56,878 nucleotides of DNA from Pseudomonadota bacterium. Lineage in GTDB: Bacteria > Pseudomonadota > Gammaproteobacteria > Burkholderiales > Burkholderiaceae_C. Shown piece after piece: positions 1 through 56,878 of the stretch. The position numbers and the translations under genes were made by a program. The DNA lies in NCBI GenBank assembly GCA_018241185.1, contig JAFEEH010000230.1, positions 1-56,878 of the forward strand. The letters run 5' to 3'. Numbering within the stretch: the first letter of the stretch is position 1; the number at the start of each line of letters is the position of its first letter. Below the pieces are notes generated by a model. The model was given only the letters and a program-made list of their open reading frames with translations, was not told the DNA's origin and made no database searches.

Positions 1-2
1 AG

Positions 3-128
3 CCTGAGCCGGAGAACGCAGGCCCGCGGCCGCCGCCAGCGCCCCAGCCGGTCGTGCCGGCCGATCCACTGGCAGCGCCGGAATCGGCCCCCATCAAGAG
101 CGCAAAGCAAGCCCAGCAAAGAAAGTAA
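3..128 (+). CDS. C-terminal tail of an unidentified protein (partial)
   Basis: One forward frame stays open from the window edge to a TAA at 126-128. It encodes about 41 residues rich in Pro and Ala and ends in a basic tail (KSAKQAQQRK). The composition resembles the flexible C-terminal tail of a larger protein, but no domain is visible, so no function is proposed. The gene converges on the ketoreductase gene ending at 207. Its stop codon is the first three bases of a 64-bp repeat that recurs at 15169, where it also begins exactly at a stop codon. It could be non-coding; the frame choice rests on codon composition and the coincidence with the repeat. Confidence 0.45.
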   Translation, partial: PEPENAGPRPPPAPQPVVPADPLAAPESAPIKSAKQAQQRK

Positions 129-189
129 CGAACGTGACGATTTCGGCCCCAGCGCCCGCCCAGCAAGCGCCAGAGCCCAATTGCACTTT
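126..189 (+). repeat. 64-bp stop-codon-linked repeat, copy 1
   Basis: This element begins TAACGAACGTGACGA, continues through TTCGGCC and CAGCGCCC, and ends ATTGCACTTT. A second copy of the same length lies at 15169-15232. In both cases the initial TAA is the stop codon of the upstream + strand gene. Here the central GC-rich part is less palindromic than in copy 2. It lies between two convergent genes, so a role in transcript ending is possible but not shown. Confidence 0.7.
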
Positions 190-206
190 CGCTGATTGGA
201 CCGTCT

Positions 207-941
207 TCAGACCATCCCGCCGTTGATCGAGATGACCTGCCCCGTGATGTACGCCGCCTCCGGCCCGGCGAGAAAACCCGCCAGCGCCGCCACCTCCTCC
301 GGCGTGCCCGCGCGCTTGACCGGCACGAGTTGCTGGATCAGCGCCGGATCGAACACCGCGTCGGCCATCGGAGACGCAATGATGCCCGGCGCGATGGCGT
401 TCACCGTCACGCCGCGCGGTGCCACCTCGAGCGACAGCGCCTTGGTCGCGCTGTTGAGCGCACCCTTGGCGGCCGCGTAGTTCACCTGGCCCTTGTTGCC
501 GGTGATCGCCGCGACCGACGAGATGTTGATGATGCGACCCCACCGCGTGCGCAGCATCGGCAGCAGCAGCGGCTGCGTCACGCGGAAGAAGCCGTTGAGC
601 GACACGTCGATCACCTTGTGCCACTGCTCGGCGCGCATGCCGGGCATCACCGCGTCGTCGTGCACGCCGGCGTTGTTCACCAGCACCTGCACCGGGCCCG
701 CCTCGAGGATGCGCGCGCAGGCCGCGGCCGTGGCCTCATCGCTCGTCAGGTCGAAGACATGGCATTCGGCCTGGCCGCCCGACGCCGCGATGCGCGAGGC
801 CAGCGCCTCGATCGCGTCGCGCCGGCCATTGGCATGCAACAACACGGTGGCGCCGTCGCGCGCGAGGCGTTCGGCGATGGCAGACCCGAGGGCGCCGCTG
901 GCACCGGTGACGAGGGCGCGTTTGCCTTGGAGTGAAGTCAT
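207..941 (-). CDS. 3-oxoacyl-ACP reductase (FabG/ApeQ-like SDR)
   Basis: This is a short-chain dehydrogenase of 244 residues, the normal FabG length. The NADP-binding motif TGASGALG is at residues 12-19 and NNAG at 89-92. The catalytic Ser is at 141-142, with Tyr155 and Lys159 (YAAAK). The C-terminus TGQVISINGGMV is typical of 3-oxoacyl-ACP reductases. It is the last gene of a ten-gene minus-strand operon, 19 bp after the dehydratase gene. By comparison with aryl-polyene clusters it would reduce the beta-keto group on the ACP-bound chain in each elongation cycle. Housekeeping FabG activity is possible, but the context argues for a pathway-specific enzyme. Confidence 0.9.
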   Translation of the reverse strand: MTSLQGKRALVTGASGALGSAIAERLARDGATVLLHANGRRDAIEALASRIAASGGQAECHVFDLTSDEATAAACARILEAGPVQVLVNNAGVHDDAVMPGMRAEQWHKVIDVSLNGFFRVTQPLLLPMLRTRWGRIINISSVAAITGNKGQVNYAAAKGALNSATKALSLEVAPRGVTVNAIAPGIIASPMADAVFDPALIQQLVPVKRAGTPEEVAALAGFLAGPEAAYITGQVISINGGMV

Positions 942-960
942 GGGGCGTGTCCGGACTGTT

Positions 961-1422
961 TCAGGAGGCCGCAGGCAGCGGCGTGTTGAGGACGACCACC
1001 GCGCGGCCGTCGGCCACGGGGCGGCCCGCGCCGTCTTCGACGCGGAAGGCGTACATCACCTGGTTCACGTCGCCCGACAAGCGCTCGGCGTGCAGGTGCA
1101 ATGGCGCCGGCCGGTCGTCGAAGCGCGCGACGTGCAGCCGCACGTTGCGCGTGCTGGCCAGGAAGCCGGCGGAGGGCTCGCTGCCCTCGGTGGCGAGCAG
1201 GCCGCCATGCAGGGCCATCGCCTGCGCGGCGAACTCGATGGCGCAGGCGCTCATCAGGCCGCTGGCGGTGCGCAGCGGGTTGGCCGGGTCGGCTTGGCGC
1301 GCCGTCGTGCAGTGGATGGACTGCGCGTCCCAGCGTTCGAGACGGTCCAGCAGGCACATGTCGCCGCTGTGCGGGATGCGCGCGGCGATGCCCGCGCGAT
1401 CAAGGGTCTGGGGAGCGGTCAT
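961..1422 (-). CDS. Hotdog-fold 3-hydroxyacyl-ACP dehydratase, ApeP-like
   Basis: This protein of 153 residues has the look of the ApeP/FabZ-like dehydratases of aryl-polyene clusters. The N-terminus is IPHSGDMCLLDRLERW and the centre contains MSACAIEFAAQAMALHGGLL, the usual hotdog helix with a conserved Glu. The ATG at 1422 overlaps the methyltransferase stop by 4 bp (ATGA), which fixes the start and implies translational coupling. The likely role is dehydration of 3-hydroxyacyl-ACP to the conjugated enoyl intermediate. A second dehydratase domain lies at the C-terminus of the ligase encoded at 7020-8720, so the operon has two dehydratases, as aryl-polyene clusters usually do. Confidence 0.82.
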   Translation of the reverse strand: MTAPQTLDRAGIAARIPHSGDMCLLDRLERWDAQSIHCTTARQADPANPLRTASGLMSACAIEFAAQAMALHGGLLATEGSEPSAGFLASTRNVRLHVARFDDRPAPLHLHAERLSGDVNQVMYAFRVEDGAGRPVADGRAVVVLNTPLPAAS

Positions 1423-2192
1423 GTCGTCGAATCCTCGATGTCGGCCACCAGCAGCACGTTGGCGAAGGGCGTGCCTTCGCTCATCGGCACGGGCTGCACG
1501 GAAAAGCCCAGGCGCTGCAGTAGCGCTATCCATTCGTCCAGCGTGCGGCCCCAGGTCGGCGACACCTTGTGGCCGCGGATGCGCGTCACCGTGCGGTCGA
1601 CCCACTGGCTGATCGCGAAGCCACGCTTGCTGGCCGCATCGCCCACCCTCAGCAGCAGGCGGCCGGGCACCGTGCGCTCGCCGGCTCCACGCCGCAACGC
1701 ATCGCGCACGCGCAGCAGCACGCCTTCCTGCGCGGCCAAGTCGACGTAGTGCAGCACGTCGAGGATGACAACCACGTCGCAGGCCGGGAAGTCGGCGGTG
1801 CACATGTTGCCGCACACGATGGTCGGCTGGGGCTGGATGTGGCCCACGGATTTCTGGGCCCGCGCCACATCGCGTGGCATGAGTTCGATGCCGGTGTACA
1901 CGGGCGCCGTCGGCGTCGCGGCCCAGTCCTGCGGCCAGCGGCCCGCACGCTGCATGCCGGCCATGCTGTGCAGCAGGTTGGCGAACAGGCTCTGTCCCGA
2001 GCCGATGTCGAGCATGCGCGGGCGGTCGGGGCCGATCAGCCCGCGCGACACGATGCCGCGAAAGGCCGGGTCGTAGCCCAGCTTGCCGCGCGCGAAGTGC
2101 CACGCGAAGTTGCCGCCCTGCTTGTACGGGGCGCTGGCCTGGTCGTGCAACTCGCGCCAGGCGGCGTCGGGAGGGAGGATGGCGGTGGTCAT
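1419..2192 (-). CDS. SAM-dependent methyltransferase of an aryl-polyene-type cluster
   Basis: The protein has 257 residues with a class I methyltransferase motif I (RMLDIGSGQSLFA, about residues 58-70) and a motif-IV-like segment VVVILDVLHYVD. It matches the type of methyltransferase found next to the exporter and acyltransferase genes in xanthomonadin/aryl-polyene clusters, where it probably methylates the aryl head group or an intermediate. It is coupled by 4-bp overlaps to the deacetylase gene upstream and the dehydratase gene downstream. The exact substrate cannot be read from the sequence. Confidence 0.82.
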   Translation of the reverse strand: MTTAILPPDAAWRELHDQASAPYKQGGNFAWHFARGKLGYDPAFRGIVSRGLIGPDRPRMLDIGSGQSLFANLLHSMAGMQRAGRWPQDWAATPTAPVYTGIELMPRDVARAQKSVGHIQPQPTIVCGNMCTADFPACDVVVILDVLHYVDLAAQEGVLLRVRDALRRGAGERTVPGRLLLRVGDAASKRGFAISQWVDRTVTRIRGHKVSPTWGRTLDEWIALLQRLGFSVQPVPMSEGTPFANVLLVADIEDSTT

Positions 2193-3016
2193 GGGGTCTC
2201 TCTCAGCGCCTCAGGCAGGGTCACCGAGCGCAGGCCCTCGGCATCCAGCCGCGCGAGCAGCGCGGGCAGCACCTCCAGCACCACGGGCCGGCCCGCAGCG
2301 GTCCGTGCGGCATGGCCGTCGTGCAGCAGCAGGATGTCACCCGCGGCCAGCCCGCGGGTCAGGCGCGCCAACACCCTGGCCGCATCGCCCTCACGCGTGT
2401 CGAAGCCACGGCGGGTCCAGCTCACCAGCGTGAGGCCGAGCCGGTGCAGCACCGGCGCGAGAAAGGGATTGCGCAAGCCGGCCGGCGCGCGGAAGCAGCG
2501 CGGGCGCTCGCCGGTCACGGCCTCCAGCATCTGCTGGGCGCGCTCGATCTCCGCCGCGTAGCCGCGCGGGCCGAGGAAGGAGAAATCGTGCCGGTGCCGC
2601 GCCGTGTGGTTCTGGATGCTGTGGCCGCGCGCCAGGATTTCCTTTGCCAGCGCCGGGTGCGACTGCACGCGCTCGGCGATGCAGAAGAAGGTGGCCTTGT
2701 GCCCGGCCGCATCGAGCAGATCGAGCACGGCGGGCGTCACGGCGGGTTCGGGCCCGTCGTCGATGGTCAGCGCCACCTGGCGCCGCGCGACCGCTGCGGC
2801 GGGCAGGCGCGTGATGTTCTCGCCCAGCCAGTGGCTGCGCGGCGTGAGCCCGATCGCGGTGATGGCCACGTGGTTGAGCACCACTGCAGCCAGCGCCCAC
2901 GGCCACAGCGAGGGCGTGACGACCACCGCCGCCAGCGCCACCAGATGCAGCACCGCGCTGGCGCGCACAAAGGGCGGCAGGCGCCAGGGCGTCGGGGAGC
3001 GCACGGCGGTGCTCAT
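2189..3016 (-). CDS. Membrane-anchored polysaccharide deacetylase (NodB domain)
   Basis: Of the 275 residues, the first 60 or so contain two hydrophobic segments, followed by a NodB/CE4 domain. Metal-site motif 1 is present as LTIDDGPEP and motif 2 as GHSIQNHTARH. The RAPAG and LLLHDGH segments correspond to the later catalytic motifs. CE4 enzymes remove acetyl groups from amino sugars or related acylated substrates. The ATG at 3016 overlaps the exporter stop by 4 bp, so the gene is an integral part of the operon. The protein probably acts at the periplasmic face of the inner membrane. The target is unknown: it could trim a sugar linked to the polyene lipid. Confidence 0.85.
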   Translation of the reverse strand: MSTAVRSPTPWRLPPFVRASAVLHLVALAAVVVTPSLWPWALAAVVLNHVAITAIGLTPRSHWLGENITRLPAAAVARRQVALTIDDGPEPAVTPAVLDLLDAAGHKATFFCIAERVQSHPALAKEILARGHSIQNHTARHRHDFSFLGPRGYAAEIERAQQMLEAVTGERPRCFRAPAGLRNPFLAPVLHRLGLTLVSWTRRGFDTREGDAARVLARLTRGLAAGDILLLHDGHAARTAAGRPVVLEVLPALLARLDAEGLRSVTLPEALRETP

Positions 3017-5424
3017 GACGCCTCGCGTGCAGCTGGCGCCGACGCCCTGCCCGTGCGGGCGAAAGCGGCCGAAAGCAGCAGCGCCAGCAACGCCCCAGGT
3101 GCGACCACCTGCCCGATGGCCGACAGCGAGGGAATGGCCGAGATGGCGATCAAGGTGAAGGACACCACCGTCGTCAGGTTGGCCAGCATGAGCGAGGCCA
3201 GCGTGTCCTCGTCGGCATGGCCCGTCACCTGCAACTGGTCGAAGAAGAGCGCGTAATTGGAGCCCACGGCCACCACCAGCAGCAGACCCACGAGGTGCAG
3301 GATGCTCAGCGCCATGTGCATCGCAGCCATGGCACCCAGCGTGAGCACCACCGCCACCACCAGCGGCAGGCACACGGCGAAGAGGCGCCGTGCCGAGCGC
3401 AGCCAGAGGCCCAACAGCACGACCACGGCGAGCGCGCCCAGCGCCACCTGGACGAAGGCGTCGTGCAGGTAGCGGTCGTAGAGATCACCGAGCTCCTGGC
3501 CCACGTCGGCCACCGTCACGTCAGGCAGGCCGGCCAGTGCGGCCACCACCTTCGCATGCTCGAACTTCGGGCCGGTGTGCAGCGACAGCATGGCCGCCCA
3601 GCCGCCGCCGGGACGCTCGAAAAGCAGCGCGTTGGTCACCGCCTCGAGCGGGCCGGTGGCCATGTCCTTCAGGCCGACCGGCTGGCGCGTCCGCGCCTTC
3701 TCGACCTCGGCCACGAAGGGCGCCAGGCGCTGCGCCGACAGCGGCAAATCGGCCGTCGCTTCGGCCAGGCGCGCGCGCAGCGTGTCGGCATCGGGCAGCG
3801 CCTCCAGCCGGCGCGCCTGGGTCTGCTGGCTGGGCAGGAAGCGCGTGACGGTGTCGTAGCCCAGCAGTTCGCCGCTGTCGACCAGCTTGTCGAGCCGCGC
3901 ACCCGCCGCCTCGGCGTTGCGCAGCGCCGCCTCGACGGTGTCGCCGTAGGCCACCACCAGCGTCGCGGCCTCGCTGGCGCCGATGTCGTTGCGCAGGCTC
4001 TCGTCCAGCAGCTGCGCGGAGCGCGGCACCGGACTCATCGAGCTGAGCTTGGCGCGCCACAGTTCCTGGCCCTGCCAGACGATCAGCGCTGCCGCCGCCA
4101 CACCCAGCGCCATGAGAGGCAGGCGCAGCCGCGGCAGCGCATGGACGATGGCGCCCGCCACCTGCGCCATGTACCGGCGCAGGCCCTTGCCGGTGGCGCC
4201 GTTGGGCGCCAGCACGGGCAGCACGAACCGCGTCACCAGCGCGGCCGCGACCAGCCCCGCGATCGAGAACACGCCGAGTTGTGCCAGCCCGGGAAAGCCC
4301 GAGAAGACCAGGGCCGCGAAGCCGCACACCGACGTCAGGAGCCCGAGGCGCACGGTCGGCCAATGCACGTCGCGCCAGCGCTGCCAGCCGGCCAGGCCGG
4401 CGCGTTCGGTCGCGACCTGACGCGCCTGGATCAGGTAGTAGATGGCGTAGTCGACCGTCTCGCCGATCAATGTGCTGCCGAAGCCCATCGTCAGGCCGTG
4501 CACGTTGCCGAAGACCAGACTCACCATGGCGGTGCCGGCGACCACCCCTGTCGCCACCGGCAGCAAGGCCAGCGCCAGGGCACGCAACGAGGCAAACGCC
4601 AGCAACAGCAGACCGCTCATCACGATGGCACCGACCGTGGCGAGGTGGATCGCCTCCGCCTTGATGCTGTCGCGGCTCTCGACCGAGAACACCGCCGTGC
4701 CGCTCATCAGCAGCCGCGGCGCCTGGGCGCCCTGGCCTTTCGCGCCCGACGCGGCTTCGGCGAAGGCGCTGTGCACCCGGGCGATGGCGGCAGCCTGTGC
4801 GTCGAGGTCGCCGCCGGCCGCGCGGGTGCTGGCCAGCAGCAACGCCCGCGGCGCCTCGCGCGCCACCCACACGCCCTCGTCGGTGCGCGGTGCCGTGGGC
4901 GGGATCAGCGCCTCGGCGATACGCGCCGATTCGCCTGTGGGGTCACGCTCGAGCAGTGGCTTGAAGGCATTGCCGGCTGGCGTTCCGAGCAGCGAGAGCG
5001 TGTCGAGGATCGCGTCGCGCAATCCTTCGGTCGTGAAGCGCGCCGGCGTCACATCGGGCGACAGCTGGTAGCGGTGATCGAAGACCCAGGTGCCGGCGTC
5101 CTTCCAGTCGGTGGTGTCGCCGTTCTGCACCTGGTCGAACAGGCCGCTGGCGCGCAGCTTGCGGCCCATCTCCCGGGAGACCTGGGCGCGGTCGGCCGCG
5201 TCCTGCCCGCCCTCGATGCCGATGAACAGCGTGCGCGACGCGATGCCGCTTTGCAGCTGCTCGATCAGCATGCGCTGCTTGGCATCGGGACTGGCGGGCA
5301 GGAAAGCCGACAGGTCGGCGCTGAACTGCGAACGCGCGATGACGCCGACGCCCGCCAGCAGCAGGAGCAACCAGACGCCCAGCGCCAGCCAGCGGTGCCG
5401 TGGACCTGCCCCCGTCACGCTCAT
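3013..5424 (-). CDS. MMPL/RND-family lipid exporter (ApeM-like)
   Basis: This is a large inner-membrane protein of 803 residues. It has an N-terminal membrane anchor, a periplasmic domain of about 200 residues, a block of membrane helices (about residues 255-440), a second periplasmic domain, and a final helix block. That is the duplicated layout of the MMPL/RND superfamily. Exporters of this length are standard in aryl-polyene and xanthomonadin clusters, where they are thought to move the finished lipid toward the outer membrane. It overlaps both neighbours by 4 bp (LolA-like carrier before, deacetylase after). The direct pairing with a LolA-like protein supports a lipid-trafficking role. 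Confidence 0.88.
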   Translation of the reverse strand: MSVTGAGPRHRWLALGVWLLLLLAGVGVIARSQFSADLSAFLPASPDAKQRMLIEQLQSGIASRTLFIGIEGGQDAADRAQVSREMGRKLRASGLFDQVQNGDTTDWKDAGTWVFDHRYQLSPDVTPARFTTEGLRDAILDTLSLLGTPAGNAFKPLLERDPTGESARIAEALIPPTAPRTDEGVWVAREAPRALLLASTRAAGGDLDAQAAAIARVHSAFAEAASGAKGQGAQAPRLLMSGTAVFSVESRDSIKAEAIHLATVGAIVMSGLLLLAFASLRALALALLPVATGVVAGTAMVSLVFGNVHGLTMGFGSTLIGETVDYAIYYLIQARQVATERAGLAGWQRWRDVHWPTVRLGLLTSVCGFAALVFSGFPGLAQLGVFSIAGLVAAALVTRFVLPVLAPNGATGKGLRRYMAQVAGAIVHALPRLRLPLMALGVAAAALIVWQGQELWRAKLSSMSPVPRSAQLLDESLRNDIGASEAATLVVAYGDTVEAALRNAEAAGARLDKLVDSGELLGYDTVTRFLPSQQTQARRLEALPDADTLRARLAEATADLPLSAQRLAPFVAEVEKARTRQPVGLKDMATGPLEAVTNALLFERPGGGWAAMLSLHTGPKFEHAKVVAALAGLPDVTVADVGQELGDLYDRYLHDAFVQVALGALAVVVLLGLWLRSARRLFAVCLPLVVAVVLTLGAMAAMHMALSILHLVGLLLVVAVGSNYALFFDQLQVTGHADEDTLASLMLANLTTVVSFTLIAISAIPSLSAIGQVVAPGALLALLLSAAFARTGRASAPAAREAS

Positions 5425-6017
5425 GGCGCCGCGCGTCCCGGCACGATGGTCATCACGGAGCGATCACCGCCGACGAACTCCATTTCCACGCCCTGCAGTT
5501 CGCCGGCGCGGCCGCTCAGTCGCAGGCTGCGGATCTGCCGGCCGAGCGCTGGATCGAGCGGCGCGAGGTCGAGCGTCCACTCCTTCGCATCGCCCTTCAG
5601 GTCGGTGCGGAAATAGCGCTGCAGCAACGTGGCATTGCCGCTCAGCGCGCCGCGCATGGCTTCGATCAGGCCGGCCAGCTCGGGCATGCTGTCCACGGTG
5701 GTGGTGCGCGTGCGCCCGCCGCGCTGCAGCACCAGGGCATTGCCTTCCACCGACATCGATTCGGGCCGCGGGCTCAGCGTGCGCCGCACCAGCTTGTCGG
5801 GCGGCACGAAGCTCAGCGTGCCGCTGGATGCGAGCGGGCCGTCGATGCCGCGCACGTAGCGCTGCTCGGTGAAGCGGGCCTCGCCGTTCTTCTGCTGGGC
5901 CAGCAGCCCCATCAGGTCCTTGACCTCGAAGGCCCAGGCGTGGCTGGCCGGCACCAGTGCAGCCACGGCCAGAAAGGCGGCCGCGCACCACGTCCGCGGG
6001 CTAGGGCTGCTGCGCAT
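5421..6017 (-). CDS. LolA-like outer-membrane lipid carrier protein
   Basis: The mature part resembles LolA-related periplasmic carriers. An N-terminal signal peptide ends near residue 29 (ASHAWAF). Then come FTEQRYV, the LVRRTLSP strand region, and repeated short beta-strand segments (198 residues in all). The ATG at 6017 was chosen because it begins the signal peptide; longer upstream readings in the same frame would run deep into the acyltransferase gene. The gene overlaps the acyltransferase stop by 17 bp and the exporter start by 4 bp. It would shuttle the hydrophobic product between the MMPL exporter and the outer membrane. Confidence 0.82.
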   Translation of the reverse strand: MRSSPSPRTWCAAAFLAVAALVPASHAWAFEVKDLMGLLAQQKNGEARFTEQRYVRGIDGPLASSGTLSFVPPDKLVRRTLSPRPESMSVEGNALVLQRGGRTRTTTVDSMPELAGLIEAMRGALSGNATLLQRYFRTDLKGDAKEWTLDLAPLDPALGRQIRSLRLSGRAGELQGVEMEFVGGDRSVMTIVPGRAAP

Positions 6018-7023
6018 CTTCCTGCCAGAAATCATGGAAATTGAACCAGTTGTAGGGATGGGCCAGGCACAGCGACTCGAGGCGCCGCACGTAGGCTTCG
6101 AGGGCCTCGCGGATGCGTTGTTCCCGCTGCGCCGGATCGGTGATGCGGGCCGAGAAGTCGGCCAGCGGCTCGAACACCACCTCGTAGTGTGCACCGCCGT
6201 GGTAGATCCCGGCCATGAACAGCACCTTGCGCCGCAACAGCGCCGCGAGCCTGAAAGGCCCGTCGGTGAACGGTGCGTCGCGACCCAGGAAGGGCAGCAG
6301 GATCGTGTCGCCCCGCTGGCCGGCGGCCTCTTCCTGCGGCGTCAGGGTGCGGTCGCCGAGCATGCCGGCCATGTGGCCGCCGTCGAGCCAGTCGCGCAGT
6401 TCGAGCATCGCGCTCGGTCGGCCGAGCGCGATCACGCGCGGCTTGAGCCCGGGCAGGCTGATGGCATCGAGCACCGCGTTGATGCGCCGCGCGTTGTCCG
6501 GGAACATCAGCATCGCCAGTCGCAGGTCGAGTTCGCCCGAGCCCAGCTGCCGGCAGGCGCTCAGCGCCTCGAAGCTGCCGACGTGCGCGCCGATGAGGAA
6601 GGCGCCGCGCCCCGCGCGCAACTCGTCCTCGATCACCGGCACGCCGGTGACGTTGACGTCGAACAGGTCGAGCCGGCCGCGCAGGAAGTAGACGCGGTCC
6701 AGCACCGTCGAGGCGAAGCTGTGGAGCAGGCGGTAGCCGTCGCCCCAGCCGGCGTGCGGCCCGATGGCCCGCTCGAGGTAGCGCCGGATGTGCCGTCGCT
6801 GCGACGGCGAGAACAGCAGGAAGTACAGCGTGATCGGATGCAGGATCAGCCGCGCCACCGGCCGGCCCAGGCGTAGCGCCACCCAGCAGATGAAGCGCAG
6901 CGCGGCCATGTTGCTGCGCTCGGGCGCCTGCGCCCAGTCGGCGGCCACTGTGGGGGCAGCGGCAGGCACCGCTTCGGGCGCGGGCCCGGCCGTGCGCCCC
7001 ACCTCCTCCCCGCCCACGCTCAT
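6001..7023 (-). CDS. LpxL/HtrB-like lysophospholipid acyltransferase
   Basis: This protein of 340 residues has a long Ala/Pro-rich N-terminal extension (about 40 residues), then a membrane-associated acyltransferase domain. The family features seen are GAFLIGAHVGSFEAL (an HxxxxE-type motif around H149) and the C-terminal HPYNWFNFHDFW. In aryl-polyene clusters such acyltransferases attach the polyene chain to a lipid acceptor. It overlaps the ligase stop by 4 bp (ATGA at 7020-7023) and the carrier gene by 17 bp. The long low-complexity N-terminus could mean that an internal start is used. Confidence 0.85.
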   Translation of the reverse strand: MSVGGEEVGRTAGPAPEAVPAAAPTVAADWAQAPERSNMAALRFICWVALRLGRPVARLILHPITLYFLLFSPSQRRHIRRYLERAIGPHAGWGDGYRLLHSFASTVLDRVYFLRGRLDLFDVNVTGVPVIEDELRAGRGAFLIGAHVGSFEALSACRQLGSGELDLRLAMLMFPDNARRINAVLDAISLPGLKPRVIALGRPSAMLELRDWLDGGHMAGMLGDRTLTPQEEAAGQRGDTILLPFLGRDAPFTDGPFRLAALLRRKVLFMAGIYHGGAHYEVVFEPLADFSARITDPAQREQRIREALEAYVRRLESLCLAHPYNWFNFHDFWQEDAQQP

Positions 7024-8720
7024 GGGGCAGCGGCGCCGGGCGTCCAGCGGCCGGTCGCGGCCACGGTGTCTCCGCAGCGGATGTCGAAGCGCACGCCGCG
7101 CCCTGCCCCCTCGTCGGGCTGCAGGTCGAAGACCAGCGTGCTGCCCGGTCGCACCGGCGCCAGGAACTTGGCCGCAGCCAGCACCGGCGAATCGCCCAGG
7201 CGCCGGTGCAGCGCCGGCACGCGCTGCATGGCTTCCTGCAACTCGGCCAGCAGCAGCGCGCCGGGCATCAGCGGCTGGCCTGGGAAATGGCCGGCAAAGC
7301 AGGGATGGTCGTGCGGCACCTCGTGCGTCAGACGCACCGGCGCGCCTTCGGCCGCCACCTGCGCCAGGGCGAACTCGCGCAGCGCACGCACCGTGAGCTT
7401 GCCGGTGCCCTCGCGCGGCAGCGACGCCACGTGCACCACGCGCCGCGGCACGAAGACGGCCTCGACGCGATCGCGCAGCGCGGCCACGATGTCGTGGGCC
7501 TCGACGCCCGGCGCGACCACGAAGGCGATCGGCCGCACCACACCATCGGCCACGTCGTCGGGCAACCAGAAGGCGCCATCCTGTACGCCGGCGATGCTGT
7601 TGAGGTGGTAGTTGAGGTGGCCGAGCGAACTGCGCCGGCCGGCCACATGGATCAGGTCGTTGGCGCGGCCGAAGAGGCGAAAGCGGCGCGTGTCCAGCAA
7701 CTCGAGCACGTCGGCCATCGGCGTCGGCTCGGGAATGAAATCGCCTTCGAAGACGAAGCGCTCCGCACCATCGTCACCCGTCCGGGCATGCACCTCGATG
7801 GCGCCGAAGGTTTCCCATACTTCGCTGTGGGTGGTGCGGCGCACCGCCACCTGGCCGGACTCGGTGCTGCCGTAGATTTCGAGCAGCACGCCGCCCGTCG
7901 CCTGCTCGGCCTGTTGGGCCAGTTGCGGTGACAGCGGTGCCGTGGCCGACAGCAGCAGATCGACCGGCGGCAGCGCCAGGCCGGACTGCAGCAGCGTCTT
8001 CAGATGGAAAGGCGTGGTCACCAGCGCCCGCGGGCGCGGCACCGATTCGAGCGCCTGCACGATGTCGGCCGGATAGAAGGGCCGGCCGCTTTCGAAGGCC
8101 GCGCCGCCGTGCAGTGCCAGCAGCAGGGTCGACTCCAGGCCATAGCTGTGCTGGACCGGCACGGTGGCCACCAGCGTCATGCCGTGCAGCGAATCCAGGC
8201 CGAGCAGCGCGCACAGGCTCGGCACGGCGGCCCGGACGTCGCCGACCAGCGTGTCCCAGCGCTTGGCATGCGGCTGCGGTACGCCGGTCGAGCCGGAAGT
8301 GAGCAGGCTCACGGCGTGCCGCGCGCCATCGACGCACGGCAAGGCCTCGTCGCCCTCGCCCCGCTCGCGCGTGCACACCACCGGCACATGCGGCAGGCCC
8401 GGCGTGTCGAGCGCCGGATGGTCGGTCAGGATGAAGGGCGTCGCGTGCGGCGCGCACACGCGAGCCAGCGTGTCGGGACGCGCGTCGGGCGGCAGCAGGC
8501 TCGCGTGGCCACGCAGCAGCGCGGCGCCGAGGCAGACCGCAAAGGCATAGCGGTCGCCGCAGACGTTGACGGCCGGGCCTTCGGCCGGGAGCACTGCGGC
8601 CTGCCGGGCCACGTCGGCCAGGAAGGTGCGGGCACTGACCGGCCGGCCCTGGTGCCAGGCCAGCGGCGCATCGAGGTCGCGCTCGCCGAGCAGGGGAAGT
8701 GGGGACGTGCGCTGCGTCAT
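7020..8720 (-). CDS. Aryl/acyl-AMP ligase fused to a hotdog dehydratase
   Basis: This protein of 566 residues is a fusion. Residues 1 to about 450 form an AMP-forming ligase: an SLLTSGSTGVPQPHAK phosphate-binding loop, EIYGSTESG as the adenine motif, and a conserved GRANDLIHVAG segment. Residues about 455 to 566 form a FabA/ApeI-like hotdog dehydratase with HDHPCFAGHFPGQPLMPGALL. In described aryl-polyene clusters these are often two genes (ApeH and ApeI type). The ligase would load the aromatic starter onto the acyl carrier protein and the dehydratase would act in the elongation cycle. The ATG at 8720 overlaps the membrane-protein gene stop by 4 bp. Confidence 0.88.
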   Translation of the reverse strand: MTQRTSPLPLLGERDLDAPLAWHQGRPVSARTFLADVARQAAVLPAEGPAVNVCGDRYAFAVCLGAALLRGHASLLPPDARPDTLARVCAPHATPFILTDHPALDTPGLPHVPVVCTRERGEGDEALPCVDGARHAVSLLTSGSTGVPQPHAKRWDTLVGDVRAAVPSLCALLGLDSLHGMTLVATVPVQHSYGLESTLLLALHGGAAFESGRPFYPADIVQALESVPRPRALVTTPFHLKTLLQSGLALPPVDLLLSATAPLSPQLAQQAEQATGGVLLEIYGSTESGQVAVRRTTHSEVWETFGAIEVHARTGDDGAERFVFEGDFIPEPTPMADVLELLDTRRFRLFGRANDLIHVAGRRSSLGHLNYHLNSIAGVQDGAFWLPDDVADGVVRPIAFVVAPGVEAHDIVAALRDRVEAVFVPRRVVHVASLPREGTGKLTVRALREFALAQVAAEGAPVRLTHEVPHDHPCFAGHFPGQPLMPGALLLAELQEAMQRVPALHRRLGDSPVLAAAKFLAPVRPGSTLVFDLQPDEGAGRGVRFDIRCGDTVAATGRWTPGAAAP

Positions 8721-9394
8721 TGCTTGGGAGCGGCCGGCCGATCGGCCGGCACGTGGTTGTAGAAGGCACGCACGGCATCGACCAGACGTGTTCGCTCGAA
8801 TTCAGGGTGCAGGCGGTAGCGCAGCAGGTATTCGCCGATGAACAGCACGCCGACGCCGATGGGCGTCAGCACGTTCGAGAACAGCGACCAGGCCGCGAAC
8901 GGCAGCGTGGCATACACCAGCAGCGACAGCAGCGCGACGACCGCGAAATACAGCGCCCAGACACGCGTGACAGCGGCGGTGTAGGCACGATGCGCGGGCG
9001 TCAACGGATGGATGCGCTGCGCGAACTGGCCGATCAGCGAAAGACGATCGGGCCGCAGCGTGCTGCCGAACCAGCCGCACAGCAGCGCGTTGATGCCGAC
9101 GTGCTGCAGCACGTACAGGCGGTTGGGATCGCCCGCCTCGCCGCGCCAGACCAGCACGCAGAACACCGCAGCCGCCAGCAGCACGGCCACCGCGCCGGGT
9201 CGCCCGAAGCGACCGGCCGCCAGCCCCAGGCCCGACAGCCACAGCGGCCCGAGCAGCACCACCACCGCCCACGGCTGCGCCGCGTGGAACAGCATCATCC
9301 AGTGCGACAGGCCTGCATAAGCGACCCCTGCGAGCAGCAGGAGTGCCAGACGCCACCCCGCCATCTCAGTCGCGCCCGGCGGCGCGAGGCGCAT
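8717..9394 (-). CDS. COG4648-like inner-membrane protein of the polyene operon
   Basis: The 225-residue protein has about six hydrophobic helices spread over its length. Such COG4648-type membrane proteins stand next to the acyl carrier protein and ligase genes in aryl-polyene clusters. Their biochemical role is not known; an export or membrane-assembly role is a guess. The gene starts 16 bp after the acyl carrier protein gene and overlaps the ligase gene by 4 bp. No catalytic motif is visible. Confidence 0.75.
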   Translation of the reverse strand: MRLAPPGATEMAGWRLALLLLAGVAYAGLSHWMMLFHAAQPWAVVVLLGPLWLSGLGLAAGRFGRPGAVAVLLAAAVFCVLVWRGEAGDPNRLYVLQHVGINALLCGWFGSTLRPDRLSLIGQFAQRIHPLTPAHRAYTAAVTRVWALYFAVVALLSLLVYATLPFAAWSLFSNVLTPIGVGVLFIGEYLLRYRLHPEFERTRLVDAVRAFYNHVPADRPAAPKQ

Positions 9395-9410
9395 GGCGAC
9401 CGGTCATGGC

Positions 9411-9707
9411 TCAGGCCGTGGTGCGGTTCTGCTCGACGTGCGCGGCCAGGCTGCGCAGCGATTCGAAGATCTGCTTGTTGCGCTCGTCGTCCGAGCGCAG
9501 CTGGAAGCCGTAGCGGCGGGAAATCTCCAGCGCCACTTCGAGGATGTCGATGGAGTCCAGGCCCAGGCCGTCGCCGTAGAGCGGAACGGTCGGGTCGATC
9601 GACTCCGGCGTCATTTCGAGGTTCAGCGCATTCACGAGCACCGCGGCCAGTTCGGCTTCGAGGGGCGATTGGGCGGAGGCGGATGCAGGGTTTGCGGCAG
9701 ATGACAC
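9411..9707 (-). CDS. Acyl carrier protein
   Basis: The 98-residue protein has the phosphopantetheine site GLGLDSIDILE, with the attachment Ser at residue 52, and the usual four-helix spacing. The start is GTG at 9707, followed by a short Ala/Ser-rich leader. It is the first gene of the ten-gene operon and the only acyl carrier protein in it; many aryl-polyene clusters carry two. The operon promoter should lie in 9708-9805, shared with the divergent ATPase gene. No sharp promoter match was found there. Confidence 0.92.
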   Translation of the reverse strand: MSSAANPASASAQSPLEAELAAVLVNALNLEMTPESIDPTVPLYGDGLGLDSIDILEVALEISRRYGFQLRSDDERNKQIFESLRSLAAHVEQNRTTA

Positions 9708-9805
9708 TCAGGGCTCCGGGTCGTTGAACTATTTCTCGAAAGGAGGCGAAATTATAGGAGGCACCCTTGGATAGACTGCCCGTTTCCCTTCGTCCGGAGC
9801 CCCCC

Positions 9806-11323
<1,518 letters not shown>

Positions 11324-11346
11324 GCACAGCGCCTGCGCGGGCTTTT

Positions 11347-11363
11347 GCTATATTTTTGATAGC
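11347..11363. repeat. 17-bp GCTA-N8-ATAGC palindromic repeat, copy 1
   Basis: GCTATATTTTTGATAGC, followed by GGGCGGGCGCTGCAGG and a CCTTTTTGG stretch. The flank is in reverse orientation relative to the other copies, where a CCAGCGCCCG block precedes the palindrome. It lies between the convergent ATPase and nrsF-like genes and may help to end transcription. Copies lie at 18864, 30533, 35519, 43872 and 52783. Confidence 0.75.
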
Positions 11364-11417
11364 TTCCCGCGCAATCAGGGCGGGCGCTGCAGGCCTTTTT
11401 GGCTTGAAGCTACGTGC

Positions 11418-12059
11418 CTACCAGCGCAGCAAGCGCGGGCCGATCAGCGCCCCCGCTGCCATGGGCAACGCCATGCCGAGCACGTACCACACCGCCAGGA
11501 ACGGCGCCGTGAGCTCCGGGCAATGCAGGGCGTACACGGCCGCGCCCGCACCCGCGGCCAGCGCCCCGGCAGCGGCGCCGGCTGCAGCCGGCCGCGTCGG
11601 GGCCAGTCCACGCAGCGCCAGCAGGGCGGCCACGAACATCGGCAGCGAGATGAGCGCGATGTTGAAGACACAGGTGCGCCAGGTCTGCCCCATGAGCGCG
11701 GGCATGCGCGCCGTCTCGGGCATCGTCGCCCACCCGACCCCCGCCAGCACCCAGACCGCCAGCACGGGCAACGCGATGCCAAGCCAGGCGCGACGCACCG
11801 CCACGCCCGGCCGCGCCAGCCGCTGCACCATCACATAGCCGGCCGCGCCGATGCACGCGGGCATCAGCACCTTGACCCAGAACATCGGCCAGAACATCGC
11901 CTGCACGATGTCGCGGCGCATGCCGTATTCGGTCTGCATGATGGCCAGCGCCAGGGGCAGGCTCAGGCCCAGCGCCCACCACAGGCGGCGGCTGACGGCG
12001 CGGCGCGGCACGGGCTCGGCCCCGGCGGCCAGCATGGCCACGAAATCGTCGGTCTTCAT
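11418..12059 (-). CDS. nrsF: NrsF-type (DUF1109) membrane anti-sigma factor
   Basis: The 213-residue protein has a short cytoplasmic N-terminus ([16 protein letters not shown]) followed by six predicted membrane helices, which is the DUF1109/NrsF layout. NrsF proteins hold SigF-type ECF sigma factors inactive at the membrane until a signal such as metal or oxidative stress releases them. The ATG at 12059 overlaps the sigma gene stop by 4 bp, so the two are co-translated. Two Cys are present, one in a helix (TCVFNIAL) and one in the last third (ALHCPEL). Whether they sense metal or redox state is not known. Confidence 0.85.
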
Positions 12060-12604
12060 GTCGCGTCCTTGCGCATGCGCGCCGCCAGCGCCTTCAGGCC
12101 GCGATGGATGCCCACCTTCACCGCCGACTCCGACATGCCGGTGAGCTTGGCCGTCTCGGCGACGGACAGGCCCTCGAGCTTGACGTGCACGATCGGCAGC
12201 CGGTGCCGATCGGGCAACTCGGCCAGCAGCCCCTGCACATCGCGCCGCGCGTCGCTGGCCTCGGTGGCCGAATCGGCGAAGAGTTCCATGTCGTCATCCA
12301 GCGGCTCGTGCAGCGCCTCGCGCACCGACTTCGCGCGCAGCAGGTCGATGAGCTTGTAGCGTGCGATCGCATGCGCCCAGGCCGTCAGGGGCTGGTCGCT
12401 CTGGTAGGTGTGACGCTGGTTGTGCATGGCGAGCAGGCATTCCTGGACGAGGTCTTCCACATCATCGGGCCAGCCGAACAGGCGCCTGCCGAGAAAGGCG
12501 CGCAGATGACGCGCCAGCTGTTGCAGGCAATCGCGGTAGGCGGCGGCATCTCCCTGCAGGCCACGCACGAACAGGCCGCGCAACTGCGTCTCGACCTCGC
12601 TCAT
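12056..12604 (-). CDS. sigF: ECF RNA polymerase sigma factor (SigF type)
   Basis: This ECF sigma factor has 182 residues from the ATG at 12604. Region 2 includes [17 protein letters not shown] and [20 protein letters not shown]; region 4 includes [40 protein letters not shown]. An upstream in-frame ATG at 12637 lies inside the spacer of the putative autoregulatory promoter (12627-12653). The transcript would start after that ATG, so 12604 is the better start. The gene is paired with an NrsF-type anti-sigma gene and is divergent from a bufferin-like operon that carries the same promoter motif. This predicts that SigF activates both directions. Confidence 0.9.
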
Positions 12605-12626
12605 CGGGGACTGGCTTGTGTTGGTT

Positions 12627-12653
12627 GTTCGTGGCATGGCACCGGCGGGTTAC
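12627..12653 (-). promoter_or_regulatory. ECF-type promoter of the sigma/anti-sigma operon
   Basis: On the minus strand GTAACC (12653-12648) and CGAAC (12631-12627) are separated by exactly 16 bp. The same pair with the same spacing faces the opposite operon at 12698-12724. GTAACC-like -35 and CGAA-like -10 boxes suit SigF-type ECF promoters. Transcription would begin near 12620, giving a short leader before the ATG at 12604. Confidence 0.75.
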
Positions 12654-12697
12654 AGCAGCCGCGCTGGAATTTTTCGGCGCGATTGTGCACGCCGCTG

Positions 12698-12724
12698 TAA
12701 CCCGGCCAGCGCGGACACCCGAAC
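12698..12724 (+). promoter_or_regulatory. ECF-type promoter of the bufferin-like operon
   Basis: GTAACC (12698-12703) and CGAAC (12720-12724) are separated by 16 bp, matching the divergent promoter. Transcription would start near 12731, about 60 bp before the precursor gene at 12793, which has a TAGGAG ribosome-binding site just upstream. Two identical box pairs in opposite directions over fewer than 100 bp are unlikely by chance. Confidence 0.78.
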
Positions 12725-12792
12725 TAGGGAGGACCGCGCCGGCCGGCAGGTTCTTCGATCCCTTCGTTTTCCAACCCTCTCTAGGAGTTCCC

Positions 12793-13080
12793 ATGACCCA
12801 ACGCACCCTCGCCATCACCACCCTCGCCCTCGCCGCCCTCGCCAGCGGCGCCGCCATGGCCCAGGACAAGCCCATGGGCGACAAGATGGCCACCATGGAG
12901 AAGTGCTACGGCGTCTCCATGGCCGGCAAGAACGACTGCGCGGCCGGCCCCGGCACCACCTGCGCCGGCACGTCCAAGACCGACTACCAGGGCAATTCCT
13001 GGAAGAACGTGCCCGCCGGCACCTGCACCACCATCAAGACGCCCAAGGGCATGGGCTCGCTGACGCCGATCAAGTCCTGA
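12793..13080 (+). CDS. bufA: Bufferin-like RiPP precursor (DUF2282, BufA type)
   Basis: This small secreted protein of 95 residues has an N-terminal signal peptide (cleavage likely after ASGAAMA, residue 23). The mature part has four Cys, at 38, 49, 57 and 78, in the contexts [20 protein letters not shown] and AGTCTT. This is the DUF2282 pattern. Bufferins of this type, described in Caulobacter, are modified at Cys by the neighbouring MNIO enzyme and bind copper in the periplasm. The gene is first in an operon with the MNIO enzyme, its partner and a DoxX protein, under a putative SigF promoter. The metal bound here is an inference from the family. Confidence 0.9.
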
Positions 13081-13097
13081 TCGTCCCGGCGTCCGCC

Positions 13098-13940
13098 ATG
13101 TCCGCACTGTTGTCCTCTGGCCTGGGCCTCAAGCCCGAGCACTTCGACGCCGCGCTCGCCGCCCGCGCGCCGGGGCTCTGGTTCGAGGTTCATCCGGAGA
13201 ACTACAGCGTGGCGGGCGGGCCCCGCCTGGCATGGCTGGAGGCCATCCGCCGCCAGCATCCGCTGTCGCTGCACGGCGTGTCGCTTTCGCTCGCAGGCGA
13301 GGCGCCGCCCGATGCGCGGCAGCTGCAGCGGCTCGCGGCCCTGGTGCGGCGCTTCGAGCCCGCGCTGGTGTCCGAGCATCTGGCCTGGTCGCGCTTCGAC
13401 GGCGCCTACCTGCCCGACCTGCTGCCCTGTGCGCGCAGCCATGCGCTGCTGCGGCGCATGGTCGACCACGTCGACCAGGTCCAGCAGGCCCTCGGGCAGC
13501 GCATCGCCATCGAGAACCCGTCGCACTACCTTCACCTGCCCGGCCACGACTGGGAAGAGACCGAGTTCCTTCGCGAACTGGCACGACGCAGCGGCTGCGG
13601 GCTGCTGCTGGACATCAACAACGTGCATGTCTCGGCGCGCAACCTCGGCTTCGATGCCAGGGGCTACCTCGATCGCTTTCCAGCCGAGGCCGTGATGGAA
13701 ATCCACCTGGCCGGTCACACGGCCGATCCGGTGCATGGCGACGCGCTGCTGATCGACTCGCACGACGCACCGGTGGCGCCTGCCGTGTGGTCGCTGTACG
13801 CGCACTTCGTCGAGCGCGCCGGGCCGCGGCCGACACTGGTCGAACGCGATGGCAACCTGCCCGCCTTCGATGAGCTCATGACCGAGCGCGAGCAAGCCGC
13901 TGCGATCGCCGACGGCCTCGCCACGGGCGTACCGGCATGA
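13098..13940 (+). CDS. bufB: MNIO-family (DUF692) peptide-modifying iron enzyme, BufB type
   Basis: This TIM-barrel enzyme of the MNIO/DUF692 family has 280 residues. Likely iron ligands and nearby conserved residues are visible: His59 (SLHG), His94 (SEHLAW), Glu129 (IENP), Asp172 with Asn174/175 and His177 (LDINNVHV), His203 and His207 (EIHLAGH), His222-Asp223 and Glu249. MNIO enzymes use a multinuclear iron centre to oxidise Cys residues of a precursor peptide, for example to thiooxazole or oxazolone groups. It starts 17 bp after the precursor gene and overlaps the next gene by 4 bp. The substrate is very likely the protein encoded just upstream. Confidence 0.92.
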
Positions 13941-14710
13941 CGACCCTTCAATCCTTCGAGCGGGACTTCGTCGGCGCGTTGTTCGCCGAGCGGACCGAAG
14001 GCGCTGCGGCGCCCGATTGGGCCGCCCAGCCGGGCTTCGCGGTCTACCGCAACACCGTCCACAAGGGCTGCATCGACGCGCTGGAGGCCAACTTCCCTGC
14101 TGTCGTGCGGCTGGTCGGTCGCGACTGGCTGCGCGCGGCCGCCGCCCGGCACGTGGCCGCGCACCCGCCGCGCGACGCCTGCCTGCTGCACTACGGTGAA
14201 GGCTTCGCCGACACGCTGGCCGAACTGGCCGGCGACGAACTGCCCTACCTGTCCGGCGTCGCGGCGCTCGACCGCCTGTGGACCGCATCGCACACGGCCG
14301 CCGATGCTCCCGTGCTGCCGGCCGACGCATTGGCCGGCCTGGCGCCCGAGGCGCTGGCGGGCTTGCGCCTGCCCCCGCATCCCGCCGCGCGCTGGTACGC
14401 GTCCGAGACGCTGCCGCTGCACAGCATCTGGTCGGCCAACCGCAGCGGCGACGCAGCCGCGCTGGAGGCGCTCGAGGCCATGGACTGGGCCGGCGAAGGC
14501 ACCCTGCTCACACGTCCGATCGGCGAGGTGATCTGGCAGCCGCTGCCCGTCGGCGGCTGCACCTTCCTCGACGCCTGTGCGCGCGGCGACAGCCTGGGTG
14601 AGGCCGCCGCCACGACGCTCGACGCCCACCCCGACACCGACCTTGCGGCCCTGCTCGCCCAACTGCTGCAGGCCGCCGCCTTCACCACTTCACCAGGGAG
14701 CCCACCATGA
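13937..14710 (+). CDS. bufC: DUF2063-type partner protein of the MNIO enzyme (BufC)
   Basis: The 257-residue protein has the DUF2063 N-terminal domain ([37 protein letters not shown]), which is found beside DUF692 enzymes and is thought to bring the precursor peptide to the enzyme. The C-terminal half is less conserved. It overlaps both the MNIO gene and the DoxX gene by 4 bp, so the three are co-translated. No catalytic motif is seen, consistent with a recognition role. Confidence 0.88.
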
Positions 14711-15171
14711 AATCCGCCACCACCCCGACCGTCCCTTCCGGCGCCTGGGAGCGCCTCGCCCAGCGCCTGGGCGCGCTGGTGCCGCACGACCTGCTGGCGC
14801 TGGTCGACCGCGTCGCCATCGCTGCCATCTTCTGGCTCTCGGGCCGTACCAAGGTCGACGGCTGGCTGCACGTCACCGACGGTGCGATCGAGCTGTTTCG
14901 CACCGAATACAAGCTGCCGCTGGTGCCGCCCGAGATCGCCGCGCACCTGGCCGCCTACGCCGAGCACGCCTTCCCGATCCTGCTGGTGCTGGGCCTGTTC
15001 ACGCGCTTCGCCGCGCTCGCACTGCTGGGCATGACGCTGGTGATCGAGGTCTTCGTGTACCCCGACGCGTGGCCGACCCACCTGTCATGGGCCGGGTTGC
15101 TGCTGTACCTGGTGGGCCGCGGTGGCGGGCGGCTGTCGATGGACCGCCTGCTGCGCCTCGACCGATCGTAA
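14707..15171 (+). CDS. DoxX-family membrane protein of the bufferin-like operon
   Basis: This 154-residue membrane protein has four predicted helices and the DoxX start region ([21 protein letters not shown]). DoxX proteins commonly accompany DUF2282-DUF692-DUF2063 genes; their role there is not settled and may concern membrane redox or export of the modified peptide. It overlaps the DUF2063 gene by 4 bp. The TAA stop at 15169 is the first codon of a 64-bp repeat also found at the end of the gene at 3-128. Confidence 0.85.
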
Positions 15172-15232
15172 CGAACGTGACGAATTCGGCCGCAGCGCCC
15201 GGTGGGCGGGCGCTGCAGGCGGATTGCACTTT
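15169..15232 (+). repeat. 64-bp stop-codon-linked repeat, copy 2
   Basis: Same start (TAACGAACGTGACGA) and end (ATTGCACTTT) as the copy at 126-189, and the same length. The middle is a perfect 9-bp hairpin, CAGCGCCCG (15193-15201) with CGGGCGCTG (15207-15215) and a 5-base loop. Its position directly at the end of the DoxX gene suggests a mobile or terminator-like intergenic element. Confidence 0.75.
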
Positions 15233-15340
15233 GGGCGCGGGCGCCGTTCAGCGCCTGGCGGCGACATACGCCGAAAGGCGAAACGGCCTGCTTGCCAGCC
15301 CCGGGGGCACTCGCTACATTGTGTTTTTTGAGGGCCTGCA

Positions 15341-16701
<1,361 letters not shown>

Positions 16702-16705
<4 letters not shown>

Positions 16706-18108
16706 GCGGCGAGAACTACGGCATCGATCCCGAGCGCCCCACGCACAACCTGGCGGTGCGCTCCGCAGCGCCCGACGGGCACGTCGACCCGGCCGTCGAG
16801 TTCGTGCCCGACGCCCACCAGCCCGCCGCGGCCGCAGCCTATTTGCGCACCACGGGTGCCATCCGCACACGCGCTGCCGCCCTGCTGGCGCGGGCCCGGC
16901 GCGGCGAGTCGGCATGGTTTCGCGTCGGCGACGCCAACGCACTGGAAGACGCGGCCCGCGAGGTCGCCGAGGTCACGCGCGACCGCTACGACTGGGGCCC
17001 CATTCCGTACCACAGCCGCTGGCGCCACTTCGAGGCCGGCGGGGTCGACCGCCTCGCGCAACTCGACGCCCTGCTCGGAGGCGTGACACCGCGCGAGCGG
17101 GCCAAGGCCCACATCGACCTGGTGGTGGTCAGCGTGCTGCTCGATGCCGGCGCCGGCCCCGACTGGCACTACACCGAGTCCGCCAGCGGCCAGCGCTTCT
17201 CGCGCTCCGAAGGGCTGGGCGTGGCCAGCTTCCACGCCTTCACGAGCGGCCTGTTCTCGTCCAACCCCGACCGGCCGCTGCAGGCCGACGCGGCCGGCCT
17301 GCGCGCTCTGGTGGGCGACCGGCTGGCGCAGGCCTTCCAGGCCAGCGAGGCCAACCCGCTGGTGGGCCTGACCGGCCGCACCATCCTGCTGCGGCGGCTG
17401 GGTGAAGTCCTATCGGAACAGCCGGAGGTCTTCGGCACCGAGGTGCAACGTCCGGGCGGCCTGTTCGACATGCTCGTGTCGCCCGATGGCGCCGCCATCC
17501 CGCCCACGGCCAACATCGAGGCGCACGCCATCCTCACGCAGCTGCTGATGTCGCTGTCGTCGATCTGGCCGGCGGCCAACCGCGTCGACAGCCTGGCCAC
17601 CGACGGCAGCGACGTGCTGCCCGGCAGCGGCGACCCGGCCCTTGCGCTGGGCGACTGCTGGCGCCACAGCGCCGTGCAGGGCGCGGGCCTGACCAACGGC
17701 TGGATGCCCTTCCACAAGCTCTCGCAGTGGCTCACCTACTCGCTCATCGAGCCCTTCGAATGGGCGGGGGTCCAGGTGCGCGGCATCGAGCGCCTCACGG
17801 CCCTGCCCGAATACCGCAACGGCGGCCTGCTGATCGACAGCGGAGTGCTGGTGCCGCAGGATCCGGCTTTCCTCGAGAAGACCTGGCGCGTGAGCGACGA
17901 GTTCATCGTCGAGTGGCGCGCGTTGACCGTGGCGCTGCTCGACGAGCTGGCGCCGCTGGTGCGCAAGAACCTGCAGAAGGACGAAACCGACATGCCCCTG
18001 GCCTGCGTGCTCGAGGGCGGCACCTGGGCCGCGGGCCGGGCGCTGGCCCAGCGCTTGCGTGGGGGAACGCCGCCACTCAGGATCGAAAGCGACGGCACCG
18101 TCTTCTGA
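16702..18108 (+). CDS. URC4-type DUF1688 uracil-catabolism protein
   Basis: The 468-residue protein belongs to the DUF1688/URC4 family: [20 protein letters not shown], then [23 protein letters not shown], and a C-terminal [22 protein letters not shown]4 is needed for uracil catabolism in the URC pathway, but its reaction is not firmly established. The first 40 or so residues before the conserved domain are variable. It overlaps URC1 by 4 bp and lies 56 bp before the phosphoribosyltransferase gene. The length agrees with the family. Confidence 0.9.
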
Positions 18109-18164
18109 ACCGCTGTCAAACTCCAGCCCCACCTGTACAGAACAATGATTCTTCTCCGACACCC

Positions 18165-18794
<630 letters not shown>

Positions 18795-18798
18795 CGCG

Positions 18799-18821
18799 CC
18801 CGCAGGGCGCTGCGGGTCTTC
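18799..18821 (+). terminator. Possible terminator after the URC genes
   Basis: A 7-bp perfect stem, CCCGCAG (18799-18805) with CTGCGGG (18810-18816) and loop GGCG, is followed by TCTTC. It lies 5 bp after the phosphoribosyltransferase stop. The U-tract is weak, so the call is tentative. Confidence 0.45.
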
Positions 18822-18863
18822 GCGCCCAATCGGGCTGTAGCCGGCACGGTTCCTGCGTGACCA

Positions 18864-18880
18864 GCTATCCATTTCATAGC
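18864..18880. repeat. 17-bp GCTA-N8-ATAGC palindromic repeat, copy 2
   Basis: GCTATCCATTTCATAGC lies 17 bp before the start of the BMP-type binding-protein gene and partly upstream of its GAGGAG ribosome-binding site. This copy is in a leader rather than between gene ends, unlike most others. Confidence 0.7.
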
Positions 18881-18897
18881 AAACGAGGAGAGATTCG

Positions 18898-19896
18898 ATG
18901 ATCCGTCGCCGTCCCCTGGTCCTGGGCGCCGCTGCAGCGGCCGCCACCCTGGCACTGGGCCTGCCCCAGTTCGCGTTCGCGCAGGCCAAGCTCAAGGTGG
19001 CCGCCGTGTACACGGTGCCCTTCGAGCAGCAATGGGTGGGCCGCATCCACAAGGCGCTCAAGGCCGCCGAAGCGCGCGGCGAGATCGAATACAAGGCCAC
19101 CGAGAACGTGGCCAACGCCGACTACGAGCGCGTGATGCGCGAGTACGCCACGGCCGGCAACCAGCTCATCGTGGGCGAGGCCTTCGCCGTGGAGGCGGCC
19201 GCACGCAAGGTGGCCAAGGACTTCCCCAAGACCATGTTCCTCATGGGCAGCTCGGGCAAGCCGCAGGCGCCGAACTTCAGCGTCTTCGACAACTACATCC
19301 AGGAGCCGGCCTACCTCACGGGCATGATCGCCGGCGGCATGACCAAGTCGAACAAGATCGGCATGGTCGGCGGCTTCCCGATCCCGGAGGTCAACCGGCT
19401 CATGAACGCCTTCATGGCCGGCGCCAGGGAAGTGAACCCCAAGGTCGAGTTCAGCGTGAGCTTCATCAACAGCTGGTTCGACCCGCCCAAGGCCAAGGAG
19501 GCGGCCTTCGCGATGGTCGACAAGGGCGCCGACATCCTCTATGCCGAGCGCTTCGGCGTCAGTGACGCGGCCAAGGAACGCAAGGTGCTGGCCATCGGCA
19601 ACGTGATCAACACGCAGGCGCAGTACCCCGACACGGTGGTCGCCTCGGCGCTGTGGAACATGGAGCCCAGCATCGACCGCGCGCTCAAGCTCGTGAAGGA
19701 CGGCCAGTTCAAGGCCGAGGACTACGGCATCTACTCGATGATGAAGTACAAGGGCTCCGAACTCGCGCCGCTGGGCACCTTCGAGAAGAAGGTGCCAGCC
19801 GACATCGTTGCCAAGGTCAAGGCCCGCGAGGCCGAGATCCTGGGCGGCAAGTTCACCGTGAAGGTGGACGACGGCCAGCCCAAGTCCAGCAAGTAA
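18898..19896 (+). CDS. BMP-family nucleoside/purine-binding protein of an ABC transporter
   Basis: The 332-residue periplasmic binding protein has a signal peptide (RRRPLVLGAAAAAATLALGLPQFAFA, cleavage near residue 29). The BMP fold is seen in KVAAVYTVPFEQQWVGRIHKAL, EPAYLTGMIAGGMTKSNKIG and ADILYAERFGVSD. BMP proteins bind nucleosides, nucleobases or related compounds and deliver them to an ABC importer. A strong GAGGAGAG site precedes the ATG. The matching ATPase and two permeases follow, separated by a lipoprotein nucleosidase gene. Proximity to uracil-catabolism and cytosine-deaminase genes suggests pyrimidine or purine bases as ligands. Confidence 0.9.
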   Translation: MIRRRPLVLGAAAAAATLALGLPQFAFAQAKLKVAAVYTVPFEQQWVGRIHKALKAAEARGEIEYKATENVANADYERVMREYATAGNQLIVGEAFAVEAAARKVAKDFPKTMFLMGSSGKPQAPNFSVFDNYIQEPAYLTGMIAGGMTKSNKIGMVGGFPIPEVNRLMNAFMAGAREVNPKVEFSVSFINSWFDPPKAKEAAFAMVDKGADILYAERFGVSDAAKERKVLAIGNVINTQAQYPDTVVASALWNMEPSIDRALKLVKDGQFKAEDYGIYSMMKYKGSELAPLGTFEKKVPADIVAKVKAREAEILGGKFTVKVDDGQPKSSK

Positions 19897-19907
19897 TCCC
19901 CTCTCGG

Positions 19908-19929
19908 GAGGCGCCCTGCCCGGCGCCTC
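19908..19929 (+). terminator. Hairpin after the binding-protein gene
   Basis: GAGGCGCC (19908-19915) and GGCGCCTC (19922-19929) form a perfect 8-bp stem with a 6-base loop. No U-tract follows. Such hairpins often protect or partly terminate the message after a highly expressed binding-protein gene. Confidence 0.45.
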
Positions 19930-19956
19930 TGCCGCGGCCCCGTTCCCCCGTTCACC

Positions 19957-19980
19957 CGTTCGGGCTGAGCCTGTCGAAGC
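19957..19980 (+). repeat. Half of the GGCTGAGCCTGTCGAAGC inverted repeat
   Basis: A 24-bp block ending GGCTGAGCCTGTCGAAGC is identical to the left arm of the complete inverted repeat at 42036-42093. Here the second arm is missing. It lies 28 bp before the nucleosidase gene. Confidence 0.7.
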
Positions 19981-20008
19981 CCTGCGTCGCCTTTCCACCT
20001 GTTCTGCC

Positions 20009-20938
20009 ATGGACTTCGTCCGTCGATTCATCGCCACCGCCCTTGCCAGCCTCGCGCTGGCGGGTTGCGGCACGCCGCCCTTCGCCACCGCCCGGCCCGA
20101 GGTGCCGCAGCCGCGCATCGCCGTCATCTCGGCCTTCGAGCCCGAACTGGTGCTGCTGCGCCAGCGCCTGCAGGGCGCGCAGTCGCAGCGCATCAACGGC
20201 GTGGAGTTCATCACCGGCACGCTGGAGGGCCGGCCGGTGCTGCTGTTCCTGTCGGGCATCAGCATGACCAACGCCACCATGAACACCCAGCTCGCGCTGG
20301 ACCGCTTCAAGGTGAGCCACATCGTGTTCAGCGGCATTGCGGGCGGCGTGAATCCGCAGCTGCACATCGGCGACGTGGCCGTGCCGGCCCAGTGGGGCCA
20401 GTACCTCGAGGTGCTGATGGCCCGCGAGACGGCGCCCGGCCGGTACGCCGTGCCCCCCTTCATCGACGACGCGAAGCAGTTCCCCAACTTCGGGATGATG
20501 TTCCCGCGCCCGGTCGAGTTCCGTTCGGCCGCGCAGCCGGGCATGACGAAGAAGTTCTGGTTCGAGGCCGATGCGAAGATGCTGGATGCCGCGCGCGGCC
20601 TGCCCGTGGACCTGAGCGCCTGCAGCGCAGGCACCTGCCTGTCGCACAAGCCGAAGCTCGTGGTCGGCGGCAACGGCGTGTCCGGCCAGGCCTTCATGGA
20701 CAACGCGGCATTTCGCGAATACACCTTCCGCACCTTCCAGGCCAATGTGCTCGACATGGAGACCGCCGCGGTGGGCATGGTGGCGCACAGCAACGGCGTG
20801 CCCTTCATCGCCTTCCGCTCCCTGAGTGACTTGGCCGGCGGCGGCGAAGGCGGCAACGAGATGGGCACCTTCATGAAGCTGGCAGCCGACAACTCGGCCA
20901 AGGTGCTGCTGGCCTTCCTCGCACGCTGGAAGCCGTGA
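20009..20938 (+). CDS. Lipoprotein purine/uridine-type nucleosidase (phosphorylase superfamily)
   Basis: The 309-residue protein starts with a lipoprotein signal (LALAGC, Cys20), so it is anchored in the envelope. The rest is a PNP/UDP-superfamily nucleosidase: IAVISAFEPELVLLRQRL, FSGIAGGVNPQLHIGDVAV, the catalytic-region segment ANVLDMETAAVG, and FRSLSDLAGG. Known relatives include MTA/SAH nucleosidases. It would cleave nucleosides outside the inner membrane and supply bases to the transporter. The gene sits between the binding-protein and ATPase genes and overlaps the latter by 4 bp, supporting a joint function. Confidence 0.87.
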   Translation: MDFVRRFIATALASLALAGCGTPPFATARPEVPQPRIAVISAFEPELVLLRQRLQGAQSQRINGVEFITGTLEGRPVLLFLSGISMTNATMNTQLALDRFKVSHIVFSGIAGGVNPQLHIGDVAVPAQWGQYLEVLMARETAPGRYAVPPFIDDAKQFPNFGMMFPRPVEFRSAAQPGMTKKFWFEADAKMLDAARGLPVDLSACSAGTCLSHKPKLVVGGNGVSGQAFMDNAAFREYTFRTFQANVLDMETAAVGMVAHSNGVPFIAFRSLSDLAGGGEGGNEMGTFMKLAADNSAKVLLAFLARWKP

Positions 20939-22500
20939 ACGCCGCGCCACAGCCCGTTCTGCGCCTGGAAGGCATCACCAAGCGCTTCGGGCCGCTGGTC
21001 GCGAACGACGCCATCACGCTCGAACTGGCCGCAGGCGAAATGCTGGCGCTGCTGGGCGAGAACGGTGCGGGCAAGTCCACCCTCATGTCCATCCTCTTCG
21101 GCCACTACGTCGCCGACGAGGGCGCGATCGAGGCTTTCGGCCGGCCGTTGCCCCCGGGGCAACCGAGGGCTGCACTGGCGGCCGGCATCGGCATGGTGCA
21201 CCAGCACTTCACGCTGGCCGACAACCTGAGCGTGCTGGACAACGTGCTGCTGGGCACCGAGCCCTTCTGGCGGCTCTCGTCGCGCCGCGCGGCGGCGCGC
21301 ACGCGCCTGCTGGAGGTGTCGCAGCGCTTCGGCCTGCCGGTGGTGCCCGATGCGACTGTGGGCAGCCTCTCGGTCGGCGAGCGGCAGCGCGTCGAGATCC
21401 TGAAGGCGCTGTACCGCGGGGCCCGCATCCTGATCCTGGACGAGCCCACCGCCGTGCTCACGCCGCAGGAAAGCGAGGCCCTGTTCGCCACCCTGGGCCA
21501 GATGGTGGCGCAAGGCCTGTCGATCATCTTCATCAGCCACAAGCTGCCCGAGGTGCTGCGCGTGTCGCACCGCGTGGCGGTGCTGCGCGGCGGCAAACTC
21601 GTCGCGCAGGCGGCCACCGCCGACACCACTCAGGCACAACTGGCGCAGTGGATGGTGGGGCATGCGGTGGAGGGCACGGTCCGGCACCCGGCCACGCGCG
21701 TGGGCGACGCCGTCTGCGTGCTCGATCGGGTGAGCACCGCGGGCGACGGCCACGACCGGCTGCGCGAGGTGTCTCTGCGGCTGCGCGCGGGGGAGATCAC
21801 GGCCATCGCCGGCGTGTCGGGCAACGGGCAGGTCGCGCTGGCCGAGCTGCTGTGCGGCACGCGGCGCGCCACCGGTGGCACCGTCGAACTCATGGGCCGC
21901 CCGCTGCCGCCGCAACCCGCGCGTCTGGTGGCGCGTGGCGTGGCCCGCATTCCCGAAGACCGCCATGCGGTGGGCGTGGTCGGCGACCTGCCGGTGTGGG
22001 AGAACGCGGTGTCGGAGCGCCTGCGCAGTCCGGCGTTCTCGCGACCTGTGCTGCCGGGTCTGCGCTGGGTGCGCCAGCGCGCCGCACGCCGGCATGCGCA
22101 GCGCATCGAGAAAGCCTACGACGTGCGCGGCGGCGGCCTCGACGCGCCGGCCCGCTCGCTCTCCGGCGGCAACATGCAGAAGCTGATCCTGGGCCGCGCG
22201 CTCATGCCGTCCGACACCGAGTCGAAGGCACCGCGCCTGATCGTCGCGCACCAACCGACCTGGGGCCTGGACATCGGTGCCGTGGCTTACGTGCAGCAGC
22301 AGCTCATCGCGGCACGCGACGCGGGGGCCGCGGTGCTGCTGATCTCCGACGACCTGGACGAAGTGCTGGCGCTGGGCGATCGCGTGGCCGTGATGCATGG
22401 GGGCCGGCTGAGCGAACCGCGCGCCGCCCAGGCATGGACGCGCGAAAGCATCGGCCTGGCGATGGCGGGGACGCACCCGATCGGCAAGGAATCGGCATGA
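20935..22500 (+). CDS. ABC transporter ATPase with two nucleotide-binding domains (BMP-type importer)
   Basis: The 521-residue protein has two fused ABC domains. The first has Walker A GENGAGKS and signature SLSVGERQRVEILKAL with Walker B LILDEPT. The second has a Walker-A-like GVSGNGQ and signature SLSGGNMQKLILGRAL, with AHQPTWGLD in place of a standard Walker B. This degenerate second domain is usual for carbohydrate/nucleoside importers of this class. The start is GTG at 20935, overlapping the nucleosidase stop. The ATG of the next gene overlaps its stop, so expression is coupled. Confidence 0.92.
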   Translation: MNAAPQPVLRLEGITKRFGPLVANDAITLELAAGEMLALLGENGAGKSTLMSILFGHYVADEGAIEAFGRPLPPGQPRAALAAGIGMVHQHFTLADNLSVLDNVLLGTEPFWRLSSRRAAARTRLLEVSQRFGLPVVPDATVGSLSVGERQRVEILKALYRGARILILDEPTAVLTPQESEALFATLGQMVAQGLSIIFISHKLPEVLRVSHRVAVLRGGKLVAQAATADTTQAQLAQWMVGHAVEGTVRHPATRVGDAVCVLDRVSTAGDGHDRLREVSLRLRAGEITAIAGVSGNGQVALAELLCGTRRATGGTVELMGRPLPPQPARLVARGVARIPEDRHAVGVVGDLPVWENAVSERLRSPAFSRPVLPGLRWVRQRAARRHAQRIEKAYDVRGGGLDAPARSLSGGNMQKLILGRALMPSDTESKAPRLIVAHQPTWGLDIGAVAYVQQQLIAARDAGAAVLLISDDLDEVLALGDRVAVMHGGRLSEPRAAQAWTRESIGLAMAGTHPIGKESA

Positions 22501-23558
22501 GGCTCGAACGCCGCCCCCGCACCTCGCGTGCCGCGCTGGCCATCGCTCCGGTGGGCGCCGTGCTGTTCACGATGGCGGTGAGCGCCCTGCTCGTGCTGTG
22601 GGCCGGCGCGCCGGTGGGCCGCACCTACGCGCTGCTGCTCTCGGGCGGCTTCGGTTCGGTGTTCGCATGGAGCGAAACGCTCACGCGCGCCATCCCGCTG
22701 ATCCTCACCGGCCTGTCAGCCACCGTGGCCTTCAAGGCGCGCCTGTTCAACATCGGCGCCGAGGGGCAGTTGTATGCCGGCGCGCTGGCCGCCATCGCGG
22801 TGGGCGGCATGCACGGCGGCACGGGTTTCGAGTGGCCGGTGTGGCTGCTCTTTCCACTGATGATGCTGGCCGCCGCGCTGGCCGGCGCGCTGCTGCTGCT
22901 CGGCCCGGCGCTGATGAAGAACAGGCTCGGCGTCGACGAGGTCGTCACCACCCTGCTCTTCAACTTCATCGTGCTGCTGGCGGTCGGCGCGCTGCTCGAC
23001 GGCGCCATGAAGGACCCGACGGCCATGGGCTGGCCGCAGAGCGTGGCGCTGCAGTCCGACCTCGAGTTGTCCAAACTGATCCCGCAGACGCGGGTGCACA
23101 CCGGGCTGCTGTGGGCGGTGTCGCTGGCGGTGGTCGTGTGGGCGATCTTCCGCCACACGGTGCTGGGCTTCGACATCCGCGCCTTGGGCGCCAACGCCCG
23201 CGCCGCCGCCTTCGCGGGCGTGCCCGTCACCCGCACCGTGGTGCTCACGGCCCTGCTCTCGGGCGCGCTCGCGGGGCTGGCCGGCGCCATCGAGGTGGCG
23301 GGCCGCACCAGCTACGTCACGCTCGACATGTCGCCCGGCTACGGCTACAGCGGCATCGTGATCGCCATGCTGGCCGGCCTGCACCCGCTGGGCGTGCTGG
23401 CCGCGGCCGTCTTCGTCGCCGGCGTGCTGGTCGGCGCCGACACCATGAGCCGCGCCGTGGGCGTGCCCACCTACATCGCCGACGTGATCGTCGCCACCTC
23501 GCTGATCGCGGTGCTCGTGGCGACGCTGCTGACGCAGTACAGGGTGCGGTGGAAATGA
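22497..23558 (+). CDS. BMP-type nucleoside ABC transporter permease 1
   Basis: The 353-residue permease has about eight to ten hydrophobic helices. It carries the family segment RLFNIGAEGQLYAGALAA and the conserved LGVDEVVTTLLFNFI loop, which contacts the ATPase. It is the larger of the two permeases expected in this importer class. It is coupled to the ATPase gene by a 4-bp overlap. A 124-bp inverted-repeat element separates it from the second permease gene. Confidence 0.9.
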   Translation: MRLERRPRTSRAALAIAPVGAVLFTMAVSALLVLWAGAPVGRTYALLLSGGFGSVFAWSETLTRAIPLILTGLSATVAFKARLFNIGAEGQLYAGALAAIAVGGMHGGTGFEWPVWLLFPLMMLAAALAGALLLLGPALMKNRLGVDEVVTTLLFNFIVLLAVGALLDGAMKDPTAMGWPQSVALQSDLELSKLIPQTRVHTGLLWAVSLAVVVWAIFRHTVLGFDIRALGANARAAAFAGVPVTRTVVLTALLSGALAGLAGAIEVAGRTSYVTLDMSPGYGYSGIVIAMLAGLHPLGVLAAAVFVAGVLVGADTMSRAVGVPTYIADVIVATSLIAVLVATLLTQYRVRWK

Positions 23559-23569
23559 GCCGCGTAAAT

Positions 23570-23693
23570 CGGACTTCCGGACGCAGAGGTCGCAAAGACA
23601 CGCAGAGGACGCAAAAGGATAGCCAACTGATTGGATTGGCTGTTCTTTTGCGTCCTCTGCGGAACCTTCGCGTCCTCTGCGTCCGGATGTCCG
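23570..23693. repeat. Large imperfect inverted repeat between permease genes
   Basis: Arms rich in CGCAGAGGACGCAAAAG pair with CTTTTGCGTCCTCTGCG; further out CCGGACGCAGAGG pairs with CCTCTGCGTCCGG, and the outermost CGGAC pairs with GTCCG. The centre reads GCCAA-CTGATTGGA-TTGGC. The whole 124 bp could fold into one long hairpin in the message between the two permease genes. It resembles REP/MITE-like dispersed elements. Confidence 0.75.
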
Positions 23694-23709
23694 CATTTGG
23701 CATTCCCCA

Positions 23710-24633
23710 ATGACCGAACTGCTCGACATCCTCGCCAACCCCGCCTTCTGGGTGGCGCTCCTGCGCATCGCCACACCGCTGATCCTGGGCACGCTGGGCG
23801 TGCTGCTGTGCGAGCGCGCGGGGGTGCTCAACCTGGGCATCGAGGGGATCATGGTGGCGGGCGCCTTCGCGGGCTGGCTCGCGGTGTACGCGGGCGCGCC
23901 GCTGTGGCTGGGCGTGGGCGTGGCGGCGCTGGCCGGCGCGCTGTTCGGGGGGCTGCACGCCTTCCTCACCGTCGGGCTGGCGCTGTCGCAGCATGTCTCG
24001 GGGCTGGGCATCACGCTGCTGGCCACGGCGCTGAGCTACTACGGCTACCGCGTGAGCTTTCCGAAGGTGAACACGCCGCCGACCATCGCGCCCTTCGCGC
24101 CGATGGACTGGATGCCGGTGCCCATCCTGTCGCAGCAGACGCCGATGACGCTGCTGGCCCTGGCGCTGGTGCCGCTACTCGCCTGGTTCCTCTACCGCAC
24201 GCCGGCCGGCCTGGCCGTGCGCATGGTGGGCGAGAACCCGCAGGCGGCCGAGGGCCAGGGCGTCTCGGTCGCGGCCACGCGTACGGCCGCCATCGTGGCC
24301 GGCTCCGCGCTGATGGGCGTGGCCGGGAGCTTTCTCACGCTGTCGGCCTTCAACGCCTTCTTCTTCAACATGGTCAACGGACGCGGCTGGATCTGCGTGG
24401 CGCTGGTCGTGTTCGCGTCGTGGCGGCCCGGCAAGGCGCTGCTGGGCGCCCTGCTCTTCGCCTTCTTCGACGCCCTGCAACTGCGGCTGCAGCAGTCCGG
24501 CGACGCCGTGCTGCCCTACCAGGTCTACCTGATGCTGCCCTACCTGCTGTCGATCCTGGCGCTGGTGCTGGTGGCGCGCAGGGCGGCCTATCCGCAGGCG
24601 TTGATGAAGCCGTACCGCAAGGGCGAGCGATGA
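23710..24633 (+). CDS. BMP-type nucleoside ABC transporter permease 2
   Basis: The 307-residue permease has eight or so hydrophobic helices and the family core GVLNLGIEGIMVAGAFAGW near residue 37. It has the usual length for the second, shorter permease of this importer class. It is separated from permease 1 by a long inverted repeat but is probably in the same transcript. The following cytosine deaminase gene is on the same strand but lies beyond two genes on the opposite strand. Confidence 0.9.
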   Translation: MTELLDILANPAFWVALLRIATPLILGTLGVLLCERAGVLNLGIEGIMVAGAFAGWLAVYAGAPLWLGVGVAALAGALFGGLHAFLTVGLALSQHVSGLGITLLATALSYYGYRVSFPKVNTPPTIAPFAPMDWMPVPILSQQTPMTLLALALVPLLAWFLYRTPAGLAVRMVGENPQAAEGQGVSVAATRTAAIVAGSALMGVAGSFLTLSAFNAFFFNMVNGRGWICVALVVFASWRPGKALLGALLFAFFDALQLRLQQSGDAVLPYQVYLMLPYLLSILALVLVARRAAYPQALMKPYRKGER

Positions 24634-24700
24634 AGGCGACGGGCGCCGCGACCGAACCGCCGGCCATCGGGCGCCGCCGTTTCCGGTGCTGCCGAGGCCC

Positions 24701-25639
24701 TCACACGCCGCCGTGCGACGGCAGCTCCGGCGGCGCGGCCGTGCCCGACAGCCGCCGCAGCGCGGCGCGCAACCGGCTGGCCGCGCGACGCCAGGACGGC
24801 CGCTGGAGCTGCGCCACGCGCTGCTCCAACTGGACGACCTGACGGCGCGTGCGCGCCAGTTCACGCACCAGGGCAGCCTGTTCCATGACAGCCTGCGGCG
24901 GGAAGGCCAAGCCCTGCTTCATGCCGGCAGGCGTCGCAGGGCTCGACGCCGATGCACGCTCGGTGCGGCCGACGCGCACCTTGTCCGCCACGGCCACGGC
25001 CGCATGCGCCTGCAAAGCCCGCTCGCGCGTGACCCGTGCGCCCAGCACCGGGGCCAGGGCGGCATGGAGGTAGTCGGCATCGTCGATGAAGCGGGGAAAG
25101 TCCAGCAGCACCACCGGCACGCGGTGCTGCACCAGCGTGCACAGCAACTGGTGGAAGCCCAGCGCCAGCAGCCGGGCCTGGTCGACCGGGTTGAGCGAAT
25201 ACACCACGCCGCCGGGCACCACGCCCCACGACGCCCAGTGCTGGCAGTCCTCCGGCAGCGTGGGCAGGGCGCGCCGGGCCCGCATCTCGTTCACGATGCG
25301 GCTGGTCACGGCGTCGACCAGGTCGCGCATGGGGACGATCACGGCATCGACGACGACCTCCCGGTCGGCCAGCAAACGCTCCGCGAACTCGTAGAGCCAG
25401 GGCGACTTGACCACGTAGGGCGCGTCGGCGGCGCCGAGGGGCACATCCTCCAGCCCCGCATTGGCCTCCTCGTCGTACTCGGGCCGGCCCCGTGCCAGGT
25501 GGGTATCCAGGCCGCAGGCTGCCAGGTACTGCACGAGGAAGCTCGTGCCCGCGCGGCCGGTGCCTCCGATCAGCAGATGGTGGCGCCGGCCGGGCGCATC
25601 GCACGGCGGTGCATCGACGCGCTCGGGCACCGCGCTCAT
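24701..25639 (-). CDS. PAPS-type sulfotransferase-like P-loop protein
   Basis: The 312-residue protein has an N-terminal P-loop-like motif GGTGRAGTSFLVQYL (residues 25-39), as in sulfotransferases that bind PAPS. Family-type segments YVVKSPWLYEFAERLL and IVPMRDLVDAVTSRI follow; R115 of the PMRD segment fits the PAPS 3'-phosphate site. The C-terminal 60 residues look coiled-coil and Arg-rich. The start overlaps the stop of the APS-kinase gene, so the two are coupled. The acceptor could be a glycan, lipid or small molecule; the sequence does not tell. Confidence 0.78.
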   Translation of the reverse strand: MSAVPERVDAPPCDAPGRRHHLLIGGTGRAGTSFLVQYLAACGLDTHLARGRPEYDEEANAGLEDVPLGAADAPYVVKSPWLYEFAERLLADREVVVDAVIVPMRDLVDAVTSRIVNEMRARRALPTLPEDCQHWASWGVVPGGVVYSLNPVDQARLLALGFHQLLCTLVQHRVPVVLLDFPRFIDDADYLHAALAPVLGARVTRERALQAHAAVAVADKVRVGRTERASASSPATPAGMKQGLAFPPQAVMEQAALVRELARTRRQVVQLEQRVAQLQRPSWRRAASRLRAALRRLSGTAAPPELPSHGGV

Positions 25640-26277
25640 CGGGCGATCTCCGCGTCCGGCTCCGCGGCCCGGCTCGCGGCCATCCACCGACCCACGAGCG
25701 CGACGGTGAGCTGCTGCACCGCCTCGGCAATGCCCACCACGGCGGTGTCGATGCGCAGGTCGGGCGCGGCCGGCGCCTCGTACGCGTCGGACACGCCGGT
25801 GAACTGCCCGAGCTCGCCGCGCCGCACACGGGCGTACAGGCCCTTGACGTCGCGGTGCTCGCACAGGCCGACCGGCGCGTCCACATGGACCTCGCGGTAG
25901 GCAGCGCCGACGATCTGCCGCGCCATCGCGCGCTGCGCGTGGCGCGGGGAGATGGCCGCCACCACCACCAGCAACCCCTGCGCGCTGAGCAGGCGCGCCA
26001 CCTCGGCGATGCGGCGCACGTTCTCGCGCCGGTCCTGCTCGCTGAAGCCCAGGCCCCGGCTCAGGCCCTGCCGCACCGTGTCGCCATCGAGCACGGCCAC
26101 CGGCACGCCGCAGCGCACCAGCCGGGCACGCAGGCCCTCGGCCAGCGTGGACTTGCCGGCGCCCGACAGGCCGGTGAGCCAGACCACGCAGGCTGCCTGG
26201 GCGGGACGGGGCATGGCCGCGCGGCGCAGGTCGGACAGGTCCGGCTCGGCCAGGACAGCGGGAGACAACGACTTCAT
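25636..26277 (-). CDS. cysC: Adenylylsulfate (APS) kinase
   Basis: The 213-residue protein has Walker A GLSGAGKS at 36-43, DGDTVRQGLSRGLGFSEQDRRENVRR as the APS-binding region, and the CysC lid and FTGVSDAYEAP segment. It phosphorylates APS to PAPS. The downstream gene, overlapping by 4 bp, encodes a sulfotransferase-like protein that would use the PAPS. No ATP sulfurylase gene is nearby, so APS must come from elsewhere. The region 26278-26520 upstream holds no further gene and must contain promoters for this pair and for the divergent deaminase gene. Confidence 0.93.
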   Translation of the reverse strand: MKSLSPAVLAEPDLSDLRRAAMPRPAQAACVVWLTGLSGAGKSTLAEGLRARLVRCGVPVAVLDGDTVRQGLSRGLGFSEQDRRENVRRIAEVARLLSAQGLLVVVAAISPRHAQRAMARQIVGAAYREVHVDAPVGLCEHRDVKGLYARVRRGELGQFTGVSDAYEAPAAPDLRIDTAVVGIAEAVQQLTVALVGRWMAASRAAEPDAEIAR

Positions 26278-26520
26278 GGGGAATACGGTCTTTCACGGCG
26301 CCGGGCCCGGGCGAGGTGCATGGCGCGCCAGCGGCTGGGGGTCGAGGCGATCATGGACGGCGATCTGGGGCAGAGATGGGAGCATCCGCGCTCGGCGGCC
26401 CCGCGACGTTTCGCGCGCGTAAAGATTCATGAGCCGGGCATTAGCATCGGACCGGACGCATGCTGGCACGGCCCTTGAATCCCCGGCGGCCACACCCCGG
26501 CAGCGCCGACCAAGGACACC

Positions 26521-27795
26521 ATGCTCGACCTCCTGATCACCCACGCCACCCTGCCCGACGGCCGCACCGACATGTCGGTCGCGGTGCAGGGCGGGCGCAT
26601 CGTCGAAGTCACCGAAGCGCTCGCCGCCCCGGCCGCCCGCACCGTCGATGCGGGCGGGCAATTGCTCTCGCCGCACTTCTGCGACCCGCACTTCCACATG
26701 GACGCCACGCTGAGCTACGGCCTGCCCCGCCTCAACGAGAGCGGCACCCTGCTGGAAGGGATCGCGCTGTGGGGCGAGCTCAAGCCGCTGCTGACGGCCG
26801 ACGCGCTGGTCGAGCGCGCCCTGGCGTATTGCGACTGGGCCGTGGCCAAGGGCCTGCTGGCGATCCGCACCCATGTGGACACCAGCGACCCGAGCTTGCT
26901 GGCTGTGGATGCGCTGCTGGAGGTCAAGCGCCGCGTCGCGCCCTACCTCGACCTGCAGCTGGTGGCCTTCCCGCAGGACGGCGTGCTGCGCACGAAGGGC
27001 GGCGTCGACAGCCTGAAGCGCGCGCTCGACAAGGGCGTCGACGTCGTCGGCGGCATTCCGCACTTCGAGCGCACGATGGCCGACGGCGCGGCCAGCGTGA
27101 AGCTGCTGTGCGAGATCGCCGCCGAGCGCGGCCAACTGGTGGACATGCACTGCGACGAATCCGACGACCCGCTCTCGCGCCACATCGAGACCCTGGCTTT
27201 CGAGACCCAGCGCCTGGGCCTGCAGGGACGCGTCACCGGTTCGCACTGCACCTCCATGCACAGCATGGACAACTACTACGTGAGCAAGCTGCTGCCGCTG
27301 ATCGCCGAGAGCGGCGTGAGCGTCATCGCCAACCCGCTCATCAACGTCACGCTCCAGGGCCGGCACGACAGCTACCCCAAGCGCCGCGGCATGACCCGTG
27401 TGCCCGAGCTGATGAACCAGGGGGTGACCGTGGCCTTCGGCCACGACTGCGTGATGGACCCGTGGTACGGCATGGGTTCGGGCGACATGCTGGAGGTGGC
27501 ACACATGGGCCTGCACGTGGCGCAGATGACCAGCCAGGCCGGCATCCGGCGCTGCTTCGAGGCGGTGACGACCAACGCCGCCAAGCTGATGCACCTGCCG
27601 CGCTACGGCATGGAGGCCGGCGCCGACGCCAGTTTCGTGCTGCTGCAGGCGCGCGACCCGGTGGAAGCCATCCGGCTGCGGGCCACACGGCTCATGGTGT
27701 TCCGCCGTGGGCAACTGCTCGCCGAGACGCCGCCCACCACGGCCGCGCTGCATCTGGCCGGCCGGCCGGCGGCGACGGCCTGGATGCAGGCTTAG
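26521..27795 (+). CDS. codA: Cytosine deaminase (CodA-like amidohydrolase)
   Basis: The 424-residue protein aligns along its length with E. coli CodA in recognisable segments: the metal-binding CDPHFHMDATLS, LQLVAFPQDG, VDMHCDESDDP, ANPLINVTLQGR, KRRGMTRVPEL and AFGHDCVMDPWYGMGSGDML. The iron ligands (HxH, His, Asp) and the active-site Asp of FGHD are present. It deaminates cytosine to uracil, which the URC genes at 15341-18794 could then break down. The upstream transporter may bring in the base. Activity on other bases is possible, since the family is broad. Confidence 0.88.
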   Translation: MLDLLITHATLPDGRTDMSVAVQGGRIVEVTEALAAPAARTVDAGGQLLSPHFCDPHFHMDATLSYGLPRLNESGTLLEGIALWGELKPLLTADALVERALAYCDWAVAKGLLAIRTHVDTSDPSLLAVDALLEVKRRVAPYLDLQLVAFPQDGVLRTKGGVDSLKRALDKGVDVVGGIPHFERTMADGAASVKLLCEIAAERGQLVDMHCDESDDPLSRHIETLAFETQRLGLQGRVTGSHCTSMHSMDNYYVSKLLPLIAESGVSVIANPLINVTLQGRHDSYPKRRGMTRVPELMNQGVTVAFGHDCVMDPWYGMGSGDMLEVAHMGLHVAQMTSQAGIRRCFEAVTTNAAKLMHLPRYGMEAGADASFVLLQARDPVEAIRLRATRLMVFRRGQLLAETPPTTAALHLAGRPAATAWMQA

Positions 27796-27863
27796 GCCCG
27801 GAGCCGCGCAATGGCGCCGCCGTCCGACGGCGGCCATGCTCTTGATGGCGGGAGAATGACCGC

Positions 27864-28772
27864 ATGCGCTTCCATCTCGCCATGCTGGTCTCGCTGTTGG
27901 CGCTTGCGGGCTGTGCCACGAAGGCCACCGATGCCGTGCTCGGCCAGGCACCGAGCTACCTGACGGACGGCCCGACCCACGACGTGCCGAACGGTGCCGC
28001 GCTGCAGCACCGCATCTGGACACCCGCGCTGGACGACAGCTTCGTCCCGCAGGGCCTCACGAGCGCTGGCGACGTGCTCTACGTCAGCAGCTACCGGCCG
28101 ACGCCCGACCTCAAGGCCAACACCGGCCCGTGCCGCGTGTTCCGCATCGACGCCGCGTCGGGCCGCATCACCGGCGGCTTCGACGTGCCGCCCGGCACCT
28201 GCACCCACTCGGGCGGGTTGGCCTATGTCGGCCAGGACCGGCTGCTGCTGGCCGACACGCGGCAGTTGTTCCTGATCGACCTGCCGCGGGCCTTGGCGGC
28301 TGGCTCCTCGCAAGGCGCGGCGCGCACGCTGAAGATCGCGGGCGATCTGCGCGGCAGCTACGCCACCTTCGATGGCCGCGACGCATGGATCGGCACCTGG
28401 ACCAAGGAGCAGGCCAAGGCCCGCATGTTCCGGCTCGACCTGCGCCTGTTCGACACGCACGACGGCCAGACCATCGCCGAGGACCGCGCGCAGGAATCGA
28501 TCCCGGTCCCGCTGGAGGCGCAGGGCGCCGCCTTCGACCGCGACGGGACGCTGTGGGTGTCGGCCAGCAACAGCCGCTGGGGCAAGCTCTACCGGCTGAG
28601 CCGCAAGGGCGAGGTGCTGGCGGAGTACCCGATGGTGGCCGGCCTCGAGGACCTCACGGTCGACCCGCAGGGCCGGTTGTGGGGCCTGTCGGAATCGGGC
28701 ACCCGCAAGTACCTGCACTGGGCCACGCGATTCCCGCACATCTTCCGGATCGACACTGCAAGGCTGCGCTGA
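27864..28772 (+). CDS. Beta-propeller lipoprotein
   Basis: The 302-residue protein begins with a lipoprotein signal (LLALAGC, Cys17). The remainder has repeated beta-strand motifs of a propeller (FVPQGLTSAGDVLYVSS, HSGGLAYVGQDRLLLADT, AFDRDGTLWVSAS, LEDLTVDPQGRLWGLSE), similar to SMP-30/gluconolactonase-like or NHL folds. No clear catalytic residue set was identified. It stands alone on the + strand and ends 6 bp before the convergent sirtuin gene. The function is unknown; it is probably attached to the inner or outer membrane. Confidence 0.72.
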   Translation: MRFHLAMLVSLLALAGCATKATDAVLGQAPSYLTDGPTHDVPNGAALQHRIWTPALDDSFVPQGLTSAGDVLYVSSYRPTPDLKANTGPCRVFRIDAASGRITGGFDVPPGTCTHSGGLAYVGQDRLLLADTRQLFLIDLPRALAAGSSQGAARTLKIAGDLRGSYATFDGRDAWIGTWTKEQAKARMFRLDLRLFDTHDGQTIAEDRAQESIPVPLEAQGAAFDRDGTLWVSASNSRWGKLYRLSRKGEVLAEYPMVAGLEDLTVDPQGRLWGLSESGTRKYLHWATRFPHIFRIDTARLR

Positions 28773-28778
28773 ACGAAG

Positions 28779-29603
28779 TCAGCCGGCCAGCCGCTCCGCC
28801 AGGGCCGAGAGCGCAGCGCCCACCGGCAGCTCGGCCTTGAGTGTGAGCAGTTCGTCGGCGCGCGTGCGTCCCAGGTTCACCGCCGCGACCGGCTGCCCGG
28901 CGGAGGCCGCCGCCTGTACGAAGCGAAATCCCGAATACACCATCAGCGACGAGCCGGCCACCAGCACCGCATCGGCGGCCGCCAGTGCCTCGCGCGCGGC
29001 CGCCACCCGCTCGGGCGGCACGCTTTCACCGAAGAACACCACGTCGGGTTTGAGCAGCCCGCCGCACAGCGGGCACGCCGGCACTTCGAAGCCCGAGAAG
29101 TCGCGCCCGTCCAGGTCGGCGTCGCCATCGGGCGCAGCCGACGCCTCCAGCGCCGCCCAGGCCGGGTTGAGTTCCAGCAGGCGCGTCTGCAGGGCCCCAC
29201 GCGGCGAGCGATGGCCGCAGGCCATGCAGCGCACGGTGTCGATGCGCCCATGCAGGTCGACCACGCGCTGGCTGCCGCCGGCCTGGTGCAGCCCGTCGAC
29301 GTTCTGCGTCAGCAACAGGCCGATGCGGCCCTGCGCCTCCAGCTGCGCGAGTGCGACATGCGCCGGCCCCGGATGGGCCTGGCCGATGGTGCGCCAGCCG
29401 ACCAGGCTGCGCGCCCAGTAGCGGCGGCGCGTGGCTTCCTCGCCCATGAAGGCCTGGTAGGTCACGGGCGACGGGCGCTTCCAGTCGCCGTTGGCGTCGC
29501 GGTAGTCGGGAATACCCGATTCGGTGCTGCAGCCGGCACCGGTGACCACGAAAAGACGGGGGTGCCGGCGGACGAAGTCTTCCAGGGCGTCGAGAGAGCT
29601 CAT
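28779..29603 (-). CDS. NAD-dependent deacylase, Sir2 family
   Basis: The 274-residue sirtuin has the NAD-binding GAGCSTESGIPDYRD, TQNVDGLH with the catalytic His118 in VVDLHGR, and the zinc site CMACG (126/129) and CPLCGG (177/180). FFGESVP and VAGSSLMVYSG complete the family pattern. It removes acyl groups from lysines using NAD. The ATG at 29603 gives the normal N-terminus; an alternative ATG at 29630 would add nine residues. No operon partner is visible. Confidence 0.93.
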   Translation of the reverse strand: MSSLDALEDFVRRHPRLFVVTGAGCSTESGIPDYRDANGDWKRPSPVTYQAFMGEEATRRRYWARSLVGWRTIGQAHPGPAHVALAQLEAQGRIGLLLTQNVDGLHQAGGSQRVVDLHGRIDTVRCMACGHRSPRGALQTRLLELNPAWAALEASAAPDGDADLDGRDFSGFEVPACPLCGGLLKPDVVFFGESVPPERVAAAREALAAADAVLVAGSSLMVYSGFRFVQAAASAGQPVAAVNLGRTRADELLTLKAELPVGAALSALAERLAG

Positions 29604-29830
29604 GCGTCCAGCATAGAGCGTGCGAGTCATCTCTCTGGCGCGGCCCGGCGGCTCTCCCCGAACGGCAGAGGACACAGAAAGTGGCGCAATCCGGAACTGG
29701 TAGGCATCCGCCGACTGCCCGTACGCCGACTGGCTGATACCGCTTGTCACAAACACGGGCTATCTTGCATCCATCGCGTTTCGAGGCAGTCGCACCACCG
29801 CCAGCGCTCCACCCCAAAAGGTCCATCGCC

Positions 29831-30049
29831 ATGCTCACCATCGCTCAGAAAGCCAAGATCCTTGCCAAGGCGGGCCTCGGCGTCGCGCTCCCGCAGGAGA
29901 CCGCGGCGCCGGACGATTGGGAGCACCGCGTGGAGCAGAGCTACGTGGCCTACACCGCCGCACGCGCGGCGCGCAGCCTGCGCGAAGCCGAAAACGCCCG
30001 CCAGACCGAGATGTTGCGGCGCATGGCCTGGTCCAACGCGGCGCTCTGA
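29831..30049 (+). CDS. Small hypothetical protein (72 residues)
   Basis: A short protein, charged and Ala-rich, beginning LTIAQKAKILAKAGLGVALP and containing a likely helix rich in Arg and Glu near the C-terminus. The ATG at 29831 follows an AAAAGG sequence 9 bases upstream. No family was recognised. An upstream reading in the same frame starts at 29744 but lacks a ribosome-binding site and protein-like composition. The following 94 bases contain a short inverted repeat. Confidence 0.6.
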   Translation: MLTIAQKAKILAKAGLGVALPQETAAPDDWEHRVEQSYVAYTAARAARSLREAENARQTEMLRRMAWSNAAL

Positions 30050-30085
30050 GCCGCCGGCGGCGTCGCGCCGGCGATGCCTAAATGC

Positions 30086-30118
30086 GACAGTTCGGGGTCT
30101 GTGCCTACCCGGACTGTC
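30086..30118. promoter_or_regulatory. Inverted repeat upstream of a small lipoprotein gene
   Basis: GACAGTTCGGG (30086-30096) and CCCGGACTGTC (30108-30118) form an 11-bp stem with one mismatch. It lies 25 bp before the lipoprotein gene at 30144 and 36 bp after the previous stop. It could be an operator or a hairpin between genes. Confidence 0.45.
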
Positions 30119-30143
30119 ATACCTCGGGGGTAGATTGCGCCCC

Positions 30144-30464
30144 ATGCTGCGCACGATGGCTCTGACGCTCATCCCGCTGACGCTCGCTGCCTGCGACGCC
30201 AGCACCGGATTCGGTTCCTCACCCATGCTGGGCAACACCGTGGTGCCCGGTGCGGCCGGTGCAGCACCGGCGGTCGCCAACATGGGCTGCATCGGCGCCG
30301 GCGCCAAGGCCTTCCGGCGCCCCTGGCAGACCATCGTGCTCGGCGGTTCGCGCCAGACCTTCACGGGCAACTACGAAGTGCAGCTCACCGACGGCAACGA
30401 CGGGGCGCAGGCGGTGTGCACCGTGACGCGCGACGGCCGCGTGCTGGCCATTGCGCCCGCCTGA
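30144..30464 (+). CDS. Small lipoprotein, unknown function
   Basis: A 106-residue protein with a short signal and lipobox (LTLAAC, Cys17), then a Gly/Ala/Pro-rich stretch and a C-terminal domain of about 55 residues with beta-strand character. Two Cys (in NMGCIGAG and QAVCTVTR) may form a disulfide. The family was not recognised. It ends 70 bp before the convergent sensor-kinase gene. A run of seven T at 30484-30490 could be part of a terminator. Confidence 0.65.
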   Translation: MLRTMALTLIPLTLAACDASTGFGSSPMLGNTVVPGAAGAAPAVANMGCIGAGAKAFRRPWQTIVLGGSRQTFTGNYEVQLTDGNDGAQAVCTVTRDGRVLAIAPA

Positions 30465-30532
30465 TCAGCCGCCGCCTGCCTGGTTTTTTTGAACGTTTTG
30501 GGCCTGCAGCGCCCATCCATCCTGCGCCAGCA

Positions 30533-30549
30533 GCTATCTTTTTGATAGC
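30533..30549. repeat. 17-bp GCTA-N8-ATAGC palindromic repeat, copy 3
   Basis: GCTATCTTTTTGATAGC, preceded by the CAGCGCCC flank at 30507. The minus-strand sensor-kinase gene ends inside it: the last residues LLSKR and the TAG stop (30536-30534) are encoded by the repeat. Confidence 0.8.
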
Positions 30550-31871
30550 AAATCACCCTGGCTCAGCGGCAGGCTGACGCGCGCCCGCAAGCCGCCCTCC
30601 GGCGCCGGCAGCAGCTCGAAGCGGCCGCCGTGGCCCCGCACGATCCGGTCCGCGATCGCCAGGCCGAGGCCGGCGCCCGCGGCGCCGCTGCGCGCGTCGC
30701 CGGCGCGCCGGAAGGGCTGCTTCAGCAGTTCGGCCTGCGCCGGGTCGATGCCGGGCCCGCGGTCCTCGACCTCGATCCATGCCCACGCTGCCTCGCGCGC
30801 GGTGCGCAGCACCACCGGCGGTCGCCCGTGGCGGAAGGCGTTCTCGACCAGGTTGTCGAGCACGCGGCGCAGCGCCTTCGGCCGGGCGGCGACCGGTGGC
30901 CCGCCGGCCGACGCCTCGACCTGCAGCGCCCGGCCGTGATCGGCGGCGGCCGCCTGCACGGTCCGCGCGAGCGCATCCAGGTCGACCGGCACCGGCACCT
31001 CCGCCTCCTCGCTGCGCGCGAAATCCAGGAACTGCCCGACGATGGCGTCGAGTTCCTCGATGCTGCGCGTCATGCTCGCCATCAGCTCGGGCTCGCCGCG
31101 GCCCTGCAGGATCTCCACGCCCAGCCGCAGCTTGGTGAGCGGCGTGCGCAGGTCGTGCGACAGGCCCGCCAGCATCAGCGCCCTGTCTCGCCCGGCCTGC
31201 TGCAGGCTGGCAACGAGCTGGTTGAAGCTGCGGCTGACGGTGGCGATCTCGGTCGGCCCGTCTTCCGGCAACGGCGCGGGCACCTGCCCGCCGGCCAGCG
31301 TCCGGGCGGCCGCGACCACCCGCGCCAGTGGCCGGTCGAGCCGTCGCTGCAGCCACAGCGCGCCCAGGATGGCCAGCACCACGCTCACCGTGCTGACCGC
31401 CAGCCAGGCCCCGGTGAACTCGCGCTCCGGCAGCAGGCCGGGCAGCACCACCCATTGCTCGCCGCCCTCCAGCGGCAGCCGCAACGCCAGGCTGCCGCCC
31501 TGGTCGCGGCGCCAGATGACGTCCACGCCCTGGCCCGCGAGGCGGGCCGACACCCGCCGAACGAAGCCGCGCTCCAGCGGCGTGAGCAGCGGCCGCAGCA
31601 CCGCAGGGGCGGTGGCGTCGCGAGCGCCATCGCCCACCCGTGCCCGCGCGTTGAACGCGTCCAGGAAGGCCTGCCGCTGCGCCGGAGGCACGGCCACCAG
31701 GCCGGCGCGGATGGCGGCCACGTTGCGCGCCACGCTGTCGGCCGCCTGGTCCAGACGCGGCTTCACCACCATCTGCCGCAGCAGCAGCGCGCCGCCCAGC
31801 TGGCCCAGCACGATCAGCGCGACGATGAAGAGCGCGTTGCGCCCGAGGAGGCTGCGCGGACGCCAGTTCAT
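30534..31871 (-). CDS. EnvZ-like sensor histidine kinase
   Basis: The 445-residue kinase has an N-terminal membrane helix, a periplasmic region of about 120 residues, a second helix (about residues 157-173), and a HAMP domain. The dimerisation box with phosphorylated His239 reads LSHDLRTPLTKLRLGVEIL. The ATPase domain has NLVENAFRHG, DRGPGI and GLGLAIADRIV. The ATG at 31871 overlaps the regulator stop by 4 bp. The last residues and the stop codon come from a 17-bp repeat, so the C-terminus may have been altered by its insertion. Confidence 0.92.
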   Translation of the reverse strand: MNWRPRSLLGRNALFIVALIVLGQLGGALLLRQMVVKPRLDQAADSVARNVAAIRAGLVAVPPAQRQAFLDAFNARARVGDGARDATAPAVLRPLLTPLERGFVRRVSARLAGQGVDVIWRRDQGGSLALRLPLEGGEQWVVLPGLLPEREFTGAWLAVSTVSVVLAILGALWLQRRLDRPLARVVAAARTLAGGQVPAPLPEDGPTEIATVSRSFNQLVASLQQAGRDRALMLAGLSHDLRTPLTKLRLGVEILQGRGEPELMASMTRSIEELDAIVGQFLDFARSEEAEVPVPVDLDALARTVQAAAADHGRALQVEASAGGPPVAARPKALRRVLDNLVENAFRHGRPPVVLRTAREAAWAWIEVEDRGPGIDPAQAELLKQPFRRAGDARSGAAGAGLGLAIADRIVRGHGGRFELLPAPEGGLRARVSLPLSQGDLLSKR

Positions 31872-32587
31872 TCCGGCTCGGGCACGAAGACGTAGCCCAC
31901 CCCCCACACGGTGCGGATGTGGCGCGGCTGCGCGGGGTCGGCCTCGATCAGCTTGCGCAGGCGCAGGACCTGCACGTCGATGCTGCGGTCGGTGGCCTCG
32001 TGGTCGCGCCCGCGCGCCAGTTCGAGGAGGCGCTCGCGGCCCAGGGGGCGGCCGGCGTTCTGCGCGAAGGCTGCGAGCAGGCCGAACTCGCCGGTGGTCA
32101 GCGGCACCTCGGCATCGCCCTTGTGCAGCGTGCGGCGGCCCAGGTGCAGCACGTGCGCGCCGAAGCGCAGCTCGCCGTCGTCGGCCATCGGCCCCGTGTG
32201 GGCACCGAGCATGCGCTGGCGCCGCAAGAGCGCCTGGATGCGCGCGAGCAGCTCGCGCGGGTTGAAGGGCTTGGGCAGGTAGTCATCGGCGCCCATCTCC
32301 AGGCCGACGATGCGGTCCACCGGATCGCCGCGCGCAGTGAGCATCACGATCGGGATGGTTTCGCCCTGCGCGCGCAGGCGCCGGCACACGGCCAGGCCGT
32401 CCTCGCCGGGCATCATGACGTCGAGCACCAGCACGTCGAAGCGCTCGCGCGCCAGCAGCCGGTCCAGCGGCGCGGCGCCCTCGACGGTGCGTACCGCATA
32501 GCCCTGGTCGCCCAGGTAGCGCTCCAGCAGTGCACGCAGGTCGGCCTCGTCGTCGGCGATCAGGATGCGGGCGAGCGGTTCGGCCAT
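31868..32587 (-). CDS. OmpR-family response regulator
   Basis: The 239-residue regulator has a receiver domain with acidic pocket ADDE (11-14) and phosphorylated Asp56 (LVLDVMMPG), conserved Thr in MLTARGD and Lys in YLPKPFNPRELLAR. A winged-helix domain ends VWGVGYVFVPEPE. The sequence is OmpR-like and its partner is EnvZ-like. Repeated ATGACA/TGTCAT motifs with 10-bp periodicity lie 55-100 bp upstream of its start and between it and the divergent exported-protein gene. They could be its own binding sites. Confidence 0.93.
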   Translation of the reverse strand: MAEPLARILIADDEADLRALLERYLGDQGYAVRTVEGAAPLDRLLARERFDVLVLDVMMPGEDGLAVCRRLRAQGETIPIVMLTARGDPVDRIVGLEMGADDYLPKPFNPRELLARIQALLRRQRMLGAHTGPMADDGELRFGAHVLHLGRRTLHKGDAEVPLTTGEFGLLAAFAQNAGRPLGRERLLELARGRDHEATDRSIDVQVLRLRKLIEADPAQPRHIRTVWGVGYVFVPEPE

Positions 32588-32641
32588 GGACGGGATCGTA
32601 GCGACGGCGCACACAGCGCCGCCCGCCCCGGGCGCGAAATC

Positions 32642-32686
32642 ATGACAAACGATGACAGCATGCAGCGCACCGTCATCGCATGTCAT
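32642..32686. promoter_or_regulatory. Paired direct and inverted ATGACA motifs, possible response-regulator sites
   Basis: ATGACA at 32642-32647 and again at 32652-32657 is followed by CGTCAT at 32671-32676 and TGTCAT at 32681-32686. Each pair is repeated with a 10-bp step and the two pairs are in opposite orientation. OmpR-family dimers bind direct repeats with this step. The site sits between the divergent regulator and exported-protein genes. Confidence 0.55.
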
Positions 32687-32782
32687 GAACCGGCGCGGTT
32701 CTGCCATCGCCCACTCACGGCTCGGGCCGACAGTGAAGGCACGGCACACGCTTCAGCCGACCCCTTCAACCAGGATCTGACC

Positions 32783-33325
32783 ATGCACACCCTCGCCCAT
32801 CGCTCCCTTCTGCTCTCCGCGGCGTCGGCCGCCATCGCCATCGCCGCTTCGGCCGCCACGCCGGACGCCCAGGCAGGCGCGTTGCGCTACCGCGGCGCCA
32901 ACGCCAGCGGCGGCATTTCCTCCGGCGCCGTCGTCCGTCGCCAGGGCCCCGACGGCGGCAGCCTCGCGCGCGGTCGCGCCCTGAGCACCGACGGGCAAGG
33001 CCATGGCACCGTCGCCCGCGGCGCTCTGGTGACCGGGCCGAACGGCGGCACGGGCGCACGCGCCGGCACCACCAGCCTCAACGCCGATGGCTCGGCCAGC
33101 CACCGGAGCGGCCTCGTCGCCACCAACGCCCGCGGCAGTGTGCAGAGCAGCGGCAGTGCCAGCCGCGATGCCGCCGGCAACGTCAGCCAGAGCCGCAGCA
33201 CCACCGCCACCAGCAACGTCACCGGCAACAGCGTGCAGAGCAGCAGCTCGTACGACAGCGCCACCGGCCTGACCCGCAGCGCGACCTGCTACAACGCCGC
33301 CGGCGCCGTGATCTCCTGCCGCTGA
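32783..33325 (+). CDS. Exported Gly/Ser/Ala-rich repetitive protein
   Basis: A 180-residue protein with a signal peptide (about residues 1-31, ending DAQAGA), then a low-complexity region rich in Gly, Ser, Ala, Asn and Thr. Repeated motifs of the type GxxASGGISSGAVV and GxGHGTVARGALV suggest a beta-rich extracellular fold. Two Cys near the C-terminus (TCYN, SCR) may pair. The family was not recognised. It begins a run of four + strand genes and lies downstream of the putative regulator sites at 32642-32686. Confidence 0.7.
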   Translation: MHTLAHRSLLLSAASAAIAIAASAATPDAQAGALRYRGANASGGISSGAVVRRQGPDGGSLARGRALSTDGQGHGTVARGALVTGPNGGTGARAGTTSLNADGSASHRSGLVATNARGSVQSSGSASRDAAGNVSQSRSTTATSNVTGNSVQSSSSYDSATGLTRSATCYNAAGAVISCR

Positions 33326-33335
33326 GGAGCCACCG

Positions 33336-33638
33336 ATGAAACACCTTCGATGCGCCCTCTTTTCCCTGCTCGCCGGCGCGATGCTGTCGGCACAGGCCCT
33401 GGCCCAGACGCCCGACCCCGCCCGCCAGGAGCAGCTTCGCACCGAGCTGCGCAAGCGATTCGGCGCCGCCGACGCCAATGTCGACGGCCGCCTGACCCGC
33501 GAGGAAGCCAAGGGCAGGATGCCCGGGGTCTACCGCAACTTCGACGCCATCGATACCGCGCACACCGGCGCCGTGACGATGGAGCAGATCGAGGCCTATG
33601 CGGCCAGCCGGCGCGGCCGCCGCGCTGGCGGCGACTGA
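33336..33638 (+). CDS. Periplasmic EF-hand protein
   Basis: A 100-residue protein with a signal peptide (cleavage near QALAQ, residue 24) and two EF-hand-like loops: DANVDGRLTREEA and DTAHTGAVTMEQI. The first has the spacing of calcium ligands (D, N, D, R, T, E). The C-terminus is basic. It starts 10 bp after the exported-protein gene and 12 bp before the desaturase gene. It probably binds Ca2+ or a related ion; its partner is unknown. Confidence 0.82.
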   Translation: MKHLRCALFSLLAGAMLSAQALAQTPDPARQEQLRTELRKRFGAADANVDGRLTREEAKGRMPGVYRNFDAIDTAHTGAVTMEQIEAYAASRRGRRAGGD

Positions 33639-33650
33639 GGAAAGCCAACC

Positions 33651-34553
33651 ATGCCCTTCGACAAGCTCCGCCACGCGCTCGGCCCCGACGTCGCGCCCTG
33701 GCTGCTCGCCCTGCCCCTGCTGGTGCTGGCGGCCGCGCTGGCCGAGGGGCTCGTGCAGACCTTCGTGCGCCGCCAGGGTTACGACTGGCGCGCCTTCGCC
33801 GCCTCGATGGCCGATGCCCTGGGGCGGCATGCCGTCGATCTGGCGGGCGTGTCGCTCGCGGCGCCGGTGCTCGTCTGGGCCCATGCCCACCGCATCCAGA
33901 CCCTCGAGCTGTCCTCGCCGCTGGCCTTCGTCCTGCTGTTCTTCGGCCTCGAGTTCTTCTACTACTGGTACCACCGTGCCGCGCACCGCGTGCGCTGGTT
34001 CTGGGCCACGCACGCGGTGCACCACTCGCCCAACGAGCTGACCCTGGCTGCGGCGCTGCGCCTGGGATGGACCGGCAAGCTCACCGGCACCGGCCTGTTC
34101 TTTGCGCCGCTGGTGTGGCTGGGATTTCCGCCGACGGCCGTGTTCGCGGCGCTGGGCATCAACCTGCTCTACCAGTTCTGGCTGCACGCGCCCTGGCTGC
34201 CGCGCCTCGGGCCGCTGGAATGGGTGTTCAACACGCCCACCCACCACAAGGTGCACCACGCATCGAACACCGAGTACCTGGACTGCAACTACGGCGGTGT
34301 GCTGATCGTGTTCGACCGCCTCTTCGGCACCTTCGTGGACCTGCGCGACGATGTGCCGCCGCGCTACGGCCTGACCACTCCTTTGCTCACCCACAACCCC
34401 GTGCGCATCGCAACCCACGAGTGGATGAACCTGGCGCGCGACCTGCGGCAGGCCCGGGGCTGGCGCGCGCGGCTGGCGATGGTCTTCGGCCCGCCCGGTG
34501 CCCGGACGGCGACGACACCGTCTTCCATGCGGATCGAGGAGGCACGACCGTGA
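33651..34553 (+). CDS. Sterol desaturase/fatty acid hydroxylase family membrane enzyme
   Basis: The 300-residue membrane protein has several helices and the three His clusters of the di-iron superfamily: WYHRAAHR, HAVHHS and THHKVHHAS. Such enzymes hydroxylate or desaturate lipids or carotenoid-like substrates. In prokaryotes the substrate is rarely known. It overlaps the esterase gene by 4 bp (GTGA), so the two are co-translated. Confidence 0.87.
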   Translation: MPFDKLRHALGPDVAPWLLALPLLVLAAALAEGLVQTFVRRQGYDWRAFAASMADALGRHAVDLAGVSLAAPVLVWAHAHRIQTLELSSPLAFVLLFFGLEFFYYWYHRAAHRVRWFWATHAVHHSPNELTLAAALRLGWTGKLTGTGLFFAPLVWLGFPPTAVFAALGINLLYQFWLHAPWLPRLGPLEWVFNTPTHHKVHHASNTEYLDCNYGGVLIVFDRLFGTFVDLRDDVPPRYGLTTPLLTHNPVRIATHEWMNLARDLRQARGWRARLAMVFGPPGARTATTPSSMRIEEARP

Positions 34554-35548
34554 CCCCGTGGACGACCACACCCCTGCGCGCCCGGTTCGGGGCCGCGACG
34601 CTGGCCTGCCTCCTGGCCGCACTGTGCGTGGCATCCCAGGCGCAGGAGACCCTGCGCTGGCGCGGCCGCACGTTCGAGGTCGGCACGCCCGTCGTGCCCG
34701 CGGGCGTGGTCCGCGATGCCGGCCTGCCCTACGGGCCGGACGCGGCCCAGCGCCTCGATGTCTACCGGCCCGCCCAGGCGCGACAGGCCCCGATCCTGGT
34801 CATGGTCCATGGCGGCGGATGGATGTACGGCGACAAGGCCGCCGCCTCGGTCGTCGACGCCAAGATCGACCACTGGGTGCGCGAACGGGGCTTCGTCTTC
34901 GTCTCGGTGGGCTACCGCCTGGTGCCGCAGGTCAACGTGCTGCAGCAGGCCGAGGACATTGCCCGCGCACTGGCGCTGGTGCAGACGCAGGCCACCACGT
35001 GGGGCGCCGACCCGCGGCAGGTGGTCCTCATGGGGCACTCCGCGGGCGCGCACCTGGTCGCGCTGCTGAGTGCGGCTCCCCAGCTGGCCCGTGCGCAGGG
35101 CGCACGGCCCTGGCGGGCGACCATCGCCCTCGACAGCGCCGCACTCGACACCGTGGCCCTGAGGCAACGGCGCCACCTGCCGCTGTACGACCGTGCCTTC
35201 GGCCCCGACCCTGCCCTGTGGGCGCAGGTGTCGCCCACGGCGCGCCTGTCGCCCGGCGGGCCGCCGATGCTGCTGGTGTGCAGCGCGCCGCGGCGCGACG
35301 ACGCCTGCGGCCAGTCGCAGCGCTTCGCGCAGGCCGTGCGGGCCCTGGGCGGCAGCGCCGAAGTGCTGCCTCTGCAGCTGGACCATGGGCAGGTCAATGC
35401 GCAGCTGGGCGTGGCGGGCGCGTATACCGCGGCCGTCGACCGGTTCATCGACCAGCAGCTGCACCAGGCCGGTCAAGCATCGAATCGGCCTCCAGCGCCC
35501 GTCCCGCCTGCGGGAGCAGCTATCTTTTCAATAGCAAACCGACGCTGA
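34550..35548 (+). CDS. Secreted alpha/beta hydrolase (esterase/lipase, HSL-like)
   Basis: The 332-residue protein has a signal peptide (to about residue 27) and the HSL-like oxyanion motif VMVHGGGW, nucleophile elbow GHSAGAH, and probable catalytic His in LQLDHGQVN. The GTG start at 34550 follows a strong GAGGAGG ribosome-binding site and overlaps the desaturase stop. The last 10 or so residues (AAIFSIANRR) are encoded by a 17-bp repeat at 35519 and look like a non-native tail. It converges with the sensor-kinase gene, and the two overlap by 29 bp. Confidence 0.85.
   Translation: MTPWTTTPLRARFGAATLACLLAALCVASQAQETLRWRGRTFEVGTPVVPAGVVRDAGLPYGPDAAQRLDVYRPAQARQAPILVMVHGGGWMYGDKAAASVVDAKIDHWVRERGFVFVSVGYRLVPQVNVLQQAEDIARALALVQTQATTWGADPRQVVLMGHSAGAHLVALLSAAPQLARAQGARPWRATIALDSAALDTVALRQRRHLPLYDRAFGPDPALWAQVSPTARLSPGGPPMLLVCSAPRRDDACGQSQRFAQAVRALGGSAEVLPLQLDHGQVNAQLGVAGAYTAAVDRFIDQQLHQAGQASNRPPAPVPPAGAAIFSIANRR
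35519..35535. repeat. 17-bp GCTA-N8-ATAGC palindromic repeat, copy 4
   Basis: GCTATCTTTTCAATAGC is preceded by CCAGCGCCCGTCCCGCCTGC. Two convergent genes end in it: the minus-strand kinase takes its final residues LLLKR and its TAG stop from it, and the + strand esterase reads through it to a TGA at 35546. Confidence 0.8.
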
Positions 35549-36899
35549 ATCCGATCGTGGTCACACCCTCGCCGGAGCGCGCGAACACCGTGCCGCCGTG
35601 CATCGCCGCCACCGCCTTCACGATCGCCAGGCCCAGGCCGTGGTTCTCGCCGCTGTTGTGGCGTGCGGCGTCGACGCGGTAGAAGCGGTCGAACAGGCGC
35701 GCGAGCTGTTCCGGGGGAATGGCATCGCTGGGGTTGGAGAAGCTCACCTCGGCCCTGTCGGCATGCCGCTCGACGCGGGCGACGATGCTTCCGCCGCCCT
35801 GCGAGTGCTGAATGGCGTTCTGCAGCAGGTTGCTCAGCGCGCGCCGGAAGAGCGAAGTCTCGATGGGCGCGACGGCGTCGCCCACCACCTCGACCTGCAT
35901 CTCGGCGTCCTCGAGCAGCACGTCGAAGAACTCGACGGTCTTGTCGACCTCGCGGGCCAGCGAGGACTCGGTGAGCCGGTGCGCCCGCTCGCCCTGCTCC
36001 GCCCGGGCCAGGAACAGCATGTCGGCGACGATGGCGCGCAGGCGTTCCAGCTCTTCCAGGTTGGACTGCAGCACCTCGCGCAGTTCCGGCGCGTCGCGCT
36101 CGCGCGCCAGCGTGACCTGGGTCTGCCCGATGAGGTTGGCCAGCGGCGTGCGCAGCTCGTGCGCGACGTCGGCGTTGAAGGTCTCCAGCTGACGGTAGGC
36201 CGCGTCGAGCCGGTCCAGTGCCGCGTTGAAGGAGCCGCCCAGCTGCGACAGCTCCAGCGGCAGGTCGGGCAGTTCCAGCCGCTGGCCCCGGTTGTCCGGG
36301 CCGATGCGCTGGGCGTCTTCCGACAGCTGCTGGACGGGCCGCAGGCCGAGCCGCGCGATCCAGTGGCCCAGCAGCGCGACGCTCACCACCCCGATCACCG
36401 TGAACAAGGCCAACGCGGTCTCGAACGCCCGCAGCGTGCGCGTGAACGACGCCTCGCTCACGGCCGCGATGAGCTGCAATCCCGCGCGGATGTCGTTGGC
36501 CGGCACATCGACCGACAGCACGGCCATCGAGCTGCCGCCCGGCCCCACCGGCAGGTCGACCACGCCCGCGTGGTTGCGCATGTGCGCGGCGATGGCCTCG
36601 GCGCCCTCGCCCCAGCGGAAGGCGGGGTCGTCGCTCCACATCCAGAAGCGTGTCTCGCCGCCGTTGCTCACCAGCGCAGCGATCTTGTCCTTGGCGCGGC
36701 TCGCCAGCTGGGGCGACCGGCCGTGCACCAGCAGGTAGCGCACGTCCTCGAGGCGGCCCTGCACCTGTTCGTGCTGATGCCTTGCCAGTTCGCGGCTGAG
36801 CACCTGGTGAAGCGCCACGCCGACGAGCGAGAAAACGACCAGCGCCACCACCGCGTACATGAGCGCGAGGCGGATGGCGATGGAGTTGCGTGGGGTCAT
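35520..36899 (-). CDS. CusS-type heavy-metal sensor histidine kinase
   Basis: The 459-residue kinase has an N-terminal helix, a periplasmic sensor of about 125 residues, a second helix near residue 165, and a HAMP domain. The dimerisation box with His247 reads NADVAHELRTPLANLIGQTQ. ATPase motifs are NLLQNAIQH and GLGLAIVKAVAAMHGG. The sequence style is that of heavy-metal sensor kinases (CusS/CopS type). The start at 36899 lies 29 bp after the regulator gene. Its last residues and TAG stop lie in a 17-bp palindromic repeat. Confidence 0.9.
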   Translation of the reverse strand: MTPRNSIAIRLALMYAVVALVVFSLVGVALHQVLSRELARHQHEQVQGRLEDVRYLLVHGRSPQLASRAKDKIAALVSNGGETRFWMWSDDPAFRWGEGAEAIAAHMRNHAGVVDLPVGPGGSSMAVLSVDVPANDIRAGLQLIAAVSEASFTRTLRAFETALALFTVIGVVSVALLGHWIARLGLRPVQQLSEDAQRIGPDNRGQRLELPDLPLELSQLGGSFNAALDRLDAAYRQLETFNADVAHELRTPLANLIGQTQVTLARERDAPELREVLQSNLEELERLRAIVADMLFLARAEQGERAHRLTESSLAREVDKTVEFFDVLLEDAEMQVEVVGDAVAPIETSLFRRALSNLLQNAIQHSQGGGSIVARVERHADRAEVSFSNPSDAIPPEQLARLFDRFYRVDAARHNSGENHGLGLAIVKAVAAMHGGTVFARSGEGVTTIGFSVGLLLKR

Positions 36900-36928
36900 C
36901 GGGGGAACGGGCAGCCGGCTATCCGCAT

Positions 36929-37606
36929 TCAGCCCGTGCCCCGCTCTTCGAGCACATAGCCCATCCCGCGGATGGTGTGCAGCAGCGGCTGCGCGAAGGG
37001 CACGTCGATCTTGCCCCGCAGGCGCTTGATGGCCACCTCGACCACGTTGGTGTTGCTGTCGAAGTTCATGTCCCACACCAGCTCGGCGATGGTGGTCTTG
37101 GACAGGATCTCGCCCTGGCGCCGCGCCAGCAGGGCCACCAGCGCGAACTCCTTGGCCGTGAGGTCGATGCGCTGGCCGCCGCGATGCACCTTGCGGCCGA
37201 TCAGGTCGACTTGCAGCTCGCCCACGCGCAGCAGCGTGGGCTCTTGCGCACGGCCGCGCCGCGTGAGCGCCTGCAGCCGCGCCAGCAGCTCGATGAAGGA
37301 AAAGGGCTTGACCAGGTAGTCGTCGGCCCCGCCCTGCAGGCCCTTCACGCGGTCTTCCACGCCGTCGCGCGCGGTGAGCATGATCACCGGCGTGCCCTTC
37401 ACGGCGCGCAGCGAGCGCAGCACCTCGAAGCCATCGAGCCCGGGCAGCATGGCGTCGAGCACGATCACGTCGAAGTCGTAGTGCACGGCCAGGTGCTGGC
37501 CATCGATGCCGTCGTGCGCCACGTCGACGGTGCAGCCCTGCTCCGTCAGGCCCTGGCGCAGGTAGTCGGCCGTCTTGCGCTCGTCCTCGACGATCAGCAC
37601 TCTCAT
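36929..37606 (-). CDS. CusR-type response regulator
   Basis: The 225-residue OmpR-family regulator has its acidic pocket at VEDE (6-9), phosphorylated Asp51 (VLDAMLPG), a conserved Lys in [13 protein letters not shown], and the winged-helix C-terminus [13 protein letters not shown]. The ATG overlaps the RND gene stop by 4 bp, so the regulator belongs to the efflux operon. The CusR-like palindrome TGACAAAGCTGTCA at 43800-43813, upstream of the first gene of the operon, suggests autoregulation. Confidence 0.92.
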
Positions 37607-40600
37607 GGGTGGGCCGCCGCCTCCGGCGCCATCGGCACGGCGCCGCGGCGGCGCGCAGCGCGGGCCTCCTTGCGGCGCACGTACCAATGGTGCGCACGGT
37701 CCAGGTAGAGGTACACCACCGGGGTGGTGAAGAGCGTCAGCACCTGCGACAGGATCAACCCGCCCACCATGGCGTAACCCAGCGGCCGGCGCAGCTCGGA
37801 GCCTGCGCCGTGGCCCAGCATCAGCGGCAGGCCCGACAGCAGCGCGCACATGGTGGTCATCATGATCGGCCGGAAGCGCAGCAGGCAGGCTTCGAAGATC
37901 GCGTCGCGCGGGCTCATGCCCTTGTCGCGCTCGGCATGCAGCGCGAAGTCGACCATCATGATGCCGTTCTTCTTCACGATGCCGATGAGGAGGATGATGC
38001 CGATGAGCGCGATCACCGACAGATCGTAGCCGCCCGCCATCAGGATCAGCAATGCGCCCACGCCCGCCGAGGGCAGCGTCGACAGGATCGTCAGCGGGTG
38101 GATGTAGCTCTCGTACAGCAGCCCCAGCACGATGTACACCGCCACCAGCGCTGCGGCGATCAGGTAGGGCTGCGTGCGCAGCGACGCGCCGAAGGCCTGC
38201 GCCGTGCCCTGGAAGGTGCCGGTGAGCGTGGGCGGCACGCCCATCTCGGTCTGCGCCTTCTGAATCGCGTTCACCGCATCGCCCAGCGACACGCCCGGCT
38301 TGAGGTTGAAGGAGATGGTCACGGCCGGGAACTGGCCCTGGTGGTTGACGGCGAGGTAGCCGGTGCGCGTGGTGTCGATCTTCACGAAGGTCGACAGCGG
38401 GATCTGCTGGCCGGTGAGGGGCGAGGTCAGGAACAGCTTGTCGAACAGCTGCGGGTCCTTCTGCAGCGCGGGCGTCACTTCCAGCACCACGTTGTAGCTG
38501 TTGAGCTGCGTGAAGTACTGCGCCACCTGGCGCTGGCCGATGGCGTCGTACAGCGTCGCGTCCACCAGCGCGGGCGTGATGCCGTAGCTCGAGGCCTTCT
38601 CGCGGTCGATGGTCACGTTGGCCGTGGGTGCGGCGTTCTGCTGGTCGGAGGTGACGTCAGCCAGCTGCGGCAGGGCCTGCAGCTTCTCGACGATGCGCGG
38701 CGTCCAGTCGTTCAGCTCGGCCAGGTTGGTGTCCGTCAGCGTGTACTGGTACTGGGTGCGCGCCAGCCGGCCGCCGACGTTGATGTCCTGCCCCGCCTGC
38801 ATGTACAGCGTGATGCCCGGCACACGTGCCAGCCTGGGCCGCAGCCGCGCGATGATCTGGTCGGCGTTGGCCGTGCGGCCTTCGTCGAGGGGCTTGAGCG
38901 CGATGAAGAAGTTGCCCGCGTTGAAGGTGCTGGCACCGGCCTGCATGCCGAAAGTGGTGACGTCCGGGTCCTCGCGCACGATGTCGGCCAGCGCCAGCAT
39001 GCGCGCATGCATGGCCTCGGACGACGAATCCTGCCCCGCCACGGCGGAGCCGAAGATGAAGCCGGTGTCCTGCTGCGGGAAGAAGCCCTTGGGGATGACG
39101 ATGAACAGCACCACCGTGGCCGCGACCGTGGCCAGGAAGCTCATCAGCGTGGCGAAGGGATGGCGCAGCACCACCTCCAGGCCGCGCCGGTAGCCGCCCA
39201 GCATGGCGTCGAAGCCGCGCTCGAAGAGCTGGAACAGGCGGCCGTGCTTCTCGGTGCTGTGGCCGGTGGCGTCCTTGGGGTGGTTCTTGAGGAACTTGGC
39301 GCACAGCATCGGCGTGAGCGTGAGCGACACCAGCACCGACACCAGGATGGTGAGCGTGACCGTCACCGCGAACTCGCGGAACAGCCGCCCCACGATGCCA
39401 CCCATCAGCAGCAGCGGAATGAACACCGCCACCAGCGACACCGAGATCGACACGATGGTGAAGCCGATCTCGCTGGCGCCCTGCAGCGCCGCCTTCATCG
39501 GCGCCATGCCGTCCTCGATGTGGCGGTAGATGTTCTCCAGCATCACGATCGCATCGTCGACCACGAAGCCCACCGCGATGGTCAACGCCATGAGCGACAG
39601 GTTGTCCAGCGAGTAGCCCAGCACGTACATCACCGCCGACGTGCCCAGGATGGCGAGCGGCACCGTCACGCTGGGGATCAGCGTCACGGTGAGGTTGCGC
39701 AGGAAGACGAAGATGACTGCCACCACCAGGGCGATCGACAGGATGAGTGTGAACTCCACGTCCTTCACCGACGCGCGGATGGTCTGCGTGCGGTCGATGA
39801 TGGTGTCGACCTTCACGCTCGGCGGGATCGCCGCCTTGAGCTTGGGCAGCGCGGCCTGCACGCGGTCGACGGTCTCGATCACGTTGGCGCCGGGCATCTT
39901 GGTGATGGCCAGGGTGATGGCCGGGCCGCCCTGGATGCCGCTGTGCGCCGGTGCCGCGGCGCCCGGGAACGCCCAGGCCGCGATCTTGGCGTTCTCGGGC
40001 CCATCCACCGCCACGCCCACATCGCGCACGCGGATCGGCGCGCCGTTGCGCCAGGCCAGCACCATGTCGTTCCACGGGGCCGCCTTCAGGATCTGGTCGT
40101 TGGTGTAGACGTTGAAGGCCTGGCTCTTGCCATCGATGGTGCCGGTCGGCGCGCTGACGGTGGTGTTGGCGATCACGCCGCGGATGTCTTCCAGGCTGAG
40201 GCCCAGGCCCTTGATCTTGGCCGGATCGACCTGGATGCGCACGGCGGGCTTCTGCTGCCCGAACACGTTGACCAGGCCCACGCCCTCGATGCGCGAGATC
40301 TGCTGCGCCAGGATGTTCTCGGCGTAGTCGTCCACCTCGGTCATGGGCAGCACGTCGGAATGCACCGCGTACAGCAGCACCGGCGAGTCGGCCGGGTTGA
40401 TCTTGCGAAAGCTCGGCGGACTGGGCAGGTTCTTGGGCAACTGGCCGGTGGCGGCATTGATGGCCGACTGCGTGTCCAGTGCGGCGCCATCGATGTTGCG
40501 GTCCAGGTCGAACTGCAGCGTGATCTGCGTCAGCCCGAGCGAGCTGGTCGAGGTCATCTGCGACAGCCCCGGGATGAGCGAGAACTGCCGCTCCAGCGGC

Positions 40601-40794
40601 TGCGCCACGTTCGAGGCCATCGTCTCCGGGCTCGCACCGGGCAGCTTGCCGGTGACCTGCAGCGTCGGGAAGTCCACCTGCGGCAGCGGCGCCACCGGCA
40701 GCATCGGCCAGGCCACCAGCCCGATGAGCAGCAGCGCCACACCGAGCAGCGAGGTGCCGATGGGCCGCTGGATGAAGGGGGCCGAGATGCTCAT
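37603..40794 (-). CDS. RND efflux transporter, MdtB/HAE1-like
   Basis: The 1063-residue inner-membrane pump has the RND start [20 protein letters not shown], two periplasmic loops, and membrane blocks. The charged helix-4 motif [14 protein letters not shown] carries the proton-relay Asp pair. This is the HAE1/MdtB-MdtC group (drug and other organic compounds) rather than the metal HME group. It overlaps the membrane-fusion-protein gene before it and the regulator gene after it by 4 bp each. Although the regulators are of CusRS type, the pump sequence points to organic substrates. Confidence 0.93.
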
Positions 40795-42149
40795 GACTTG
40801 CTGCCCCCCGCCGCGCCGGTGCCCGCCGCGGGCGCCTCGCGCTGCGCGTCCTGCGTGCCGCCCGCGGACGCTGCCGGCTTGGCGTCGGCCACCGGCGCGC
40901 CTGGGGTCAGGCGGTACTGGCCGTCCGTCACCACGCGCTCGCCCTCGCTCAACCCCTTGGAGACGACCGACACGCCCTTTTCGCTGTTGCTGACCTCGAT
41001 GGGCTGAAGGCGCGCCTTGTGGTCGGCATCGACCACGTACGCGAACAGGCCCTGCTGCCCGCGCTGCACGGCCGCATCGGGCACCGTGATCGCGTCCTGC
41101 TGCACGCCGAGCACCAGGCGCGCATCGACCGACTGGCCCGGCCACAGCTTGTGCGCCGCATTCGGGAAGTGCGCCTTCATCGCGATGGTGCCGGTGGTGG
41201 TGTCGATCTGGTTGTTGAGCAGCGTCAGGCTGCCGGTGGCCAGCACCTCGCGCGTGGCGCGGTCGATGGCCTGCACCTGCAGCGGCGCGCCGCCGGCGTT
41301 GAGCGCGCGGTTGACCGACTGGAAGGCGCTTTCGGGCAGGGTGAACTGCACCGCGATGGGATCGATCTGGTTGATGACGATGAGCCCGTTGGCGTCGGCC
41401 GCGTGCACGATGTTGCCGGGATCCACCAGCCGTGCGCCGATGCGCCCCGAGATGGGCGCCGCGATGGTGGTGAAGCCCAGCTGCACGCGCGCCGCATTGA
41501 CCTGCGCGGCGTCGCTCTGCACGGCGGCGGAGAGCTGGCGCACCAGCGCGGTCTGGGTGTCGAGCTGCTGGCGGGTGGCCGCGTCTTCCTTGATGAGCTC
41601 GGTGTAGCGCTGCAGGTCGGCCCGCGCGTTGGCGAGCTGTGCCTCGTCCTTGGCCTGCACCGCCTGGGCCTGTTGCAGCTGGGCCTGGAAGGTGCGCGGG
41701 TCCAGGTGCGCGAGCAACTGGCCGGCCTTCACGTCCTGCCCTTCCTTGAACTCGACACGGTCGAGCTGGCCGTCGACCCGCGTGCGCACCGTGACCGAGG
41801 CGACCGGCAGCACACTGCCGACACCGGTCGCGGCGACCGGCATGTTCTGCTTCTTCACCACCGCCGTGTGCACTGGCACGGGCGGGACCTTGGTCGCGGT
41901 GGCAGGCGCGGCGGCCTGCGCTTCGCCCTGGCCGCCATGGCGCCAGCCGGGCCAGGCCACGAGCGCCAGGATGGCCACGGCCACGGCGCCCAGCGCAAGG
42001 CCCCGGCGGCTCACCGTACGTGTCCTACCCACTCCCGTTCGGGCTGAGCCTGTCGAAGCCTCGCGCGGCGCTTCGACAGGCTCAGCGTGAACGGGTTTTG
42101 ATTGTTCGTGCGCCGACATGGGTGAAAAGTCTTGATCGCTGTTGGACAT
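40791..42149 (-). CDS. Efflux periplasmic adaptor (membrane-fusion protein, MdtA-like)
   Basis: The 452-residue adaptor has a membrane anchor near residues 50-67, a lipoyl-type half (SVLPVASVTVRTRVDGQLDRVEFKEGQDVKAGQLL), a coiled-coil hairpin (about residues 150-210), and a second lipoyl half with GFTTIAAPISGRIG. The ATG at 42149 has a GGAG 8 bases upstream; an alternative ATG lies at 42167. Residues 19-38 (HAEPVEAPREASTGSARTG) are translated from a dispersed inverted repeat, so the cytoplasmic N-terminus appears to be an insertion-derived extension. Co-operon with the RND pump. Confidence 0.92.
   Translation of the reverse strand: MSNSDQDFSPMSAHEQSKPVHAEPVEAPREASTGSARTGVGRTRTVSRRGLALGAVAVAILALVAWPGWRHGGQGEAQAAAPATATKVPPVPVHTAVVKKQNMPVAATGVGSVLPVASVTVRTRVDGQLDRVEFKEGQDVKAGQLLAHLDPRTFQAQLQQAQAVQAKDEAQLANARADLQRYTELIKEDAATRQQLDTQTALVRQLSAAVQSDAAQVNAARVQLGFTTIAAPISGRIGARLVDPGNIVHAADANGLIVINQIDPIAVQFTLPESAFQSVNRALNAGGAPLQVQAIDRATREVLATGSLTLLNNQIDTTTGTIAMKAHFPNAAHKLWPGQSVDARLVLGVQQDAITVPDAAVQRGQQGLFAYVVDADHKARLQPIEVSNSEKGVSVVSKGLSEGERVVTDGQYRLTPGAPVADAKPAASAGGTQDAQREAPAAGTGAAGGSKS
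42036..42093. repeat. GGCTGAGCCTGTCGAAGC inverted repeat inside the adaptor gene
   Basis: The left arm (42036-42059) ends GGCTGAGCCTGTCGAAGC and the right arm (42070-42093) begins GCTTCGACAGGCTCAGC, separated by a 10-base GC-rich loop. The arms are nearly perfectly complementary over 24 bases. The repeat is in-frame and is translated as the N-terminal cytoplasmic stretch of the adaptor. An identical single arm occurs at 19957-19980. Confidence 0.82.
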
Positions 42150-42181
42150 GGAATGGCTCCGAGGCATCGGCAGGCGATGCG

Positions 42182-43735
42182 TCACTTCGCGGGGCTGGCG
42201 GCAGCAAGGGCGTCGGGGGCTATCGAGCCGGGCACGGCCTCGGCCGATGCCCGCGCCATCGCGGGCAACTGCGCCGCATCCCAGCCGCCGCCCAGCGCCT
42301 TGACCAGCGCCACGCTCGCCGCATAGCGCCGGCCCTGCAGCTGCAGCGCCGTGCGCTCGGCCGTGAGCGCCAGCGCCTGCGCGGTGATGACCGCCGTGTA
42401 GTTGGTGGTGCCGGCGCGGTACTGGCTCAGCAGCACGCGCACCGAATCGTTGGACGCGGCCACGGCCCGGTCCTGCGCCTGCTGCTCGTCGGCCAGCTGG
42501 TGCAGCGCGGCCAGGTTGTCCTCGACGTCCTGGAAGCCCGCCAGCACGGTCTGGCGGTAGCTCGCGGCCGCGGCATCGAAGGCGGCGCGCGCCTGGTCGA
42601 CCTTGGCGCTGCGCGCACCGGCGTCGAAGATCGTCTGCGCCAGCGCAAAGCCCAGCGACCACACCTTGTCGGGCGTGCGGGCCCAGGCCGTGAGGCCGGC
42701 ACCGGCAAAGCCGCCGCTCGCGCTGAGCGTGAAGTCGGGGTAATAGGCGGCGGTGGCCACGCCGATCTGCGTATTGGCCGCCGCGGCACGGCGCTCGGCC
42801 CCGGCAATGTCGGGGCGGCGCTCCAGCAGCTGCGAAGGCAGGCCAGGCGGCGCGACCGGCAGGTTCAGAGCCAGCGGTGCATCGGCAGCCAGCGGCGGCA
42901 GGCTGAACTCCACCGGCGTCTTGCCCAGCAGCACCGCCAGCGCATGCTCGAGCTGGCGCCGCGTGAGGTCGATGTCGATGGCCTGCGCCTCGGCCGAGGC
43001 CAGCGTGCTCTCGGCCAGCGCCACGTCGGAGCGCATCACCGTGCCGGCGCGGTACTGCGCCTGCGTGAGCCGCAGCGACTGGCGGTAGCCTTCCAGCGTG
43101 CGCGCATACAGCGCCTTCTGCCGGTCGTCGATGCGCAGCTGGATGTAGTCGTTGACCACCGCGGCCTGGATGCTCAGGCGCGCCGCGGCCAGGTCGGCCG
43201 CGCTGGCCTGGGCGCTGTCGCTGCCCGCCTCGACCGTGCGGCGCACGCGGCCCCACAGGTCGGGCTCCCAGGCGGCCTGCAGCGACCAGGCGTGCGTGTC
43301 GCCCAGCACCGACTGGCCGTTGCTCTTGCTGCGTCCCCGCCCGCCCGAGGCAGACAGGCCCACCGTCGGGTAGAAGGCCGCCGAGGCACCCTGCACCACC
43401 GCCTGCGCCTGGCGGTAGGCCGCGTCGGCCTGCTGCAGGGTCTGGTTGGCGGTCAGGGCCTGGGCGACCAGGGCATCGAGCTGCGGGTCGCCGAATTGCG
43501 ACCACCAGGGCGTGTGGGCATCGGGCAGCGCGGGCGCCGCCGGGCGCCAGGGGCCGTCCTCCTTGAAGGCGGGCAGCGACGCACCCGCCGCCACCGTGGG
43601 ACGCTGGTAGTCGGGGCCGACCGCGCAGCCGGCCAGAGCCAGCAGGGCCGCGGCGGCGGCAGCGACCAGGAAGCCCCGTCCGTTGGCATACCGATGGGGA
43701 GCCCGTGTGGCGGGCCTTGAATGAAGGGCAGGCAT
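42182..43735 (-). CDS. NodT-family outer-membrane efflux lipoprotein
   Basis: The 517-residue protein has a lipobox (LLALAGC, Cys37) and the outer-membrane factor layout: CAVGPDYQRPTV, WWSQFGDPQLDALV, two duplicated helical/strand halves, RRPDIAGAERRAAAANTQIGVA. The start at 43735 was chosen because it leads directly into the signal peptide. It is the first gene of the OMF-MFP-RND-regulator operon; 32 bp separate it from the adaptor start. A CusR-like palindrome lies about 65 bp upstream. It forms the outer-membrane channel of the tripartite pump. Confidence 0.92.
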   Translation of the reverse strand: MPALHSRPATRAPHRYANGRGFLVAAAAAALLALAGCAVGPDYQRPTVAAGASLPAFKEDGPWRPAAPALPDAHTPWWSQFGDPQLDALVAQALTANQTLQQADAAYRQAQAVVQGASAAFYPTVGLSASGGRGRSKSNGQSVLGDTHAWSLQAAWEPDLWGRVRRTVEAGSDSAQASAADLAAARLSIQAAVVNDYIQLRIDDRQKALYARTLEGYRQSLRLTQAQYRAGTVMRSDVALAESTLASAEAQAIDIDLTRRQLEHALAVLLGKTPVEFSLPPLAADAPLALNLPVAPPGLPSQLLERRPDIAGAERRAAAANTQIGVATAAYYPDFTLSASGGFAGAGLTAWARTPDKVWSLGFALAQTIFDAGARSAKVDQARAAFDAAAASYRQTVLAGFQDVEDNLAALHQLADEQQAQDRAVAASNDSVRVLLSQYRAGTTNYTAVITAQALALTAERTALQLQGRRYAASVALVKALGGGWDAAQLPAMARASAEAVPGSIAPDALAAASPAK

Positions 43736-43786
43736 GGCGTGACTCGTTCCGTCCGTGCCAATGTAGGAAGCAAGCCCGGACGCCAC

Positions 43787-43815
43787 GCTGACAGCAGGAT
43801 GACAAAGCTGTCAGC
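43787..43815. promoter_or_regulatory. CusR-like operator upstream of the efflux operon
   Basis: TGACAAAGCTGTCA at 43800-43813 differs by one base from the palindrome TGACAANNTTGTCA bound by E. coli CusR. It lies inside a longer repeat, GCTGACAGC (43787-43795) with GCTGTCAGC (43807-43815). The efflux operon encodes a CusR-type regulator, so this is probably its autoregulatory site. The rest of 43736-43960 holds promoter DNA and one 17-bp repeat. Confidence 0.62.
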
Positions 43816-43871
43816 TGGCGGGAATTTATGAGCGAAATCGGGCTCCAGCGCCCGCGGGACGGGCGCGAGCA

Positions 43872-43888
43872 GCTATTAATTCGATAGC
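43872..43888. repeat. 17-bp GCTA-N8-ATAGC palindromic repeat, copy 5
   Basis: GCTATTAATTCGATAGC is preceded by GGGCTCCAGCGCCCGCGGG. It lies between the divergent efflux operon and the MurA-like gene, 73 bp before the latter's start. Confidence 0.75.
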
Positions 43889-43960
43889 GCCTCGGAGGCA
43901 GGCGCCGTCCGCGGCTCGCCATGCGGACATCCCGCGGGGCCGGGCGTACAGTCGGCGCCC

Positions 43961-45262
43961 ATGTCCAACCTCATCGTCCACGGCGGCACGCCGCTCGCCG
44001 GCCGCATCGTCCCGTCGGCCAACAAGAACGCCGTCCTGCCCATCCTCTGCGCCACGCTGCTCACGCCCGACCCGCTGCGGCTGGTGGGGGTGCCCGACAT
44101 CACCGACGTGCGCAAGATCCTCGACATCTTCCGCACCCTCGGCAGCGAGGTGCGCTGGGACCAGGCCGGCGGCGTGCTCGAGCTGCAGCACCGCGCCACC
44201 ACCTTCGACCCCGCCCTGCACCGCCTGCCCGAGGAGATGCGCTCGTCGATCATGCTGGTGCCGCCACTGCTGGCGCGCTTCGGCGTCGCGCGGCTGGAGG
44301 ACAACGTCAAGGGCTGCACCCTGGGCGTTCGCGAGATCGATCCGCACGTCGAGGTGTTCCGCCATTTCGGCGGCGAGGTCGAGCGCGCCGAGGGCTCGCT
44401 CATCGTGCGCCGCCGCGGCGAGTTGGTGCCCGTGCACCACTGGCTGGACTACGCGTCGGTCACCACCACCGAGAACTTCGTGCTCTGCGCCGCCGCGGCG
44501 CCTGGCCGCTCGACCCTGACCAACGCCGCCTGCGAACCGCACGTGCAGGAGTTCTGCCGTTTCATGGCCATGATGGGCGCGCGCATCGAAGGCATCGGCA
44601 CCTCGCGCCTGGTGGTCGACGGCGGCGCGCCGCTGCATGGCGGCGAGTTCCGCTTCGACGAGGACTTCCACGAGATCACCACCTTCCTCGCGCTCGGCGC
44701 CATCACCGGCGGCGATGTGGTCGTGCGCAACTCGGCGCCCGACAACTTTCCATTGATCGACCGCACCTTCGCCAAGTTCGGCGTGCGCATCGAGCACGCC
44801 GACGGCTGGTCGCGCGCGCACCGCGCGGGGCCGCTGCAGGTGCAGACGCCCTTCACGCCCAACACCTTGACCAAGGTCGAGGCCGCGCCCTGGCCTTACT
44901 TTCCGGTCGACTTGCTGCCCATCTTCATCGCGCTGGGCGTGAGCGCGCAGGGCAACGCGATGTTCTGGAACAAGGTCTACGACGGCGCCCTGGGCTGGAC
45001 CGGCGAGCTGTCGAAGTTCGGCGCGCACGTGTACGCGTCGGACCCGCACCGCATCGTGACCTTCGGCGGCCACCTGCTCACGCCCGCCGTGGTCGAGAGC
45101 CCGTACATCATCCGCGTGGCCATCGCGCTCTTCATGGTCGCGGCCAGCATCGAGGGCCGCTCGGAAATCCAGCACGCCACGCCGATCCGGCGCGCGCACC
45201 CGCGCTTCGTGGAGAACCTGCAGAGCCTCGGCGCGCGGGTGGAGTGGGCGGCGGAGGATTGA
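43961..45262 (+). CDS. UDP-GlcNAc enolpyruvyl transferase paralogue (MurA-like)
   Basis: The 433-residue protein has the EPT fold and the main MurA residues: Lys22-Asn23 (SANKNAVLPIL), active-site Cys119 (VKGCTLGVREIDPHV), Asp in FPVDLLPIF, and Arg in SPYIIRVAIALFMVAASIEGRSEI. The general sequence is divergent from housekeeping MurA, which normally has GGCAIGARPVDLH and lies with hisG/murB-type genes. Here it stands alone beside an efflux operon. It may be a second MurA or an enzyme using a related UDP-sugar. The Cys would make it fosfomycin-sensitive in principle. Confidence 0.82.
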   Translation: MSNLIVHGGTPLAGRIVPSANKNAVLPILCATLLTPDPLRLVGVPDITDVRKILDIFRTLGSEVRWDQAGGVLELQHRATTFDPALHRLPEEMRSSIMLVPPLLARFGVARLEDNVKGCTLGVREIDPHVEVFRHFGGEVERAEGSLIVRRRGELVPVHHWLDYASVTTTENFVLCAAAAPGRSTLTNAACEPHVQEFCRFMAMMGARIEGIGTSRLVVDGGAPLHGGEFRFDEDFHEITTFLALGAITGGDVVVRNSAPDNFPLIDRTFAKFGVRIEHADGWSRAHRAGPLQVQTPFTPNTLTKVEAAPWPYFPVDLLPIFIALGVSAQGNAMFWNKVYDGALGWTGELSKFGAHVYASDPHRIVTFGGHLLTPAVVESPYIIRVAIALFMVAASIEGRSEIQHATPIRRAHPRFVENLQSLGARVEWAAED

Positions 45263-45286
45263 GGACTCGCCGCGCGCGCGACGACT

Positions 45287-46219
45287 TCAGTCCGTCGGGG
45301 GATAGGCGGACTCGCACAGCGCCCGCACCTGCGCGCGCAGCCAGCGCTGGGCCGGCTCCCGGTCCAGGCGCGGGTGCCAGATGGCCGCGACGGTGAACGC
45401 GGGCACCGGCACGGGCAGCTCGAAGTGGCGCAAGCCTTGCGCCGCGGCGTGGTCCGGCGCGAAAGTGTTACTCACGCAGGACAGGGGAATGACCGCCAGC
45501 AGGTCCGAATGCCGGACGACCTGCATGGCGTTCGTATAGGCCGGAACGACCATCCGCGCCTGCCGCTGCATGCCCTGCGACGCCAGGGCGAGGTCCACCG
45601 GGTGGTCCATCTCGCCGCTACGCGATGTGAGCACGTGGCCACTGGATGCGTATTGCTCGGCGCTCAGGCCCGCCGGCCCGAGCAGTGGATGGTTCGCACG
45701 GCACACGCCGACATAGCGGTCGCGCAGGAGCCTGCGCGTGCGCAGCTCGGGTGCAGCCGTCCGCACGGTGCCGATCTCCAGGTCGATCGCGCCTTCGCGC
45801 AGTGGCTGGGCGTCCCAGTCCGGCTTGAGGACGAAACGCAGGCGTACCCGGGGCGCGGCGCGCTCGATGCGGGCCAGTAAAGCCGCCCCCAGCAGGTCGA
45901 CGAAACCCTCTCCGGCGCGAAGGGTGAAAGTGCGGTCGAGTGCGGCAGCATCGAAGCGAGGGTCGGCCGGCGCCAGCACGGCCTGTGCCGAGCGGGCCAG
46001 CTCCGGCACGCGCCGGCTCAGCTGCTCGGCATGCGGCGTCAGCACGAGCTGCCGGCCGGCCTGCAGCAACAGTCGGTCGCCGGTGACTTCGCGCAACCGC
46101 GTGAGGGTGCGGCTCATCGCGGACACGCTCAGGCCCAGGCGGCGGGCGGCGCCGGTCACGCTGCGCTCGGACAGCAGCGCGTCCAGCGCCACCAGGAGGT
46201 TGAGGTCGATGGCTGGCAT
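45287..46219 (-). CDS. LysR-family transcription regulator
   Basis: The 310-residue regulator has a typical N-terminal helix-turn-helix (DLNLLVALDALLSERSVTGAARRLGLSVSAMSRTLTRLRE) and a substrate-binding domain beginning FTLRAGEGF. It is divergent from the short-chain dehydrogenase gene at 46355, with 135 bp between them. The usual LysR arrangement predicts that it controls that gene and itself. The inducer is unknown. A short repeat GCACG-N7-CGTGC at 46263-46279 in the shared region is a possible but unproven site. Confidence 0.92.
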   Translation of the reverse strand: MPAIDLNLLVALDALLSERSVTGAARRLGLSVSAMSRTLTRLREVTGDRLLLQAGRQLVLTPHAEQLSRRVPELARSAQAVLAPADPRFDAAALDRTFTLRAGEGFVDLLGAALLARIERAAPRVRLRFVLKPDWDAQPLREGAIDLEIGTVRTAAPELRTRRLLRDRYVGVCRANHPLLGPAGLSAEQYASSGHVLTSRSGEMDHPVDLALASQGMQRQARMVVPAYTNAMQVVRHSDLLAVIPLSCVSNTFAPDHAAAQGLRHFELPVPVPAFTVAAIWHPRLDREPAQRWLRAQVRALCESAYPPTD

Positions 46220-46354
46220 GACGCGAGCATAGACACGCGGGAAAAGCGCGACGAGGTGTGGCGCACGACGCAAGCGTGCATTGCAGGCTGTGCGTCTGGT
46301 GCCGGCCGCGCCAGCCGCCCAGAATGGCCGCAACGCATCCATCAGGAGCCCCGC

Positions 46355-47068
46355 ATGCCGACATCAAACTCACCCATCCCCTCGATCCTGCTCGTCGGCG
46401 CCTCCCGCGGCCTGGGCCATGCCATGGCGGCCGAACTGGTGGGAAGGGGCTGGCACGTGGTCGGCACCGTCCGCAGCCCGAAGGCCCGGACGCAGCTGCA
46501 CGACTTGGCCGCCGCCCACCGCACGCAGGTCGAGATCGAGACGCTGGATATCACCCGCCCCGACGAGGTGCAGGCGCTGGCCGATCGCCTCTCGGGCCGC
46601 CGCTTCGATGTGCTTTTCGTCAACGCCGGCACGACCAACCCGGACCCGACGCAGACCATCGGCGAGGTGTCGACCCAGGACTTCGTGGACCTCATGGTCA
46701 CCAACGCGCTCAGCCCCATGCGGGTGGTCGAGCAACTCGGGCACCTGGTGTCGCCCGACGGGCTCATCGGCGTCATGTCTTCGGGCCAGGGCAGCATCTC
46801 CGACAACGAGAGCGGCCAGCGCGAGCTCTACCGCGGCACCAAGGCCGCACTCAACCAGTTCATGCGCAGCTTCGCCGCCCGGCAAGCCGAAACGCCGCGT
46901 GCGCTCCTGCTCATGGCACCGGGCTGGGTTCGCACCGAGCTGGGCGGGCCGGAGGGGCGCCTGAGCATCGAGGAGAGCGTGCCGAAGGTGGTCGACGTGC
47001 TCCTGGCCAAGCGGTCGCGGCCCGGCCTGGAATACCTCGACTACCTGGGACGGACCGTCCGGTGGTGA
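46355..47068 (+). CDS. Short-chain dehydrogenase/reductase
   Basis: The 237-residue SDR has the cofactor motif LLVGASRGLGHAMA (about residues 12-25), VNAGT in place of NNAG, and an active-site region with MSSGQGSISDNESGQRELYRGTKAALNQF, containing Ser, Tyr and Lys. It is preceded by an AGGAG site. It is divergent from a LysR regulator that probably controls it. The substrate cannot be inferred. The next gene is convergent and 28 bp away. Confidence 0.87.
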   Translation: MPTSNSPIPSILLVGASRGLGHAMAAELVGRGWHVVGTVRSPKARTQLHDLAAAHRTQVEIETLDITRPDEVQALADRLSGRRFDVLFVNAGTTNPDPTQTIGEVSTQDFVDLMVTNALSPMRVVEQLGHLVSPDGLIGVMSSGQGSISDNESGQRELYRGTKAALNQFMRSFAARQAETPRALLLMAPGWVRTELGGPEGRLSIEESVPKVVDVLLAKRSRPGLEYLDYLGRTVRW

Positions 47069-47096
47069 GGACGGCCCGCACGCGCCGGCCGGCGGG

Positions 47097-48035
47097 TCAA
47101 GGCGCGGGAGGGTGCTCCGGCTCGGACGCGGGCGACGTGGCCGCAGGCGTCGCCGTCGCGCCGATCGCATCGAGCGGAATGCGCAGATAGGCCAGCCCGT
47201 TGGCCTGCAGCTTCGGCAGCCGCCCGCCGCGGATGTTGACCTGCAGCGACGGCAGGATCAGCGCCGGCGCACCCAGGGTCGCGTCGCGTGCCTGGCGGCG
47301 GGCTACGAAGGCCGCCTCGTCCACGCCGTCGTGCACATGGATGTTGTGCGCGCGCTGTTCGGCGACTGTGGCGCACCAGGCCGGCGCGCGCCCCTCGGGC
47401 GGATAGTCGTGGCAGACGTACAGGCGCGTCTCGCCCGGCAGGTCGAGCAGGCGGCGAATGGACCGGTACAGCGCATGCGCATCGCCGCCCGGGAAGTCGG
47501 CCCGCGCCGTGCCCACGTCGGGCATGAACAGCGTGTCGCCCACGAAGACTGCATCGCCGATGCGGTAGGCCATGTCGGCGGGCGTGTGGCCGGGCACCGC
47601 CATGGCCTGGATGGCGAGGCCGCCCAGCGCGATCGTCTCGCCGTCTTCCAGCAGCCGGTCGAAATCATCCGCCACGGGCGCAGCGTCGCCCCGCAGATCA
47701 AACAGCGCCCCGAAGCGCGCCTGCACCTCCTGGATGCGCGAGCCAATGGCGACCTGCCCGCCCACGCGTGACTGCAGCTGGCGCGCGGCCGAGAGGTGGT
47801 CGGCATGCGCGTGCGTCTCGAGGATCCAGTCGACGGCGAGCCCCTCGGCCTCGATGCAGGCCAGCAGCCGCGCGGCCGAGCGCATCGACGTGCGCGCGGC
47901 CGGGGCGTCGTAGTCGAGCACCGGGTCGATGACCGCGGCGCGGCGCGTGGCCCGGTCCCACACCACGTACGACACCGTGCCGGTCGCCGGGTCGTGGAAG
48001 GCCTGGACGGCGGGTTGCGTTGAGTCGGTGGTCAT
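47097..48035 (-). CDS. blh: Persulfide dioxygenase-like metallo-beta-lactamase fold protein (Blh type)
   Basis: The 312-residue protein has the metal site THAHADHL (His75, His77, Asp79, His80), then GHTPADMAY and FVGDTLFMPDVGTARADFPGG. The segment YVCHDYPPEGR is typical of the ETHE1/Blh persulfide dioxygenase group. The gene is divergent from a BigR-like regulator and shares a 72-bp control region with a clear palindrome. Together with the YeeE/YedE genes it forms a sulfide/persulfide detoxification locus. It converts glutathione or related persulfide to sulfite. An ATG at 48035 was chosen over a TTG at 48050. Confidence 0.9.
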   Translation of the reverse strand: MTTDSTQPAVQAFHDPATGTVSYVVWDRATRRAAVIDPVLDYDAPAARTSMRSAARLLACIEAEGLAVDWILETHAHADHLSAARQLQSRVGGQVAIGSRIQEVQARFGALFDLRGDAAPVADDFDRLLEDGETIALGGLAIQAMAVPGHTPADMAYRIGDAVFVGDTLFMPDVGTARADFPGGDAHALYRSIRRLLDLPGETRLYVCHDYPPEGRAPAWCATVAEQRAHNIHVHDGVDEAAFVARRQARDATLGAPALILPSLQVNIRGGRLPKLQANGLAYLRIPLDAIGATATPAATSPASEPEHPPAP

Positions 48036-48049
48036 GCGGCTTCCATTCA

Positions 48050-48082
48050 ATCTACTTTTTTATATACTATCAACAAGTAGAT
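48050..48082. promoter_or_regulatory. BigR-type operator between blh and bigR
   Basis: ATCTACTT (48050-48057) and AAGTAGAT (48075-48082) are perfect inverted arms around an AT-rich centre with TATATACTATC. It is unusually AT-rich for this genome and lies between the two divergent starts, where BigR/SqrR-type repressors bind. Confidence 0.65.
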
Positions 48083-48107
48083 CGAAACGCCAACACGTCG
48101 ACTTGCC

Positions 48108-48437
48108 ATGACTTCCGTCAACGCCCATGCCATCGACCCCTCGGCCCTGCACCAGGCCGCCGGTCGCGCCGTCACGGTGCTCAAGCTGCTCGCCAACGAA
48201 GACCGCCTGCTGCTGCTGTGCCAGCTTTCGCAGGGCGAGGCCTGCGTGAGCGAACTGGAAGGCCTGCTCGGCATCCGCCAACCCACCCTGTCGCAGCAGC
48301 TGGGCGTGCTGCGCAGCGAAGGCGTGGTCAGCACGCGGCGCGAGGGCAAGAACATCTACTACCAGTTGGCCGACCCGTCGCTCATGCAGGTGGTGGCGCT
48401 GCTGCATGCGCTGTACTGCCCGAAGGACGAGGCATGA
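48108..48437 (+). CDS. bigR: ArsR-family persulfide-sensing repressor (BigR/SqrR-like)
   Basis: The 109-residue winged-helix regulator has the ArsR core ([46 protein letters not shown]). Cysteines at 38, 46 and 104 are present; Cys38 and Cys104 occupy positions like the redox pair that forms a tetrasulfide bridge in BigR/SqrR. It would repress the divergent dioxygenase gene and the downstream transporter genes until reactive sulfur appears. The ATG at 48108 gives a 26-bp spacing from the palindrome. Confidence 0.88.
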
Positions 48438-48522
48438 GCGCCGCGGCCGTCCATCCCCACCGCGCCCACGTCCGAGCCTGCGTTCGCCCGAGGCCACACC
48501 CCACCGCCTGCAAGGAGCACCC

Positions 48523-48960
48523 ATGACCATCGACTGGCTCCATTTCACGCCCTGGCGCTCGCTGGCTGGCGGCTCCCTCATCGGGCTCGCGGCCGCGATC
48601 CTCATCGTGGCCAACGGCCGCATCGCGGGCATCAGCGGCATCGTCGGCGGCCTGCTGCGCCCCACGCGCAACGACTGGGCCTGGCGCCTCGCCTTCGTCG
48701 CCGGCTTACTGGCCGCACCGACGGTCTATGCGCTCGTCGCGCCGCTGCCAGTGCCGCGCATCGAGGCCGGCTCGGCCGTGCTCGTGATCGCCGGCCTGCT
48801 CGTGGGCTTCGGAACCCGGCTGGGCGGCGGCTGCACCAGCGGCCACGGCGTGTGCGGGCTGGCGCGACTGTCGCCGCGCTCGCTGGCGGCCACGCTGGGC
48901 TTCATGGCCGCGGGCTTCGCCACCGTCTTTCTCGTGCGGCATGTGTTGGCCACCGCCTGA
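48523..48960 (+). CDS. YeeE/YedE-family sulfur-compound transporter subunit 1
   Basis: The 145-residue membrane protein has four helices and the family motif [12 protein letters not shown] (Cys104 and Cys111), the thiosulfate/sulfur-carrying cysteines of this family. An AAGGAG site precedes the ATG. It lies 85 bp after the regulator gene and 15 bp before its partner. In BigR operons these proteins move sulfur compounds across the inner membrane. Confidence 0.88.
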
Positions 48961-48975
48961 ACGGAGCCTTCGTCC

Positions 48976-49431
48976 ATGAACGCATTGACCGCCCTCTTCG
49001 CCGGCCTCGTCTTCGGTGCCGGCCTGCTGCTCTCGGGCATGGCCGACCCCGGCAAGGTGCTCGGTTTTCTCGACCTGGCCGGCACGTGGGATCCCTCACT
49101 CGCGTTCGTCATGGCCGGTGCGATTGCCGTGGCCGCGCCGGCTTTCGCATGGGTCAGGCTTCGGAATGCCGCGTGGCGCGGTGTGGCGCTGCAGTTGCCC
49201 ACCCGCCGAGCCATCGACCGCCGGCTGATGGCCGGCAGCGTGGTCTTCGGTATTGGTTGGGGCTTGGCCGGCTTCTGCCCGGGGCCGGCCGTGGTCGCCG
49301 TGGGCATGGGCCTTGGGCCCGCGGCGGTGTTCGTGGCGGCGATGCTCGCCGGCATGGCGGCGTTCGCGTGGTGGGACCGTCGACCCGAGGCGATTGCGCC
49401 CGCCGCGCAGCCATCAGGCACAGCCCGTTAG
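48976..49431 (+). CDS. YeeE/YedE-family (DUF6691) transporter subunit 2
   Basis: The 151-residue membrane protein has four helices and the segment [31 protein letters not shown], with the conserved FCPGPAVVA containing a Cys near residue 106. It pairs with the preceding gene as a split form of YeeE/YedE. It completes the persulfide-response operon. Confidence 0.87.
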
Positions 49432-49515
49432 CGCGAGCCGCGCTTGCTGGCGGCGCGGGCGTGCGCGTTGCCTATGGCCGCGCCCAGGTCAGCGCATCCA
49501 GCGCGACGCCGCGGC

Positions 49516-49905
49516 TCAGGGCTCGACCGAGGGGACCTCTTCGGTCGTGAACTGGCCCGGCATCACAATCTCGAGCATCTCGACGTCTTCGCTGTGCCCC
49601 AGCTCACGGTGCCGGATGCCCGGCGGCTGGTACACGCACGACCCCGCTTCGAGCCGCACCTTGCCCTGCCCCTCGTACTCGAACTCGATCCAGCCCTTGA
49701 GCACATAGACCAGCTGGAAGGTGACGCCGTGCCGGTGCGGCTGGCTCGAGAAATCCGTGCCGCCCGCGGCGCGGATCACGTGCGCCACCACCGCCCCCTC
49801 CGTGGCCTTCGCGATCCCAAGGTCGCGGTATTCGAAGAAGGAACGCAGGCCGCGCTCGAAATGGGCGTCGTGTGCGTGGGTGACGGTGAAGCCTCGGGAG
49901 GTCAT
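49516..49905 (-). CDS. Cupin-domain protein
   Basis: The 129-residue single-domain cupin has a likely metal site: HRHGVTFQLVYVLKGWIEFEYEG and PGIRHRELGHSEDVEMLEI. The N-terminus (GFTVTHAHDAHFERGLRSFFEYRDLGIAKATEG) is typical of small single-domain cupins of unknown function. The gene is next to the mobile island. 49906-50049 between it and the IS contains no gene but does contain a stray GTTAGAAGGCGCC. Confidence 0.82.
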   Translation of the reverse strand: MTSRGFTVTHAHDAHFERGLRSFFEYRDLGIAKATEGAVVAHVIRAAGGTDFSSQPHRHGVTFQLVYVLKGWIEFEYEGQGKVRLEAGSCVYQPPGIRHRELGHSEDVEMLEIVMPGQFTTEEVPSVEP

Positions 49906-49970
49906 GCGTGTTTCCTGCGTGGGGCTCGCCAGAGTGAGAGCTGTAGTTCAGGCAATTGCTTCAGAACAAG

Positions 49971-49983
49971 GTTAGAAGGCGCC
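49971..49983 (+). repeat. Copy of GTTAGAAGGCGCC facing the cassette attC end
   Basis: GTTAGAAGGCGCC here and its complement GGCGCCTTCTAAC at 51414-51426 form a 13-bp perfect inverted repeat flanking the IS element. GTTAGAA is the end core of the cassette attC. The left copy therefore looks like a second, oppositely oriented recombination core. Confidence 0.55.
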
Positions 49984-50099
49984 TTCACCTTGACCGCTCA
50001 CCAAATCCGATTGGAAAGGACAAGATTGATAGCGCACCGCTTGCGCTAATGAATCGCCCCGGTTTTTGAGGAGGCTCAACACTCTGAGAGGATTGAGCC

Positions 50100-50423
50100 A
50101 TGAGCAAGTCGAACAAGTTCTCACCCGAGGTGCGTGAGCGAGCGGTGAGGATGGTGCAGGAGCACCGTGGGGAGTACCCGTCGCTGTGGGCGGCCATCGA
50201 GTCCATTGCGCCGAAGATTGGATGCGTGCCGCAAACGTTGAACGAATGGGTCAAGCGTGCCGAAGTCGACACCGGCGTGCGTGAAGGCGTCACGACCAGC
50301 GAGGCCCAGCGGATGAAGGAACTGGAGCGAGAGGTCAAGGAACTGCGCCGGGCCAATGAGATATTGAAGCTGGCCAGCGCGTTTTTCGCCCAGGCGGAGC
50401 TCGACCGCCGGCTCAAGTCCTGA
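50100..50423 (+). CDS. IS3-family transposase OrfA
   Basis: The 107-residue protein has an N-terminal helix-turn-helix ([45 protein letters not shown]) and a C-terminal leucine-zipper-like helix ([29 protein letters not shown]). It binds the IS ends. The stop lies just after the point where a -1 frameshift (near GCGTTTTTCGCC, about 50379) would join it to OrfB. Confidence 0.93.
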
Positions 50424-50479
50424 AGGACTTCATCGACAAGTATCGCGATGCCTTCGGGGTCGAGCCGCTCTGCAAGGTC

Positions 50480-51331
50480 TTGCAGGTCGCCCCGTCGGCA
50501 TATCGAAGGCATGCGGCGCTGCTGCGCGAGCCCCACAAGCGCTGCGCCCGGGCTCATCGCGACGAGATGCTGATGCCACAGATTGAACGTGTCTGGCAGG
50601 CCAACATGCAGGTCTACGGCGCCGACAAGGTGTGGCGCCAACTGGCACGCGAAGGCGTTGTCGTGGCTCGCTGCACGGTCGAGCGACTGATGCGCAGGCT
50701 GGGCCTGCGTGGTGTGATGCGCGGCAAGGTCGTGCGCACCACGGTCGGCGATGCCAAGGCGCCATGCCCGCTGGACCGAGTCAACCGGCAGTTCCGTGCC
50801 GAGCGGCTCAACCAACTGTGGGTCAGCGATTTCACGTACGTCTCGACCTGGCAGGGCTGGCTGTACGTGGCCTTCGTCATCGATGTGTTTGCCAGGCGCA
50901 TCGTGGGCTGGCGGGTGAGCAGTTCGATGCGAACGGACTTCGTGCTCGATGCACTGGAGCAAGCTCTATATGCCCGGCAACCAGAGCGCGATGGAACCCT
51001 GGTGTGTCATTCCGACAGGGGCTCGCAGTACGTCAGCATCCGCTACACCGAGCGCTTGGCAGAAGCGGGCATCGAGCCGTCAGTGGGCAGCAAGGGAGAC
51101 AGCTATGACAACGCCTTGGCCGAGACCATCAACGGGCTCTACAAGGCAGAGCTGATTCATCGCCGAGCACCCTGGAAAACGAAGGAGGCCGTGGAGCTTG
51201 CAACGCTCGAATGGGTGTCGTGGTTCAACCACCATCGCCTGCTCGAACCTATCGGGTATATCCCGCCAGCAGAAGCCGAGGCAAACTACTACCGGCAACT
51301 CGCCAGTCAGAACACCGAGACAGTGGCCTGA
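50480..51331 (+). CDS. IS3-family transposase OrfB (DDE integrase core)
   Basis: This reading frame of 283 residues from a TTG at 50480 continues upstream in-frame to the OrfA end ([17 protein letters not shown]), so in the cell it is probably made as an OrfAB fusion by -1 frameshifting. The catalytic triad is visible in WVSDFTYV, CHSDRGSQY and DSYDNALAETINGLYKAE. All are intact, so the element may still be active. Confidence 0.92.
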   Translation: MQVAPSAYRRHAALLREPHKRCARAHRDEMLMPQIERVWQANMQVYGADKVWRQLAREGVVVARCTVERLMRRLGLRGVMRGKVVRTTVGDAKAPCPLDRVNRQFRAERLNQLWVSDFTYVSTWQGWLYVAFVIDVFARRIVGWRVSSSMRTDFVLDALEQALYARQPERDGTLVCHSDRGSQYVSIRYTERLAEAGIEPSVGSKGDSYDNALAETINGLYKAELIHRRAPWKTKEAVELATLEWVSWFNHHRLLEPIGYIPPAEAEANYYRQLASQNTETVA

Positions 51332-51419
51332 CTTAAACCAAATAGCCTCCGCGAATTCCGGGGCGATTCAACCAGCATGAGGACTAACAGCTCAGTGATA
51401 GAGAACACGTATTGGCGCC

Positions 51420-51488
51420 TTCTAACGTTTTAGATGAGACGCGGCGCGCGGCTTGCCGGGCGACGTCCTCTCGATTGAAGGGTTAGGC
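51420..51488 (-). repeat. Integron-type attC recombination site
   Basis: Read on the minus strand this 69-bp site starts with GCCTAAC (complement of GTTAGGC, 51482-51488) and ends GTTAGAA. Between them are imperfectly complementary halves (CAATCGAGAGGACG against GTCTCATCTAAAAC) with the asymmetric extra bases expected of attC. The stop codon of the cassette gene (TAA, 51485-51483) lies within the first core, which is common in gene cassettes. The last base of the GTTRRRY core is A instead of a pyrimidine. Confidence 0.75.
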
Positions 51489-51889
51489 GGCTGTGGTGAC
51501 TGGGAGCCGGTCTTCGAGCTTTGTATCGCCATACATGCGAATGACTTGGGAAACAACAACTTGGTAGCCAGCAAGCCAGTTTTCCTGTTCTCTCTTTGCT
51601 TTGAGGTGACTTGGGTGCTGCATGAGCATTTGCAGCGCTTCAAGCGACTCCCAGTAGTAGACGTTCGACGTGAGACCCGTTGACGTGTTCTCCCATGTCT
51701 CTTCGCCTAGATAGCCAGGAATTTCCTTAGCCATGACGGCGATCTCTTGATCCAAGCGATGAAAGTCTTCATCGAACTGCTTTGTTGCGAATATGAAGGT
51801 CGCGGAGTACATGCTGGATCGCTAGTGGGATGGTTTGCTGGCGCTCGATTCTGCGTTCGAACTTCGCCGTGTACTTCTCAGCCGCCTAA
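51426..51889 (-). mobile_element. Single integron gene cassette (464 bp)
   Basis: On the minus strand the cassette runs from the TT of GTTAGGC (complement of GCCTAAC, 51884-51890) to the G before TTAGAA at 51426. It carries one gene in the usual orientation and ends in attC. GC content is clearly lower than in the surrounding genome. No integrase gene is in the window, so it is an orphan or remote cassette, comparable to CALIN-type elements. Confidence 0.72.
51483..51812 (-). CDS. Antibiotic-biosynthesis-monooxygenase-like small protein in the cassette
   Basis: The 109-residue protein resembles ABM/dimeric alpha-beta-barrel proteins (COG2329-type): MYSATFIFATKQFDEDF, IPGYLGEETWENTS, VYYWESLEALQMLMQHPSHLKAKRE. 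Such proteins bind or oxidise small aromatic or haem-like molecules, but many have no known substrate. Codon use and composition are AT-richer than the neighbours, in line with recent acquisition. No clear ribosome-binding site precedes the ATG. Confidence 0.78.
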   Translation of the reverse strand: MYSATFIFATKQFDEDFHRLDQEIAVMAKEIPGYLGEETWENTSTGLTSNVYYWESLEALQMLMQHPSHLKAKREQENWLAGYQVVVSQVIRMYGDTKLEDRLPVTTAA

Positions 51890-51946
51890 CTTGGTTATAG
51901 GGAGACAGGTGCGCCGCATAACACCGCCGGCTGTCTCCCTAACACC
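51884..51946 (-). other. Cassette entry side with hairpin (possible attI or attC remnant)
   Basis: GCCTAAC at 51884-51890 is the entry core of the cassette. Beyond it GGGAGACAG (51900-51908) pairs with CTGTCTCCC (51931-51939) around GTGCGCCGCATAACACC. This could be an attI-like region or part of another attC. The remaining 51947-52069 contains no gene I can support. Confidence 0.4.
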
Positions 51947-52069
51947 AGCCGACCGATGCACGCCAAGTCTGCATCGACAAAGGACTTTCGGGCTGTTGCT
52001 TGACGATCCAACGCCACCAAAAACCGGCAAAAAGCAGCAGCACGAACGACTCGCATCGCCGCCCTCCCC

Positions 52070-52216
52070 TCACTTGTTCTTCAGCTTCCCCTTCGGCATC
52101 ACCGCCGTGGTGGGCGGCATGGGGCGGGTGGATTCGCTGGAAGGCGTCGGCGGGGGGCTGGTGTCCTTCTTGGGCTTCTTCACCATCTTGTTGCTGCGCT
52201 GGTCGCCTTTGGCCAT
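52070..52216 (-). CDS. Small basic protein (48 residues)
   Basis: The minus strand encodes MAKGDQRSNKMVKKPKKDTS followed by a Pro/Ser/Thr-rich part and a basic tail PKGKLKNK. A CGGAG site lies 7 bases before the ATG. The Lys/Pro-rich composition is like short conserved proteins annotated in related Burkholderiales. The function is unknown; RNA or DNA binding is only a guess. The gene is GC-rich like the chromosome, so it is not part of the cassette. Confidence 0.75.
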   Translation of the reverse strand: MAKGDQRSNKMVKKPKKDTSPPPTPSSESTRPMPPTTAVMPKGKLKNK

Positions 52217-52279
52217 GGGGTGCTCCGTTTCTGCAAAAAATGAGATGCCGGCGAATGTACCCGCGCAGCGCGGTGCCGC

Positions 52280-52675
52280 TCAATTGAAGATATCGCCCAT
52301 CCCCAACTTCACCCGTTCCTTCAACTGCCGGATGTACGCGTCGTCGAAGCGCTCCCACGCATCGAGTTCGCCCACGATGCGCAGCGCCTCGCGGCTGCGG
52401 TACGAGCGCGTAGGGTTGCCGGGGAATTTCTTGTCGGTGACGTTGGGGTCGTCTTCGTACGCGCCGGTGGGCTCGACGATGTAGACGCGGCCGCGGCCCT
52501 CGCCCTTCGCCATCTCGGCCGCCAGCCCGGCGCCCTTGGGCCAGGCGGTGAAGTAGATGTGGTTCATGACCACGCGGCCGTCGTAGTTCGAGCGAAAACC
52601 GGCGGTGAGCAGGTCGCCCACCCGCAGGTCGGCACGCGTGCCGTGGAAGAAGGGGCCGGTGTCGGGAACAGCCAT
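52280..52675 (-). CDS. arr: Rifampin ADP-ribosyltransferase (Arr)
   Basis: The 131-residue protein matches Arr enzymes closely in motif order: FFHGTRADLRVGDLLTAGFRSNY, NHIYFTAW, GRVYIVEPTGAYEDDPNVTDKKFPGNPTRSYRS, and EALRIVGELDAWERF. Arr transfers ADP-ribose from NAD to rifampin. The ATG at 52675 gives the family length; a GAGGA lies upstream. It lies close to an integron cassette, but its high GC and lack of attC suggest a chromosomal copy. Resistance in this host is an inference. Confidence 0.93.
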   Translation of the reverse strand: MAVPDTGPFFHGTRADLRVGDLLTAGFRSNYDGRVVMNHIYFTAWPKGAGLAAEMAKGEGRGRVYIVEPTGAYEDDPNVTDKKFPGNPTRSYRSREALRIVGELDAWERFDDAYIRQLKERVKLGMGDIFN

Positions 52676-52782
52676 CGTGCGTCGGTCCTCGCAGATCGAG
52701 AAGAAGAAAAAGGCGCAGAGCCTACGCGCGTTGGCGCTCGATGCCAAATTGGCCCGCAACGCCCGTGGGACGGGCGCGAGGC

Positions 52783-52799
52783 GCTACGCTTTTCATAGC
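52783..52799. repeat. 17-bp GCTA-N8-ATAGC palindromic repeat, copy 6
   Basis: GCTACGCTTTTCATAGC is preceded by ACGCCCGTGGGACGGGCGCGAG. It lies 107 bp upstream of the Arr start and 128 bp before the exported-protein gene at 52927. This is the most diverged copy seen. Confidence 0.65.
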
Positions 52800-52926
52800 G
52801 GGAGGCGGGAGGCGTCGGCTGCGACGGAATCCGCCGCGCCGTGCGTTCAAGAGGTACGGGCCGCGTTTCCGGCACCGAATGCCGCCGGGCCCGTCGCTCC
52901 CAACCACTCGCCACAAGGACCCCACC

Positions 52927-53256
52927 ATGCACACCCGCAAGCACCTCGCCCTCGCCCTGGCTGTCACCGTCTTCGGTGGCATGGCCGCCAGCGTGCACGC
53001 CGCCACCTGGGACCAGACCCACCCACGCCGCGCCGAAGTCAACGCCCGCCTGGCGCACCAGGATCGCCGCATCCACAACGAATACATGGCAGGCGAGATC
53101 AGCCGCTCGCAGGCAGTCGCCCTGCACCGCCAGGACCACCAGATCCGGACCGAGGAACGCGCGATGGCGTCCCAGCATGGCAGCCACATCACCGCCACCG
53201 AGCAGCGGGCGCTGAATCAGCAGGAGAACGGCGTCAGCCGCGAGATCGGCCGTTGA
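52927..53256 (+). CDS. Small exported protein of unknown function
   Basis: A 109-residue protein with a signal peptide (HLALALAVTVFGGMAASVHA, cleavage near residue 25) and a charged, helical mature part (WDQTHPRRAEVNARLAHQDRR, then repeated HRQDHQIRTEERAM, and ALNQQENGVSREIGR). Similar small helical periplasmic proteins occur in Burkholderiales, but no function is known to me. The repeat-like pattern of His, Arg and Gln may bind a ligand or metal. A terminator follows. Confidence 0.8.
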   Translation: MHTRKHLALALAVTVFGGMAASVHAATWDQTHPRRAEVNARLAHQDRRIHNEYMAGEISRSQAVALHRQDHQIRTEERAMASQHGSHITATEQRALNQQENGVSREIGR

Positions 53257-53280
53257 CCGGCGCGCCAAGTTCCACGACAG

Positions 53281-53312
53281 AAGGCCGGGGCCGCAAGGCG
53301 CCCGGCCTTTGT
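53281..53312 (+). terminator. Bidirectional-type terminator between convergent genes
   Basis: AAGGCCGGG (53281-53289) and CCCGGCCTT (53301-53309) form a 9-bp stem with an 11-base loop, followed by TGTC. It lies 24 bp after the exported-protein stop, between it and the convergent DUF1501 gene. Confidence 0.75.
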
Positions 53313-53346
53313 CATGGCGCCGTGCGCCCCTCCCGCCGCACCGCCC

Positions 53347-54567
53347 TCAGCTGCGCAACAACCGCGGCAAGGGCCGCGCCGCCGCCCCGCCCGGCAGGCT
53401 GCCGCCCTGAGGGAACAAGGTGCGGGACACCTGCCCCGGGTCGATGCCGAAGCATTCGCCTGCCGCACTGGCGATGAGCGCATCGACACTGGTGGTCGCC
53501 CGCAGGTCGCGGTTTTCGTACAGCTGGCCGGCGTCCAGCCCCGGCCAGTCGGCGATCACGCGGCCACCCTGCACGGCGCCGCCCATGAGCATGGCGACGG
53601 CGCCGGTGCCGTGGTCGGTGCCGCCGGTGCCGTTGGCGGCGGCAGTGCGGCCGAACTCGGTGGCGACGACGACCACGGTGTCGGCCCAGGCGGCGCCCAG
53701 GCCGTCGCGCAGCGCCGCGACCATCGCGTCGAGGTTACGCAGCTGCGCGGCGAGGCGGCCGTTCTGGGCGCTGTGGGTGTCCCAGCCGCCGGTTTCGATC
53801 ATCGCGATGCGCGGGCCGTCGGGGCGCGCCAGGAAGCCGGCCGCGAGCTTGCCCAAGCCCGCCGCGTCCTGCCGCGGCTTGGCACCGCCCTCGCCGTTCA
53901 TGCCGTTCATCGCGATGCCGCGGGTTTCCATGGCCGAGCTCCACAGCGCATGCAGTTGGGGATCCTCCTCGTACAGCCGCGACACGCGCAGCAGCAGGTC
54001 GTCGCCCGGCTGGGGCAGTGCAGACGGCGCGTACGAGGCGACCTCGGCCCGGCCGCGCAGCGCCAGCGGCACGGTGGGCGCGAAGGCGATGGCCTCGCGA
54101 TCGCCGCGCGGCAGCAGGCCGACCAGGCGGTTGAGCCAGCCGTCCTTCACCTGGTAGGGCGAGGTGCCGCCGGTCTCCAGCACGTTCTGGCCGTCGAAGT
54201 GCGAGCGATCGCGGTACGGTGAGGCGGCGGCGTGCACGAACAGCGCCTCTTTCGCGGCGTAGAGCTTCGCGGTTTCGGCCAGCGCCGGATGCAGGGCGAA
54301 CGTGTCGTCGAGCTTCGTGGCGGTCGCCGGGTCGAGCGCGATGGCGCCGCGCAGCCGCGCGTAGCCGGGGTCGGCGTAGGGCACCAGCGTCTCCAGCCCG
54401 TCGGCCGCGCCGCGCTGGATGATGAAGACAAAGCGCCGCGAGGTGGCCGCGCCGGCCAGCGCCAAGTGCGGCGCCACCAGCGCCAGCCCCGCGCCGGCCG
54501 CGGCCAGACGCAGGAAATGTCGGCGATCGGACATGGATGGATTCGTGCGGACGGGCATGGCGTTCAT
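53347..54567 (-). CDS. DUF1501 secreted sulfatase-like protein
   Basis: The 406-residue protein has a twin-arginine-type signal (SDRRHFLRLAAAGAGLALVAPHLALA) and the DUF1501 core: FVFIIQRGAADGLETLVPY, ETGGWDTHSAQNG, VVVVATEFGRTAAANGTGGTDHGTG. DUF1501 proteins resemble the alkaline phosphatase/sulfatase fold; metal ligands (Asp, His) are suggested by WDTH and TDHG. The ATG at 54567 overlaps the DUF1800 stop by 4 bp. DUF1501 and DUF1800 are almost always together, but their role is unknown. Confidence 0.9.
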   Translation of the reverse strand: MNAMPVRTNPSMSDRRHFLRLAAAGAGLALVAPHLALAGAATSRRFVFIIQRGAADGLETLVPYADPGYARLRGAIALDPATATKLDDTFALHPALAETAKLYAAKEALFVHAAASPYRDRSHFDGQNVLETGGTSPYQVKDGWLNRLVGLLPRGDREAIAFAPTVPLALRGRAEVASYAPSALPQPGDDLLLRVSRLYEEDPQLHALWSSAMETRGIAMNGMNGEGGAKPRQDAAGLGKLAAGFLARPDGPRIAMIETGGWDTHSAQNGRLAAQLRNLDAMVAALRDGLGAAWADTVVVVATEFGRTAAANGTGGTDHGTGAVAMLMGGAVQGGRVIADWPGLDAGQLYENRDLRATTSVDALIASAAGECFGIDPGQVSRTLFPQGGSLPGGAAARPLPRLLRS

Positions 54568-56000
54568 CTCCTGAGGAAGTCGGGGGACACGAGCAGCAGC
54601 GCCAGCCCGGTGCTGGCGCTCTCGGCGCGGGCGATGGCGGTGCGTGTGCCCTCGCCGAGCGCCGCGCCGGGCAGCACGGCGGGCGCAACGGCGCGTGGGT
54701 CGACGGTGGTGCCGGCCTGCGCGGCAAAGCGCTGCGCCAGCTCCACCCGGCGCACCAGCGCGTCGGGCGCGGCCCAACTGCCGGCGATGTCGTCGAAGCC
54801 GGCGGGCGAGCCGGGCCGCCAGACGGGCTGGCCCAGCTGGTTGAGCACCTGCGCCAGCCGCGCACCCCTGGGCTCGCGGGCGTTGCCCATCGCCGCCTCG
54901 GGCGCACGCAGGGCGCGCAGCGACGAGAGCGTCCAGTCCCACGGTGTCTTGAACTTGCCCGTGCCGGCGCGCCAGGCCTCGGGCGATTCGAGCAGCGTGC
55001 GGTACACGGCCGGCAGGTCGCCGCCGCTGCGCTGGAAGCTGGCTGCCAAGCGATCGACCAGCGCCGGCGGCGGGTCGTCGGCGACGAAGTGGCGCGCCAG
55101 CTTGGTCGCCACGTGCCGTGCGGTGGCGGGCGCAACGGCGATGTCGCGCAGCACGGCCAGCGCCTGCGCTTCGCCGCCCTCGGCGTACGCACGGCCCAGC
55201 ACAGTTCGCGTACCGGGCTCGTGCTGCTGCGGCCGGAACTGGAAGCCGCCGGCGCCGGCCAAGTCCTGCACCATCGGAGCGCTGGCCGGGTTCGCGTTCG
55301 GCGCCGTGAGGCTCCAGCCCGTGAGTGCGCGGGCGAACTCGGTCACGTCCGCCTGCGTGTAGCCGCTGCGGGCGCCGAGGGTGTGCAGCTCCATGATCTC
55401 GCGCGCCAGGTTCTCGTTGAGGCCGCGCGGTCGCTCGGGGTTGCGCTCGGCCGCACGGCGGGCTGCCGCACTGTCGGGGCCGACGGACTGCGCCTGGTCG
55501 AGGTAGATCAGCATGGCCGGATGGCGCACCGCGGCCAGCAGCATCTGGTCGAAGCGGCCCAGCACGTGCGGCCGGATCGCCTCGGCCTCGTAGGCGCCGG
55601 CCAGCGCCAGCACCTGCGGTTTCTCGACCGAGAGGGCGAAGTGGTTGGACCAGAAGTGCACCAGCCGCTCGACGAAGGGCGCGGGCGTGTCGAGCGCGCT
55701 CGAGACGCGCGCGTTGACGGCCGCCAGGTAACCCTCGCGCGCATCCTTGCGGATCGCCTGGCGCGCGGCCTGGCGCTCGACTTCGGGCAGGTCGCGCGCG
55801 GCGCGCTCGCGCTGCTGGTAGTCGCCCAGGAGCGCATCGGTGGCGGGCTGCTGCATCCATGCGGCGGGCCGCGGCGCGAAGCGACCGAACTGGTCGAGCA
55901 GCCAGCGCCGCGGGTCGGCGGGCGGTGGTTCGTCGGGCCGTGCGCCCAGTCCGAAGCGGTTGAGGGCGATGGCGGGGGCCAGGGCGTCGGGGGTGTTCAT
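54564..56000 (-). CDS. DUF1800 protein
   Basis: The 478-residue protein has the family segments ALNRFGLGARPDE, RLVHFWSNHFALSVEKPQ, RGLNENLAREIMELHTLGARSGYTQADVTEFARALTGW and TKLARHFVADDPP. It is usually co-transcribed with a DUF1501 gene, as here. There is no obvious signal peptide. The function is not known; both proteins may act on an extracellular polymer or lipid. It lies 15 bp after the metal-sensor-like gene. Confidence 0.92.
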   Translation of the reverse strand: MNTPDALAPAIALNRFGLGARPDEPPPADPRRWLLDQFGRFAPRPAAWMQQPATDALLGDYQQRERAARDLPEVERQAARQAIRKDAREGYLAAVNARVSSALDTPAPFVERLVHFWSNHFALSVEKPQVLALAGAYEAEAIRPHVLGRFDQMLLAAVRHPAMLIYLDQAQSVGPDSAAARRAAERNPERPRGLNENLAREIMELHTLGARSGYTQADVTEFARALTGWSLTAPNANPASAPMVQDLAGAGGFQFRPQQHEPGTRTVLGRAYAEGGEAQALAVLRDIAVAPATARHVATKLARHFVADDPPPALVDRLAASFQRSGGDLPAVYRTLLESPEAWRAGTGKFKTPWDWTLSSLRALRAPEAAMGNAREPRGARLAQVLNQLGQPVWRPGSPAGFDDIAGSWAAPDALVRRVELAQRFAAQAGTTVDPRAVAPAVLPGAALGEGTRTAIARAESASTGLALLLVSPDFLRR

Positions 56001-56015
56001 GGCGAGGTCCTTCGT

Positions 56016-56573
56016 TCAGGGCCGAGGGGGGGTCGCTGCGGCCGGAGCAGCCGGGGTCGCCGGATTGGCGGGCGGCACGCGGAAGCTGCCCTGGGCCGAC
56101 GCGAGGCCCTGCGCGAAAGTGGCGCGCTCGGCCGGCGACAGGTCGGCGCCGAAGTCGGCCACCGCTCGCTCGATGCGCTCGCGCACGCCGAGGTCGGCGG
56201 CGCGCGTGAGCGACAAGGTGGCATCGAAGGCCGCGCGGTCGAAGACGGGCGCGGCCATCAGCTGCGCCAGCTCGCGCCGCCCTTCCCGGCCCTGGCGTGC
56301 GAGTTCGGCCACGTCGCGCCGGGCATCGCGCAGCGCAGCGCGAAACGCCTGGCGCCGCTCGGGCGCGAGGCTGTCGGCAGCGAAGCGCAGGCCGCGCGGC
56401 GCGGCCGGCGCCGCGCCCTCGGCCGCCTTCGCATGGACGGGCGGTGCATCGTGCGTGCGCACCGCCCACCAGCGCCAGGCGCCGCCGGCAATCGCGGCGA
56501 GCAGGAACAGGTTGAGCACCAGCGACAGCATCAGCAGCCAGCGCAAGGTGGTCTGGTTGGCTTGGTCTTTCAT
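56016..56573 (-). CDS. Periplasmic metal-resistance/sensor-like protein
   Basis: The 185-residue protein has an N-terminal membrane helix (WLLMLSLVLNLFLLAAIAGG) and a helical periplasmic domain rich in Arg, Asp and Ala, with PERRQAFRAALRDARRDVAEL. This pattern is that of the heavy-metal-resistance/CnrX-like or Spy/CpxP-like family. It would sense or buffer envelope stress. The ATG overlaps the stop of the preceding partial gene by 4 bp. Confidence 0.8.
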   Translation of the reverse strand: MKDQANQTTLRWLLMLSLVLNLFLLAAIAGGAWRWWAVRTHDAPPVHAKAAEGAAPAAPRGLRFAADSLAPERRQAFRAALRDARRDVAELARQGREGRRELAQLMAAPVFDRAAFDATLSLTRAADLGVRERIERAVADFGADLSPAERATFAQGLASAQGSFRVPPANPATPAAPAAATPPRP

Positions 56574-56878
56574 TCGTCGATTCCTTCCGCGGGCGCCCCC
56601 GCCGGGTCGAAGGCCGTGCGCGCCCAGCCGGACTCGATCGAGACCGGCCGCGCGGGGCCGACGGCATCGAGCGCGGCCGACACCAGCAGCGCGCCGGCGA
56701 GCGCACCTGCCGCGGCACCGGCCAGGCCCAGGCCCGCCGCCCCGGCGCCGGACCAGCCGGCCAAGGGCCACCAGGTCGTCCAGGGCCGGCGCACCGGGGC
56801 GCGGGCGGGACGGGGCACGGCAGCCTCGACGGCAGCCACCAGTGCCGCACCGGGTGCTGGCACGACGTGCGCGTCGAG
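56570..56878 (-). CDS. Membrane protein, C-terminal part (cut by window edge)
   Basis: The reading frame is open from the window edge to a TGA overlapping the next start. It encodes about 102 residues with an Arg/Pro-rich stretch, one strong membrane helix ([28 protein letters not shown]) and a short acidic C-terminus. Position ahead of a metal-sensor-like gene and a DUF1800/DUF1501 pair resembles operons that start with an ECF sigma gene and a membrane anti-sigma-type protein. That gene is outside the window, so this is an inference. Confidence 0.6.
   Translation of the reverse strand, partial: LDAHVVPAPGAALVAAVEAAVPRPARAPVRRPWTTWWPLAGWSGAGAAGLGLAGAAAGALAGALLVSAALDAVGPARPVSIESGWARTAFDPAGAPAEGIDE

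Follow-up and report, generated by a model that had tools for sequence, protein, structure and literature searches.

The closest described relative of the locus analyzed here is the SigF/NrsF system of Caulobacter vibrioides with the operon CC3254-CC3257 (CCNA_03363-03366), which we take to be the founding bufferin 1 operon. The circuit formed by CC3252-CC3257 was demonstrated by 5′RACE, primer extension, and reporters, and the GTAACC/CGAA consensus was obtained from its SigF promoters; stress-dependent release of SigF was reported as well, and replacement of C131/C181 of NrsF derepressed the regulon (PMC3511200). Exposure to copper raises expression of the orthologous sigF, nrsF, and buf genes, and copper sensitivity was described for a sigF::Tn5 mutant (PMC8224329). 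For Buf1, modification of the central cysteines and a disulphide bond between the outer cysteine pair were reported (PMC12452194). In Cupriavidus metallidurans, the gigPABT genes are induced by copper and gold according to PMC10304878. For the gig/rpoQ intergenic region, no gig promoter had previously been identified. A survey from 2025 found genes for the sigma factor and NrsF in Buf1 clusters and not in Buf2 clusters.

Here, a DNA window of 56,878 nucleotides from a Xenophilus species was analyzed, in which positions 11418..15171 very probably represent a Buf1 bufferin locus controlled by SigF/NrsF, i.e., by its own ECF16-type (SigF) switch.

Gene content and organization of the locus

All genes of the locus were found, with nrsF and the ECF sigma factor gene on the minus strand and bufA, bufB, bufC, and bufD on the plus strand. 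The features are as follows:

11418..12059, minus strand: nrsF, membrane anti-sigma factor, 213 aa (PF06532, DUF1109, 240.8 bits)
12056..12637, minus strand: sigF, ECF sigma factor (Sigma70 r2 and r4_2; NF009188 PRK12536, 307.4 bits, cutoff 250)
12628..12653, minus strand: SigF-type promoter facing sigF (GTAACC 12653-12648, spacer 16, CGAA 12631-12628)
12654..12696, no strand: 43-bp gap separating the two -35 hexamers (A/T run 12668-12674; GATTGTGC element 12681-12688)
12697..12723, plus strand: SigF-type promoter of bufABCD (GTAACC, spacer 17, CGAA)
12793..13080, plus strand: bufA, probable Buf1 bufferin precursor, 95 aa (PF10048, DUF2282, 89.1 bits, gathering score 22.4)
13098..13940, plus strand: bufB, MNIO bufferin maturase, 280 aa (NF050167, 357.1 bits; PF05114)
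13937..14710, plus strand: bufC, DUF2063 MNIO partner protein, 257 aa (PF09836, 69.5 bits, gathering score 27.2)
14707..15171, plus strand: bufD, DoxX family membrane protein, 154 aa (PF07681, 67.6 bits)

The first-pass annotation had placed the locus at these coordinates, as an operon divergent from an ECF sigma factor and its NrsF anti-sigma factor, and the gene calls agree with it in both respects. Its gene set held, as all six families scored above the Pfam gathering scores; the profile HMM search for DUF2282, DUF692, and DUF2063 that it had proposed was run, and the DUF2282, MNIO, and DUF2063 families passed at the Pfam level. The description as one coupled operon needs a correction: among the buf genes, only the pairs bufB-bufC and bufC-bufD have 4-nt ATGA overlaps, and bufA and bufB are 17 nt apart. 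On the other strand, the start of nrsF overlaps the stop of sigF by 4 nt, and the intergenic region between sigF and bufA comprises 155 bp. The host genome contains one DUF2282 match, which is bufA, and one NrsF match.

An AGGAG motif (12783-12787) lies upstream of the bufA ATG, and the BufA N-terminus is hydrophobic and signal-like, ending in AMA|Q as judged by eye. Cys38, Cys49, Cys57, and Cys78 are invariant in all 46 aligned precursors. The only NCBIfam match of BufA was to the BufA2 model, below its cutoff (22.3 bits, cutoff 60); this model represents the Buf2 type with six cysteines, whereas BufA has four. The BufA structure model (pLDDT 55) was too poor to inform on a disulphide. BufB exceeded the cutoff of 310 bits of the NCBIfam model MNIO_BufB NF050167, scored 326.9 bits with the Pfam family MbnB_TglH_ChrH, and matched 3bww, TglH 8hci, and MbnB chains by sequence. 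For BufC, no NCBIfam match was obtained at E 0.01; the fold predicted by AlphaFold2 (pLDDT 93.5) matches the TglHI partner protein (8hci_A, 8hi7_A) and NGO1945 (3dee) in Foldseek. BufD remained under the 80-bit cutoff of NF050144 HvfX with 46.1 bits.

Cys130 and Cys180 of NrsF are invariant in 23 of 23 aligned homologues, correspond to C131 and C181 of the Caulobacter protein, and are presumably periplasmic. The NrsF of Xenophilus aerolatus DSM 19424 shares 91% identity with that of the window. NrsF scored 168.6 bits against the NCBIfam equivalog NF042994 (cutoff 300), which we read as falling short of a strict equivalog and not of the Pfam family.

Promoter boxes between sigF and bufA

What had been annotated as shared promoter boxes is not one common box; there are two separate boxes of one consensus, GTAACC-N16-CGAA at 12653-12628 on the minus strand and GTAACC-N17-CGAA at 12697-12723 on the plus strand, 43 bp apart. 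The former has the ECF16 promoter pattern GTAACC-N16-CGAA, and the target (bufA) box has a spacer of 17. From the inferred transcription start, the bufA leader would comprise about 62 nt up to the ATG. Across the compared loci, an A/T run is enriched upstream of the -35 hexamer, and GATTGTGC is a recurrent element within the gap between the -35 hexamers.

The whole host genome was searched for exact matches to GTAACC-N15-18-CGAA, with the reversed pattern as control, yielding seven boxes and 16 control matches. Two of these seven fall in the single 155-bp sigF-bufA intergenic region, which is above chance. The remaining five sit in frames that stay open for 228 codons or more, a finding of little weight in GC-rich DNA. 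Of the exact boxes other than the intergenic pair, one (L008) could be a promoter as well. The regulon in the host genome may include little beyond the bufferin locus. A scan of 399 genomes of the family for the divergent box pair gave matches in 45, with plus- and minus-strand matches overlapping as a true pair in 34 (counted by rows). Beside 33 of these 34 true pairs sigF was found, and a DUF2282 gene lies opposite in 27 (tblastn).

Gaps between the -35 boxes near 33, 43, and 55 bp looked clustered, but helical phasing was not upheld. Once near-copies had been removed, which left 63 of the 78 pairs, the periodicity statistic for gaps below 65 bp was approximately equal (0.49-0.53) for every period of 9.5-11.5 bp, and longer gaps of 81-114 bp also occur; phasing is therefore not claimed. 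In our view, the zero p-values of the phasing test reflect the one peak at 43. A search for RNA families gave two matches, both well below the gathering scores.

Position of the sigF start codon

The listed start codon of sigF (ATG 12637-12635) sits between the -35 and -10 elements of the gene's own promoter, so that a SigF-driven sigF transcript would be without this ATG. From here SigF would have 193 aa; from ATG 12604, the first in-frame ATG, GTG, or TTG located 5 nt or more past the -10 element, it would have 182 aa. Among 89 distinct sigF-side boxes, 52, including that of the host, carry a spacer ATG at one fixed place and always in frame, compared with 2 of 92 oppositely facing boxes with an ATG at the matching place.

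Two readings of the feedback were weighed. Tentatively, and with more doubt than confidence, we propose that the start codon of sigF is built into the spacer of the gene's own promoter (GTAACC-N10-ATG-N3-CGAA) in many beta- and gamma-proteobacteria, among them the host. SigF-driven sigF-nrsF transcripts would then begin inside the coding sequence and could not yield full-length SigF; activation would produce only a truncated SigF, or else NrsF with no SigF newly made, the loop would be self-limiting, and full-length SigF would come from a separate upstream promoter, for which a consensus search found no sigma-70 candidate. The other reading, to which we give an even chance, is that SigF is translated from ATG 12604, that ATG 12637 is unused, and that autoregulation is conventionally positive. 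In its favor, ATG 12604 is located 23 nt past the -10 element. All four fetched loci of the same genus (L103-L106) have a counterpart of it, as does Xenophilus sp. E41, whereas X. azovorans (L113) lacks one. In many loci without a spacer ATG the first ATG follows 14-20 nt past the -10 element, and copper induces both sigF and nrsF in Caulobacter (PMC8224329). The exact placement of the spacer ATG on the sigF side speaks against an unused codon, as does the lack of an in-frame ATG, GTG, or TTG 5-29 nt past the -10 element in 18 of 40 strictly defined loci. Of four plasmid records examined, two have sigF annotated from the spacer ATG (L268, and L267, whose box has one mismatch), and the remaining two lack an exact box within 200 nt.

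A conserved alternative start past the -10 element in the embedded-ATG class was considered and rejected, as start-type codons were not enriched (29 of 360 codon places at +5 to +29, 46 of 400 at +32 to +59). An ATG at +23 recurs near the group of the host locus. The codon-position bias of the N-terminal extension was weak, with 91/82/122 differences at positions 1/2/3 in 53 related pairs (no p-value, as the pairs are akin). When 398 genomes of the phylum were searched for the embedded-ATG promoter as a mere DNA pattern, 37 matches in 33 genomes were obtained, and 30 with the reversed control (column sums); this pattern alone is therefore not diagnostic.

Proposed function and alternative explanations

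The reading as a SigF/NrsF-controlled Buf1 locus is supported by the genes present and their order, by the assignment of BufB, by the four cysteines, and by the SigF-type boxes, and the match to bufferins claimed by the first-pass annotation is borne out by DUF2282, MNIO_BufB, DUF2063, and DoxX. On the genes, their arrangement, the promoter boxes, the conserved cysteines, and the predicted BufC fold found in the host, a mechanism can be placed whose copper signal, SigF release, chemistry, and copper binding we infer from orthologues. NrsF would hold SigF at the membrane and release it upon a signal in the periplasm, most likely an excess of copper that acts via the two conserved NrsF cysteines, and RNA polymerase with SigF would then fire both divergent GTAACC/CGAA promoters. 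Together with its partner BufC, BufB would oxidize the central Cys49 and Cys57 of BufA to thiooxazoles, the outer Cys38 and Cys78 would form a disulphide after Sec export, and the mature peptide of about 71 residues would bind copper in the periplasm. BufD (DoxX) may be a membrane helper. The annotation had left the inducing metal and the cysteine modification open, which holds for the host only, given the copper induction of orthologues and the modification reported for Buf1.

That the same genes respond physiologically to an oxidant (reactive chlorine or oxidized thiols), with copper acting only via thiol stress, seems improbable to us. In other loci the SigF/NrsF module with paired boxes does face a cassette of cytochrome b, an MsrP-like protein, and an MxKDx-repeat protein, and in one alpha-proteobacterium such a cassette belongs to an ECF16 system that responds to hypochlorous acid (PMC8315932), but in the host the opposite operon is the bufferin operon. 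It is hardly credible that BufA is a plain periplasmic cysteine protein and that BufB and BufC act on something else: bufA is the sole DUF2282 match in the genome and directly precedes bufB, its adjacency to bufB and bufC recurs in most bufferin loci compared, and a modified Buf1 was reported (PMC12452194). Against the preferred reading of a SigF-controlled Buf1 locus, BufA, BufD, and NrsF stay below NCBIfam cutoffs and BufC matches no NCBIfam model; moreover, 68 of 88 DUF2282-bearing genomes of the family have no NrsF match, so bufferins often run without SigF, and deletion of rpoQ in C. metallidurans raised gig expression and did not abolish it (PMC10304878).

Comparison with known systems

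SigF/NrsF modules were also found next to Buf2 and HvfA-type precursors, and whether they run these metallophores, contrary to the published pattern, can be tested. A Pseudomonas plasmid (L073) with an apparently missing sigF represents a split locus and not a loss, because the plasmid carries sigF at a distance of about 3.6 kb, together with an additional DUF2282 gene and a second nrsF.

Captophorins and bufferins, copper-associated thiooxazole RiPPs with an MNIO and a DUF2063-type partner, share the precursor, MNIO, partner, and DoxX families with the host locus (PMC12668002, PMC12452194). The ECF16 systems BcrS/AbcS (with bcrXQP) and Azospira SigF, which drive a Met-rich peptide together with a methionine sulphoxide reductase, have the same sigma and anti-sigma families and similar boxes, but their effector cassette handles oxidized methionine, that of the host probably copper (PMC8315932).

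The beta-proteobacterial counterpart is gigPABT-rpoQ-rsqA of C. metallidurans CH34, which has the same layout and shares with the window proteins 45% (NrsF), 50% (BufC), 59% (BufA), 64% (SigF), 66% (BufB), and 66% (BufD) identity (tblastn). Its gig/rpoQ intergenic region holds a perfect divergent box pair, 34 bp apart; the first in-frame ATG of rpoQ lies 33 nt past the -10 element and thus outside the promoter, unlike the host ATG. Control of gig by RpoQ is treated as not proven in PMC10304878, and whether RpoQ drives gig from this box pair is testable.

The Caulobacter locus shares all six families and the NrsF cysteine pair with the host locus, has a GTAACC-N16-CGAA box for each of the two operons, and, with its start site at -61, a bufA leader about as long (PMC3511200, PMC8224329). 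The host locus differs in being beta-proteobacterial, in the bufA spacer of 17, in the sigF ATG inside its promoter, and in its single DUF2282 match, compared with two under SigF control in Caulobacter. The embedded sigF start, which many relatives have, could alter how the circuit feeds back on itself, and it can be tested whether the autoregulation measured in alpha-proteobacteria also applies where the start sits in the promoter. All parts of the SigF/NrsF-bufferin circuit are present in Xenophilus and close kin; the complete regulatory circuit that the first-pass annotation had regarded as an addition is not new, since CC3252-CC3257 has equal genes and consensus. The locus is ordinary, and as its circuit was already known from Caulobacter, it is another version of a known type.

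Gene content and proteins of the locus

The first-pass annotation had proposed a bufferin-like locus consisting of an ECF sigma gene, nrsF, and genes for DUF2282, MNIO, DUF2063 and DoxX proteins. This gene set was confirmed by profile searches, in which all six proteins scored above their Pfam gathering scores.

Features of the probable SigF/NrsF-controlled Buf1 locus (all genes with Pfam match over gathering score)
11418-12059, -, nrsF
12056-12637, -, sigF, ECF sigma gene
12653-12628, -, SigF box facing sigF, exact, spacer 16
12697-12723, +, SigF box facing bufA, exact, spacer 17
12793-13080, +, bufA (DUF2282 precursor)
13098-13940, +, bufB (MNIO), also passing the NCBIfam bufferin-maturase equivalog
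13937-14710, +, bufC (DUF2063 partner)
14707-15171, +, bufD (DoxX)

The locus is flanked by genes for a HerA-like helicase and GTP cyclohydrolase II (Pfam), which look unrelated to it. Among the best 80 of at least 576 relatives, the closest named NrsF proteins came from Xenophilus sp. E41 (95% identity) and from X. aerolatus (91%), which makes Xenophilus the most likely genus of the host. In BufA, Cys38, 49, 57 and 78 are invariant across 46 aligned precursors; for Buf1, the available text of PMC12452194 describes modification of the central cysteines and a disulphide between the outer two. BufB aligns to the MNIO structures 3bww, TglH (8hci) and MbnB and appears to keep the His, Glu and Asp of the motifs in that alignment. 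For BufC, a good model was predicted (pLDDT 93.5), and 3 of 68 listed fold matches reached E ≤0.001, namely two TglHI chains of partner length and NGO1945 (3dee). Overall, the locus is genuine, its reading as a SigF-controlled Buf1 locus has good support, and it is of an ordinary kind.

SigF boxes in the window and host genome

The 155-bp sigF-bufA intergenic region carries one exact SigF box (GTAACC at -35, CGAA at -10) in each direction; the consensus GTAACC-N16-CGAA is that of Caulobacter (PMC3511200, in the part available). With 7 exact boxes (spacer 15-18) in the host genome versus 16 for the reversed pattern, the genome total is no more than expected by chance; two exact boxes in one intergenic region are more than chance. 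Each of the other five falls within a stop-to-stop frame that is 228 codons or longer, although such frames say little where the DNA is GC-rich. One of these five (L008, 1501-1526), with an A/T run beside its -35, is a candidate promoter; it points to a possible lipoprotein gene, with a TetR-type gene running divergently. Single matches to DUF2282 and NrsF were found in the host genome.

An A/T run of at least 6 within -25 to -6 of the -35 was present at 66% of 126 boxes from 63 loci and in 1.6% of 630 random windows from the same loci. Against this control of mostly coding windows, the run looks like an UP element. In the window, GATTGTGC is located at 12681-12688, 8 bp ahead of the bufA -35 box; about 10 of the listed loci have it too, at a distance of 7-8 bp, where other loci show the A/T run.

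Divergent promoter pairs across relatives

Divergent pairs were sought in 399 family genomes; 45 had matches and, by manual count, 34 a true overlapping pair. Of these 34 pairs, 33 have sigF beside them and 27 have DUF2282 opposite. For a broader comparison, genome contigs were scanned with an NrsF alignment, and the best 80 of at least 576 confirmed relatives were combined with family, plasmid and window loci. Of the 114 loci with a sigF match in this set, 102 carry an exact sigF-side box, 78 an exact target-side box and 75 the exact pair, with the Cupriavidus metallidurans CH34 locus (L070) missed for a technical reason.

Scoring the first recognised gene opposite sigF in 63 non-redundant pairs yielded bufA in 42 and a cytochrome b or MxKDx-repeat gene of an MsrP-like cassette in 13, followed by MNIO (2), DoxX (2), ArsS-like (1) and unrecognised genes (3), including L092, whose bufA is out of view by orientation. 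In one such cassette (L082), the MsrP-related protein scored 76.6 bits (under the cutoff of 207) and the MxKDx repeat protein 85.0 (cutoff 41). A diverged SigF/NrsF group (L083 from 4085, L086 from 4063, and L099) has paired promoters facing other genes; by their translations, these are an ArsS-like radical SAM gene in L083 and a thioredoxin-like gene in L086.

DUF2282 occurs in 88 and NrsF in 26 of 150 family genomes; when the two lists were compared by hand, 20 genomes had both. Therefore, 68 of the 88 DUF2282-bearing genomes are without an NrsF match, and SigF control of bufferins is one option, not the rule. The conjugative plasmid of Pseudomonas sp. CIP-10 (L267 and L073) carries bufABCD together with a single nrsF; its sigF sits roughly 3.6 kb from there, accompanied by another nrsF and a further DUF2282 gene.

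The listed sigF start codon within its own promoter

The start-codon geometry is the part of the locus that merits experimental attention. The listed sigF start, ATG 12637-12635, lies within the spacer of sigF's own box (12628-12653, -), 3 bases ahead of CGAA. Distinct sigF-side boxes with spacer 16 number 89, and 52 of them carry an ATG at the same place, every one in frame and open to sigF, versus 2 of 92 distinct boxes facing the opposite way (Fisher p 1.5e-18, uncorrected for kinship). Mapped onto a tree built from 100 SigF proteins, the embedded ATG requires at least 10 changes of state, at least 4 of them forced by well-supported branches. Families that have it include Comamonadaceae, Burkholderiaceae and Pseudomonadaceae.

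Class and phylum searches added 41 NrsF loci, 15 of which gave a box with a relaxed pattern. The ATG is embedded in 4 of these (L238, L240, L243, L246), the first ATG is 15-17 nt past the -10 in 3 (L245, L247, L248), and the remainder varied, with L239 having an ATG inside the -10 region. In two of four plasmid records, L268 and L267 (the latter box with one mismatch), the annotated sigF start is the spacer ATG; the remaining two records lack an exact box nearby.

At ECF promoters, transcription begins a few bases past the -10, so a SigF-driven transcript would not contain the spacer ATG. Among 40 strictly defined loci, 18 have no in-frame ATG, GTG or TTG at 5 to 29 nt past the -10, and 6 have none as far as 59 nt. 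A SigF-driven sigF-nrsF transcript might yield NrsF without new SigF. Two points speak against this: the overlap of nrsF with the sigF stop, through which nrsF may depend on sigF translation, and a consensus search that found no upstream sigma-70 promoter for sigF. In the window, ATG 12604 lies downstream of the spacer ATG, so that a 182-aa SigF would be possible. Literature searches, with subscription papers mostly outside them, returned no published account of a sigF ATG in its own promoter, and the term 'start codon' is absent from the available text of the Caulobacter SigF paper (PMC3511200).

Comparison with known systems

According to a published statement, sigma and NrsF genes accompany Buf1, not Buf2. 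The arrangement in L101 (4067-6720) and L184 (1351-4066) runs against this pattern: sigF-nrsF and a DoxX gene are followed by a BufA2 precursor (scores 96.4 and 99.7, respectively; cutoff 60), with an MNIO over the BufB cutoff and, in L101, an extra exact SigF box directly ahead of the BufA2 gene. In an Accumulibacter MAG (L146, 3989-5326), a SigF pair faces a repeat-containing precursor of HvfA type together with an HvfB enzyme.

A gig-like operon of Legionella responds to gold and copper (PMC5413113, available part). In C. metallidurans, gigPABT is divergent from rpoQ-rsqA and induced by copper and gold (PMC10304878); according to the available text of PMC10304878 and PMC13192273, its promoter was still to be found and control by RpoQ was an assumption. 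The CH34 gigP/rpoQ intergenic region (L070, 3482-3567) contains a perfect divergent SigF-type pair with 34 bp between the hexamers, which fits RpoQ control of gig but leaves the rise of gig expression on rpoQ deletion unexplained. In Caulobacter, sigF, nrsF and the buf genes are copper-induced and a sigF::Tn5 mutant is copper-sensitive (PMC8224329, available part); as far as the accessible text of PMC3511200 goes, its genes, boxes and NrsF cysteines are the same as those of the present locus.
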